Shown here piece after piece: positions 1 to 64,000 of a DNA stretch of 64,000 bases (positions are counted from its first letter, which is position 1; every line of letters starts with the position of its first letter). A program made the position numbers and the translations under genes. The stretch covers positions 806,001 through 870,000 of the forward strand of contig OX596344.1 of the NCBI GenBank assembly GCA_951394405.1, written 5' to 3'. The notes under the pieces are model-generated. The model did no database searches. It saw only the letters and a program-made list of their open reading frames with translations, and was not told the origin of the DNA. The stretch is from Coprinellus micaceus (taxonomy: Eukaryota > Basidiomycota > Agaricomycetes > Agaricales > Psathyrellaceae).

Positions 1-2140
1 TCACGACTCGCATTAGCTTCATTAGGCAGGATTTGCGAACATGCAGAAGGAGCGAGTCTCCTGCAGGTGTCGGTGTGTGTTTACTTCTTTCTCGATGTTT
101 GTTTGCTGAGCTGAGAATTCCACAAAAAGGAATGAAGATTTGAGTCAGTAAAATGGAACCATAAAGGGTATCTAAGGTTCAGGGTTGGAAGGCATTCAAG
201 TTGGCTTATAAGGTCGTGTTTAGAAGACCGCGCCGATCGCACGACTGCGCCGCGAGCATTAGGCATGGGTTAATCGGCCCTGCCTCTTTGCTGCAGGAGG
301 TTATGTGGATCTTCGCTGCCCATGAACCCATTTGCAATGCGTCCATATGAAAACGGGTAGGTTCCCATTATTAAAGGACAACGTCTTCCAGGTCGAAGGC
401 GCCAGCCTTACCAAGCCACCTCTACCTAACATATCGCGGACCTTGGAGAAATCTCGTTGAAACAAGTCACCAATAACGGGCACTATGTCGAATAAGCGCT
501 TGGGGCTGGAGCTCCATACCCCCAACGGCGGGCATTGTCCCGTCGTGGGAACACCGTCGCGGTGCGTGTCCATGTCACTGGAATAATTGAATTCGTTCAA
601 TAGATCCGACTCGAAGGGGGCTTTGCAGGATGAGCAGTGCACTTGCTTGATGCCTGTGGCCGCTGACGGCAGGGTCGAGCTCCGGGTCGGATTCAATCAT
701 GAAAATTTGCTGCAGCGTATATCCTGCGTCGCAAGATGTGTTTTGGATGTTGTAGGAGGAGGTTAGTGGTTTCCGAAAGTTCTTACCACCGAACTTTCGA
801 GGACGACTTTCGCATGAATTCGAGGAAAAGGATACCCCATCAGCACTGCCATATCGTCCTCAGAGGTGGGTGTATTTCGTGTGTTTCCGTGGGTGCGTAA
901 CCATCCGCCACCCGCCACATTTTTCTGCCCTGTCCTCGTGTTGCCCGTATCCCACGCGGAGCGCACAGGCGCGCTCGCGCGGGTGAGTCAGAGAGTCCAA
1001 GCCTCAGTAGCAGTCAGTAGCGCCCAAATTTGGGCATTCCGGCGGGAGCAAATCCAAAAGGGGGAGTCGAAAACTGTCGGTGGTAACCCGAAAGGGTAGG
1101 TCTGATCGGAGTCCGGTTGCCATCATCGCTGGTCTGTGTGATGCAACTCTTGATGTATCTTTGCGAGCCTGAGGGAGCCCCAGAGGATATACCGTTCAAG
1201 CTACTAAATTAGTCTCCCAAGCTCCGGCCATGGTATCTTCACAGGTTGGCCAGAGTTCGTCCCAGAAATGGCATTTTTAAGAGAGGAAACGGTAAGAAAC
1301 GAACATTCCATATGTTTTTCATATGTTTTCCAGTGGCGGGTGGCCCTCTGCACTTCGGAACCGCGCATGCCAAGCCCATTCAGCAACAATTGCATAGGTC
1401 GGGACGCTACGGGCGAGGCCATATCGATGGGAAAGTCCCGCCGAACTCAGTCCCCAAAATATCCTTTCAGGATACTATATATGAATGCCATGCCCCGAGT
1501 CGTCACACGCATTTTACCGTCGGGTCACCGAATCAAGCACAGGCTCGATGCGCCCCGAAGCCACGTTTTCTGCGCTGCGATCTCTTCTGGCCTGAAAATC
1601 TCCCCTCGAGAAACTCCGTAGGGTGGGAAACTCCACATAGCACATGCGAGCAGGGGTGAGCGCGGTTTGCTCGGACTTGGGTCGACGATTCCATTCGAGT
1701 TTCACAAGAACTGGTTTTCTTGGAGCCGCGAGGGAGACGCGAGGCTTACTCGTCTCCCCCACCTTTCTGCCGTCTGTCTTAATGGCCATAGCAGCCAGAA
1801 TGTTGATAGAGTGGCCTATGTACACACACCACGCCTATTGTCCAGCGCAGTGACCTCATAGCGATGTTTTTTTGTGTGATGCCCCTGGCCACTTCCCTGA
1901 TGTGGCAGTGAGTATCCTGACTCGGTTATTCCTCGAAGCAATACCCCCATTGCGACATTGCTATGACTTATCTGGCTTGGCCTGAGCTTAATCTCGGCAG
2001 CAGAAATCTGCATTTCAAGATCGGACTTACTCTTTCCGGAAACCACGTTTCAACTGCGAGATGGGTTAATCATTAACAGGGTCATGGTCTGGCCTACCTC
2101 ACAGTGTCCCCATGGAGCGGCATATCGGCTACAAACACCA
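1..2140. other. No recognisable gene
   Basis: Both strands contain only short overlapping open frames without known motifs. The longest is a 131-codon frame on the minus strand (696-301) with one CxxC pair near its start; it has no family signature and no convincing splice partner, so I do not call it a gene. The stretch is probably intergenic, or holds the end of an unrecognised gene. Confidence 0.4.
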
Positions 2141-2147
2141 CCAGGCC

Positions 2148-2155
2148 TATAAAAA
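2148..2155 (+). promoter_or_regulatory. TATA box of the UbiA-type gene
   Basis: TATAAAAA lies 109 bases upstream of the ATG at 2264 and is followed by a strongly pyrimidine-rich stretch (about 2185-2262). This is the usual look of a fungal core promoter with its transcription start in the CT tract. The promoter call is inference from position and motif. Confidence 0.5.
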
Positions 2156-2263
2156 CAATTGTACATGAGGCGAGCTAGGTATCCCTCCCCCCACACATTT
2201 CCTCTCTCATTCCGTCCGTCTCTCCGCCCCGTTCACCTTTCCACGTTCCTTCACTAGCTCGAC

Positions 2264-3473
2264 ATGAGTTCACCAAAATCGTATCACGGTCCTTCTCCCT
2301 CTCCCCTCCTCAAAGCCGCCTCTACTCGCCTCATTCCTCGGGTCAATGCATTCTCGAAGGGCATCGGTTACCATCTCGAAACTATCTTCCTCTTCACCAA
2401 GTCTGACATTAAGACCACTCTCGTGCCAATAGTAAGTGTAGGCACACTCATGAGGTCCATAACATCGTGCTAACGGTGTTCCTCAGACCATCTTCGCTCT
2501 TGGAACCGCCCCAGTATGCCGTTCGCAACCAATAGAGAACTCCCTCATGGCCATCTTCTGGCTGTGGTCAGTTTTGTTGCAGTTCAACCTCATCAACCAG
2601 ACTGTCCTTCCTGAAGAGGACGCTGAGAACAAGCCCTGGAGACCGATCCCCTCTGGCCGCATCTCCCTCCGCAATGCTATCATCGCCCGATGGATTAGCA
2701 TACCTGCGTGTGCTGTAATCTCGTGGTATTTTGGCACGCCCGTCCTCATCTCTTGCGTTCTCTTCACGTTCTTCGCGTCCCTGTACAACTTTTTTGATGG
2801 CGATAAAAATGGGTTCGTCAAGAACCTCATTAACGGGTTCGGGTCGTGCTCCCTGGCACTGGGAACCACGCTCGTGGCTGGTGAGTTAGCCTCCGTGTAT
2901 TAGCGCCGAATCTTATCACTAACGCTTTGACTCAGCGTGCGACACTTCATCCACCTCTCTCTCAGAGACGTTGCATTGGAAGAACTTTCCCGAGCTCACC
3001 ATCTTTTTCTTCGTCATCATCACCACCATCCATGCCCAGGACTTCCAAGACGTCGAGGGTGACCGTGGAGTTGGTAGGAATACCATTCCCATGATCCTGC
3101 CCGAGATTTCTCGCATCTCGATGCCTATCATCCTCCCTGCCTGGTCCGTCGCAATTGCGGCTCTCATCAACCCTCCTACCTGGCTGGCGGCCATCTATGT
3201 GGGACTCTCGATGATCATTGGCTTCCGCTTCCTCTTCATGAGGCGAGTCAAGGACGACAAGATGTCGTACATTTTGTACAACGTGAGTACTTTCGTCGCC
3301 CATGAGAGTTTCCGTCGATTCTGACTTCGTTTCAGGTCTGGCTTTCGTTGACCATCGTTCACATGGGTCTCTACAAGAGGCAGGCGCCTCACGGGTTCCT
3401 CGCATCGGTAGAATCAACCCTGGCATCTTCCTTCCCCAACAACCTCACTGCTCGCCAATACGCCGCCTGCTAA
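2264..3473 (+). CDS. UbiA-type prenyltransferase, membrane protein
   Basis: Four exons (2264-2431, 2487-2880, 2936-3282, 3336-3473) give 348 residues. UbiA enzymes are multi-pass membrane proteins that transfer a prenyl diphosphate to an acceptor using two Mg-binding Asp motifs. Both motif regions are visible: NQTVLPEEDAENKPWRPIP (N93 onward) and DFQDVEGDRGVGRNTIP (D223, D226, D230). Hydrophobic segments follow each motif, and the protein ends in NNLTARQYAAC. The first motif has the NQ...ED..NKPWRPIP form I associate with the basidiomycete branch rather than the classical NxxxDxxxD of COQ2. The substrate is therefore unknown; a secondary-metabolite (terpenoid or meroterpenoid) role is a guess. 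No other biosynthetic gene lies beside it. Exon 2 could hide one more short intron near its start. All introns are 52-56 nt GT-AG. Confidence 0.87.
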
Positions 3474-5284
3474 AGCTCAGGCACCCAAAATCTGCAACAT
3501 AAAGTTCATCTCCAGGACCATAACTTATCATCATAATATTAAGGCTACCGTACAATGGTATAATCCTCCCTAGACGTTACATCTCACTTATTCGCATTCG
3601 ACCTTCGCATCCCCACCTTTTTGTTCGTTCGTCTTCTCACTCATGCTCGCATTTGCACTCCCATTCATGTTCTCATTTCGCATTTTACACTCGCCCCTCT
3701 GTATTCATAGTAGTTATGCATCGCCCTCGCTCCCATGCGTGTCTCCACACTCACTTGATGATCCCTCTTCGCTTGCCCATGGCACCCACCATCCTCATTA
3801 TCGTTATTACCTACTTTATACTGTATATATTCGATCTTCGTAGTAGTTAGTCTCAGGCGCTAGCGCCTCTTGGCCATTCAGCCACTGTGTCTATAGTTAT
3901 TAGTATCATTAAGGAATGATTAACATGCCTTGTCAACCACTCCAGATTGGCTTTCCGTCGAGTTTGATTAGCGCTCGCATTGAGCGGGAGTAACTTAAAA
4001 TTGCGGCGATTGCGCTAACCCTGCTGTGACGCGCCGATCATCGAGCGACGACTGTCATTGATAAAGAGATGATATAGTTCCGACTGTATTATGATCTCCC
4101 AGGAGAGGCGCAGTACCACCTTTGAAGCATGGCGTTTGGGACCTCCACTTCCCCAAGTCCGGTGATATACGAGAAACGGCGACCGGCCACTCGTGGGTCA
4201 GAGTGCTAGCCATCTACATTTCCGAGTACAGTGCAGAATGGGGTGTATTAGATGACTCAAACCAAAGTCCCAGCAACCGTGCCCAGGTACGTACCTTCCA
4301 TTGTGATTCCACCGGTTTGGTGTTATAGCTTAAAGCGCTTATCGTGGCGTGCAACGGATAAACCACAGGATTATACCAGCCAGATTCCTACGCGTACGCA
4401 GCGCGACTTCTTCACCTTCGCAGTGGTATGCCAAGAAGCAGCCAAAAGCCGCAATTTGGTTAATGGGCGCTTCGGGGAGAAGGCGCCAGTACAGGGGGCG
4501 CAGCGAACTCTGTCAGTGACACAGGGATCTGAAGATCGAAATGATTCAACGTGCTGCGCCCTCTAATTCGCATTCACATCGATCGATGGGCCCGAGGAAG
4601 ATCGACTTTTAGTGCCATGAGCTGAGCAGCGACAGAGAGGCGCTGGCGTGTCGACCGTGTCCGAGTCCGTCGCAGTCCCGGCAGAAGCGGAGAGCGGCAT
4701 CGGGCTGAGTGAGATTTCCGACAGTATACGACATAGCCGAGTTCTTTTCATTCCGCTTGTGTCGTGTCGAGGTTTATACCGAACGTTACGCGCCGTTTGA
4801 CAGCCTTGAACGCGCCTGACATAGCTGAAGCTTGGCACGCGTAGATCCTGGATCTTCAAGTCACTAGAAGGTATTGGATCCCATTGGGCTTGGTTTGAAA
4901 GTAGGATAATGAAAGCCGGGCGTTTCGTTAGGGTTTACGTTAGATCCTGACCTTCGAAGGTGGCAGGATTTGACTCACTTTCATTGTGTAGTGCTGTCAC
5001 CCTGCCGTTCACTAGGACCAATTGCAACAGTACGAATGGGGAGGGTCCACACCCCGAGCATTTTTTCAGCAGTTCGGACCTCGGAAGAGATTCTCTTATC
5101 TTTGCGGTCAGTGGGGAAAGCTGAGATGAGTCAGCCTCAGTCAGGTTGGGGACGGGTAGAGCCGGCAGGGCGGCTCAGGTTTGGTTTGGCGCGGAGCTGG
5201 AAATTGGGTCTCAGCCACGGCAGAGGCCTACGTACGACGGCTTCAGAGCCTGCCCACTGCGAACCACCACCACCGTTGAATGCA
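3474..5284. other. Intergenic, nothing recognised
   Basis: It contains the 3' flank of the UbiA-type gene, a pyrimidine-rich stretch (about 3550-3840), and then about 1.1 kb of mixed sequence with short open frames of no recognisable family. The last 300 bases are the presumed promoter and leader of the downstream protease gene. Confidence 0.5.
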
Positions 5285-6748
5285 ATGCTTTCTCGAATTC
5301 GACCTTTGAATTCAGTAACTCGGGCATCACTCAGAAGGAATATCTCATCAACTCGCATATCGAAAGATGTTCAGTATGTTCGATTTCGAAAACCGGGGGA
5401 ACCACCAGGGAAACCGGGGCCTCAAGGCTGGGATCCTCGAATCAAGATGGTAGCGTTATTTGGGGGACTTGGGGCGGCTTACTACGCTTCACAGTGCGTA
5501 ATTTATCTCGATTGTGACCAAGGTGCAACTTAAAACACGCAGCCTCGAGCAGGTCGAACAAACAGGGCGGTGGAGGTTTATGAACACGAGCCAGAAGACA
5601 GAGGCGGAAGTACGTCGCTGATTCGAAGGAAGGAATGAATGAAAGCAGGGTTCCTGACAGTAAATATAGATTGGAGAAATGACCCGGAAACAGCTGTACC
5701 AGGAGTACGGCGGCCACATCCTGCCTCCAACCCACCCCGTGTCGCGCCATGTTCGACGCGTCGTGTCTCGAATCCTGACTGCATCCAATCTCGGTGTTAT
5801 CCGCGGAGAGGAACGACGGGAGTCCACCCTATTCGGGCTCGGTAACTTTGGGGGATTCGGCGGGTTCTCTTCGCCAGACTCATCTCTAGGGGCATCAACA
5901 CACCCCAGCGAAGCCTACGGCCCCGAGAAAGAGTGGGACGTCCTCGTCGTGAACGACAGGAAGATGGTCAATGCAATGGCTACCCCGGGCGTCGTGGTCG
6001 TGTTCACTGGCATTCTACCTGTCTGCCAAGATGAAGAGGGCCTGGCTGCCGTTCTGGCTCATGGCGAGTCAATTCTTCTCATTTCTGTTGGAAACACGAA
6101 TATTAATTATTGGTGGTGTTAGAAATCGGGCACGTTGTGGCGCGACACACCGCAGAGCGTATCTCGTCACAATTTGTATGGATTGGGCTGGGTTTCGCGT
6201 TGCAGGTGTTGGGCTTGGATGCCTTCTTATCCCACAGCCTGACGACGTACGCCCTGGAGCTGCCTAATTCGCGAACACAGGAAAGGGAAGGTAAGTACAG
6301 GACCTTATCGGCGGACAGCTGGCTTACAGGCGCTGTAGCGGATCTGATCGGTCTCCGTCTCATGTCGAGGGCATGTTACACCCCTAGTGCTGCTCCTGCG
6401 TACGTTCATTGCTTCACTCAGTACACCCACATACTGATCACTGCCCCTGCAGCATGTTCGAGCGGATGGGGAAGTTAGAGAGCTCGATTATGTCCCGGAG
6501 ATCCTTCGAGTTTGCCCAAACGCATCCTGCTTCTGAGAACCGAGTAAAGGTACGAACACGCCCCCATTTAGTCGGCTCCCAATTGGTTTTGACCGCCCTG
6601 TTGGCTCCAGTATCTCGAGGCTGCGTTACCTGGGGCATTCCGCATCGTGGAGGATAACCCTGAGTGCCAACAAGTTCGGAGGCAGCTCGATGCATTCAGG
6701 GAGACGGCCCAGGGAATTAAAGTTGCAGATATAGGGACCATGATGTAA
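5285..6748 (+). CDS. OMA1: OMA1-like mitochondrial M48 metalloendopeptidase
   Basis: Seven exons (5285-5493, 5543-5609, 5670-6063, 6123-6290, 6339-6399, 6453-6549, 6611-6748) give 377 residues. OMA1 is a zinc protease of the mitochondrial inner membrane that acts in quality control and stress signalling. The start at 5285 gives an Arg-rich, acid-free leader (MLSRIRPLNSVTRASLRRN), then a membrane segment (about 56-68), then the family stretch HLEQVEQTGRWRFMNTS. The zinc site is HEIGH (223-227), and E279 in EREADLIGL is the third ligand. The C-terminal third matches the family in spacing (MFERMGKLE, FAQTHPASENR). The intron inside HEIGH has a GC donor (GCGAGT at 6064). The stop codon lies inside a perfect donor (GTAAGT at 6745), so an alternatively spliced tail is possible. 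Upstream in-frame ATGs exist, but none gives a better leader. Confidence 0.93.
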
Positions 6749-7346
6749 GTCTGCAATATATCACATAGAAAAGCCATACACTATACCTTCTTGGAGGAAT
6801 CAACCAGCGGCAAACATTGCAATGGGCGCGAACGTCGCAGGGTAGCCATTGGCTAAAGGGCGGAGGTCCGTCCCGACGTTCCCTCACGCGCTCATCCCCT
6901 TGGACCTGTGAGGCGGCCTTGACGGGCGACGCCCTCCTGTGCTCCACTTTCGTCGGAGGTCCAGGGTCGTTCGGCCATCCCTCGACCTCCCTCGACGGCG
7001 CTTTACTCCTGCTGCGTATTGCCGTCCGGACTCCGAATCATGTTCATGCGGCTAGACCTCGATTGTTGCAGGGCTCACCGTCTGGGCCATTTTGGTCGGG
7101 AACATTACGGTCAATTTACCTAGGGCGAGTGCTTGGTACTAGTGTTCATCTAATATACATTCCAGGTGCAGGGATTCCGAAGGAGAGACGGAGAGGTCTT
7201 GCTTATCTATATACAACGCAGAGCAGAACAACAACAACCCGAAGAAAGGTGGCTTGGTCCCGGGGTGGCGGGGTATGATTCATATCGGATACTGTATACG
7301 CGGAAGAAAAATTCAAAGTTCGTTAGCACCGAGGTTCTTGTTCTCG
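6749..7346. other. Intergenic between convergent genes
   Basis: This is a 3'-to-3' gap between the OMA1-like gene (+) and the DUF6534 gene (-). A plus-strand frame at 6817-7278 (153 codons) has no recognisable motif and probably reflects G/C-rich composition. The stretch might hold untranslated regions or an extra 3' exon of the protease gene. Confidence 0.4.
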
Positions 7347-8956
7347 TCACGTAGCCTCCCGACCGGACTTGAGGGCATAACGGGGATAGGGACGAGGGCC
7401 ACCATTTACACACGAGAAGGCGCAGAACGGAAAACTGGAAAGTGGACTCACAATGACGTGCGACTTGTCGTCCTGGCCGAACGACTCTTCATCCACGCTT
7501 CCGTCCTTATCCACATGCACCTCCGTTGTAATCGATACGACGGGGTAGAGGTCGGGGTGGGGAGCTTGGGATACGCGGAACGAACGGCCAGTCTGGATAC
7601 CGTGGTTTTTGGTGTCCCGGCCGACGGTTTTATGGTTGTGTTGCCCCGGCCTGAAACTGGAAAGGGGCATGGCGCCTTGGTTCATTGAGAGGTTGGAGGT
7701 GGTTTTGTGGCCGGATTGCCCGGTGACGGTGCGCCGGTCGCGGCGGTTGAGGGTGGCCATTAGGACGTTGGCATACCTATGATACGATATGCCAATGGGA
7801 AGGGGGAGAAGGAGAGGAGTGAGAGGAAGGTAAGGGGAGAAGAGAGAGGAACGTACAGTCGGCCAACGATGAGTTCCATGCAGATGTATAGGTAGTTCTT
7901 GGGATATACGATGTAAAAGACGAGGTTGAGAACAGCACAGAGTGCGATAAGGCCACCGTTCTCGACTGTGTGCGCAACGAATCTATCGAGACGGTTCTTC
8001 GATGTCGGGACGACGGGGGTATGTTTGTAGCCTATGAGCTGGATGGCCAGGCCACCGAGGTTAGTTCCGAGTCCTGTGGATAAGATAGAGGACATACCAC
8101 GACGACGAGGGACACGGTCATGAGGACGTCGCAGGCCACCGTGCTCCCTAGCCAGACAATGATCATGTTGTGGAGGGTTTGGAGGGCGTCTATCGCAAGC
8201 CCTAGTCGATTGAACTGGAGTGACGGGATTTGGGGATTAGATGTAGCGGCAAGGGGGATTGCTGTCAGCGTACCTGGACTGTGACTGCAATGGAAGACCC
8301 GCATTGCGCTAACGCAAGCTAGAGAGGCACTCAGTTGAAAGTTTCGATGAATATAATCGCTGCACTCACCAGGACTATAAGAACTGCAGCACATAGCGAA
8401 GGTACGTTCTTCCCAAGAAGCTTCACCCTCCACGCGAAGAACAACTGAACGCATAGCGCCACTGTACAGAAACAGTTCAGCCAGGCGGAAGTGGTAACGG
8501 GATGCTGTTGCCTACCGATACCGTTAAGGGCGGCAAGTGACGATGCTGACCATGGAGCATTGGTGAGGGTGTCTGGGTCTGCGCCATAGTTTAAGGCTAG
8601 CATAGTATAAACAGTGTGGGTCTGGAATATTAGAAGGAGCGTTGGCTTACCCAGCCCAAGGAACGGTTTCTTGTCATTTCTTGCAAACTCCGTGATATAG
8701 GTGACTGCCGAGACCTTGTATCGATTTCGAATAGGCACGAAGAGAGGGGCAAACGTACATAGTTGGATGAAGAAAGCGCCGAGAAAGAAGTAACTGAGGA
8801 ATCCGCCGACAAGCTAAAGGGAGCTGAGCCGGACATTCAGGCGCTGCGCGTTCCGCTGGTACGCACCAAAGGCCCTGTTCTATTCTGACATTAGCATCCT
8901 TGAGACCGTTAATGAATGTAGATAAGCGCTCACAGTAGAATGTATGGGGGAGCCAT
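7347..8956 (-). CDS. DUF6534 seven-transmembrane protein
   Basis: Nine exons read downward: 8956-8934, 8879-8867, 8813-8759, 8704-8522, 8461-8370, 8318-8274, 8214-8098, 8038-7857, 7776-7347. The sum is 1140 nt, 379 residues. The family is a large, functionally undefined group of integral membrane proteins in mushroom-forming fungi. Recognisable blocks in order are MAPPYILLTGPLLVGGFLS (first helix), FFIQLFTYITEFARND, HTVYTMLALNYG, VALCVQLFFAWRV, LAQCGSSIAVTVQ, STVACDVLMTVSLVVV, then DRFVAHTVENGG and MELIVGRLYANVLMATLNRR at the end of the last helix. About 120 hydrophilic residues follow as a cytosolic tail. Exon 2 is only 13 nt and the start codon exon 23 nt; both were placed because the frame and the family N-terminus require them. 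Function and ligand are unknown. Confidence 0.85.
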
Positions 8957-10277
8957 GACCTGAGGCTATGAGGGAGGGAAAGGACAGGGAGGAATAGAAG
9001 AAGGGAACGACTGAAAGCGAGATTTAACGGCGATGGAGACGGAGAGAGGCTCAAGTTAGCACATCACTCTAGAAAAAACCTGGGCCACTTTATCGACACC
9101 AGGTTTATATGAGCTAGAACGACCGCCTCAACAGCATCCGCAATGCAGAGAGGCATGGGAGTCGGACTTTTCTGCCTTTCCTGCTCAGAAGGAGGGAGTA
9201 TCAGTGATGGGCTGTCAAACGTCAAGAGGCAAGAGCATCCAACCGACGGCATTTGTTCACCCACCCACCCCGTCCTCCGTGTCTCGTCAGTCCGTGGCTA
9301 CGCCCTACCTAAGGATCTCTACAAAGAGTCGCTGTGAGGCCGGAGAAGAGTGTCAGGTTGTGCCAAAGGGTTGGGATGGCCGATTGATGCATTTTTCCTG
9401 ACTCGCCTCCATTTCGTGTCCACCTCCGGACAAGTTCATTCATCGGGGAAGCCATTCTCCCCGGTTTCCTCCAGCGCCGTGCCTTGGGGCTCGAAATTAC
9501 GATACTCTAGAGTAATTGCTTCCCAACTCGCCTGGCCGGTTATCCGGGCCTGTTGCCCCTGGGTCGTTACTATGCAGCTAGCCGCCCTTCGTCATCCCCA
9601 GACGATAAACACCTGCGGCACTTAAGGAGTACTGAGGAAGGAGCACCCCGCAAGAGGGGGTGAAGTACCCTGTGCGTTAATCTTGAATGAAGGAGACGGG
9701 GGTGCTATCCCACGCTGTCGAGAAGACGAGCGGCTGCAGATAGGCGCCCATGACAAATGCTGACGTCCAACAACGGTTGGCGTTCAAGAGGGGAGAGGTT
9801 GCAGCTGGGTTTTCCGTAAGTGCTTCCTCAGTCTCCTACGCCCTTGCCCCAGCTCTAGTGTAGGTCACCCCCTCTTAGGGAGCCTGGACGTTAAAGGTAG
9901 ACAGGTACCGTGACGTATCGAGGTCCGGTCAGCCATTCGTCTCCGTTGTGCAGCAATTTCTAGCTTCGTGTTCAGACTATCTTTGGGGCCTACGAGAGAC
10001 AGGGCGCCAAGGTTCCTTTGAGGCTACCTGGCGCGGAATTACCAGGGCATCGAAATGTGTCGAGGGGAGGGCGGAAACGAAAGGTGCTGCGTTCAGAGTT
10101 GCTTTGATCCAGGCTTGAATTGCCGCATTCAAAGCCGAGCGGCAGTCCAAATTTGAACTCCGTATCCTCGGCAGGCCCTGAGTCATTGCAAATTATGACG
10201 CGCCTGTTCATCGCACCCCTCGACCTCCGAATGCTTCGTCTCCAGGCAACCTCCCTTTACACGTATCTCTGCTGAAA
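8957..10277. other. Intergenic, shared 5' region of divergent genes
   Basis: About 1.3 kb separates the divergent DUF6534 (-) and Arh1-like (+) genes. I see no known coding motif and no repeat. Promoters of both genes should lie here, but no clear TATA box stands out. Confidence 0.45.
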
Positions 10278-11742
10278 TTGGGGTGCCCTGGAATGGTCTT
10301 TAAGCTAGCGATAGTTGGCGCAGGCCCGTCCGCATTTTTTGTGGCTTCGCGGCTACAAAAATTGTTGCCAACCAGCAACTTCCGGATACATGTCTTCGAC
10401 CGTCTGTGGTCTCCGCATGGCCTAGTACGGTACGGGGTCGCACCTGACCATCCTGAAGTCAAGGTAAGCGACGTGAATCCTTTGCCGACGATGCTGGTCT
10501 CACCAGGAACGTCAGAATTGCACACACATATTCGACAAGGCTGCAGAAGACCCTCGACTTCGATTTTTCGGAAATATCAATGTTGGGGACAGCTTGAGCC
10601 CCATACCACATACCGTGAATCTCCCCCTGAAGTCTATGTTTGCGAACTACTCGCACGTAGTGTTCGCGACGGGGTGCACGCTTCCCAAACGACACTCTGA
10701 ACTGCCACCCTCCGACCGCTGCGTGTCTGCTCTATCTCTGGTTCACTGGTATACCCAACATCCCAATTCACCCAATCCACCTCAGCTCAACGAGCTAGAC
10801 CATGTTTCTATCATCGGGAATGGAAACGTATCTCTCGACGTCGCTAGGATGCTGCTGACCCACGTCGACGTCTTGCGCAAGTATGACGTCCCTGAACGCG
10901 TCCTTGAGGTGCTCGCCGAGTCCACCGTCAGGCACGTATCAATAGTGGGTCGGCGGGGCCCTTTTGAAGCGGCCTATACCCCAAAAGAACTTCGGGAGAT
11001 GATCGAACTTCCCGAAGCCTCTATGGTTCCGCTAGACGCAGAACAGCTCAAGGTTCCGGAAGGCTTGAAGCTCACGAGGACGCAGAGTCGCTCGATCCAG
11101 CTCCTTAACAAAGGACCAAAGCAACCATACGGCACCACCAAGAAGACGTGGTCACTCGACTTCTATCGCTCCCCTACCGGGCTCGTCCTTCCCACTCCCG
11201 AGGACCCCCGCTGCCACCTTTCCTTGGGCCATACAATGGTCAACCCCACGACCCAACGTGCGGAGCCCACAGGGGAAACGACGGTCGTTCCCACCGACCT
11301 GGTCGTGACCTCACTGGGCTTCCACGGAGAGCCAACCGCTTCGTTCTTCGACCCGGGTTTGGGCCACCTCCGCACACTCTCAAACCGCGTCATTACCCCC
11401 AAAGGCACTACGCTTCGCAACGTCTACGCTAGTGGATGGGCGTCAACGGGGGCTAGGGGCGTTATCAATTCGAGTATGATGAACGCTTACGATGTCGCAC
11501 ATACCATCATCAACGACATAGAGAACCCTCCTGCCATCGAGGAAGCGGTGCTGGATCCAGAACCTTCTCTCGATGATATACCTGTTGAGGTCCAGCAGGG
11601 AATCAAGCAACGAAATGTGGTCCAATACCCTGATTGGAAGAAGATCGACGAAGAAGAGATTAGACGTGGGGAAGTCCTAGGGAAGGAGAGGGAGCGTATG
11701 CGCTGGGACGAGGCGAAAACCCTTGTCGGCTCCAGGGCCTAG
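10278..11742 (+). CDS. ARH1: NADPH:adrenodoxin/ferredoxin reductase (Arh1 type)
   Basis: Two exons (10278-10463, 10507-11742) separated by a 43-nt intron give 473 residues. The enzyme passes electrons from NADPH through FAD to mitochondrial ferredoxin, which supports Fe-S cluster and heme A synthesis. Visible sites are the FAD-binding LAIVGAGPSAFFVASRL (glycines 14, 16), the family block HGLVRYGVAPDHPEVK, the NADPH-binding IIGNGNVSLDVARMLL (about 162-177), GRRGPFEAAYTPKELRE, and the C-terminal FAD block GWASTGARGVI (about 373-383). Length and domain order fit the family. I do not see a mitochondrial presequence: the flavin fold begins about 9 residues after the ATG. A second in-frame ATG at 10293 is also possible. 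Either a leader exon lies upstream or the protein is imported by another signal. Confidence 0.9.
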
Positions 11743-12056
11743 GGCTGTATCAGGAGGAGCTAGGTACGTCGAGGAGTATAACCTGCTGGGGACCTTTCGA
11801 ATGCTTACTTTCTTCTCGCAGAGGACCCTTTAGATACTTGACTTGTGGCCTTAAGGGACAAGGCGCCTATAAAATTGGCATTTTACATATACACGACTTG
11901 AAGGGCTCTAATTACTATGAAGAGAGCTAATTACAGTATGCATATCACCCAATTGCAATAAGGTATGTGGGGTCTGTGCCGGGCTGCACGCGTCGAGGGA
12001 GGCAATGCTGACTCAGACGCAAAAGGGACGTCAGATACCACGATCCCAACCATCGA
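11743..12056. other. Short intergenic gap
   Basis: This 314-base gap lies between the 3' ends of the convergent Arh1-like (+) and DUF4238 (-) genes. It is moderately A/T-rich around 11880-11960, as expected for polyadenylation regions. Nothing else was seen. Confidence 0.5.
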
Positions 12057-14693
12057 CTATTCATAAACTGGCAAACCAAACAGAACAGCAGCGATTAAGT
12101 ATAGGACAGAATAGAAGCTAACTCCGGCCATGAAGAAGTGCCCAACGAATGACGGAAAGAGCATCGTCCCATCTGGGTCACGGTGCGGCTCGTTCACTGG
12201 CTCCCTCAGAAATCCGTCACAACATCCCTTCCATAACTCGACGGCCAGCCCGATAACTAGAGTCAGAACGCCCGCACCCAGATGAACTAGGCCAGTCAAC
12301 AGCAACCCCGGGATAAACAATACGAGACGCCTGCGAGGCACGGCTCGCAGCCCATCCACTGGGCCGCCGAGCGTGAATTGGTGGCCAGCGGGTTCTGCGG
12401 CAGACTTGTCGTCATTCAGCGGTCCCTCGAGCTTGGTTCCCTCCCTACGAACGCCTATTCCTGCGTCCTCCTTCGCCAGGGCTTCCTCGATTTCTTCGAT
12501 GAAGGCTTGGGGAAAGGATGTCTCCAGGTTTCGCCCAGGACCCCACGGTTCTCTCCCCGAGAGATCCATGGGTGCTTGGGCTAAAGGCACTGCGGAGGCA
12601 TCCCTTGCGCCACGGCTTCCTCCCCCCAAAGAACTTGTCGACTCCCCTCCAGCATTTTGCCGGTTACGAATAACGTTCGTAGGCGCCCCACTGTCGCGGG
12701 AGGATGCTCCTGCCTCGCCCTCGACAGGTCGGCGCTGGGCAGGGATGTCCGGGGGCGGGGCGACAAGGCGCATGAAAGGGACGGAGCCGCATATCTTGGT
12801 CGCCAAACGATAGTCGACGTCAACCAGTAGGTCCAAATAGGCAATTGCCGTGACCTGCCCGAGAATCCTGTAGCCCTCGTCCCTCGCTCCCTCCTCGATC
12901 AAGTGCCAGTCTTTCTCCCACATTTCAACATGAGAAGAAAGAAGGTTTAGAAGATATCTCGCGTCATCTTCCTGGAGCGACTCCACGAGCTCGTACTTCG
13001 GCGACGCTCTCGGCAAATCATGGAGGCCCAAGCCGGCCTGCATCACCTCGACATACTTGAACATCCTGGCCAACTTTCTAAAGACGTGAACGATAAAAGG
13101 ATGTGAGGTGAAGTCTGGGTGGGGAAGCACGCCATTAATATACCGTGCGCGGTCGTAGTCGTTCTGGAATTCGATTGAGCCATCGAGGATGTCGATAAGC
13201 ATGTCATCGAAGGCCGAATCGAACTCGGACACGCCGAAGCCCAGGCGTCCTACAACGGCCCTGTTTAGAAGGAGGGTCCGTCGTATCGCAGGAGATTCTG
13301 CTGCAGGGCCTGCGCCTTCTTCGTCGCGGGGTGGGGGAGGCGTTGACCCAGATTTCGGGCTCCCAAGGCAAGCAGCTAGAGCCGCGATTGCCGGCCGATT
13401 CCTCTTCCTGAACGGACCCTCTGGCGTATCGTACCTGCTAGCGGCGTCGAGCATCGCTTCCTTTGACCGAAATACCAACGATCCGTCTGCGTGGAGGTTC
13501 TCTAATATGACTTGGTTTACTAGGTACGTTTGGTCTGCGGAAAGGCGGTTGATGTCGAAGCTGAATTCATCCTTCACTGCATCCGATGACCTCAGGTGCT
13601 CTTGCAATGCAAAGTACGTCTTCCATTCATCCGAACGGGGATCACCGAATTGCGGTGGCGGGCGCTTATACTTGGTCGTCGCCGGCTTCAAGGGAATGTT
13701 ACTGAGGGTGCTGTCTTCCATCGCCCGGAAAATAGGATTTTTGGTGATGTTCTGCTTGAGGACGAGTGCGATTGTAGGACTCATAACGTATATGCGGAAT
13801 AGCTGGGCGATGTTTCCATTGATTGTACCTTCCCAAATGCCATAGGAGTTGTGACCCAGCACAAACTCTGACTTCTGATCGGCCATCCAGATCCCCAAGT
13901 AGTAGTTGTTGGTGGAGGTTTCGTATGCCGCGGAGAACCAGTGCTCTGGCGGGATGTCGGTGCTGAGCTCTGCATGGGGGATTAGATCGTGCCCTGGGGA
14001 ACTGGATTTTAAGGATGCGGCGTGGGCTAGAATGTCGTTGTGCTTGGTGTCGAGGTAATATTGTAAACCTTGCAACCAAATCTCCCTGTCGGACGTATAC
14101 CCCTTCTCCTCCTTCAACTTCCGGATCCATTTGCGTAGGGAAATATTGTTGGGATGATCCTCTTGGAAGTACGTCTTATCCACTGCATTACTCCGATAAT
14201 GCATAATGAAGATAAACTTGCGTAGGATCTGCAGGTCGCTCCGAGGAAGTGTGAATTGTCGACTTCCTGGCTGAACGGAAGCGACATGAAGTCGTTCGAT
14301 GATGCGTGCTGCATGATCTTCGAGCTTACTCAACTTCTCCTCGAGGTGACGCATGTTGTCTGTGTGATGGGTATCTTCATAGAAGTCGAGCAACCCAAAG
14401 ATTCGACTAACTGCGACTGCTTCAACGGATCGCTCGGCCATGTTGAATACGTCGATGGACTCGGGGTCGGGGAGGCCTTGCTTTCTCGCTTTCTTCGTAG
14501 CTTTCCACGCCTCTCGTTTCCTTTGCTTTCGATTCCTACTCGCCAGGGCACTCAGTCAGCCTGCGTTCATGGATTCGGTGATGTAGCTTCCTCACCTTTG
14601 CAGACTTGGACCTGCGGCAGGGCTCGGCTGCAGTGGAATGAACCGCCGGAGGATAAATTGTGGGATGTAATGCTGGTATTGAGGCTTCTGCAT
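12057..14693 (-). CDS. DUF4238 protein with C-terminal membrane segments (copy 1)
   Basis: Two exons (14693-14596, 14535-12057) give 858 residues. The N-terminus is the hallmark of DUF4238, QHYIPQFILRRF, split from the rest by a 60-nt intron after 98 coding bases. Next come a basic stretch (RNRKQRKREAWKATKKARK), then SIDVFNMAERS, FGLLDFYEDT, a helical region with FIMHYRS and FQEDHP, and RKWIRKLKEEKGYTSDREIW. The second half is low in complexity and ends in two hydrophobic segments (about 780-805 and 830-855). The family occurs in bacteria and fungi and has no assigned activity. Homology to the neighbour at 14994-16992 is clear over the first 500 residues, with the same intron position and the same 98-nt first exon. 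It is about 200 residues longer than that neighbour. Confidence 0.83.
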
Positions 14694-14993
14694 CGTCGGG
14701 AGAGAGTGAAATGTGGAAAATAGACGGTTGTGGTAGCGACTGATTATCGTTTGGTGAAAGGGCTGGAGCTCCGCAGTAGAAAATATGATAGTGTGGCACA
14801 AGGTGGCACGCGTGTTTGCCTCGTGTTTGTCGTGTTTCAAGTCACGAGAGTTCATAAGTAAGCGCCCAAAAAGGCGCCTATTTGCTCATGATTGTGGAAG
14901 GAGCCTGAAAACGCAGAGGCTAACTCTCGAGTATACTTTCTGGAATTTAGACTTTTGAAAACAAAGAAGTGCTATCCACTAAAGCGGAATTTA

Positions 14994-16992
14994 CTAGACA
15001 AAATAGGCGGACACGGTTAGTGTGAAGAAAAATGCGAAAATGACGAACGACATCGTCCCTTTGCATTCTGCTCTCCAGGATGAAGGACGCACACCGTCGT
15101 GGTATGCCGGGATCTGTCCGTGAATGCCTGTGGTGTTGGCATTTGCTTCCTGTGTATGTGGCACGGACTGGACAAAGTCCACAGCAGGGCACAGGCCTGC
15201 GACGAGATTGGCATCCACCTCCATCAGCGACTCCAAGAACATGACCACACTGACTTCTCCGGCTAGCCTCCGCAATGGATCCCTAGACTCCACGTCGTCC
15301 GTGACAGTTGAGGTGCCAATGGCTTCAAGGAACTTGGTCGAACAGTCCAGAAGCCGGCCGCTGTCCGCCGAGGAAAGCGTATCGACGGTTCTGATATTGA
15401 CATCCGAAGCGAACCTGCCTCTCAAGGTCCCATGTCGGTCAGCTACGATGCTAGCGAAGCTGATGGGACCCAGAACACTCTGGCGAACGTGTTCTGCGAA
15501 AGGATGAGTAGATCGGTCAGGGAGTGGAATTCTGTGGTAGATATGTTGGGCACGATCGTAATCGCTTCGGAATGTCTTCTCGCCCGAGAGTAGTTGGACG
15601 AGGACTGCATTGAAAGCACGGTCTTCCTTTGACTGCTCCGATTCATCGTTGGAACGCAGGAGGGGGTGGGTGACGGCTCCCTTATTCCGCGATGTGCCGT
15701 CGCCGTCGTTGTTCGGCCTGTTTGACTGGCCTGACAAACAGGAGGCCAACGCTTTGATTGCCCGGCGATTGGCCTTGGAGAGGGTATTAGGGCCTGGCTG
15801 CGTGTCGAAGAGTCGGGCGGTTTCAGCCATAGCCTCCTCGGAAGAAAACACTAGCAAGCCATCCTGACCGAGGTTGGAGAGGACGACTTGATTCACGAGG
15901 TATGTTTGGTGGTCAGATAGGCTGTGGATGGTGTACGTGAACTTGTCATCCTGGGAGAGGATGGATGGATGATCGTCCATTCGAATAGTCGTTGACTGCG
16001 TCTTGGCGTATAGAGGACTGGGGGCGTTCAGTGGGTGGCCTGATAGCGTGCTGTGCTCGAAGGGTGAAAGAGCACTTTGTCCCTTGGCCAGCGACATTTT
16101 GAGCACAAGCGTGATCTGAGGGCTGACGACGTAGATGTGAAATAATCCTGTTTCGCCCATAAACCGCCCCTCCCAAAGGCCGTACGAGTTATCCCCAAGG
16201 ACAAACTCAGAGCCTTCACTGGCTCGCCAGATGCCCATGAAATAATGGTTGGAGTACTTCGCATAGGCGACCGAGTGCCACTGGTCAGCGGGGGTATTGA
16301 TGTCCAGGTTTCCGCCAACCCGATCTGCCTGCTGCTTAGAGGTGGCTACGATGTCGGAATGGGGGGTGTCCAGGTAGTACCGGAGCCCGTCCAACCATAT
16401 CTGGGAGTCAGAGGTGTATCCCCGCTGCTCCTTCAAATGGCGGATCCAGTCACGTATGTCGGTGTTCCCGGGATGGTCCTCCTGGAAGTAGGTCTTGACA
16501 TGTTCGCTCCGTCGATAGTGCATCAAGAACAGGAACTTTCTCATAAGTTCGAGTTCTGTACGTGAAATAGTGAAGGTGTCGGTTCCCTCGGCGACCCTCA
16601 CGTACAACTTGTTGAGGACCACACTGGCCTCCCTCTCGAGCGAGGCGAGCTTCGTTTCGAGATGACCTGTGTCACCTGTTCTGGCCGTGTCTTCATAGAG
16701 ATTTGCGAATCCAAACGCCTTGGCGAGGGGAACCGTTTGAATGGATTGGGTCGCCATGTTGAATACCGTGATGTCTTCCGCGACTACGGGGAGGCCGCGG
16801 CGTAATGCTCTGGCTCTCTCACGTTCTCTCTCTTTCCTACTCCTGGTGCAATGGTTCATCCTCTGACAAAAACGTGGTAACTTGAGAGACGTACTTGGTT
16901 GATCCCCTGGTTCCATTGTAGCCATCCGAATCTGGAGCTTGGAATTGCCGCAAGATGAATCGAGGGATATAATGGTGATATTGGGATGACAT
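14994..16992 (-). CDS. DUF4238 protein (copy 2, tandem paralogue)
   Basis: Two exons (16992-16895, 16842-14994) give 648 residues. It starts MSSQYHHYIPRFILRQF, the DUF4238 signature, and continues through a basic stretch (SRKERERERARALRRG), DITVFNMATQS, FGFANLYEDTARTGDTGHLE, FLFLMHYRRSEHVKTYFQED and RHLKEQRGYTSDSQIWL, each matching copy 1 block for block. The first exon is 98 nt, as in copy 1. The C-terminus carries one hydrophobic segment (last 20 residues), so the protein is probably tail-anchored. The 300-base gap to copy 1 and the same orientation indicate tandem duplication followed by divergence of the second half. Function is unknown. Confidence 0.82.
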
Positions 16993-17323
16993 AGTGAGCG
17001 CCTTGATATTACACCTCTGTTCGAGCTCTGAGTCCAGTCGGAAAGCCGAAGTGAACGCGAGCAGTGGTGGTCAAGAACAAGGGGCAAGCGGCGATGGGAG
17101 CGTGGATATTCCGATACTCATCAAATTCCCATGGCTTGGTAGATAATACAAGTACAAATATTTCGTTGCCTCCCTTCGGAAAGGACATGGCGAAGCTGGC
17201 AAGAGTCTGGGTGGGTATAGTGGGTAGGAGGGCAACACAGCTCGAGAGACAGAATTTCAAACACCGTAAACGAGGAACGGTTATCGTGATGATAGGGGTC
17301 AATCAGAAGCAAAGGTTCAACGT
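16993..17323. other. Gap between DUF4238 and dynamin-like genes
   Basis: These 331 bases should hold the promoter of DUF4238 copy 2 and the 3' end of the first dynamin-like gene, both on the minus strand. No other feature was seen. Confidence 0.45.
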
Positions 17324-20112
17324 TCAGTCGTCAAGTTCAGCCTCCCGCTCGTACTCCAACAGGCGCAGCTTGATCTTCGTCAACCGATCAATGTTTCGCG
17401 TGAACTCGTCGCGCTTGGTGCGGATCGACGCATGCTCTCTGAACATACCAGAGAGCCGGTCTTCGGAGAGGGTCGGGATATTCTCAATGAGTTTCTCCTC
17501 CAGGCGTTGTATAAGCTTCTTGTGCCACTCCCCCTCCAGGCACAGAACGACATGATCTATGAATCGCTGAAAGGCCGGAGAAGAGGAAGTAGAACGTCAG
17601 TGACCAACAGATTCGGATGTCAGGGAGAGCTTACCGCGGAAGCAACTTTGAAGTAAGCGTGGACATCGGCCATGACCTTATGCTCGTCGGTACAGTTCTG
17701 CTGGTTGTAGTTGCCGTAAATGTTGTTGAGCCAGGCGCTTCTTTCTTGTGTATACACCGTAGCGTTGGCCGTGTAGAGGGGAGCGCCATGCTCGAGTTCA
17801 AAGATTTCCATTAACTTCTGTCCAACCGTCACGAGGAGAAGAACGCCTTCCTCATCTATAACCGACCTAGAAGGAACCTTGGTTAGGTCTCCACATAGAA
17901 GAATCGTGACCTGAATCGCAACTTACTTGACAAAGTTTTGCAGCTCAGAGAACCTACCGAAATGTTCCTGATCATCGACAAGGCGGGTAATGAGCCCGAG
18001 AGTGGCCTGGCAGATGTCGTCGAAGCAATCTTTCAGAGGGGCCTTCCAGTGCTGAACGTGGCGGAGGATGAGGTCTTTCGTGGCGTCGAAGGGGACATAC
18101 CCAGGAAGCTCCCAGGTGAGATGGCTAATGGGTTAATGGCAGGCGTGAGCAATCGAAGTAGACCTCCAGTACTGAATCTCACCTTCTAATCACCTCACGC
18201 ACAAGCCCGACGGTGATTGGCCCAGGCGTTGCCGCCACAATGGCGTTGGGAACGGCCATGCCGTTGTCCTGGGATTGAAGGTCGGGGGCTGTGTTCAAGA
18301 CCTCGGTCTTGAAGAGATCGTACCGGTCGCGATTCTTGTGAACGAATTCTTTGTTCATAGTTCCGTCGATAGTCCCTTTGAGAGCCTTGCAGAAAAAGAT
18401 GATGCGCATCGTCATGGCTGAGAGTGGATTATGGACGACCGGGGCGGGGGGTAGCTTGTCAAGTTTCTTCTTCTCCTTCTCGAGGAGGTCGTTGACAGTT
18501 TCCTTGATGACAGGAATACTATGCGGGTTGGAGGTTCGATCAGTACGCTATACCTGAGATAGAGGGAGGGGGCCCTTACTTGGTCTCAATAAGACGGATC
18601 AACAGCTTGCTCGTGCTATCCACGAAGTTCGCCATCCCGAGGCGGGACTGATCAGGCAAGTACTTCCAAGGCGACGTGTCTCTGAAGAAATCCGCTTCTA
18701 GTTTGGCCAGCTCTGCTCGGGTGAGACCTTGCTGCCGCTGGAGGTCGTCGGGCATCTTGACGCAGTAATAACCTCGATCCAAACTGGAGTGAGTGCCACT
18801 GAGGATGCCTTGCCACGTCGAATGAGCAGATAAACTCCCAGAACCTAAGAGATCTGGCTTGGTGCCGACGCCTTGGATACATAACAGTGAGCACAACAGA
18901 GAGTGACGCTAGCGCACGGGTCCTTACCAATGGTTCTAAGACCTTGAGGGTCAGCCCTGGACGCAATCCTGAAGGCTTCTTGATTCTCGATGTCGTCTAC
19001 GCAAGTGGATCAGGGCGTGGTGTTCCCAAACAGAGGATACACCACAACAACGACGCACCTGTCATCGGGATTGTGACCACAATAATAGTATTTTCCCTTT
19101 TGATATGCCGTCCGACGAGGTCCTTGACGAAGGGGACGAGACTTACGTCCTTGGTATGATGCTGTATAATGCCTAGGGAAGGTGATACGCTGGTGGATGA
19201 GAACAGTACCTAGGGCGACTGACGGCTGGACTTACCCGGAAGATCGACGAAGCAGAGGTCCGTACCCTCGGGATCCCTAACAAGCAGCTCGATGGTGTTG
19301 TACGAGAAGGGTAGGGTCTTCTGAGACCTGAGCTCCTCGTTGGTCATGTCATGGAAATGGTCTGCATCGATATGGGGACTGAGTATTGCAGCTTGGGCTC
19401 TCTTCAGCCATATCTCGACGTCTTTGGGGCGGGAGACCTTCTGGAAGAAGATCGTGGTAGGGGGGACCTTGTCGTTTCCCTTGCTGTCGTAGGAGAACTG
19501 AAGGGATATCTCACACGACCATGCACCAGGTGAGCGCATCATGGTACACTTCATTGGACACCTATCGGAAGAGCTCCTTCAGAGCGTGCAAGTGGTACCG
19601 GACCCGTATGACTGACCGTGTACATGTTCCGCTCTCCCGAGGGACGCCGACCTAATCGGAACGGGTGGGAATTAGACACGTCCAAAGGGAGTGGAAGGGG
19701 CCTGAAAACGTACCCCGGTCGCTGCCTCTACGACTGAGCTCTTCCCCGCTGCGCGACGATAATATACTTGAGCGAGGACACCGTGAACTGACAAAGGAGA
19801 CTTACCCGACTGATTCCCGATGAACGCCAAGCATGGGATATCGAGATCGAATTGCTGACCCCTGCAAGATGGGCGCTTCAGAACAAGGCGTGTGGTAAAA
19901 CAGAGTGGATCTACTCACCCAAGATGCATGAGATCATTCGCTAGTTCAATGAGAAGCCGTGCTTTCTGGCTGTATTCAGAGTCCAAGAGATCATTGTCCT
20001 CCCTCTTTGCGGGAGCCGTTCGGTCAACATCGTCCCGACCATCTACGTCGGAGAACGACTGGAGGGAGGACGGGGGTGACGGACGAGAGCCTACAGGGCG
20101 GGAAGCGGGCAT
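17324..20112 (-). CDS. Dynamin-superfamily GTPase (copy A)
   Basis: Twelve exons read downward: 20112-19919, 19861-19806, 19748-19714, 19651-19617, 19561-19236, 19172-19059, 18996-18928, 18871-18580, 18518-18183, 18124-17927, 17866-17635, 17566-17324. They give 709 residues. Dynamins are large GTPases that assemble into helices and remodel or constrict membranes. Seen: P-loop FIGNQSAGKSSVVEAATG (about 78-95), switch Thr in SGTCTRCP, G3 CFVDLPG, G4 IGVGTKPDLL, the stalk landmark WELPGYVPFDA, and a C-terminal GED-like region with VMADVHAYFKVASA and a helical end (LLEYEREAELDD). There is no PH or proline-rich domain, so it resembles the Mx/DLP type rather than classical endocytic dynamin. An intron splits the P-loop after GNQS. 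Confidence 0.9.
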
Positions 20113-20901
20113 ATTGAAGGATGATGAAGAGCAATTCGTGCGATTCTATAGCCAGGCCTGCAAACCAAACGCTGAGGGAGGCGTCTGTGTGACTCGCTGC
20201 TGGAAGGGTAAGCGCACACAAACTACTGCCTCGGGGCTACGGGGGGCTCTTGGGAATGCCCCAGGTCTTATATATGCATCGCCTTATCGCGATAGGCGCC
20301 CAGACCTGAGATAACGTCAAAGGAGGGAGGTCATGGGGCGTGCCTCGTGGCGTATGACAGAATACATTCGAAGAACTTCGCCGCAGTAGAAGCAACAAGC
20401 CTTGGTTCGGTAAACTTCCATTCGGTTCGATATTACGTTTTGTGCACCCACATACACTTTCCTGCGACCGAATGAAGGTAAGTTGTTTGCTTCGACTATT
20501 GTGTCAATCAGCGCCCGGTCGAACAGTCCCCAGTTAGAGACTTTAAAATTACTCACCAAGGGTTCGGTGACTACCGTCTCATTTCCATGTTCCATGGTTC
20601 CGCCCACTGGCAGAGAACTAGCGAGTTAGATCGTCATCTCCATCGACGTGGTGGTCCATTTCCAAGCCTGCAATAGGGGCATCGGCGATCATTGCTTGGC
20701 GTCGAGGTTTTGCGAGGCGGAGTCTGAATGCAATCATGAGGACCGAGGTAGGGAAGGGAGGGGACGAGCAGGGTCCCTGGGAGGACAAGCGTATGGAAAG
20801 ACAGTATGAAGGAGCCAGGCTACCAAAAACAAACGTGTTGGGGTATATTCATGCAGGTTATATTAGTACCAAGAAAACACCACTACTTCAAACGGAAACA
20901 A
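20113..20901. other. Spacer between the two dynamin-like genes
   Basis: It holds the promoter of copy A and the 3' flank of copy B. A minus-strand frame of 96 codons (20607-20317) has one CxxC pair but no recognisable family and no neighbouring exon, so it is not called as a gene. Confidence 0.4.
20267..20274 (-). promoter_or_regulatory. TATA box of dynamin-like copy A
   Basis: TATATAAG on the minus strand lies about 155 bases upstream of the ATG at 20112. Copy B has a TATATAAA in a comparable position, which supports both as shared core-promoter elements. Confidence 0.45.
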
Positions 20902-23703
20902 CTAGGAAATCGATTCTTTCTCCCCATGGGCGTACTCCTCACCACGAACCGAAGCCTCGGTCTCGTATTCTAACAAGCGAGCCTTAATCTTCTTCAACTG
21001 GGAAACTCTCTGCGTCAGGGTCTCGCGCCGAAGGGCAACCACCGGGTCCTCCTTCACCAGTGCAGCCAGCTTCTGTGTGCTCAGAGACGGCAGGGTTTCG
21101 ATGAGCTTCTCCTGGAGTCGGGCGACGAACTTTTGGTGCCATTCGCCTTCGATGGATTGAACGACTTCGTCGACGAAGCGCTATTGCGTACGAGTGAGGG
21201 GGAGAGGGCAATTTAAAATTCGAATTGAGCGAAAAGAAAAGTGAAGGAGAGCTTGCTTACCGCCGAGGCCACCTGGAAATATGCGTGAACATCTGCCATC
21301 ACCTTGTACTCGTCGCCGTAGCTTGAATAGTGGTTTCGGTATTGTTGGGCTTTGAGCCAAGACGCCCTCGCTTGTTCGTAGATCGCGTGGTTCGCAGTGT
21401 ATAGTGGTGCACTATTCTCCCAGTTGAAAAGCTTATTCAAAGAAGTCGACGCTTCATCTTGAAAGTGAGCTCGTTCTTCCTCGACGAGTGACCTATGGAC
21501 ATGAGCATAGGGTTTGAACGTAGGAGGGAGGAGTTCAAACTTACTTGACGAAGGTCTGGAGTTCGGTGAACCGACCGAAGTGCTTAGGATCTTGGACGAG
21601 CTTCTGGATGAGAGCTAGGGTGGCCTGACATACGTCTTCGAACAGCCTGGTCATCGGCGTCTTCCATAGCTGGACATGCTGCAGAATGAGTTCCTTCGTC
21701 GCTTCAAAAGGAACGTAACCGGGTAGTTCCCAGGTGATATGACTGTGCTAGGTGATCAGTCGTTCGTCAGGCCTTCGATAATGTCGGCACCAACCTTCGA
21801 ATAACCCCGCGTACATCGTCAAGGGTAATGGGGTCCGGACGATTTCTGACGATTCCTGCTGGCCATTCAAACTCATCTTGAGCTACACCAGTTTGATCTC
21901 GGAAGTCTGGGGACGTGTTGGCAACCTCGCTCTTGAAGCTAGCGTACCTGACGCAATTCGTCTGCACGAATTCCTTCTCCGAGGTCCCCTGGATGACGTC
22001 GCTAAGGGTCCTGGTAAAGTGCATAACGCGCATCATGATCGTGGACAGCGGGGTGTCGGTGACCAGTGGCGGAGGTAGCGCCTCGAGCTTTTTCATCTCC
22101 TTCGCGAGGAGGCGGTCAACGGTGCGCTTTATGATAGGTAGGCTGGCAGTACATTCGTCAGTCCCATTTTTTCGAATGATGACAATCAATCCAAACACAA
22201 AAAGGCTTACTTGGTCTCGATCAACGCGATCAAAAGCTTGCTCGTATTCTCGACGAAGTTACGCATACCGAGACGCGATCGGTCAGCAATGTCCTTCCAC
22301 GGCTCCGTGTTGTCGAAGAACTCCGCCTCGACATTCCTCAGCTGCCCACGGGAAAGCCCTTGTAAACGCTCCTTGTCGTTGGGCAGCCTGACGCAGTAGT
22401 ATCCGTGCTTGAGGTTGGAATCACTGCCTTCCAAGATACTCTTCCACGAAGCGAGAGCTGAGAGGCTTCCGGAGCTCAGCATGTCGGGTTTGGTTCCAAC
22501 GCCTGAGATGAGGTGTACGGGTCAGCGCGGGAAGGGTAAGTGGGTAGAGACGAGGTTTACCAATGGTCCTCAAACCGTCAGGGTCGGCACGGGAGGCGAT
22601 TCTGAATGCTTCCTGGTTCTCGATATCGTCTGGTAGGTGTCAGGAGTGCGATTCTCAACGGGCAAGTGGGCAGACATACCAGTCATGGGGATCGTTACGA
22701 CGATCAAGGTGTTCTTATTATTGACATGCCTCTCGACGAGGTTCTTCACAAATGGAACCATCCCGTCGTCCTTGGTATGGTGCTGTATGATCCCTAGGCC
22801 CGGAGTCAGCTTTCAAGAAAGATCTATAAGGCTCCAAACTCACCAGGCAGATCAACGAATGATAAGTCGGTTCCCTCGGGATCGCGAACCAAGAGTTCGA
22901 TCGTGTTCAACGAGAATGGCAGAGTATCCACGCGCTTCAGGTCTTCAACGGACTTACCATGGAACTCGGAGGGGTCGGTGTCGGGGCATAGGATAGCAGC
23001 TTGGGCGCGCCGGAGCCAAATCTCGACGTCCTTGCGGCTCGAGACGGTCTTGAAGGGAACGGAGAGGGGTGGAGTTCTGTCACCTCCTTTGTTGTCGTAT
23101 CCGAATTGCAGTATGATCTCGCAAGACCAGGCGCCGGGAGCGCGCATGAGGGTGCAGCGCATGGGACATCTGTTACATGTGGGGGGTTAGCGAGGAGAAG
23201 AAACGTAGGTTCGGTAGACGGACTTGGTACAAGTCCCACTATCCCTCGGCACGGGGATCTATATGAGTACGTGGTGGACGAGGAACGGTCAATAAGTAGG
23301 CCATTAAACGGGAAATCACGCATACCCCAGTGGCCCCTTCGACGACAGAGCTTTTCCCCGCTGGGTGGTGGGATCCGGTGAGTTTTAATCATGTCGGAAG
23401 GCCTCGCTATGCCACGCACCGGACTGGTTCCCGATGAAGGCGAGGCAAGGGATGTCGAGGTTGAATTGGTCGCCCCTACATGACCACGGATTAGCCTCTT
23501 CAAGTATACGGGAATTCGTGTCGTGCTCACCCCAGAGCCTTCAGGTCGTTCACGAGAGCAATCAGTAGTCTGGCTCGACGACTATACTCCGAGTCGTCCA
23601 TATGGCTGTCAGTCCTTCCGGAGTTCTTCGACGAGTTCCCCATGAGCTTTCGAGACAGAAACCGAGGGGAGAGGGAGGTCGCAGTAGGTTTCGCCATCGG
23701 CAT
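20902..23703 (-). CDS. Dynamin-superfamily GTPase (copy B, tandem paralogue)
   Basis: Twelve exons read downward: 23703-23531, 23475-23420, 23360-23326, 23258-23224, 23169-22844, 22793-22680, 22629-22561, 22502-22211, 22142-21795, 21742-21545, 21492-21261, 21180-20902. They give 718 residues. Motifs are P-loop FIGNQSAGKSSVVEGATG, switch SGTCTKCP, G3 SFVDLPG, G4 IGVGTKPDML, stalk WELPGYVPFEA, then VMADVHAYFQVASA and a helical C-terminus. Exons 2-8, 10 and 11 have exactly the same lengths as in copy A (56, 35, 35, 326, 114, 69, 292, 198 and 232 nt). The donor of exon 9 is weak (GTTGGT), so that boundary could shift by a few codons. The N-terminus differs from copy A; MPMAKPTATS is the likeliest start. 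Confidence 0.88.
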
Positions 23704-25189
23704 GGTATTGACAACGAGAGCGTAGTGAAGGGAATAGAGAGAGGCTTGGCTGGGCTGGGGTCTGGGCCAACCGACTGCCTCCTTGGATGGGGAATCGGGC
23801 AATAGGGAAGACCGTTTATATACCTTCTTGCCATCCAGGATTCGCCCCTCGTTGGGAGGCGTTTGGGCATCGTGGCCCCATGGAAGGCGGGTCCGACCCG
23901 CCATAATACGTCGAAGAAGCGTCTACCCACCCATGAGGCGGCCAGTCGTGTCCAATCCGTGGACCCTTCCGGAAAGGATACTCCCTTGTAAGTGCCCAGT
24001 GCGCATGTTCGAAGCTCAGAACTGGGGTAAAATTCTTCGCAATGGAGCCATACTGACGACGCGTCTGTTGAACGTCAATGGCGTTCGATGTAGGACGACG
24101 AACGATGGGCAGGATACTGGGGTTTTAGAAACAGTAGTGCATAGCTCGCCACATCATAAAGCGGTTCCGTTCAATGTTCATAGAAGCCAAGGGTCGAAGG
24201 CGACAGGGTGGTGGTTGGATGTTGAGAACAATCCTTGCCTGCCGGTCTGGGAAACAACTGTTCGGCAAAGTCCGCCACTATGATCGGCGCCACGACGGAC
24301 ACACATCTCAGGCTCACACCGCCATCGTCGATGGGCACGGTGGACAAGATCGACAATGCATGGGCCCGTCACTCCTATTTTTATTCGTGGATGGGGTTCA
24401 ACGCCCCCAGTCATACTCTCAGCAGCTCCGTGGGCCCTTTTGCTAACCGTCGGTATATTCAGTGTCTCGACTCAGAACCCTTTCGGCGAGGGTGCAATGC
24501 AAGTCTGTGGCTGGTATAGAGGAGAAACTGCGTCGTAGAGGTCAGAAGAGGTTCGGGGGACACGGGGTACGAAGAATCGGATGAGGGTACGTACTTTCGT
24601 CGTCTTTCTCGAATTACCTTCGACTTCTGACCAAATTGACATGGCAGTTCGTGTAGACCATATTTCGAGGCTCCTCGGAACAATCTCAGAGTGTTTTATC
24701 TGAGTGATCTTTGACCTTCAATAGTACCCAGTTCCCAGTCATGGTGCCGGGTCGTGGATGGCCAAGTGGGTACATCATGTACGCTTCTTCCCATCCATCC
24801 ATGACCTTGGTTTGGCACCTTGAAGCCTCCTCCGAACCAAGGCGCGCCTTTGGGGCCTGCCCGGATCGCCGCATAGGCCCAGAGTCACGTTGGCCTCTCC
24901 AACGCCCAGTACTATTCTTCTGCTCTGACCTATTTTCTGTATTATCGGGTGGTCGGGCGAAGGCGGGTAGTGGGGTGGTTTCTATTTTCCTAAGAGTCAC
25001 AACTTCGTGGAGGGTATTCCAGTACTCAGAACAGCATCGCTTGCCCTCTGCCCGTCCTACTCGTCGGAGCGGATCAAAACATGACCAAGCGTCCTGTATC
25101 AAACCACGCTCAGCCTGACCATTGCCTCTCCGTCCCCTTCCCTTCCACCACCATCCACTGCATCTCATCAATGCAGCCCCTCTATACTC
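23704..25189. other. Upstream region, nothing recognised
   Basis: It begins with the promoter of dynamin-like copy B. The rest contains only short frames on both strands without known motifs. No repeat structure was seen until the tandem array that starts near 25190. Confidence 0.4.
23815..23822 (-). promoter_or_regulatory. TATA box of dynamin-like copy B
   Basis: TATATAAA on the minus strand is about 112 bases upstream of the ATG at 23703. It matches the element in front of copy A. Confidence 0.5.
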
Positions 25190-26260
25190 GCCTTCTCTTC
25201 ACCCCGCCTTTATCCATAACGCCAGACGGGCCTCGGGGATGCGGCCTTTCGCATGTGGGGTGACAGGGACATTGGTCTCCCCTCTTCTGCGGCGCCCCTA
25301 CATCGCGAAGGTTCAATCTCTGCGCCCTATTGGTCTCTACTGGATATTTGGCGCTGGGCGTGGTCGTCAAACGGCAAAAGCTGAGTGATGTTCTCTCTTA
25401 GTGTCCCCTTCCAGACTCCCCTTCTTCTTTTACACCTTCATTCGCCACGAACCAGGATGTCGACGCCCTTCACGGATGCGGCCTCTCGCACACAGGGATG
25501 CCCGATTAAGGATGGGGAGAGGCAGGGCCCGGCCGCTCCCTTTGGGACGGCATCTCTACGCTGTGAAGCTCCAATCTACGGGCTCCGTCTGACCCTCTTG
25601 GATGCCCACCGTTGGGCGTGGCCTTTTATTTTCCTTCTGATAGTTATAAACCCCCTTTATTTTCTTCGCCACGAACCGGGATGTAGACCCCCCCACAGAT
25701 GCGGCCTCTCGCACACAGGGATGCCTGATTAGGAATGGGGAGAGGCATGGCTGTCAGCCTCTCCTTTTGGGACGGCATCTCTACGTTGTGAAGCTCCAAC
25801 CTATGGGCTCCATCTCCCTACCCTGGATGCCCGTCATTGGGCGTGGTCGCTTTCATCATTTCTTTCCCTCCTTTTGCCACAAACCAGGATGTAGACGTCC
25901 CTCATCGATGTGGCCTCTCGCACACAGGGATGCCCGATTAGGAATGGGGGGAGGCATGGCTGCCGGCCTCTCCTTTTGGGACGGCATCTCTACGCTGTGA
26001 AGCTTCAATCTACGGGCTCCGTCTCCTTACCCTGGATGCCCGTCGCTGGGTGTGGCCTCTTCCATTCTTTTTGGGGACTATTTTTTTCTATTCACCCATC
26101 ACTAATCGCAACTACAGACATCCCTCGTGGCGCGGGCTTCTCATATGCGAAGATGCTCTGGAAAACTTCGATCTGCGGGCTCCGTCTTGCTCTTCTGGAC
26201 GATCCTCATATTGCTTGGCTTTGGTCTGCCCACGACGAGCCGTGTCATGGAGAGGACCAG
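25190..26260. repeat. Degenerate tandem array, about five units of 166-260 bp
   Basis: Blocks recur in the same order and orientation: GATGCGGCCTCTCGCACACA, GGGATGCCCGATTA, GACGGCATCTCTACGCTG, then a CTACGGGCTCCGTC block, and a TTGGGCGTGG end. The last shared block occurs near 25310, 25575, 25795, 26005 and 26170. Unit starts are clearest at 25443, 25667 and 25875 (periods 224 and 208). The three central units are the most alike; the first and last have drifted. Frames run through single units but share no known protein motif. The array could be a minisatellite or a repeated fragment of a decayed gene. Confidence 0.7.
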
Positions 26261-28851
26261 CTGGGAGATTGCCTCTCCTCGAGTCTGCTATGGAGCTTTC
26301 CCTGGAGCAAATTCGCGGGCCTACAAAGGTTTCTATGGAACTGGATGGCCACTGCATCGGTGTACTTATTACTGGTTCTGCACTGCGGCTCAGTCTGAGG
26401 AACAGCTTCGTTGGCGAGCGTGTTGCCAAATTCATCCAGCTGAGTAGCTCATGGAGGTGCGCTCTTGGACGCCCATGACGGTGCTATCGTTGAACATGTC
26501 ATTGGTATTCGACTGTCAACCATTCAAGTCACCACACTCTGGTGAAGCGGATAGTGCTCTCGAGGCCGCTCCTGAAGCACTCCGTGGAATATGCCCATGA
26601 GGTGCGACTTGTTCGTGACCTAGGTCTTGAGTCAATGCCTAACGTAAATGTCGCCGTTGTGTAGCCCCTGAGTTTACTCGGCCATTACCCCATGCTCCGG
26701 TGGCTGAGCCGGAGAACTAAACTAACCACCTCGCTGTCCGGGCGAACTCCGACCTTTCGAGAGCCGACTCTACCTCCCTCGATGTCTTCGATTCTGCGCT
26801 GGAGAATGCAGATGCGCACCCAAGGCTTTCTATTCATTTGATAACAATCCATTGCGCAAGGATGCACCATACTGGGCCTCTGACCCCAGACTCACCTAAT
26901 CTTTGTGTTGTGAGCACCTGTGCAACACTAGTTTGGAGGGTGTCATTTCGACGTGCGAACGGTACCGCTGCATCCACTTTGGCCTCTCTCCTCGGTTATC
27001 AGGGAGCTCAAGGTTGGCGAATTGTGTATGCACGTGTTCGCCCAGCGCAGACCCGGGGTATCAGATACAGGCGCCCACGCAGTCGATAAGGGGGCTCGAC
27101 TTCTTTCATTTTGGCGGCGCAGGTGACAACATGCATTCCACCGTTGGGTCGTTTCGTCCGGGTTGAATCGTTCGAACAAGATAGATGCTGATGTGATTTT
27201 GCAAAAGGGTACATCGAATTTGGCTGAAGAATTTGGCCCTCAATCTGATGTTCACTATGTTCCAGTCGTCCAATGGAGCCTCGAATGAGAGAGATGAGTG
27301 CCGGGAGTGGTAGGAAACCGCCTCGTCGTGACTGTTCGAGGAAGAGAGAGGTGAGTCTCAGCTTACCTGAGGAGGGGGATGATATCAGTGGGGCGTGCGT
27401 AGCACGTGCGGCCAGTCGCGTTCGCCTCGATGGGCAGAAACCTGGCTATTGGGTGAGCCGACGCGTTCGCCTCGATGGGCAGAAATGCGGCTCTGGGTGC
27501 TAGTCACTCCTCGGCTATTCGGGCTCCATTGAACTTATGAAATAATATTTAATTACGAGTACTATTCCATTGTCCAGCCCTGTGCCAGTACTGATATCGA
27601 TGTTACGCCGATTGGAAACAGTCTTGGTATCCAATGACGAGCTTCCCACACATCCCCTCTGTCCGTTCTACGCCCTCTCCAAGTGGCTGGGGGCACCGTT
27701 CTCAGAAACGCTTGAATTTCAAAGTCACCAATATACCCTCGTTCCTCGTCCACCGATCAGGGGATGATCAACTCAACAGTTCTCACATGTGACAGAGGAA
27801 CGCCCTGCAGTGTCACTGAGTCTCATTCTATTGGGTCAGAACGGCGCAGTGCCTTCTCTGCGGTCCGGCGGCTAATGTGTCCTGGGACTGTAGATTTGAT
27901 ATCTATAGTATCAACATTTAACTGGAATTCGCTTCTTTGACATTGTCACAATAGGAATTGTTGCGAAAATTCCACCTGCGGCGCGCGAGCTCACCTACGT
28001 TTTCGGACGGGATCATGCATATGCTTGAGTCCTCGGGCCTTCTACCATTGGGTTACTTATCAAATGGAATGCCTCGTTCAGGATTGATCAGGGGCGGGAA
28101 GTCAAAGGTGATGTCACTGAAGGCCCGGTGCTCAAGATAGTCATCCAAGTGTGCTAACTGAAACGACTCGGAATGGCCGAAGCCAGAGTATCGGCTCGCA
28201 AGCATCCCGGCCAAGAACCAGGTGGGTATCGATTCCCACTGTATAGACAAACGGTGAGTTATTGGCTAAGGCCTACTGGTGACAATTGTTACCTTTAAAT
28301 CTCAACTATTGGCCCATCAGATAGCTATTGATCTTCAAGTTCACCCAACGCCGCGCGTTAGGGTGAGGTGCCAAACAGCATTCCAGGCGGATATTAAAGA
28401 AGCTGAGTCTACTATGAGAGGCAATTTGGGGCGAAAGTCTGCGACTCGGAGTACCATCTGCCAACATGCGGCGTCTATGTCTCGGGCGCATGTAATTTTT
28501 TCCCGGTTCACTATGTTACTGTTCCAAAAAAAAGCGAGTTTCAGTTCGAATGGATAGGCCCCGTGGTAGGAGATCGTCTTTGACTCCTGAGAACCCGCGA
28601 TTTCTTACCTAGACCCAAAGCCAGCTCTTGGGGAGAGGACAGTGGTACACGTTCCATGCCACTTTCTAGTAACGGCGGGTTTCGAGCCTAGTCCGGATAA
28701 AAACTCCTCGAATTTGGCCTGACGCGTTTCCCCAGAGCCCGAATAAAAATGTGGGTCGCAGCGGTGGGCCTCTTCCCGTCCGGAGAGAAACCCACGCCCG
28801 CCAGCCGCAGGAGCTCACATATAGGTGGATACCGGTAGAATCGAGACGTTT
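26261..28851. other. Gene-poor stretch, nothing recognised
   Basis: Only short open frames on both strands. A minus-strand frame at 28250-28053 (65 codons) reads like soluble protein sequence but has no family I recognise and no splice partner. A 24-bp direct repeat sits at 27417-27440 and 27462-27485. Confidence 0.4.
27417..27485 (+). repeat. Two exact 24-bp direct repeats, 45 bp apart
   Basis: The block beginning CGCGTTCGCCTCGATGGGCA and ending GAAA occurs at 27417-27440 and again at 27462-27485. With the spacer this is a 45-bp period present in only two copies. Confidence 0.7.
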
Positions 28852-29333
28852 TCATCCACTTACAGACCTGAGACCCTTCGAAGCGACTTTGTGTTTGCCG
28901 CTGTTACACCTGAGTGTATTTGGAGGCGATCTTGAAATGGTTTCTGAGTCACACAGCCTCCAAACTTGGTAAGCGCCAGCTTGATACGTTGCATTGGGAG
29001 GGTAACCGTCGCTTCCTCTAAGTTTTTCAGCGACGAGCACTTTCATATCGGTGAGAAGTTCCTCAAGCACATAGAAAAACGGCCTGATGCGCTGCCCGCA
29101 TCCAAGAAACGAATATTTGAGCGACCTTTGACGATTTTTAGGCTTTTTTCAGTGTCCGGATAAGGATGGCCCAAAAGGGGCGATTCTGATAGGCATTGTA
29201 GTGGGAAATCGGCGGTCTCGTCTTTGTGCATCGTATATGTCGGCGCTACATAAGAAGAGGGCACTCTTCGCCGTGCCTCATGTCGATGCCTGTCGTCAGA
29301 TTGTGTGGCCCTGTGCCCTACATTCATTGACAC
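28852..29333 (-). pseudogene. Possible remnant of an FtsJ/RrmJ-like methyltransferase
   Basis: A minus-strand frame contains NIRFLDAGSASGRFSMCL, which resembles the SAM-binding FLDLGxAPGGFSxxL motif of RrmJ/FtsJ enzymes. A second overlapping frame (29070-28852) contains LCDSETISRSPPNTL and KVASKGL, resembling the end of such proteins in basidiomycetes. The roughly 100 residues normally between these parts are missing and the two parts are in different frames. If the resemblance is real, this is a deleted, frameshifted copy. The evidence is motif-level only and could be chance. Confidence 0.25.
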
Positions 29334-30068
29334 CGGCGTTGGTCATTTGCGCAGATCTGTCCATATCCGTGCCCCAGAGTTCGGCGTTCGTCTTGCATTT
29401 GGGTCTGATAGTGAATCCAAATTGTCACTGGCGAGATCTCGATCTCCGTGAACCTCTGCGAAGCTCTTCGTGATGGTGAGCACATCCACGAGAAAGTAAC
29501 AAAGCGGCGCAAGTTGCGTTAAGAAATATGCAGGCTGAGTGACTCTATATAACCCTACCCACTCCATGTTACCCGACACGCTCTGTTCCCCATCTCCCTG
29601 CGGGAGCTTATCGACACTCTCGGCTCCTCTCAGTACTCTAAAGGCCAACGCTGCAGCGGAGGGCTTTGTAGTGTCCACTCTCCCCGCTCTACACTGTTAG
29701 CACACTGCGCTCATGAGATGGCACTCCGTTACTCACTGCACCCCAGCGCCATACACTGATACCTTGACGCGAGGCATACATTCTTACCATGAATCCCCTG
29801 TCATCCCAGCCGACCAGCATCCTACCTTCGGGCTCACTCGAAGGGCTCACTCTTTGCATTCCGTTTTCCTCGGCATCGCCCAATAGCACTCAGCACAACA
29901 TCGGACTTGGTGCGAGCTATCACATCTCAGACTCCTAACCCTAGACTGATGCGTGTGCCACAACAGCATATGAGCCTGGGCTCGTTCCTCCTCCACTCCA
30001 GCGACGTCAACCTATCCCTCTTCCCCTTACGTTCTCCCAACGCGTCACGGTCGATGACGCCTTGGACG
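29334..30068. other. Intergenic, nothing recognised
   Basis: Short open frames only. No splice-supported gene, no repeat. It borders the inserted MITE on its right. Confidence 0.4.
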
Positions 30069-30076
30069 TGCTGCAC

Positions 30077-30650
30077 TAGGGTTGCGTATATAATTCCCAC
30101 CTGGGCATGTAAATAGTAACTTACAGGCGCCGATTTTTCGGCCGGGCAACTAATGTAAGTTACAGGGCATTTAATTGAATTTGATTCTTCACGTGCCGTT
30201 CCTCGGCCTGGGGCGCCCAGGGAGCTGTTTCTCCTACCGTAGCGCTCAACAGTGCTCTAAAGTTCCAAAAGACCCTTCGAAGACCTATACTCGGCCACTT
30301 TTGCAAATCTTGGCATGGTCGCGAACATTGCGGTTGGTGAATGGTCACTTCTGGGCTGGGCGCTTACCGCGAGGCGGGGAATGGCCTTTAGATAACCTGT
30401 AAACCACCTAAGAGCTATCCCTCCAACTTCCTTGGCGTGCTGATTTGTTGTTGGCTTGCTTCAGGTGCCCCATAACACCCTGAGCATCAGGTTGCAGCAG
30501 CAAGGCAACCTAGCCCCACCAAGCACCCTCGCCCGTGACGATTAAGTTACACCCCCGTTTTCGAGCCCCGGTAAATAATTAGTAAGTTACTGTAATTTAC
30601 ATGTGTAACTTACACTTTGTAACTAAAGGCGATTTACATACGCAACCCTA
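30077..30650. mobile_element. hAT-like MITE (574 bp) with 8-bp target-site duplication
   Basis: The element starts TAGGGTTGCGTATATAA and ends with the inverted counterpart of TAGGGTTGCGTATGTAAA. Directly outside both ends stands TGCTGCAC (30069-30076 and 30651-30658), a perfect 8-bp duplication. Inside, GTAACTTAC or its inverse recurs several times close to both ends, like subterminal transposase-binding repeats. No transposase frame is present, so it is non-autonomous. The 8-bp duplication and the TAGGG-type end fit the hAT superfamily; a KDZ-type element also makes 8-bp duplications, so the class is inferred. Confidence 0.82.
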
Positions 30651-30658
30651 TGCTGCAC

Positions 30659-32115
30659 CAGGAACACGGGCCGCCCACCGTCCAGGCCAGTACTGGCACG
30701 GCGACGGTCACGGCTGCCGATGCGAGGACCTAAAGCCCGGTATAGGTGTTGTCACTTGGGCTTTCGACCAATAGCCAACGGCAGGGGAGGCTTCGGAGTT
30801 CTGCCTTACCGTCAGTACAAGGTTTCGAGCCGGCGGTCGCAATAACGAAGGATGCTTTGGTCACCTGCTCTCGCCTCGACTCGGTCAGTTATGTCGCACG
30901 TTCCATTCCATGTTCTACCCGAAGACTTACCTCAACTACGACTTAACGTCTTTTATTTTTTGCCTCCACTACCGTATGTCGCCCCGTGATATTATATATG
31001 TGTACCATCGCGCTATCCTTCCTTTCCTTATGCTGTATGATTATAACTCCATTCCGCATTTTGTACCCTTGATAGGGGCGCTGGAACGAGTACGCTTCCT
31101 GGGAAAGTGGAGAATGTTTTCCCCTCCAGCCTTGCTGGCCGTCATCACGTCCGTTGACTGTGGTCTAGATCGGGTGTCGGTCGATTGAGCTTCTTGGGGG
31201 GGCAGGCGCAAACGCGTCCTGCGCACTATCGTTGGGCACCGCCGGAGTGTTCCCCTAGTTGCTGGAAGGTCCATTAGCCTTGGTAAAAGACCCATTAAAG
31301 ATGTCTGCTCATCATTGGCTACTACAAGGGTCCGGGTCCGCGTCGTCAGTTAGAGGTGGGTCAAGCCGTACCGTGATGTGGCAGGTCAATGATTAGGAGC
31401 GTCGCAAACACGCCCAGACGTAGCAGCCTTGTCGCCATCGCTGACCATCCAGAGACTTGAGAGGACATTTGCGAGGACTGTACGGCCGTAGTAGTGGGTC
31501 GGACGATGCTTGCAGTGCTGTCACAAACGATGCAGGTACTCTGGCGTTAGGTTGCTGAAGGTGACCCAGTACAAGTTGAGCGGGGAGACTAAGTTAATTG
31601 GCACGTACAGCTTGGATAGGCGGTTCGTGCAGTAATCATCCAGGCGGTGTGTGAGAATAGTGCATTCCACGCCTTCGGGTGGTTGAAAGCGCGGAGAGAG
31701 ATGGAGGGGACGGGTGCCAAATAATCAGCGTGCGAATTTCTTCCCGGCCATCAGCCGGCCTCGAGTTCTGTTGAAAGACAACCCGAACACAGAACACGAA
31801 CCGTGTCATCCTAGGCCCCCACTCCTCAACAGTTCGGGGTCAAAATCTCAAGGAGATATTTGCGCCCACGTTCTCTAACAACTTGAAGCAAGAAGATAGT
31901 GTTCCAATAAAACAAGATAACCGGGTAGCGTACAGCAAGGATTGACCGATACCAAGGAGGGCGGGACGAAGCCGAGGAAGGACGAGTGGGACTCTATTGG
32001 TACAGAACCCTGATGATGTGGTAAGAATGCTTGAGTAGGTGAAGTGTGGCGACGATGATAACGACTTCGTAGCGGTATGATCTAGATTTCAATTCGGGGG
32101 ACCTCCTTCGCATGT
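30659..32115. other. Intergenic, nothing recognised
   Basis: Mixed sequence with short frames on both strands and no motif. Its right end is the 3' flank of the minus-strand gene at 32116-32820. Confidence 0.4.
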
Positions 32116-32820
32116 TCAGAGCCTGCTATAGCCACAAAACGCAGAGGTGGGGTAGAGGCTCTGCGAGTTGAGCCGCGGAGACTCCCCATGAAGAGTCAAA
32201 AGGGAGATGCTCTCCTGCGGACCGGGTCTTAACCCACCCCACCACAACTCCTGCGCAACCCCACGAGCGAGGTGGCCGGTGCGGAACGCGCACTCTCGTT
32301 GTACCGTATCCAAGACGTCGTGGACACGGACGCCTCTGAATGGCCCTGCACCTCTCGCCACGAAGAAGGTACCGTCTACCTCTGGGTCATCGGCCTCGAT
32401 CTGTATGGTGAAGAAAGTTAGGGATGGGTGCGTCGCTGGTTGCATGTGCCATGTCGGGTCGAGGTGCGTGCCTTCGAGATGCTGGAGGTCCATATGAAGT
32501 CTGTCAATCCCGCTGAGGACGTTCCATAGCCTGCGCGTGGCTATGGGATGATCGGAGGAGAGGATGTGGGTGAATGGTAGTGGGAGGGGTACTGGTCGGT
32601 GACGCTTGTTTGGGGGAGGCACAAGTTCAGGTTCGTGTACTGTGGTGCGTATCAGTCGCTGGTCTTCGAACGAAGATAACTGGTTGATCAAGGTCTGCGG
32701 CGTACCTTCGAGGGCGTAGTACGCTGCATGGCTGGGAGGCGACGCCAAACCGAACGGGATGGGGACGAGGAGCTCGTCAAGAGGCTTCAAATCTGAGCAA
32801 GTTCTGCCGAGACCGCTCAT
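32116..32820 (-). CDS. Single-exon protein, DUF6699-like
   Basis: An uninterrupted 234-codon frame reads MSGLGRTCSDLKPLDELLVP onward. The middle (LWNVLSGIDRLHMDLQHLE, about 100-120) and the block FRGVRVHDVLDTVQRECAFR (about 168-187) resemble the pattern in DUF6699 proteins, where a hydrophobic beta-rich part is followed by VTVxDVLxxIxxxL. That family is abundant and functionally undefined in basidiomycetes. The second block is preserved in a decayed copy at 53385-53945, which supports real coding history. The last 40 residues are low in information and the true 3' end could differ by a splice. No signal peptide or membrane segment is seen. Confidence 0.6.
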   Translation of the reverse strand: MSGLGRTCSDLKPLDELLVPIPFGLASPPSHAAYYALEGTPQTLINQLSSFEDQRLIRTTVHEPELVPPPNKRHRPVPLPLPFTHILSSDHPIATRRLWNVLSGIDRLHMDLQHLEGTHLDPTWHMQPATHPSLTFFTIQIEADDPEVDGTFFVARGAGPFRGVRVHDVLDTVQRECAFRTGHLARGVAQELWWGGLRPGPQESISLLTLHGESPRLNSQSLYPTSAFCGYSRL

Positions 32821-33555
32821 GTTCTTCGCGCTGGGGCTCGTATAACCTCGGTGGACGTCAGCCAGGTACTCGTGACATGGACGAGGACCAATGGGGTGCG
32901 CTACTCACTGTCCGAAAGACGTGCTCGTACTCAGCCTGGCTTATGGAGCGGCAGAAGGGGAGGGCAGGAAAGTGGGGTGGGCTTGGTGAGGGGAAGGAAG
33001 AAAGGGCGTTGATGGGAAGGATATGGTAAACTGGGTGTCTTATATATGAGCGTTGGGGTTAGACACCTTACAATCCTGCAGCGGTCGGGGAACATGACGG
33101 CGACAGAAAGTCGTCTACCGGCGTTATATTAGAAGACCGGTGGTTTCCGCCGCATTACGTCCCTAGTCGCGAAATCCTGGCTGAACCCATGGTGTGGACC
33201 GGTGTTCTTGTTCAGTCTTCGGTGGGGTTGGGATGTTGGGATCTAACCCAACCCAACGTTCCTCAGCGTTATTAGCCATCCGGGTCCTCGTCCCAAGTAT
33301 AGAGTCTCGCGATGATGAAGAGGTTTGAATTCGTATCGAGTGTATTCGCCGCGGAGTGGTGCTAAAGGTAAAAGTCGATCTTCCCCTGGTCCTGATGATA
33401 TGGGTACCTCCGGATCGTAAAGAGAACGTGGGCGCTTATCTGAGTCTCTATATTAGCCGGGTTGCGCGAAATGGCCGGGCATTCACACCTGAGATCATTA
33501 CGGCTTCAATCCGTGTACGGGTTGAAGAACACAAGCCTAGCAAGATATCTGGGCA
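32821..33555. other. Upstream region of the DUF6699-like gene
   Basis: It includes the G/A-rich (pyrimidine-rich on the minus strand) leader at about 32930-33020 that suits a promoter of the gene at 32116-32820. Nothing else was recognised. Confidence 0.4.
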
Positions 33556-34161
33556 TCAGAAAATGCAGAAATCCGAGTGCTTCCCTGCAGGCAGTGTCTG
33601 TCGAAGCGCGCCAATTGTGTGTGGTTCCAGGTAGGCAGTGTTTCTAGCAGTAGATCCGGAGCCTGTACCCCCCTTATCACTGTGAAGAGTGTCGGTTTTC
33701 AACGGATACTTGCTTCGAATCCTGGAGACGAGCTGAACTTGCATCCCATCCTGGGGAGCGGGGACGTACGAAAGGTCTAGCCTTTGGGTCCCAGAGCTGT
33801 GAAACCGACTGCCGTACGGGTCATCAGAGAATCTTTCTCGTGGCCTGGGTGAGTATGCTCGTTTGTAGACTTCGAGCAAGCCTCCACAGAGCATAGAGGG
33901 CGCACCTTTGGGAACGGTGGGCTGGTGATGATACGTCACGATGGTCCGTAACACCAAACGCAGTGGTGCATGGAATGATCTCGAGATGTCGAAGTAGGGT
34001 GAAATCCAGCCACAGAGGGAAATGGGTTGGGGATGATGGTGCTGGAGAGGTGTAAATCTGAAATCCGCGTCAATCTGGGTTGCGCCGTGAATTGGATCGG
34101 ATACTGACCCTGAAAGGAGTGATTTGTACGAATTGACGAATTTGGTCCTCGCTATATGCAT
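33556..34161 (-). CDS. Unrecognised open frame, 201 codons
   Basis: A single open frame from an ATG at 34161. I recognise no family. Composition is rich in His, Pro, Arg and Ser, and the part around LLEVYKRAYSPRPRERF looks protein-like. It lies about 0.7 kb upstream of the DUF6699-like gene on the same strand and could be a diverged or decaying relative, but I cannot align the two convincingly. It may equally be a chance frame. Confidence 0.25.
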   Translation of the reverse strand: MHIARTKFVNSYKSLLSGSVSDPIHGATQIDADFRFTPLQHHHPQPISLCGWISPYFDISRSFHAPLRLVLRTIVTYHHQPTVPKGAPSMLCGGLLEVYKRAYSPRPRERFSDDPYGSRFHSSGTQRLDLSYVPAPQDGMQVQLVSRIRSKYPLKTDTLHSDKGGTGSGSTARNTAYLEPHTIGALRQTLPAGKHSDFCIF

Positions 34162-36367
34162 TTATGGCAGAAAAACGAGTATTGAGCTGTCATCAACGCT
34201 GCTGCCCATGAGGGTCGGTATCTTATCGGGGTCGACGGTGGGCCGTTAGAGCCTTTCAGAGCTTCAACTCACGATGAGATGTACGCCTCATGAACCCTTG
34301 AAGCGCGCAACCGACACAGGCCAAGCAGCGTTCTGTTGGGAGGTTCGACTTCGAGTCCGACATACGGCGCACGTAGTGACCCGAGAACGAGAATGGGAGG
34401 AGCTCTGGTGGGACGCGGAGTGAGGGTTGTGTACACGAGTATGTTTGGTGCGTTTACGCTCCATGCAAAGACGGTTGTTCAAAGCTCACCCGGCTTTCAT
34501 GTGCGCCCGAAACTGTAGAATCCACAGTTGGGGGCTTCTATAGCTTGCTGAACGGCTGAGAGCACGAGACAGCTCCCCATCTCGACCAGTGGCAGAGGCG
34601 TTCAGAAGGGTGACCTTCGTCAGGTTCGCATCCTGAGATTTACACGCTCTGCAGGATGATCACCCAGAGAGCGCTTTCCCTTGCTGCGCCGAGACGAGAT
34701 TTTGCACTCACTGAGCGGGCCTTCCGGGGATGCTGCTCTCGTGAGTGTTTATACAGTGGTTCCGCTGGTGACCCTTAGTCTCCGTTTAGCGAAGCCTCGA
34801 TTGCAGATGGGCAATCGGACGTAGCCTCGTAGGTGTCCACCTAACTTTCTTTTTAGCACTGTGCTGCCTTCGTTATGGCGTTGTGCTGCTGGTAATTGCT
34901 GAGCACATACATCGAGGGAAGTCTGAAAGGACTGCGACTTTGCCGGTCAGTGATCCTCCAGAGGCAGCGCTGCCAGGGAGCCGGGCTGCGCGTTCAACCG
35001 CGAAACAGCATTCTGGTGACGAGGTACCACTGTCGAACGGAGCCGGGCGGATAGTGGAATGAGGATCTGGCAAAGGATATTCGGTAAGTTTATGCACGGG
35101 GAAGAGAGAGAATCGTTGTTGAAACTGACTCGTTATCCCCGCATTTAGCCAGATCTCCTAGAATTAATGTTCAGTGGTTTTGGACCGCAGAGAACGCCCG
35201 AGAAGATGACCTAGCTCCCCTACCTCCAGCTCGATCGACTCATTCGGCGAGGCAGTCATGCCACTGGACTCCGAAAGGTTCATGCAGTCGCCGAGGACGA
35301 TTCCCGCAGAGAATTCTGTGCCCATGGTGGATCGCGAGCTGGGAATCATTGCGCAGGATTCCGAAGAACGGTCCCCTGCCAGATGTTCCTCCCATTATCA
35401 TCTCAGCGTCCATACGACGATCGCTATGGATCACTCCCCTTAGGTTGCGGTCAGCTGGTCGCAGTCGCAGGGTTAGGGTGAGTGGTGCTCCTCTTACAGG
35501 GAGTATAAGCTAATGTTCATTCGACCACAGCAGGGCCAACGCGGCCCAGTGTGTTGCGTGATGAGGTCGGGAGTGTCTCGGCTGCCCAGGTTGTCCGGAG
35601 TCGAGCTGTGAACGCAAGGTTAGGTGAAGACCCTTGAAGGTGCCAAATGAAATCAAGCGCACGGCTGAGAACTCACACCCTTGACTTACCAAGGTGCCCA
35701 GGCCAAGTGCAGGAAAGCTTTCTCGCGCACCGACCAGTCGGACGCCTAACTGGCGGCCAACTCTTTCGTTCAAGGGTCTAAGGCTCTTGTTGCTGTGGGC
35801 CCGCCGCAATCAACCGCAAAGAAAAAGGGTGTTACTTACCGGGCGGTTGGGTGTGCCACCCCATGGGGGTGTAAGTCTAGCTTTCCTTTCGTCGACCCGT
35901 CCACCTCTATGACGTAGGCTAGCAAGGCGTACTGAGCGTAGAAGCCGAATCGAGGGTCGGCAGTTATTGGCGCTGTGGTCATTGTGGTTCAAAGAACAGG
36001 TGCTTTGCTCGTGGCGTCGTTGCTCGCGATGCGCAGTCGTTTAAAACCAATGGTCGGGTCATTTGGGTGCGTCGTCCTTATTTCATCTAACGTTCCTAGG
36101 GTCGTTAATGACGGCTCTTTAGGGCCAAGCACTCGGTCAATAAGACGAAATAGCAAGTGCTGTGCAGCGCTTTTGGGAGCGCGAGTTAGCGAACCCGTGA
36201 GAAGGACACGGGGGTCATTGTTTGGTCCAGCGACTCCCGCGTGATTCCTCGACCACTTCCCTTTCATCTCTCTTGCCACCATCCGTTCCTTCGCATACCT
36301 CATTACGACCCCGTTTACGTTCCACTACATTTCTAGCCCTTTCTTCGTCATATTACCTTCATTTGAG
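34162..36367. other. Intergenic, nothing recognised
   Basis: Short frames only. The last 130 bases are strongly pyrimidine-rich and lead into the ATG at 36368, as expected for a fungal promoter and leader. Confidence 0.4.
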
Positions 36368-38899
36368 ATGAAAGCTCTTCAAGAGTTTTCAGGCTCGCCC
36401 TCCGCGGGGTATGGTTCTGCTTTCGAGTACTATTCTCGACCTTCAACGCCTCCTCCCAATCCATCGTCCTTTTTTGCATCACTTCTTCCTTCAACTCCTA
36501 CCTCTTCCTCTTTCGGTCAGGGTGAAGGCACAGCGAGAGCAATCCTCGCAACGTCTCCTGGTTTCGGGACGGCGTTCGCGGGCTTTCAAGGCAGTCCGCT
36601 CTCCCCACTTCAATCCCTTTTCGATATGTTTATTAGGAATACACCGTTCAACTCGTATGTGTGCATTTCATTCTCTCATTCTGGGCACTTGTCTCACGCG
36701 ACGCCTAGCCCAACGCGTCCCCACAACGCAGAAGCGAGTGGAGGCTGCTCGAGCGGCAGTGGTGCCACTGCTGGGGCTCCTTCCGCCAGTGCCGCAGAGC
36801 CCCAACCTATCCCTCAGTTGACCGACGAGGCTCATGCCAACTCGTAAGTCCCCGCCATTCCTTCTCGTCTCCCCCTCCTCCCTCCCCTGGCCTCGAAAAC
36901 GAACCGGCTGACACGTGATACAGGTTCATTGTCCCTTCCTACCTTGCCAGCTCTGCTGGGGCATCCAGTGAGATCAGTGGCATTCAAGTTGACGCACACG
37001 CCGGTCAATTCCCAAACCGTGTTGAAGCACGTGCGCAGGTCGCTCACCCGAGAAAGCGGTGCCGATCAGACGCGAGTGTGGAGGCTCCCAGCGATGCCAG
37101 CCTCGCTAGGGAGGTCAAGAAGATAAGACTCCAGCCAATGCTGAACGCGTCGAGCTCGTCGAGTAGTTCGAACGGTGATGATTTCAGGTGTGTTAATGTG
37201 TATCTTAGGATATGCCTGCTCGGTTTCTAAATTATGTTGTAGTGCTATAAGCACACCCCCAACCACCCCTGGCGATGATGGAGGAGCCCTCCCCAGCTCG
37301 GAGCACGCCTCTCCCTTACCTGCCGACCATATTCTTGGCGGTGATGACCAAGATGGCAAGTCCAACGACGAGAACGACGAGGACAGTAAATCCGAGGAAG
37401 CCGCCGAGGCTCGTCGCAAGGCTAAGGGAAAGGGTCGCGCCGTGGAGGGGAGTGAAGTTGAGACGCCCGCACCTGAAGCCGACTTTGACGTTGGTAGCGA
37501 CCTCGGCGAGTTGGAAGCAGAGGAGCTCCGACAGGCTATGGCTGCATCCCACGCTTTGGCTCGCTCTACGAGGTATGCCGGGGAGGCGTCCACTTCATCC
37601 GGCTCTCATTGGGGACCTCCTTCGGTCGAAGAAGATGCTCGTGAGGACGGCGACACTCACGCCCCAGAGGGCGAGGAGGGGGGCGACTGCGGGGTTCCAA
37701 CCCTTGAAGAAGTCCTTCAGATTCTCCAAAGCCTCCCGAGTGGCGGCGTCGAGCAGGACTCCAACCTTGGAGACACTCCCGATACCGAAGGCGCCCAATC
37801 TACCGGGCCCCTCGTACATGCGGAGGCTCCTCTCCACTCCGACACCCATCACACTCAGCAACGGGCGAACCACCCCTTCGTTCAGCTCCAGGTCGAATCA
37901 TCCACCCACCCTATCGACCCTATCGACCCTATCGACCCCCACCACCACCACCGTCACCACCAACAGAGCCATGGGTCCGGCGTATGGTACGCAACGGGAG
38001 GCGTCTTGGATGACCCATACCAACAAACTCCTCTTCTGGCCCCGCATCACCCCCGTTTTTCACAGCAGGACTATCCTTCACCGCAAAACTCCCAACACCT
38101 TGGGGGGTCCAGCGTCTATTATACTCAAGCGAGCAACACTCAGCGACTCGCTATTCCTGGAACGTGGCCCTACAATGTGCAGGTCGATGGGCCTCATCAC
38201 TCGCATCCCGCGTCATACCATCTTCACGCCCCTCAGGTTGTTCAGCACGTCGGCCCATCTCCCTGGCAGAGAATCCCGCCAGTGCAGCAACACGGATCCC
38301 CTATTCCGCATCCTCCACCTCACTTGGCGACACATCACGTCCAGCAGTCGCAAGCCACGCAAGCCTCCGTCAACGCCCCCGGCAGCTACCATATTTTCCA
38401 GCTCATTCTGCCAACTCACAATCTCGCCACGCCAGCCCCGAATGGCAATGGCGCGAGTCCTGCGGTGTCTCCTAGCAACGACACCCGACCCACTGGGCAG
38501 AATCGTCCGAAGGTTGGTTCCGAGGCAGCAACGCCGGGCGCCTCGAACCACGACGACTTGCATACTTGTGGCTGGCTGGTGGATCACGATAAGGTTTCGT
38601 TGGGCAAGTGCGGTTCATCAATCCGCAACGACAAGGAATCCATTGCCCGCCACATTGCAGAGAAGCACGACATCGATCCCGAGTCCTCCGAACGCAAGAA
38701 CTGCGGCTGGGCGGCCGGGGAGAGCTTAGGGAAATCGAATCGATGCACTCACGATCCGGCCCAGCAGAACCTTGCGAAGTCAATCCACAAGTTGCACATG
38801 GGTCCCAAGGCTTTCAAGCGGGTGTGTGATTACCCCACTTGCATGGTCCCTACTGGGACCGCAAGGAGGTGCCCTGCCCACCGACATGCCGCCTGGTAA
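36368..38899 (+). CDS. Nuclear-type protein with C-terminal Cys/His fingers
   Basis: Four exons (36368-36654, 36709-36843, 36924-37187, 37243-38899), all introns phase 2, give 780 residues. The N-terminus is Ser/Pro-rich. A basic stretch, PRKRCRSD, near residue 155-165 is a likely nuclear localisation signal, followed by acidic Asp/Glu/Lys-rich sequence. The middle is rich in Gln, His, Pro, with a triple IDP repeat and His runs. The last 115 residues hold two finger-like modules: CGWLVDHD...KCGSSI...HIAEKH and CGWAAGES...RCTHD...HKLH, then CDYPTCMVP...RRCPAH. The spacing is C2H2-like but not a standard finger. A transcription-regulator role is inference. Genes at 50386-52303 and 59384-61386 have a similar plan. 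Confidence 0.72.
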
Positions 38900-39322
38900 A
38901 TCGCCTAGGTGTCGAAACTCGCGTGCTGCCGACTTGTTCGTCGATTCATCCTCGGTTTCATCCCCCCGAATTCTTTCTCTATATCTACTCCGATTTATTG
39001 ATTTATCATTATTAACTACCTTTCAGCCCTTCCTCTCCTACAACATCACCTCCATTCTCCCATCCCTATCCATCATCGTACAGGACTTCGCTTGCTTGCT
39101 TCGCGATCCCTCCACGACACCCTCGATTTATGACATGACCACGCTATTGTCCACTGATTATTCACTGTATCCCTATCCTGATTCATTGTACCCGTGCAGC
39201 ATATCTGGTTTATGTCCGTAGCCTTGTTTCCCTTGGATTCTGTTTCAATATATGCATTCAACGAACGACTCCCGTACGCCCAAACTGGGCCAAGGTTATG
39301 GAGGTGGGACCCATAAACCCAC
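38900..39322. other. 3' flank and gap before the transposon
   Basis: A/T-rich sequence downstream of the finger gene, then unremarkable sequence up to the 9-bp target-site duplication at 39323. Confidence 0.5.
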
Positions 39323-39331
39323 ACAGCACCG
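39323..39331 (+). repeat. Left target-site duplication, ACAGCACCG
   Basis: The 9-mer directly left of the terminal repeat is repeated exactly at 45926-45934, directly right of the other end. Confidence 0.85.
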
Positions 39332-39358
39332 TAGGTTCGGAGCAAGCCCCTTGCTTCG
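39332..39358 (+). repeat. Left terminal inverted repeat
   Basis: TAGGTTCG at the tip, then CAAGCCCCTTGCTTCG. An inverse copy of the CAAGCCCCTT block lies just inside (39376-39394), so the end can fold on itself. Confidence 0.8.
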
Positions 39359-39850
39359 GTCCGGCGTGCCGGATTCCTTCGAAGAAGGGGCTTGGGACAA
39401 GCTCAGCCAAATGATGGGGATCTTTTGTCGAGCACTTCTACCACTCAAACTCACTCTATGACTACGAAAATTTATATGAGTGTTCAACAGATGGCATCGA
39501 TTAGGAATATAAAAAATTTAAAACAGAAGGACCGTTGTATGTAATGATATCAGGCCCAGGACTAGGACCTCGCAATCCTGGGCATTGGGTTCTCTGGGTA
39601 CCCAATGTACCACTTGTACATATCCTATGACCTTTATAAACATTATAGAAACACACAGCCTTCATAAAAACAATGAATTGGGTCAGGGAACAGCCAGAGG
39701 AACGATCGGGAGCACCGACGATGCCCCTATGCTCAATTGCACAGCCACTTGAGCCCCTCACGCGCCAAAGACATGTCTCGGTCAAGCGGGCTGCTATATG
39801 GGATGGCTCGATAGAGTGGAGAGAGGGTCTCAGAAATAAACAGTCCTCCC

Positions 39851-42752
39851 ATGGCCACACTTGCATACGACACCGCACATTGGGAAAGGTTCCCTGGCAT
39901 TGTGCCAGAGGACATTACCCCGGAGGCTCGGATCCATCTTGTGGTCTCCCTCATCCTCTATCTCGGCATTTCTCTTGTCGATATCCTCGAATTTATCTTC
40001 ACGTCTCGCATCCGCCAGGTCAGAGAACGTGCCGGGCGATTCGTAGGTGTATACAGGGCTGGCGCGACACCAAAAACTCGGTTCCCAGCCGGCTACATCT
40101 ACAAGCTATGGCACGACCAATTCCACAAGAGTCGGCCCTATCTTCATGCTGCTATCGAGCCATGCATGCACGAGATTGCTCTTCGGGAGAGCGACAACAT
40201 CATATCAGACAAGCGACTGAAGATTCGGATCAATGAACTCACCAACGATTCCTTCGAGAAGCTTTTACAACCTGGGGCGGTCATGGATATATACAAGGAG
40301 TGTGCCCCATACACGGTGCGCTTCTTGGATGTATTTGCTTCGTCTCCAAATCCCCATAGAAAGCGTGAGGCAAATCGAAAGGCAAAGGAGAGGAAGAAGG
40401 CGAGAAAGAAGGCGAAGGCACAAGAGTCGGCCGCCGCATCTGAGGAAGAGGGCTACGACGAGGACTGGAATGATGACCCGAACCTTGAAGATGACGATCC
40501 TGCCGCGTTCAAGTGTGAGGGTGATCCGAGCCTTGAGGGCTTCTCTCGGAACCCTGCGTTTGTACGTAGACTATTTCTAGGGAGCCTAACAGTTAACTTA
40601 CACATCAACAGGCTGTAATGCTCGCCATATCAATGCTCACCTTCGTTCGAAACCGCGCAACCAATTTACTCCCCTTGCTGTGTGGACTATTCTTCAAGAT
40701 CGAGGGCACAAGTTCACGTGTCATGAAGATGCTCAGTAATACAGGCCTCTCAATCTCGGCACGCACCATCGAGCGTTTGAAGGAGAAGGTTACGGAGGAG
40801 GCAATTCGCTCAGCAGGAGACCTGGTGAAGAGTGGGCGGATGTTTGCTGTCGTTTTTGACAACATCAACCTCTACCTGCGAAAATACGACCAAAGACTTA
40901 CCAACCAGCATTCCATGATCCATGCAACCAACACTGCTATCATCGCTATCAATTCCATGAACTTCGACGCTCAAGCAGCAATCAACGTTGATGAGAATGT
41001 CGGAAAGCGGGGGAGTCGAGCGAAAGCGGCGTTGCGAGATGTCCTTCCGGATGCCAGTGACGATCAACACATCAGAAAGTCGTCCAAGGTCATGGTTGCC
41101 GACATGATCACCCGCTATGCGCCCGAAAGCAAGAACTGGCCAAACCGGAACAAGATGCTTGATGAGAACATGCGAGGGATGCCTGAAGATCGGCCGCTTG
41201 ACGCAGAGAAGTCAGACACAAGACCACTCGGGGTTTTTGACGTTAACGAGGGATCGAAGGATGGTGTTGTCAAGCTACTCGAGCTCATTCCTGGTCGTCT
41301 GGGGCTGTCGGAGAGTGACTGGTCGGCGTCGACACGCATTCTCCTGGGCGACTGGCTTTCGGTCAACAACTTCCGGTTGGCGAGAGCTGACAGGTCGGAC
41401 GAGGAGGACAACGAGGATAGTCTAATCTATGGAGAAATAGTCAGTCAGACTTTCCATTTTGCCCTCAACGCATCGCAACTCTTGATACGCACCCATCATG
41501 GTCTCGCCACCGACCCCACCTCACTCGCCGCACACAAGACTCTACTACGACGTGTTTGGGACGTCAACAAGGCCAACTATGCAGCGGCGAAGTCACTTAT
41601 TCGACATTCGTTCATAGCACGAGTCCTGCATCTGACAATGTGAGCCTTAATCTACTACCAGACTATTCTTGCTCACCGATGCACCCAGGAAGAAGCTTGG
41701 TTTTAAGCGTTGGGCGGATCTCGCAAGCTGGATCCCAGAGAACCTTGACAAGGTTCAGGAAATTGCAGCTTGGATTGTTGACGAGTATGCGACGACCAAC
41801 GCGGCAAAGAAGGCAAAGTTGAAGGGTGACGACTGGGCCGCCCATGATGCGTACTTCCTCCGTGACGCGCTGATCTTCATGGAGTTCGAGCAGGCCGTAT
41901 CGTTTGCAGACGCAGGACGGGTGCTTCGAGTGATGAAGTACTGGTGTCTAGCATTCCGAGGCGCAGGTCAGCACAACTACGGACGCGAATGTGCAGAGAT
42001 CATCCTTCAATGGAAGTATGAACTCACAGAGGATCTACAGCGGGCGCTGGAGCGCTCATGGTTTGTGAACACGCATGGAATCCGAGGAATGTGGATTGCG
42101 GCAGACTTGTATCTCGAGCATATGAACCTGTCAGTCAAGGTGAGTGATCCACATTTCCCCAGTGACAGGCAGCTTAAGCACCTACATTTAGCGGGTTTAC
42201 CTGGCCCAGGGTAACGGGGTGACCATTCGGTACATCATGCAGAAAGGTTCAGCGTGCGTTGAAGTGTTTCGATCCGTCTCAAGGCTCGTTGCGCGTTTCT
42301 TCGGTGATCCAGACCGTGCACGTAAGTCAAAGGAGGTGGCATTTCAGGAAGATATGCGGGCGCTTGTGGAGTACCTCGAAGGCCAAGGCGTCCATGGTGG
42401 GTACAAGGAACATTTTGTCCCAGCCCCAAAGAAGAAGAAGAAGGAGAAAACAGTGAGGTCGGCGGTGATTGACACCATTGCAGTCGGCGCTGGCGTCTGG
42501 CAGAGTACAGGGAAGTGGAACGAATTCCTTCGAACCACAACTTACGATGCAGCATTGGGGTATCCTGTGGAAGAGCCAACATCCGATCAGCACGATTCAA
42601 CCCTAGACAATGGAACCGTGTTCGACGATCCAGAGGGCAACTTACTTGGATATGGAGGCAAGGATCTTGAGGGTGATGGTATCTCGAGTGGTTTGGGTGG
42701 GAGTAGCATCGGTGGAGGTGGTGAATTTGATACTGGAGAGGATGAGGTTTAA
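39851..42752 (+). CDS. DUF6589 protein, candidate transposase
   Basis: Four exons (39851-40561, 40612-41639, 41689-42139, 42210-42752) give 910 residues. The N-terminal 230 residues end in a Lys/Arg-rich stretch (about 170-200) and an acidic patch. From about 245 on the protein matches the fungal DUF6589 pattern: FVRNRATNLLPLLCGLF, GLSISARTIERLKEK, then FAVVFDNINLYLRKYDQ with D320 in a VxDNIN motif, TNTAIIAI, LGDWLSVNNFRLAR, LFLTD-equivalent and GRECAEIILQWKYEL. The C-terminus has a KKKKKEK run and a Gly-rich end. An Asp after hydrophobic residues followed by N is what an RNase H-like nuclease core could show, but I cannot place the other acids. It is the first gene of the element; its stop overlaps that of the helicase. 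Confidence 0.82.
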
Positions 42753-45577
42753 CGAGGGTGCTGGTCGGGTGCCTGGTATTTGGATGGCACGAATCGCAGT
42801 GGGGCTAGTGGGCGAGGTGACGGGTGTGGAGAGTGGGCATGGGTGCTCGGCACCCTTGAAAGTGGTGACTGTATGTAGTTATGTGGCGATGGTAAAATAA
42901 ACTGAGGAGTTGCTGACGAGTATAGTGGCGTTGAATATGGTGGATGAGGAACGAAGGGCGAGTGGGGTGGTGGGAACATTGGCATCGATGGCTGGGGGAA
43001 ATGAGGTAACGGCGACGGCAGTGCAAACCCGGGTATGGAGTGCTGCGGAAAACGAGGTAAAGGTTGAGGCATTGGATGAGAGTAGTGCGGCGATTGAGGT
43101 GAATGGGGAAAGTGAGGTGAAGGCGGTGGCATTGTGAGTGGGCTTGACGGTGACGAAACATTTGGAGGATGTGAAAGCATGGGGTAGGAAGGCGCAGACA
43201 CGGGCAGAGTATACATGCCTTGCTGCATGGCTGGTGGCGGTCGGTAGGCAGGTGCAAAGGACGGTTGTGGGATAGGCGGTTTGGTTGACGGGGCTACAGT
43301 GTTCTTTGGTTTTTTCTCAGAACGCCGTTGCGATTTCGGAGTTCGAGCAGGTTGAGACCGGATGACATCCTGGCACCATGTCGTGATGATCTCGGCGAGG
43401 CGTTCAACTTCAGTCTGGGTGGCGATGTTGACGTCAACGCGCTTGTGGACGTCAGCAGTACTGACTTCGGTTTGCTCGAGGTACACCTCATGGTCGGTAA
43501 GCAGCTTCTCGAGGTTGGCCTCGGGAAGGAAGATCTCACTTGGAAGATAAGGTGAGCTTCCAGCGTCTTCCCAACACTGAACCGCCCATGCTGCCATCCG
43601 CCCACGGAGAACATCGAGCTGGTCGTCAGTCGCTGAGTACTGGGACTTCCGAGGGCGCTTTCCTTTCTTGGTCGAGGCTGTGGATGTATTCGAAGCTGTT
43701 GAAGCCTGGGAGGCAGCTGACAAGCTGCGAGGCGGTGGTGGTGGTGGCTGCGTGATCGGGAATTTGAAGTCGGCAGCGAAAGCGTAAAGGCGAGGGTCAG
43801 ATAGGTCGGCGGCCTTGTACTCGTCAGTGAGAGAGGGGTTGCAGGACCAGCAGCAACGTGACGTTGGAGGAGGCGCACGGATGTCCAGCACTATCCAAGA
43901 CATCTCGAACTCGGAATTCGAAGCACGTTTTCCAACTTGGACAGGCGTAGTAGCATTGAGGCTGTCATAGACAGAGAGGTTTGTGTCAGGCCGGAAGGTT
44001 TTGCTGAGACTGCGATGGGAGCAGCCTAGGGTAAACCGTAAGCTCAGGTACAATAGAAACTTGGAAAAAATTCACCTCGGGGGAGTGTTGAATCAGAATG
44101 GACATTGAGGAATGCCTCGAGACCCCTCTCCAGCTGGGCGCGCTTGACGGTGTGTGTTTTGGCCTCAGCGATTAGCTTCCCCTTATACCGCCGAAGTTTG
44201 GGGTTGATGGTCAAGGGTCGGAAGGCCCACTTTGGAACGACGAGAAGGCAGATGGCCTGGGTGGTCCGGTCTCGCCCAGCACGACCCCAACGCTGAGCTA
44301 ATGAGCTGAGCGAACGAGGCATCCCAAAGCATGCAACCACCTGCACGTCTGGAACATTACACCCCATGCCTGCTGCATCCGTCGCACAGAGGATTCGGAT
44401 AGTTCCTCCAACGAACCTCGACCAGCGGCGACGCTTTCCCTTGACGGAAAGGTCAGAAGAGAATGCTTGAACGCACTTTCGGAGATGCGCCGGGAGACAT
44501 TTGCGAATGAAATGGACCGCTTGCCGACACTTGGCTTCAGAGTCGAAGTACAGAATCATCTTCTTGATATCTTCGAGCTTCGTATTGGAGTCGACGCAGG
44601 GCGGCAAGAAGTCGAGAACCTCGAGAATGGGCATCTGTGTATGCTTCTGCTCTCGAACGACGTGCAAGAGGTTTGGGCGGGTTCCACCCACATCCAATCC
44701 CCAAAAGGGGCGCTCACCATACCCCAACGTCGACCAAAGGAGGTCAAAGGTCTCCGTTCGACAAGTCGCCGTGCATGCCAGGTACGGAACCTCCAGCCCT
44801 GTGTAGCTGCGAAGGTGGTGGAGCTGTCGGTAGGCCGGACGGAAGGTGTCATTGCCCCAGTCGTCGATGCAGTGAGCTTCATCGACAACGAGCACCGTCA
44901 AGCGTTTACGAAAGGCGTTGTCCTTCCAGAGTTTTGCGAATGAGTCAGAGAGAGCCATTTCCGGGGACAAGTAGATGAGCGAGGCTGTCTTTCGAGCAGC
45001 GTCCCATAAGCCAGTTGTGCGAGTCGTGTCCTCGTTGAGAACGACAGTGCTGAGACCCTTCTCGGACGCCTGCCTAGCCTTATCGAAACATCAGATTCTC
45101 GCGACTAGAGGAGTCAAGTGCAGAACACACCTGGTCATACTCGAGCGCCTTTATTGGGCATACTATCATCACCGTCTTCCCAAGACGCATTCGGAGGGCG
45201 GCAAGGGCTTCGAAGATGATACTTTTGCCATACCCAGTGCCAGCAGAAACGATGGAATCGTAACCCCTGAGGACACGCTGTATCACATTCAGCTGCCACT
45301 CATCCGGAGTGAATGACAGCTGCAGGAGCTCCTTGACGAGCGCACCGAGCTCGGGGATTGACATCGATGCAGTTTCGTCACGCCTGAGGCCCTGGGTTCG
45401 CTTTGCTGCATTCGTTTTGCGCTTTCTGGGGGTGGTGGGCAGGAAAGGTAATGCTGTTGAGGGTTTTGTGGGTGAGGTAGGGGCCGGAGGCGCATTTTCC
45501 TTGTCATGGCGGGCGGTTTCTACGCGTTTTGACGTGTTAGTGCGTGGATATATGTTACTAGAGTTCATACCACACAC
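42749..45577 (-). CDS. RecQ-like DEAH helicase with long Pro-rich C-terminus
   Basis: Three exons (45577-45131, 45078-44076, 44025-42749) give 908 residues. Superfamily 2 helicase motifs are in order: Q-motif region SFTPDEWQLNVIQ, Walker A SAGTGYGKS (111-119), DEAH in VDEAHCIDDWG (215-218), ACTATCR (motif III), ILCATDAAGMGCNVPDV (motif V) and SLAQRWGRAGRD (motif VI). This is the RecQ type, unwinding DNA with ATP. No RQC zinc site or HRDC domain follows. Instead there is a region of about 420 residues with CCWSCNP, a Lys-rich patch, a helical part (about 610-720) and a very Pro/Ser/His-rich tail. It lies inside the transposon, facing the DUF6589 gene, so it probably serves transposition or replication of the element. 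Confidence 0.87.
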
Positions 45578-45898
45578 CCAGTATGCTCATTTCGCCCTCA
45601 ATGTGGCTTGCTTCTTCAGGAGGAGGTAGGCCCAAGTACGGCTGAAGGCGGGAATACTGCGCGATTTTCGAACCATTATGCATCCTTTAGTGGCGGAAAG
45701 ACAGCGGTATATAGTAGCCTGACATACGATAATAAGTTTCTGAAAGTTTCAAGAGACTCGGTTAAGGCGTTGGAGAGGAAGATGGTTTAGAGATCCTCAA
45801 GTATTCGTTGAGTTTGGAGCAAGCCCCTTCTTCGAAGGCGAGCGGAGCTCGAACGCCGTTACCATATAAGGCGTTGTTTGGTGTCCTTGTGATCCAAA

Positions 45899-45925
45899 CA
45901 CGAAGAGGGGCTTGGCACGAACCTA
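45899..45925 (-). repeat. Right terminal inverted repeat
   Basis: Read on the minus strand it begins TAGGTTCG, then TGC, then CAAGCCCCTCTTCG. It pairs with the left end over 20 positions with three mismatches, then with a gap. A further inverse block stands at 45820-45838. Confidence 0.8.
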
Positions 45926-45934
45926 ACAGCACCG
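45926..45934 (+). repeat. Right target-site duplication, ACAGCACCG
   Basis: Exact copy of 39323-39331, immediately outside the right terminal repeat. Confidence 0.85.
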
Positions 45935-46086
45935 CGTGCTCATGTTCCTATTTAGTCAAGGGACACCCCAAACACGCCGAGACCGCCTTGTGCCCCTGTG
46001 AAAGAAATCTGGTCGCCTCGGTTTAGCTTCAAGACCGAATACAAGGGTTTTTATTTGAGTACTATAGCGCTTCTCAATAAGTACGA

Positions 46087-47761
46087 CTACGCATACCCGT
46101 TCTTCCCAGGAACCACCCCAAATGCTGGCCCTCCCCTCCCAAACATCTTCCGCAGATCCCCTACAAGGAGGTCTGGTTGCTCATGGGCGGCAAAATGGCC
46201 CCCTGCTGTGTGCTCGGCTTCAAAGACGAGATTGTCGGCTTTCAGCCACCTGCAGAGCAGTGTCAGTTTAAGGAAATCGTCAAGGGGCGAAATGGGATAT
46301 ACGGAGTGACTAGGGGGTGAACGGGGTGGACGGAGAAGGATTGAATCAAGTGGTGGGGGTGACGGTGCTTACTTTGCAGGTACCCGGATTACTTCTTGAG
46401 GGAAATAAGAGAAGCCGGTTGGGATCTTGGGGGCCTCGTACGTCCACCCCACCGCGCGACGTTCGTAGTAGATCCTAAGCGACGCCGTTGGACCAGCCTT
46501 CGAGAACCAATAGATCGAAATCCACGTCAAGACTGTAGATAGAACATTCAACCGGTGTTCCCCCATCATGAAAGGGAGTGGTGATCGTTCTGACCTTCGT
46601 CGTCGTCCCATGGGTAATTGTCTGTCCAGTTCACGAGCTTCTCGTATATCCACGCCAGGAGGCCCACTGGCGAGTCGGCGAGGGAATAACCAAGGGTTTG
46701 AGGTTGGGTGCGTTGCTGCGTCGAATATCCCCGACCGAGGTTGTGGAACCACTCTGAGCGCTTGAGCCCGGCTTTTTCGAGGTCGGTGAGGGTGCCGGTG
46801 TCGGTTGTGTCGAGTAACTTGCCTATTTCGGTGTCGCTGAAGGAAAGGTTCGATTGGTTAATGAGGTCAATAGGGCAAGGAGGATCAGACATACTCGAAT
46901 GTACGGGGGAAGTTAGTGTGCCAGGCTTTGCTGTGCGTCCCGCCGTACTTGACCGCGATGGTTTGAGTGATCTGGGACACAAAAGTCAGGACCGCTCCGG
47001 GAACATCGACGAACGAGGAACGTACATAGAACCCCCAGTCCCCGCCCTGCGTCACTAATGGATTATATGTCACCGAATCGTTCCTGGTTGCTTAGACGGC
47101 GCTCAGCGCTCCGTACGTACCATATTCGTCGTATCCCAAGGCCAGCATGAGCTTATGTGCAACCTGGTGCATGGTCAGGATTGGCGGGGGGGGTTTAGGG
47201 TGGAGACAGTTTCACACCTCTGCATATTGGGGAACACCGAAACCCTTCTTCGTGGGCGCAGAGGAGAACCCGAAGCCCGGGAGACTCAGAGCGACGACAT
47301 GGAAGCTGGGGTGCTCTCCTGATGCATCGACGAGTTGGGTGAGGATCTTGCCCACTTCGATGAAGCTTCCCGGCCCTAAACAGATTGTGAGCCCTTATAA
47401 CCCCAACGAACCAAGGCTAAATGCGCTCACATCCATGGACGAATAATAACGGAATAGCCTTCTCGACCTCACTGCGCTTGTGCACGTAGTGAATATCGAG
47501 CGCCCCATGTCCGTCCACCTCAATCTTGCGCGTGAACTGGGGCAACTCGGCGTTCAATGAAGCTTCGTGCTTTCTCCAATCGTATCCGTCCTTCCACCTG
47601 GATAAGAGACGCTTGATATCGGATAGGGGCACGCCGTAGTCCCGACCTGCGTCATCGAGTTCGTCGGGGAGGGTGGTAAGCTCGATTTTGCGGCGCAGAA
47701 GCTCGAGCTGGGCGTCGGGAATGGCAATGCGGAAGGGATGCTCGGCGCTGGGGGAGGTCAT
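46087..47761 (-). CDS. Epoxide hydrolase, alpha/beta fold with EHN domain
   Basis: Eight exons read downward: 47761-47431, 47375-47218, 47163-47121, 47054-47026, 46971-46895, 46836-46595, 46532-46373, 46249-46087. They give 400 residues, the usual family length. The enzyme opens epoxides with water through an Asp-ester intermediate. Seen: an N-terminal EHN region (about 8-100, [18 protein letters not shown]), the oxyanion-hole HGWPGSF (109-115), the nucleophile motif QGGDWGFY with D183, the lid block [44 protein letters not shown], and the catalytic His in [16 protein letters not shown] (H365). All catalytic blocks are intact. The substrate may be a xenobiotic, juvenoid-like or endogenous epoxide; the sequence does not tell. 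A decayed copy lies at 56450-57003. Confidence 0.92.
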
Positions 47762-50385
47762 GGTGGGGACGAGGGAAGATGTGGATGGACGGACGGCACC
47801 ACCACGCTATTTGAGGGAGTGAAACTGGTACTAATCTTGGGGAAGCGTGTCAGCGAGAAGGCACCCCACATGACGATTCACAGTTATTAAGGGAGTTATA
47901 GTGCAATTGGATTACTAACGCCTACGATACAAAGGGTAAAGTCGTAGAAATTGCGGAGAGGGGCAACGAGAACTCGGAACCAAGCCGGAGAGACTGGAAC
48001 TGGCAGGAAAAGTGAAGTGGTGCAGGTGTCCCCCAGTTTCCATCGACGCAAGACCTTCCTCCACAAAGCCAGATACCCTTTATTAGAGTGGATAGACAGC
48101 AACTTACCAGGACCCCTCTTCTTGAACGCCCACCCCACCGCCATGCCCTCCAATTTCCAATGAAGTTCGAGCTCCGACCAATACAGACGTCGACCGAGGG
48201 TTGTTGAATTTCAACAGGGGTCGAGAAACGCAGCGGTTTATCGAGCATCGACCCTTGGTATCACTTTCTCGAGGTCTCTGGGGTTGTTATTCGACGCATG
48301 AAGCAGAGGTCGGTCGATCCTTGGTTTATGACCAATCGGCGGAGGGCTGCTCGTGGTGCGTGACTGGAGTTTGAAATGGGGGCTTATGGGCATTTTATTG
48401 CAGCCTGAGGACGTTTGTGGACGTGAAGGAGAATCCTGGGACGTGGGTGAGGCGCCTTGGGGCAGGGAGGTCGAGGAGGAGATGATGGCAGGTGGAGAGA
48501 GAGGACGAAACCCAACCCTGGGGTTGCATTTCGCTTCCGCCCCAATCTCCGACCTTTACCTCCTCCCAGTGTTCAATCAATATTCCCCGTTCTGCTCAAT
48601 TCTGAGCCCCATGGGCCTCTTCCCCCCTGAATTGAGTTCGTCGAGGTTCCATACGGTGTAGGTGCATGTTTCTTGCCTACTGGGACGGGTGCTCGACCCC
48701 GATGCTACAAAGGCTTTGTGTTGAAAGGCTCGTGAGCTGGAGTAACTCGTTTCTGGGAGCGCAGCAAGCGTAGTGAACTCTGGGACTCGGTAAGCGTATC
48801 CTTGCATAATAGAAATGAGATGAGAACTAACCGCGTTATCTGTAGGTTGAGCAGCTTTGACGCTCGGTTCGGAGAATCCTCGGCAACACATCCTTGGATG
48901 GATTTCGTGGTCCACCGGGAGGTTCGCCGTTCGGTGGACTGTAAGGCGACGTGCATAACGTTTCTGTGAGGCTGCGGGTGACGACGCCATCTGCGCCTGC
49001 TTCTCTGGAATGGATCGACCCTGACATGATTATTGAGTCGTTGGCTGGTCGTCCACTTTCGAGGGGCTTGCGGTTGTATGGCGTCGTCCAGTGATTCATT
49101 TCAGCAGGGGACTTGGAAGGGCTGCGGCAACATTTAGCGATATCCCAACTCTCTCCAGTCCCAGAGTTCGGAAATCGATCGCCCCCGCGTCTCGGATGCA
49201 TGAATGCGGCGAGTCCACTGTTAGAAAATGTATCCGCTTGCAATACTGACCTCACTCACGGTGCGTCTTCAGGAGGGATATACCAGTTTTCAGCATCGCC
49301 CGTCTTAAACCCTTTCTGACATTGTACGTCGGTAAGCGTTTTCAGAGAACATTCGGCGCTCCGATGACTTGACCTCACATACAGATGATACTGACGCCGC
49401 CATGGAGGGGCTATAGCAGGGCCCGTGTCGGCCTCCTTCACACCCCCAAAGAAGGGGAGATCCTAAGGCCAACCGTTTGCCTCCCCAACCCTTCCAAGGA
49501 GGGTATCGAATTGCGGAGCGGTATTAGAATGCGACTCGTGCGGAACCACTGGTACGAAATGGATCGAGCTTTGACCAAACATTCCGCTCTCGCAGCAGGT
49601 TTTTTCGAAGATCCTCAGTTTCAAGTAAGTGTAAGCCAATTAAGCATTGTACACGATTAATGCTCGTAAGTCTCACAATCGTATTGGACATTCAGTGGGG
49701 GTCCGTGTCGTGTCGGGTGATCGGGGAGGCGGACACGCGGGTCAAGTTTGAACAAAGGACGATGTATCGACTGGCTGCTCGATGGAAATGAGGACAGCCG
49801 CTCCACGGCGTCCTCTCTCGGCGAGCGTACGCAGCCCCACTCTATAGATGCGCTGCTGGAGCAGCAGGGTGTACGGCGGACGACCGGGGAGGCGAATATC
49901 TGGGCGACGAGGTGAACTTGGGTCCATTATCATCTGGTTCAGTCTACATACTCACCGTATACAGGCAGGCACTCGTCTCCTACTGGATAGGGTCACTACG
50001 GGCGACGGCCTTTCAGCACCGTCACCATCGTGCCGAAAGCGAGAAGGCTTTGCCCGCCGCGTCCAAGTTCGGGTGGCACGGGGGGAGACCATTATCGATT
50101 CTGTGCTTTGCTCATGGCTTAGTGAGCAGTTTGAAACTGTTACCGTTGCTCAGCTCACCATTTGTCGACAGTATCAAGAGAAAACTCCCAGTTTAGACCC
50201 TTTGCTGCTGTGCAATGACGACGCGAGTCAACGAGGCGTGAGAATTAGGCGCCCATCAGACTGTCAACCTTGCGCGACGCGACTTGATTACCTTTGTCCT
50301 GCTCCAGATTCTTCCACTTCGCATTTCATCCCTTTCTACGATACACATCCATTCAGCGACTTTACTGTCATCTTCTTACCGAACA
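47762..50385. other. Gene-poor stretch, nothing recognised
   Basis: Several frames of 60-140 codons overlap on both strands (for example 48990-48577 and 49255-48836 on the minus strand) but none has a known motif or a coherent exon series. The last 150 bases are pyrimidine-rich and lead to the ATG at 50386. Confidence 0.4.
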
Positions 50386-52303
50386 ATGGCGATTTCGAAG
50401 TCGATCTACGAGCCCTCTCCCACCTCTTGTCCGTTTGGGGTTTCCGACAGCCAGAATCTGACGACGTTCATCCCTACCCCGTGGACGACAACATTGTTCT
50501 CTCAAACTTCTTCTTCCTCCTCCTCTGGACTTCGGTACCCAGCAACCGATGCGAATAACTACGCCTACGACGAGTTCTGCCAAAGCATTGACATCCCCTC
50601 GGGTGGGCGACCCCTCGACGAGCCCTTCACCCCGACCAGACTGAAGGGCATCCAAGAGCTCGAAGATGAATACATCACATACTCCCCCTGCAACCCGTAC
50701 GTACCTATCGTTTCGAACTTGCCATAGCCCTACATTCGTCCTGTACTGACGCGCTTCTGCAGCGCGACTCAATCTGCTAATGCCACAGTGCCCGCGTTGA
50801 CGATAAACAATACTGAGAACGCGGCCCACCCTACTCCTATGGCCTCACAGACTTTGCAGACGGACCCTCAAGTCCCAGGTGTACCTAGCGACAGTACTAA
50901 TGCAGTTATGACGGGGTATGTTTGGCCTCACGCTTCCGCCTTTCCTCCCTGCCGCAAATTGACGACGACGCCCAGCCCCGTGACAGCTAGGGGCGAGCAG
51001 CCTCCAACCGAGGACTCGGTTGCAAGGCCTGCCGAATCTCGCAACGATAAGAATGGCTCCTTAGCGGGGCCCAGTGGCCACGAGCAGCAAGTATCCCCCA
51101 CTGCCCTCCACGAGGAAGTCCACTCAATTGACGCCCGATCTAGGCAAGGGTTGATCAAAGCCACGAGTACCAACGGGGCTGGTGCTCAAAGCGCTATCCA
51201 GTCTACGAGGAAGCGTACTCGTTCTACGACAAACTACGAAGAGGCTCAGACAAAGAGGGTTCGAAGGCTTGATACCCCTTCTACAAACGGAAGTGAGTTC
51301 GGATCGTCGTCGAGCGATACGATCGTTGCGAGGTAAGAGCACATTATTTCGTGGTGTGTTCGCTCCATCCTAATGTCAATACAGCGAAGCCAGTACCCCT
51401 ATAACCTCGCAAGAGGGAGATGAAGGGGAATCCGACCGCTCCGGAGCTCACACTCCCTCCTTCCAAATGGTCTCCCAGGACAAGGGGAAGGCACGGGGCG
51501 CTGAACTCGTCGATGCGTCCGGCAACAAGCAGGTATCCTCAACTTCATTCGGTCCGGCCCATACTCCTCTCGCCGTGTTCTCCCCTGCAATTCCCCGTGC
51601 TTTTACCCTTTTGCATGACACCAGCACTATCGTACATGCCCGTGCGTCGGCTGCGCCGCTTTTTACCTGGGCGGACGATACCTGGGATCAAGGTGCGGGG
51701 GCTCAGGTTGGAGCGGTCCCTGGAAAGAAGGCTGCAAAGAACACGAAAGCGGCGTACGCTGGACAACAGGGGATGATGTCGGTCTTCGCAGTCCAGCCCG
51801 CATCCGCCATCCCTATCAAAGCTCAGCCCGTGCTTTCTGTCTCTTGGCCCACCGTCCTTGATTTGACACCTATGACCACTCGTCAAGGCAATGCAACACC
51901 TGTTAGGGTGTTTAAGAACACCTTCTGCGCTCTTGGAACTTACGACATAGTGTCGAACTCCTACCAAGGCCCCAGGCAGTGCCATCAACCCTTTCCGGCG
52001 ACCGAAGCCGGTGTCAAGGCCCACTTGGCGGAGCACGATTATCCTGTCTACCTCGAGAAATATCAAGGAAAGGACTTCCTATGTCCATGGATTGGGTGCA
52101 AGCACGGTTGGATGTGTCCCTCGGCACTGTGTGACCACATCTGGGAGGCGCATGTGGGCCCCGGCGCGCCGGAGAAGGTGTGCAGCAACTGGGTGACTTG
52201 CAGGAAGACCTTTGAGGCTGTTGCAGACGAGCCTCTTTGCGAGCCTTGTGACCACCTGAGGTGCGAGGTCACCTCTGCCACGCTTGGATCGGCCACTTCT
52301 TGA
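50386..52303 (+). CDS. Nuclear-type protein with C-terminal Cys/His fingers (second gene)
   Basis: Three exons (50386-50696, 50763-51332, 51385-52303), both introns phase 2, give 599 residues. The N-terminus is Ser/Thr/Pro-rich. A double basic signal stands near residue 265-285 (RKRTRSTT and KRVRRLD), like a bipartite nuclear localisation signal. The C-terminal 130 residues hold Cys/His modules: FCALGTYD...RQCHQPF...HLAEHD, FLCPWIGCKHGWMCPS...HIWEAH, then VCSNWVTCRKTF and a Cys pair at the end. The overall plan matches the gene at 36368-38899. A 60-nt segment (50916-50975) has good GT-AG borders and a length divisible by three, so it may be spliced out, which would shorten the protein by 20 residues. 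A DNA-binding role is inference. Confidence 0.7.
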
Positions 52304-53384
52304 AAGAAATACCCCTCCACATCTGTTGCCTCGGGTGGCGTGTATCTTCACTCATCGTCCGGCAAGAGCTCACCCGTATTTGTATCACCACTTCACCACT
52401 CCTACACACTGGACATTGACGACTTGCGATGCGCTCTGCAATTGTATTCACACCGAACCGTTCTGCATTCTTTCCTTCCCTGAGTTTTGTGATACCCTTC
52501 ACGCGCATTTTTACGACCTCCCCTCTCCCTTTTCATCAGCTGTGCTGTACCATCATCATTTCTTTGCATAGAACGTTCTCCATACCCCCATCCCATATAC
52601 CTCGGAATACTCATCATCGTGTCTACGGCCACTCACACACGACTCCCATCACTTCGCTCATCCTATCATCTGTACATGGATATCTGTACATGGATCCTTC
52701 AATACCCACTCTCTTGTTCGCGTTACACCACCTCCCTTGTACCTATGATGTATCTTCTATTTACACTTCTAGCACGTTATCTCGGAATTGATCGTTTTGC
52801 TTCCACGAGGTCGTGCCCCATGGTCGAGCATCCTACCCAATGCGACCACAGGTTGAGCCATATTCTCGCGCAGCCTGTTCGAATAGTCAACTCCAGCGCT
52901 AGTTATGATCGGGTTTCACCCCGCTTTCGCATCCGTCGGGGGGTTAAGAACCCGGATCCTTTGTTCGGGGCGTGATCACGCTCTTGGAGCTAGACTGCAT
53001 GTCGCGAAGTTGGTCGTCTCCGAAAGCTGAAAAGGGCGCTCAAGTATTGAAGCGCCTGGAAGTCCATGTATCTCCAGGGAGAGAACGCTGGTTCTTGCAT
53101 GGTTGGGGTGGGGCCAGGCTCCAGCATCGGCGATGCCTTGCAAATCGCAGGTGTACGACCTTTGTTTCACCGCCAATCTGAGGTGCTGACGGATAGATTG
53201 TCCAGATAAATAGGTAGGCACATGGTAATGGGTCCAATTGAGCGACAATTCAAGATAGGAGCGAGGGTGGGCGGCAAGACACAGTTTGTAGCAATATTCT
53301 ACTTATAATCGTAGCTCTGTCCTGGTAATCGGACGGAATTTTGAGTCCAGATTACTTGTGGAGAGTCAAAATGGCGACGTCCCC
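52304..53384. other. Intergenic, nothing recognised
   Basis: It holds the long pyrimidine-rich 3' flank of the preceding gene (to about 52780) and then about 600 bases without motif. Confidence 0.4.
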
Positions 53385-53945
53385 CTCAGGTCCTGACCTG
53401 AGCCCTCCCCATCGCCATCCACTCCACAGCATTGGCCTGCACTGGCCCGCACGGCGAGCTCCTGGCGTACCGCGTCTAAGACGTCACAGATGCTAATGCC
53501 TCGAGACTGGCTCGCACCTCTGACGACGAAGGTGAGGCCGCGGATGGCCGGATCGCCGGTCGACTCGAATGGTGAAGGAACTCATGGGCGGATCAGTCGC
53601 GCTCTCAGGTGTACCAAGTCGTTCCCGCGGCGTCCGGCAAGCCGTCGATCCGGTCCATGCAATGCTCGAATGTTCCCAATCCACTCGCCACGTTCCATAC
53701 CTGGCCGGGAATGAGGTTCTCGGAAGAGAGGACACGCGCAAACAGAGGTAGAGAAATGGTGTGATGGCGTTGGAGAGGAGGAGGAACAAGCCCGCGTTCG
53801 TATGCTGTGACGTCACATGTGCATCAGTCTCGGGTTACTAGGAGATGAAATTTAGCACTCACCGCCGACGCCGGGCCCACTGGTGATGGGCGATGCCTGA
53901 TCAAAACGGGATTGGAGGGGAGAGGTCGTCAAGCGGGTCCAGGGA
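53385..53945 (-). pseudogene. Decayed copy of the DUF6699-like gene
   Basis: Pieces in order match the intact gene at 32116-32820. PLDDLSPPIPF corresponds to PLDELLVPIPF there, but is followed by a TGA stop at 53903-53901. After frame changes, LTFVVRGASQSRGISICDVLD corresponds in parts to FFVARGAGPFRGVRVHDVLD (here given for comparison by short blocks only). The region between is recognisable in spirit but shifted in frame. The copy cannot make the full protein. Confidence 0.6.
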
Positions 53946-55401
53946 CGAGATGCCTATCGCTGCGGAGTAGAGACCTTCCATACTACGAGTGTGGATTCTG
54001 GATAGAAGTCTCGTCGTACTCCAGCGCCCGGAGTCGGAAGGTTATACAAGACATGCGACTGAGCGTTATCCCAGTTCGCCGGATCTATAAGAACGCCTGA
54101 GGCCTTGAGTTCACGGCCGTCTTGGAGCAAGTTACGATCAGACTTCTTATCAGCCATCTGGGCCCTTTCTCGAGAACTGTGCCCCTTCTGGACACGTTGT
54201 GAGGTAAGTGATATCCCCACATATTTTCCCGTCGTTTAGGTAGTTCTTTGGCAAGTAAATAGCTGGTCTAATGGGGTGTCGCGCAGCATCTGAGTCCGCG
54301 AGATAAGCGCCCGGAGTCACGTGATCCATATGACCAGAAATCTCCGTTCGGAATCGTCTGAACAGTGCTCTAATAGCAAGGAAATAACATAAGCAGCCTG
54401 TATACTTCCATCTTAATTTCTATATCGCCGATTATGCGGGGGATGCGGGTCAGAATGTGTGAATACCAAGGAAATACTTGGAACAGTGTCCATCTTCGCT
54501 ACACGCCCCTGAGCTTGACGGTTAAACATCTGACATCATGCTCGGCTGGACTGCAGGCGCCTTTGGCAGGACGCCAGGCTATCGGAGACAAGTTGCTGGT
54601 TGAAGAGGTGCTCGCCGAGGTTGCTGCTGCGGACGAGTTCCTGGACAGGGGCAGTCGGCCTAACAGAATGGGAAGCGTTAATTGTGATGTTCCTGTACCT
54701 AAAAGAAGAAAAATTTCCTCAAAATTTAGTCTAGGTTCCGACACAAACTCTGAGCAGCGCTCCAGTAATCCTTTCCCTGTGTGACACAGGGCAAGGCGAA
54801 CAGGGAAAGAGCGGGTGGGCATCACCTAACCCTTTGCCAGAGGGGCATTTATAGCAGTCAAGAATTATGAGGAGATTGGCGTCAAGTGTCCCGTGCATTC
54901 TTGTAGGCCCGGATAAAGCACTCAAGGCCCGTAAATGGTAGCCCCTGAGTACACCCGGGTGGCTCGGCTAACAAGAAGGGCCCCCAGTTTGTAGATCGTC
55001 TCTTCCTTGCTGATTGACGCCCAAGTGGGTTTCCACTGGCATCTCTCGGGAAACCCGGCCATGATCTACAGCTCCCTGTTCGGCCACAATACTCCTCTGT
55101 CAGTGGTCCTACTAGGAAGTGGCAAAAATCAGGCCTCGGGCAGCACGGCCATGAGTTTGGCGCTCGTTGTAGAACCCTTCTGAGGGGTGCCCTGTTTGGA
55201 TGGATGGGAGTCACGACTTGTATGTATTTGTGCAAACCCTATATGAATGGCCTCACCTCGATGTATCACCCAGTTTCCCAGCTACTTCATATCTACCTCT
55301 CTACAGGGGTGAATTACGAGTGAGTACTTTCCATTGGTTGATCGACGGCCAACATAGACATAATCGCTTGAATAGGACGCTAAGGCCCACCAACCTCTGT
55401 A
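53946..55401. other. Intergenic with two weak frames
   Basis: A 67-codon minus-strand frame (54157-53954) directly upstream of the pseudogene and a plus-strand 116-codon frame (54434-54784) ending with a basic PKRRKISSK look somewhat protein-like. Neither has a known family or splice support, so neither is called. Confidence 0.35.
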
Positions 55402-55699
55402 ATGGCCCAGAATACACCAACAGAAAGCGCATCGCCAACCCCGTTGGACGCTGAGCCCATGACATTACCACCTATCCCGTTTCAACCATCGGCAGCGCAG
55501 CGCCAAACTCCCGATCTCGGAGGTGAGTATCTCAAGACCCCGTGCTAGGCTGAGTAGCACCATTCTCACTTGCCCTTCCAAAGGATACCAACCAGGGCTT
55601 GCACCCCCACCATTGGTCCGCCGTCGACCTGTGCCTCTCCCATTCGCAGCTTCAAACCGAACAATGCCCATAAGCTCAAGGCCAAGGGCCGGAGGGTAG
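55402..55699 (+). CDS. Small two-exon gene or gene fragment, unrecognised
   Basis: ATG at 55402; exon 1 55402-55522, a 61-nt intron with good GTGAGT and AAG borders, exon 2 55584-55699, together 78 codons and a stop. The peptide is rich in Pro and Ala (MAQNTPTESASPTPLDAEP, later GLAPPPLVRRRPVPLPF). It reads like the N-terminus of a typical basidiomycete protein of low complexity. It might be a truncated gene in this decaying region. I recognise no family. Confidence 0.3.
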
Positions 55700-56449
55700 A
55701 CTCCGCGAATTATGGGGAAAACTCCGCCGTTATTTCATACTTACATGTCACAAATTTTCACCATGCGTCGGCTTGGCTATGCCATGGGTTTCTGGTTGAG
55801 CCCTACCCACAACCATCGGGAGATCTACATTGAAAATTGGTGCAAGAACCTGGGCTGACGTCACCTCAGGGAACAGTGGATCACCAGTGTTATGGACGAG
55901 CGCTTAATTACAGCCATCAGACAATCGGCCATCGCGGCGACGGGGTGAGTCTAGTTACACTTGAGCCTCGTTAAACGCGAATCAACGGCGTTACGGTGGC
56001 AGTTTGGAAGTGAAGAGAAGAGCTATAAAATAGTGCCTACCGTACGTCAATGTTTTCCCTACAGCCTAGGGATCTAGCGCGGTCCGAGAAAAGTGATGTT
56101 TCAAGCCACTTTACTTACAATCACAATGGGATGGCCAAGTTTTGCGTTTCCCATCAGGGGAGGTGCCCGCCAATCGTACCCAGCAGGACTTGGCATGCGA
56201 TACGCGGTTGTGGTATGGCAACGGAGCATATGTGGGGGAGTCGGAGGTCAAACGACATGGCTAGGTGAGCGAGCGGTCGTAGGCCGCACCAGTGAGTCGC
56301 TCACAGGGGTTGTTGAGGTCATTTTCCATGGTACGGTGCCAGTTGCGTGCAGATTGAACAGGGGCAGACCAGGCGAACATTGATTACGCCCGCCAAAGCA
56401 ACATCCATGCCGGTTGAGTCACGTACCACTTTACTCTACTTGCGCATCG
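55700..56449. other. Intergenic, nothing recognised
   Basis: No motif or repeat. It ends at the stop codon of the epoxide hydrolase pseudogene on the opposite strand. Confidence 0.4.
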
Positions 56450-57003
56450 CTACACGTAGCCAGCCTTTCCAGGAACAACCCCAAACGCAGGTCTGCCCTG
56501 CCCAAACATCTTCCGCATATTCCCTACGAGCAAATCGGGCTTTTCGTGAGCGGAAAAGTGGCCCCCTGTAGTGTGCTCCGCTTCGAAAACTAGGTTATCG
56601 GGTTTCAGCCATCTGGAGAGGGTCAAACCCATTCGGATGTGAGGGAGTCGACAAATAAAAGACGAGGCTTACTTTGTGGGCACGCGGATGAGTTCCCGAG
56701 GGAAGTAAGAGAACCCCATCGGGATCTTGGTAGGCTCGGGCTTCCACGCAGGTAAGGACTACGCAGGATACTTCAGCTTGAGGTTTGATACCTGGTAGTA
56801 GAAGCAAACTCTCTGACCTTCGTCGTCGTCCCAGGGGTAATTATCGGTCCAATTCACGAGTTTCTCGTAAATCCACGCAAGGAGACCCACAGGCGAGTCG
56901 GCGAGGGAGTACCCGAGAGGCTGCGGTTGGGTGCTTTGCTGCATTGAGTACCCGACGCCAAGCTCCTGGAAGCGCTTCGTCCGCTCGAGTCCGGTAGCAT
57001 GTC
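56450..57003 (-). pseudogene. Truncated epoxide hydrolase copy
   Basis: The stretch starts abruptly inside the gene at [17 protein letters not shown], continues through [20 protein letters not shown] and YPWDDDE, then loses the [14 protein letters not shown] block. It resumes at KIPMGFSYFPRELIRVPTK and finishes with the last exon ([19 protein letters not shown], to the stop at 56450). The EHN domain, oxyanion hole and nucleophile Asp are absent. Similarity to the intact gene at 46087-47761 is high, so the duplication is fairly recent. It is a 5'-truncated, internally deleted copy without catalytic capacity. Confidence 0.85.
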
Positions 57004-58188
57004 AAGGTAACCTTCCGGCTGACTGCACAACAACGCTCTGGGATGCGATTCAGTCACCTCGGGGAGTGAACTCGGAACGCTGTGAAGACTAGCTCCACCT
57101 TCTGTTGCTTCACCCTAGATGATACAACACGAAGAATAGAGTTAAATGTCCAGAGTGGTGTATCACAGGTTGTGAGGGAGGGATTCATAACCAGGTGGGC
57201 GCCAGATGGGGGTCAGGATCTCCAAGCCGCCAGGTTCAACTTGCCCCGCGCCGTGCGCAGGCATGAGGTGAAGGTTGGGTAGGCCTCAACCATCGCACCT
57301 GCCGGCAGGAGGACAAAAGCGTCCCCCCCTTGAATGTGGGCCTGAGTGCACCAGCCGCTGGTGAAATTGAGGAAATATAGGAAGGGTGGAATCGACTCCA
57401 AGGGAAGAAGTTGAAGCCCAACTGATTTACACCAGATGCGCTCCCTGCGAAATCGAGCGACTACAGATTGGACGACCGTGCTCGGCACGGGTGACTGCAG
57501 TTCTGTCCCTCGGTAGTCAAACATAGCCAATCAATTAGGCCAGACCGACATCCAGCAACAGCTGCTACGGGTCCAGAGATGTGACCCACATGAGGAGACG
57601 ACTGCATTGGCAGTTCTGGCACGCAGGAATAGCCGAGCACACCCAATATATCAGGCTGGAACAATCAAACTGTTCGTGCAGGTTGGTTCCATGTCGAGCA
57701 CCCATGAAGCGCGCGTTACCCACCCGTGAGGTGGACCGGTCGTAGCTGTCCACGGTTAGATTGTTATGGGTTGGGTCTGGGGGGAGACAAAGCGAACCCT
57801 CGACCGGCCCAACATGTACCAGCCATCCATTCGGCATGCCAGCAGTCAAACACCTCCAGACCAGTGCCAACGCAACACCCATACAGGAACCCAGAACCCA
57901 CCCTATGGACTCGGGTTTGGCTCTCTGTCCTCTTGGGCGGTCCGTGGGCTAATCCAGGGGCGGAGCTTCGTCATTGCCCATTGCCCTGTCTAGACTCTAC
58001 GTCGACGGTCGCGACACGTAGCCAGGCAACTGAAGGCGTGCTGACGGACAAGCTGCAGGAGGGGTTGACCCAACAGCGTAGGAAATTGACAAACCGACGA
58101 TTCCAAACGATGTAGTCCAACTGGGGGGACAGACTGTGGTGGGACCAGACAAGGAGACGATCAACACAGGCTCACGTCTGTCCGCCTT
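57004..58188. other. Intergenic, nothing recognised
   Basis: Short frames only, on both strands. Its right end carries the CCGCCTT direct repeat (58182-58188) next to the foldback element. Confidence 0.4.
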
Positions 58189-58283
58189 CATCTCAGTCAC
58201 CGTGGAATGACCCCCTTAAAGGCCTATTGGAACAAAAAATTCCAATAGGCCTTTAAGGGGGTCATTCCACGGTGACTGAGATG
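58189..58283. mobile_element. 95-bp perfect foldback element (palindromic MITE-like)
   Basis: Two 44-bp arms (58189-58232 and 58240-58283) are perfect inverted copies around a 7-base loop, CAAAAAA. The outer ends read CATCTCAGTC. The heptamer CCGCCTT lies directly outside both arms (58182-58188 and 58284-58290), like a target-site duplication; counting the CA of the arm, the shared string is 9 bases. No gene is attached. A small foldback transposon is the simplest reading. A transcription terminator is unlikely because no gene ends here. Confidence 0.72.
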
Positions 58284-59383
58284 CCGCCTTCAGGGATGCT
58301 TCGGCCGAAGCGAATATGCCGAAATGGGGTTAGGGTCCTTAATCGGGCAAGCGGGGCCAAACAAAAGCCAAACAGTATCCCACCCAACCCTGGGCTGAAA
58401 CGGCGGGGAGATGCTCAGTAGATCTATTGCACAGGCTTTTCACCACATCCTGTTACCCTTTCTCTCCAACTTCAATTTGGCGGGTGTCATCTCACAAATA
58501 ACATAGTGAGCCAAACCGACTTGTGTCACCTTCCAGGCGGAAGCGAGACCGCGCACCCGTTGATACGAATGCCCTCAGCCTGAGGAGTATTTTAATTGAA
58601 CATGCTCTCACATCGCTGAAATATGAAATTCTATAAGGATAGAACGTGGGGTAAATTGTGTGCATTAGTTCATTGGCGGCATTTGATTCGGACCAGATTT
58701 GATATGTGCATCCAATCCGAAGTCGTACCATGAAGAAGAGTTCACCCTACCTCACTGGGGCTCTTGCCCAGCGTTCCAATAAAAGTCCCTTTACCAGCTG
58801 CGTGCGGAGGACCACAAATATATGACCCAGCTGTACGATCGATGAGTTAGTAATTGGGGTCGCGAGCTTCTCGAGGGTCGCACACTCGGCGCATGAGTGC
58901 CATCCGACGCAGAATGAATAGTGGCTTGAACGAGAATAGGTGAGACCGCAGAAGCAGGGCATAATGATTATCTCGACTATCACCACCAAACCCTGTGGCG
59001 ACCGTTATGACATTGAAGTTGACGGGCGTCTCGAAAGGTGCGGCACCGCAAATCCGACTCGCCGTCATTATATACCAATCTCGCGTCCTCATACTATTGG
59101 GCAGGGGTATTTTTATGGTGTCTGTTATATTAATACGCTCTTACCACCTTGTTGTGGGCTGGTTGAACCCAGGGCGATGACGTTCCTACATTCCGAAAAC
59201 GGTATGTTTGGTTGGGCATTGTTGTGGCCAGTTCTCCCATCACTTGGCCTTTGTGCACGCTCGCTCACCAGTTGAACTTCGACTACCACATCGCCCTCCA
59301 CGCCACACATTTTACGACTACTCTACGACCTATAACTCTCCTCATACTCATATTATCTCATACCATCACCGTTTACGATCAAG
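58284..59383. other. Intergenic and promoter of the next gene
   Basis: Nothing recognised until the pyrimidine-rich leader (about 59275-59380) in front of the ATG at 59384. Confidence 0.45.
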
Positions 59384-61386
59384 ATGAGCACCTCCCCGAA
59401 GGCCATTTCGTTCTCCCGCAAGGCCAAGGCTACTGGTCTAGCCCGCCGTGTTTCTTCCGAATTCACCTTCGCTACCGTGTCTATTTCCCTCCCTCGCTAC
59501 ACACATTATACGACATCCAAACCCAGCCAGTATGGAGTCCAGAGCGAAGTGGATATTGCGGCACAGGGTGGAGAGGCGGTGGCGAGTGGCACAGTCGCGG
59601 ACGCGACTACCGATGCCACCCCTACCGCGGAGGCACTCCAAGATTCCAGTAGCGCGATTACTGTCGTAACTACCCAGTAAGCAATGCCCAGCCTCATTGT
59701 ATCCTGCTTTGCACTAACGCACAGTTATAGAGCGAGTGCCGGGGACGACGCCAGCGCCACCATCAAGTCGCCGCCTGTCAAGAAGAGCATTAACAAGCGC
59801 AAGAGGAGGGATTCTATCGAGAATATCTCGTAAGTTGTTCTATTATATCTCTACGCACTATTTACTGAGTCTCGATGCAGGAACCTGCTGGACGAGCCCG
59901 CCAATCAGCTGAGTTCTGGGATGGCAATCGCGCTTCGTCGCTCCAAGAAGACCAAGCTCGCTGAGGACACGTACGTCTCTTGTTATTTATCCCGTCTATC
60001 TTTGCCGTTGCTAAATCGGTTGCAGCACCACTACTCAACCAGGAGTAGAGCCCTCTAAGCTTTCTAAGAAGGTGTCGTCCTCCAAAGGACAGAAGGGCAT
60101 TCAACCGACGAAGCAGGCCATCAAGGAGAATGCCCCGGTTCAGCAGACAATGGCTAAGGCCAAGTCAAGCTCGCGCTCCAAGCCAACGCCACCGGTAGTT
60201 CCGGGACCCTCCATCAGAAGCCCCAACCTGGAGATCGCTCAGTGCCCGGAAGGCCATCCCACTGAGGGTGCCCTCTACTGCACGACCTGCGTCAAAGAGT
60301 ACGAGTGGAAATCAGTCGACTGGCTCGTCAGGAAGCCGAACTGGGTTCCAAAGGATTTATGGGAACGCGTATCTTCAGGTCTCGTCCACCATACCTTGAA
60401 GTATGTCGGGGCGCACGGTTACCTGCCGCATCAAAGCAGAGATTTTACCCCAGCTGAGTGGAGGCTCATCGAGGCGCTGTGCGTGTGGGCCGAGACGCCA
60501 GGCTTTCCGCTCACGAGGAGAGGACAGAAGGTGTTGTATCCGAGCCTTGAGGAGGTTGAGAGGCAATTCAACGTGAAGATTCCAAAAGGAGTGAAGGGAT
60601 TGTGGGGTAAAGCAAAGAAGGTTAGGGTGCCCCCTGTGCCCGCGGACGCCCAATTGGCCTTTGTATTTGACACGGGGTCCGCAATGCCCACTCCCCCGCA
60701 AGATGCTGTTACGGTGGTTGATCCCACTGACGACACGGGTAGCGGCGGAGCAGGTGCACAGAGCCTAATTGATGGCCCATCGGACGTGTCCCCTCCAGCT
60801 GAGGGCGATGAATTGTAAGCGCACACACATTACATTCGCAGGCTTACATTTCTAACTATCTACTAGGCCGATTGACTTGGAGAAGAATGGGTCCAATGAA
60901 TGTAGTACCAGCGAACCCCTTGGCAGTGCTCAAGTCACCCACGAGGAGGCCCCCAGCGACGGAAGAAATCCAGAAGTAGAGCTTCACACCCCCGAATCGA
61001 CCGGCAACGTTGCCATTGCTCTCCCAATTTCCCCCGTTGACAGCACCGGTGGGTTGGCCCCTGGAAATGAAACGGGCTCCAAGATTGGCAACACCCCCAG
61101 CAGCTCTTTGCAGCACGCCTCCGACCAAGCTGAACCCATCGCGCGTCGCACGGTCCCAGAAGCAACTGAAGATCGCGGACAGCCCACCACCCCGGCCAAC
61201 GATCCGAACACTGCTCTCGAGGGCGAGGCCGAAGCGCTCCTGAGAGCACTCTGTGAGGGGAGCAGGTCGACAATTCTTGCAGCTGCATACTCCCGGGTTC
61301 CCATCTCGATTGACTCATTCAAACAGGAGGAGCATGAGACTGTGAGGAGGCTTATGGATGTCCTCGGAGCATTGACGAAGGCTTAG
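59384..61386 (+). CDS. Nuclear-type low-complexity protein with short Cys motif (third gene)
   Basis: Five exons (59384-59676, 59731-59829, 59881-59970, 60026-60814, 60867-61386), all four introns phase 2, give 596 residues. It starts MSTSPKAISFSRKAKATGL. A strong basic signal, KKSINKRKRRDS, lies near residue 113-125, and another basic stretch (RRSKKTKL) follows. Around residue 240 there is a zinc-ribbon-like CPEGHPTEGALYCTTC, then a folded region of about 130 residues with many Trp (KSVDWLVRKPNWVPKDLWE, FTPAEWRLIEALCVWAET) and a long acidic, Ser/Pro/Thr-rich C-terminus. No known family. Intron phase, basic signal and position suggest kinship with the genes at 36368 and 50386, but the fingers of those are not present. 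Confidence 0.72.
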
Positions 61387-64000
61387 CTACATGAAGCTCT
61401 CGCATGTGTCCCTGCATATCGACGTCCGTTTCTCGTTTTCTGATCCACCGTTACATTATTCATGACCCTTCCGACACATATACACGCTTCTCATGATTCC
61501 TCAGGACCCATGCAATCATTTGGACTCTATCGTCATCCGTGTTCCGTGATTCGCTCTGTACATACTATCATTTTGCTTCATTTTGTACCATACCACTGCC
61601 TTCGTTTGTAGGCGTCATCACCGCCCAAATGTAACATATTCCCTGTGAATCTCAACGTTCCTTTTGATTAGCATGATACCCTGTCCCGCACGTCAATGTA
61701 TGCACTTACGCTCGCTTCTAAACCTATGAAGGTTACGATCGTCGCGACCCTCGATGCGCAGCTTCATATACACAGCGCCCGAAGTTGAGTACGTACCTTC
61801 GTCTGGAGTTCCACTGAGGGCGCATCTGAGCCAAAAATGCACTCACCATCCAGCTCGAATTTTGTCGAACGCTCACAGATGAGGACGTGCCTACCTACCT
61901 CCCGCGTACAAACGTGGGGACACTGCTACGGTCTGTCCTAGACCGGGATCGCAAGGGATTATCTCAGAAAGGGTTTCATGACGATAGATCCCCATGGCTG
62001 CGACACGAGGACAAATTTGAAGCCTGCTAGCCGGACTTTCCAGTCGACTCTAGTGAGATGCCATTACCCAGCAAACAGTTATCGAGTTACCTTTATGTGT
62101 GAGCACGCCGCAGGAGGAAGCGAGAACGTCGATTGTATTGGAGGAGGACAGTCCTTCAAGCCGCCTGGTCAGTACGAGTGGGTGAATGTCGTCCCCACCT
62201 ACCTATCCAAGTGACCATGAACGAAAGGGTCATACCCAGCTTGTCTTGTTGGATAGCTTAGAACGATGTAGGTGGAGTTCCCGTTTCGGCTATGTAGACA
62301 GGGGATAGTCTCGGACGGGCTTTGAGACTCTGCACAGGAACCGCGTGAGCATATCGCAGTGGGTAGCACTGGCAGACGCGGACTACGCCCTGGTAGTCTT
62401 CGAACAAGGACCCCACTACGATTGGTTCAATTGACCGATATTCGAATGGCGGTGCCATATCCAACAGTGCGGACGGGCTAGGGCTTCAGTTAGAGACTTC
62501 CTATAAGAGAATGGGCGTTCAAGGTGCGAAGGGAGATACGATAGGCCCCGGGCCAGTGGTTCATGCACACACAGGAGGGGCGGAGGTGAGCTCGAGAGAA
62601 TGTGAGTGTGAAATTGGGTGAATCATACGAGCACGCGTGGGAGGGTGAATGGGCGATGAGGCGGGACAGATATCCGATCGAGGAAAACCGATGAGCGGGG
62701 TGCAGGGTGGGAGTCGGCAGTGGGGCTGTCTGGAGACCTGGATATGATGGAGGGATGGGACCGGGAAGGATAGGCCCAGAAGTTGAGGCGACTGAGTACC
62801 CCTTTTATGGGAAGGGAGTACAACAGCAGGAGAGGTGGAAGAGGGGAGGAGCATCGTTAACGTTGCCGAGTCGTCGAATCATGCTCCCGCTATTTCTCCC
62901 TTGGTTGTGAGCCTTGATCAGTGGAGCTGAAATGATACCACGCCCCCAGCCCAGCAGTGACTTCTATGGCAAAACCCCTGTTCAAGCAGGTTCGCCTAGC
63001 CAGGGCGTTGGTCTTCGGGAGGGCGAGGGTAACAGGTAGTCCGACCCGGCTCAGCCATGCCCCTCGAGGACGCAGCCGGGTCGAGGCTGCGTTGGGCAAT
63101 GGAGGTGGATTGAGATGGGGAGGCAAAATTCGGGATGAGAGAGTCGATGGACGACGCCGGCTTGGTGGGAGGTTACAACCCTGCCTTTCATCCACGTCCT
63201 CAAACCCGTAAATCCGAAGGTCCCAAGAAAACTGGATTATTATTTCATCCGCGGGACGTCCTGATTCGGGTCTTGACAATGCCAAAAGGAGAGTATTTCC
63301 CTTCCGATCACTAACCTCTAAACATAAAGTCGTACGACTTCGGAAAGAATGGCGCCAAAGCAAGGCTGGGGTCGGACCAATTGCTTTGGACACTGTTCGG
63401 CTTCACACCTTCACTGCCCTCCTGAGCAGTCACAACGCTTTGCACCTACTTCAAGGCACGACGGGGTCGCCCATCTACTATGTCCTCACGCCTCCACGGT
63501 ACTCGTTCAACCGTTCTCGACTCCCTTGCATTGGATCGAGGACCAGAAGACCCAAGGTTGGAATAGCGGCTGGAGCTTCCTTACGGACTTCGAATTCGGG
63601 CTCTGAGTAGGGTACGCGCTGGTATGGCACGGATTTGAGACGGGTCTCATGATGAGTATACCGCAATGTGTGCCCCTGTTCTTCCGTCAAACATCCCAAC
63701 GTCGCTTCAATCGCAGCCGTTTATCCCATATCCACGGCGCATGTCCTGAGCCCCCAGTAGTTCCCTTCAACGCCATTCAGGTGTACCGTGGCTTGTTCTG
63801 CCCACCATCGCCGAGTCGACGCTGCAACCAGTCGGAAGTCACGCGGGGTGTTTAGCTTGAGCTCGTCTCCCTCGGGTGGACCTGACTCCTTGCTTGCCAT
63901 CCAACAGACCCTTTTGCTAGCCATGGTCAAGCCTCAGTCCAGCTCGGGCGACTATTTCCGACCATGCTCCCATTTGTTCTCGATATTGACGCCTGGCCAT
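61387..64000. other. Right end of the window, nothing firmly recognised
   Basis: Candidates without known motif are a minus-strand frame at 63393-62890, a plus-strand frame at 63386-63610 with the protein-like stretch TTGSPIYYVLTPPRYSF, and a minus-strand frame starting at 63930. Parts of one gene could be present, but I cannot connect them by splicing. No repeats were seen. Confidence 0.35.

Follow-up and report, generated by a model that had tools for sequence, protein, structure and literature searches.

The Academ superfamily of DNA transposons offers the closest described systems to the locus reported here. AcademH elements are described as encoding a helicase and generating target-site duplications of 9 or 10 bp, and AcademX elements as encoding a nuclease and generating duplications of 3 or 4 bp, the duplication lengths being related in that description to the encoded helicase or nuclease (PMC10045372). 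The occurrence of AcademH in both animals and fungi is given in the title of a paper cited there (Kojima 2020, Mob DNA 11:15), and a further account places AcademH at low copy number in Basidiomycota, Ascomycota, and Mucoromycota (PMC10799480).

Here, we analyzed a window of 64,000 nucleotides from Coprinellus micaceus (GCA_951394405.1, contig OX596344.1, positions 806,001 to 870,000 of the forward strand; positions below follow the window numbering), harboring an element that we consider likely to be a DDE transposon of this helicase-carrying AcademH kind, with its DUF6589 protein as the transposase. DUF6589 has so far been catalogued as a domain of unknown function.

A Two-Gene Element with Inverted Ends

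The element is a complete transposon of 6,594 bp (39332–45925) with inverted ends (TAGGTTCG) and two intact genes arranged tail-to-tail, and it is probably an intact, autonomous DDE DNA transposon. Its features are the following:

39323–39331, no strand: left copy of the target-site duplication, ACAGCACCG, 9/9 match to 45926–45934
39332–39351, plus strand: left terminal inverted repeat, TAGGTTCGGAGCAAGCCCCT, 17/20 match to the right end
39343–39394, plus strand: hairpin-forming stretch that begins 11 nt in from the left end; DNA fold z −4.0, equaled by 0/200 shuffles
39851–42752, plus strand: DUF6589 gene (probable transposase), 916 aa, domain by Pfam, triad D320/D484/E680; four exons, 39851–40561, 40612–41639, 41689–42139, and 42192–42752
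42749–45568, minus strand: RecQ-type helicase gene, 905 aa, by Pfam; three exons, 45568–45131, 45078–44076, and 44025–42749
45820–45914, plus strand: hairpin-forming stretch that stops 11 nt short of the right end; DNA fold z −5.3, equaled by 0/200 shuffles
45906–45925, minus strand: right terminal inverted repeat, TAGGTTCGTGCCAAGCCCCT, 17/20 match to the left end
45926–45934, no strand: right copy of the target-site duplication, ACAGCACCG, 9/9 match to 39323–39331

Splice sites are predicted, having been chosen from GT...AG and the reading frame, with introns of 49 to 52 bases; with these introns both genes are open, and their stop codons overlap at 42749–42752. A preliminary description of this DNA had proposed these same boundaries around exactly two intact genes, and its coordinates proved exact for the ends, the duplication, and a perfect 19-bp subterminal inverted repeat, whose arms (39376–39394 and 45820–45838) lie one in each hairpin-forming stretch; the two convergent, open genes likewise stood. 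In comparison with solved chains, the helicase belongs to the RecQ family (bacterial RecQ, E 4.5e-28; human WRN, E 1.6e-27), and the closest relative of the transposase among the matches listed was a protein of the mushroom Ephemerocybe angulata, at 61% identity. The ends were also tested against chance by comparing two flanks of 5.5 kb, one to the left of the start codon of DUF6589 and the other to the right of the helicase ORF, where inverted ends of at least 15/18 accompanied one of 169 exact 9-bp direct pairs and none in 300 dinucleotide shuffles. Elsewhere in the window, DUF4238 was found in two adjoining long frames on the minus strand (12060–14441 and 14997–17087).

Recurrence of the Unit and Its Ends across the Genome

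Searching the assembly (50.3 Mb, 17 contigs) returned 25 DUF6589 exon matches, which were grouped into 15 loci. The preliminary description had proposed a search of the same genome for DUF6589 and RecQ-like pairs; within 4 kb, a RecQ-like helicase accompanies 13 of the 15 loci, 12 of them convergent (the window included) and one, at C11:417644, head to head, with ends of the same TAG...CTA kind and a 9-bp duplication. No helicase was found in the searches made near DUF6589 at C12:2108937 and C6:2536032. Matches to the window helicase were weak at four loci (both C4 loci, C8:1560959, and C9:2868443), where the helicases are backed by helicase motifs or by a DEAD domain that passes the Pfam cut-off. 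A separate family of RecQ-like genes with open frames of 1,027 aa was observed at C9:23162, C9:3020443, C10:11766, C10:2812748, and C1:5279108, two of them 11–23 kb away from the termini of contig C9 (3,031,526 bp); subtelomeric RecQ genes have been reported from Agaricus bisporus var. burnettii (PMC7473861).

Ten loci were fully read, namely the window and nine others at 20 kb each (including C1:2993454, whose right flank falls outside the sequence read); C9:1365223, C7:293316, C6:2536032, C11:2783359, and C11:1220186 lay outside this full reading. TAG...CTA ends with a perfect duplication were present at seven of the ten (9 bp in five and 10 bp in two), delimiting elements of 5,688 to 6,957 bp. 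The preliminary description had named pairs devoid of inverted ends and duplications as an outcome that would speak against its reading, and these seven loci possess both. Beyond the window, the duplications are:

C4:3525530: TGTGACACG, 9 bp
C4:4210040: CCCAGTCACC, 10 bp
C11:417644: AAGGGAAAG, 9 bp
C8:1560959: GACGTGTCC, 9 bp
C9:2868443: GGAAGGAGG, 9 bp
C1:2907541: ACCCTTCAAG, 10 bp
C8:2318994 (DUF6589 and helicase): GCTCACAC, 8 bp, with ends TTGTCTCG, unlike the TAG...CTA group

No ends were seen at the fully read locus C12:2108937. The scan considered TAG...CTA ends with duplications of 8, 9, or 10 bp; the TAG rule was drawn from the window and the elements D2 and D6, parts of the ends of D3 and D5 had also been seen, which leaves only D4 and D8 as fully independent cases. 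A general scan for exact duplications and a self-alignment missed or misplaced most of the outer ends, which the TAG...CTA scan located. When the left side of one locus was paired with the right side of another as a control, six of 90 combinations gave any match and none a perfect duplication, the best control score being 26 versus 30–35 for the real left/right pairs. The C8:1560959 element sits between 250-bp inverted repeats that are 92.8% alike.

Mobility, Empty Sites, and Short Copies

Over their full length of 5,881 bp, the elements at C4:3525530 and C4:4210040 share 99.88% identity (seven differences); they occupy different sites, flanked by a 9-bp and a 10-bp duplication, respectively, which points to recent movement. 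For empty sites, the joined flanks of the seven elements, each with one copy of the duplication, served as queries, and scores were obtained for 40 of the 121 candidates. The C4:4210040 element has an empty-site paralogue at one place (180 bases ungapped across the junction, 99%), the C4:3525530 element at six (144–147 bases ungapped, 99–100%), and the C8:1560959 element at 33 (ungapped, 90–93%), the last lying inside a repeat with at least 33 other places. These matches, for three of the seven elements, are paralogous sites in repeats and not alleles. The empty site of the window element, which would read ACAGCACCG followed directly by CGTGCTCATG, was not among the 40 scored candidates, nor were those of three others. 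The comparison with an empty site suggested in the preliminary description found no match for the window element among these candidates and succeeded for three sister elements, whose paralogous sites run uninterrupted across the duplication rather than breaking at other positions, the outcome it had held to be damaging.

The preliminary description had also considered that the end sequences might prove to be unrelated local repeats. In the search made for them, the window ends recurred on two short copies, one of 145 bp (C13:82018–82162) with the same ends and a duplication matching at 8/9 positions (ATGGTCGAT/ACGGTCGAT), and one of 359 bp (C6:2301388–2301746) in which both ends are kept, the interior is unrelated, and no clear duplication is present. 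A degenerate right end was additionally found at C11:50172–50243 (84% over 71 bases). When up to two mismatches were allowed, a 17-base pattern of the ends occurred at 18 places versus 27 for its reversed control, and, as this represents no excess, only copies found by alignment were used.

DUF6589 as a Probable DDE Transposase

The triad D320/D484/E680 of the window protein is conserved across divergent DUF6589 lineages, and its first Asp is the D320 around which the preliminary description had expected an RNase H-like core. AlphaFold models of two lineages (P0001 and P0127; pLDDT 84.0 and 85.3) predict such a core, with D292/D456/E652 and D117/D275/E488, respectively, placing the first Asp on strand 1, the second after strand 4, and the Glu in a late helix. 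In the structure comparison of these models, DDE enzymes filled the first 28 and the first 23 rows, the closest folds to the modeled core being those of Hermes, the P element, Tn5, ISCth4, and RAG1. Foldseek alone was not significant, with Hermes, ISCth4, and Hermes as its first three rows. A profile of 81 DUF6589 proteins produced no match by sequence among the solved chains, a viral library search gave nothing significant, and no relatives of P0001 were found in the plasmid collection. Three protein searches yielded 157, 406, and 181 matches, of which the best 120 in each all carry DUF6589; those among these rows that bear an organism name are basidiomycete, and no animal relatives of the most divergent lineages appeared among the best 120 of the 181.

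The ends, duplications, recurrence, near-identical copies, and empty-site paralogues, combined with the RNase H-like DDE models, lend good support to a transposase function. In agreement with what the preliminary description had inferred, the DUF6589 protein very probably serves as DDE transposase to a DNA transposon equipped with a RecQ-like helicase. The use of this result lies in a function for DUF6589: proteins that match it can henceforth be labeled probable transposases and not host genes.

Possible Role of the Helicase

From the observed ends, duplications, empty-site paralogues, recurrence, and triad, together with the predicted fold, we infer a chemistry in which the transposase would most likely excise the element at its TAG...CTA ends and join it to target strands cut 9–10 bp apart, this spacing giving rise to the 9–10-bp duplication. 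The helicase would most likely open the hairpin-forming ends, or remodel the strand-transfer product for short-gap repair. Folding was assessed across six elements, with D3 omitted because it is a copy of D2; z was −3 or lower at 7 of the 12 ends, with internal means near 0, although one internal control of the window element reached z −3.8; the exceptions are D4 (neither end), D8 (right only), and D2 (right only). These hairpin-forming ends suggest that the helicase may work on the transposon ends.

It is unlikely, in our assessment, that the helicase is instead a passenger, retained for a purpose unrelated to transposition (e.g., defence or persistence) while the transposase moves the element. 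Such a reading draws on the two of 15 DUF6589 loci at which the searches made found no helicase and on the reversed, head-to-head gene order at C11:417644, against which the helicase persists next to transposases whose identity falls as low as 13%. Selection bears on the same point: between the C4 and C8 elements, dN was 0.24 and dS about 2 (near saturation) for the transposase, and dN was 0.42 and 0.26 in two stretches of the helicase, with dS saturated. Because dN is low beside saturated dS, both genes look maintained under purifying selection, judging from the sequences of this one element pair. With near-identical copies at two sites pointing to recent movement, the reason for the presence of a RecQ helicase in a DDE transposon can be put directly to the test.

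Comparison with Known Transposon Groups

The preliminary description knew of no described family with this combination of features, and this did not hold up, AcademH being a helicase-encoding group with 9/10-bp duplications from animals and fungi. The helicase and the duplication lengths, as AcademH is described, make this assignment the most likely one, and DUF6589 would then be the Academ transposase by analogy of these shared traits, AcademH being known to us by description. The AcademH elements in Repbase and in Kojima 2020 may well include these DUF6589 elements already. As no paper found in the literature searched names DUF6589, that literature may nowhere equate it with the Academ transposase.

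The same literature contained no paper linking DUF6589 to Academ, in keeping with a separate DDE superfamily outside Academ in which a RecQ-like helicase and 9–10-bp duplications were acquired independently. Independent uptake does happen, as RecQ was also taken up by KolobokH, which belongs to another superfamily (PMC9587614). We nevertheless regard this as improbable, since AcademH, a lineage with reports from Basidiomycota, is described with precisely this combination of a helicase and 9- or 10-bp duplications. A variant, in which a superfamily apart from Academ independently combined a RecQ-like helicase with hairpin-forming ends, the helicase acting on the hairpins in excision or after strand transfer, appears to us a similarly doubtful proposition. 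Such a step is not known to occur in other cut-and-paste elements of eukaryotes.

KolobokH itself, a fungal Kolobok lineage of DDE transposons, shares the RecQ helicase with the present elements, but its 4-bp TTAA duplications and 5'-RR...YY-3' termini (PMC9587614) differ from the 9–10-bp duplications without TTAA and the 5'-TA (TAG...CTA) ends observed here, so that membership is very improbable and was rejected. That two host genes merely lie by chance between unrelated local repeats is extremely improbable and was likewise rejected, there being no point found for it and, against it, the recurrence, the near-identical copies at two sites, the empty-site paralogues, and the ends and duplications at 7 of 10 loci.

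Hermes (hAT), the P element, and RAG1 resemble the DUF6589 model in a large all-helical insertion predicted before the Glu of the D-D-E, and the hAT (Hermes) and P element transposases are about 8–10% identical to DUF6589. Both hAT and P elements generate 8-bp duplications and are not known to carry a RecQ gene, and the 9–10 bp found in seven elements do not follow this rule of hAT. If the Academ transposase is indeed DUF6589, AcademX would share its superfamily with the present elements; no nuclease was detected when the seven exon ORFs at the window were scanned with Pfam, and the window duplication is 9 bp and not 3–4. An unclassified non-autonomous element at the A mating-type locus of Agaricus bisporus, described with 9-bp duplications, inverted ends of 93–96 bp, and an empty site in the other strain (PMC10051438), is without a transposase and resembles the DUF6589 elements, by this description, in its duplications and inverted ends; as a lead, it could be a derivative of the group.

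Returning to AcademH as the favored assignment, its helicase is found at the window and at 12 of the 14 other DUF6589 loci, its 9/10-bp duplications at seven of ten (9 in five, 10 in two) with one further locus at 8, and its DDD/E transposase is matched by the conserved triad and the predicted RNase H-like fold. The mean of 5,565 bp for Academ elements in a curated bivalve set (PMC10294476) is similar to the lengths observed here. No difference from AcademH, as described, was found, and the two have in common the helicase, the 9/10-bp duplications, the low copy number, and the presence in Basidiomycota.
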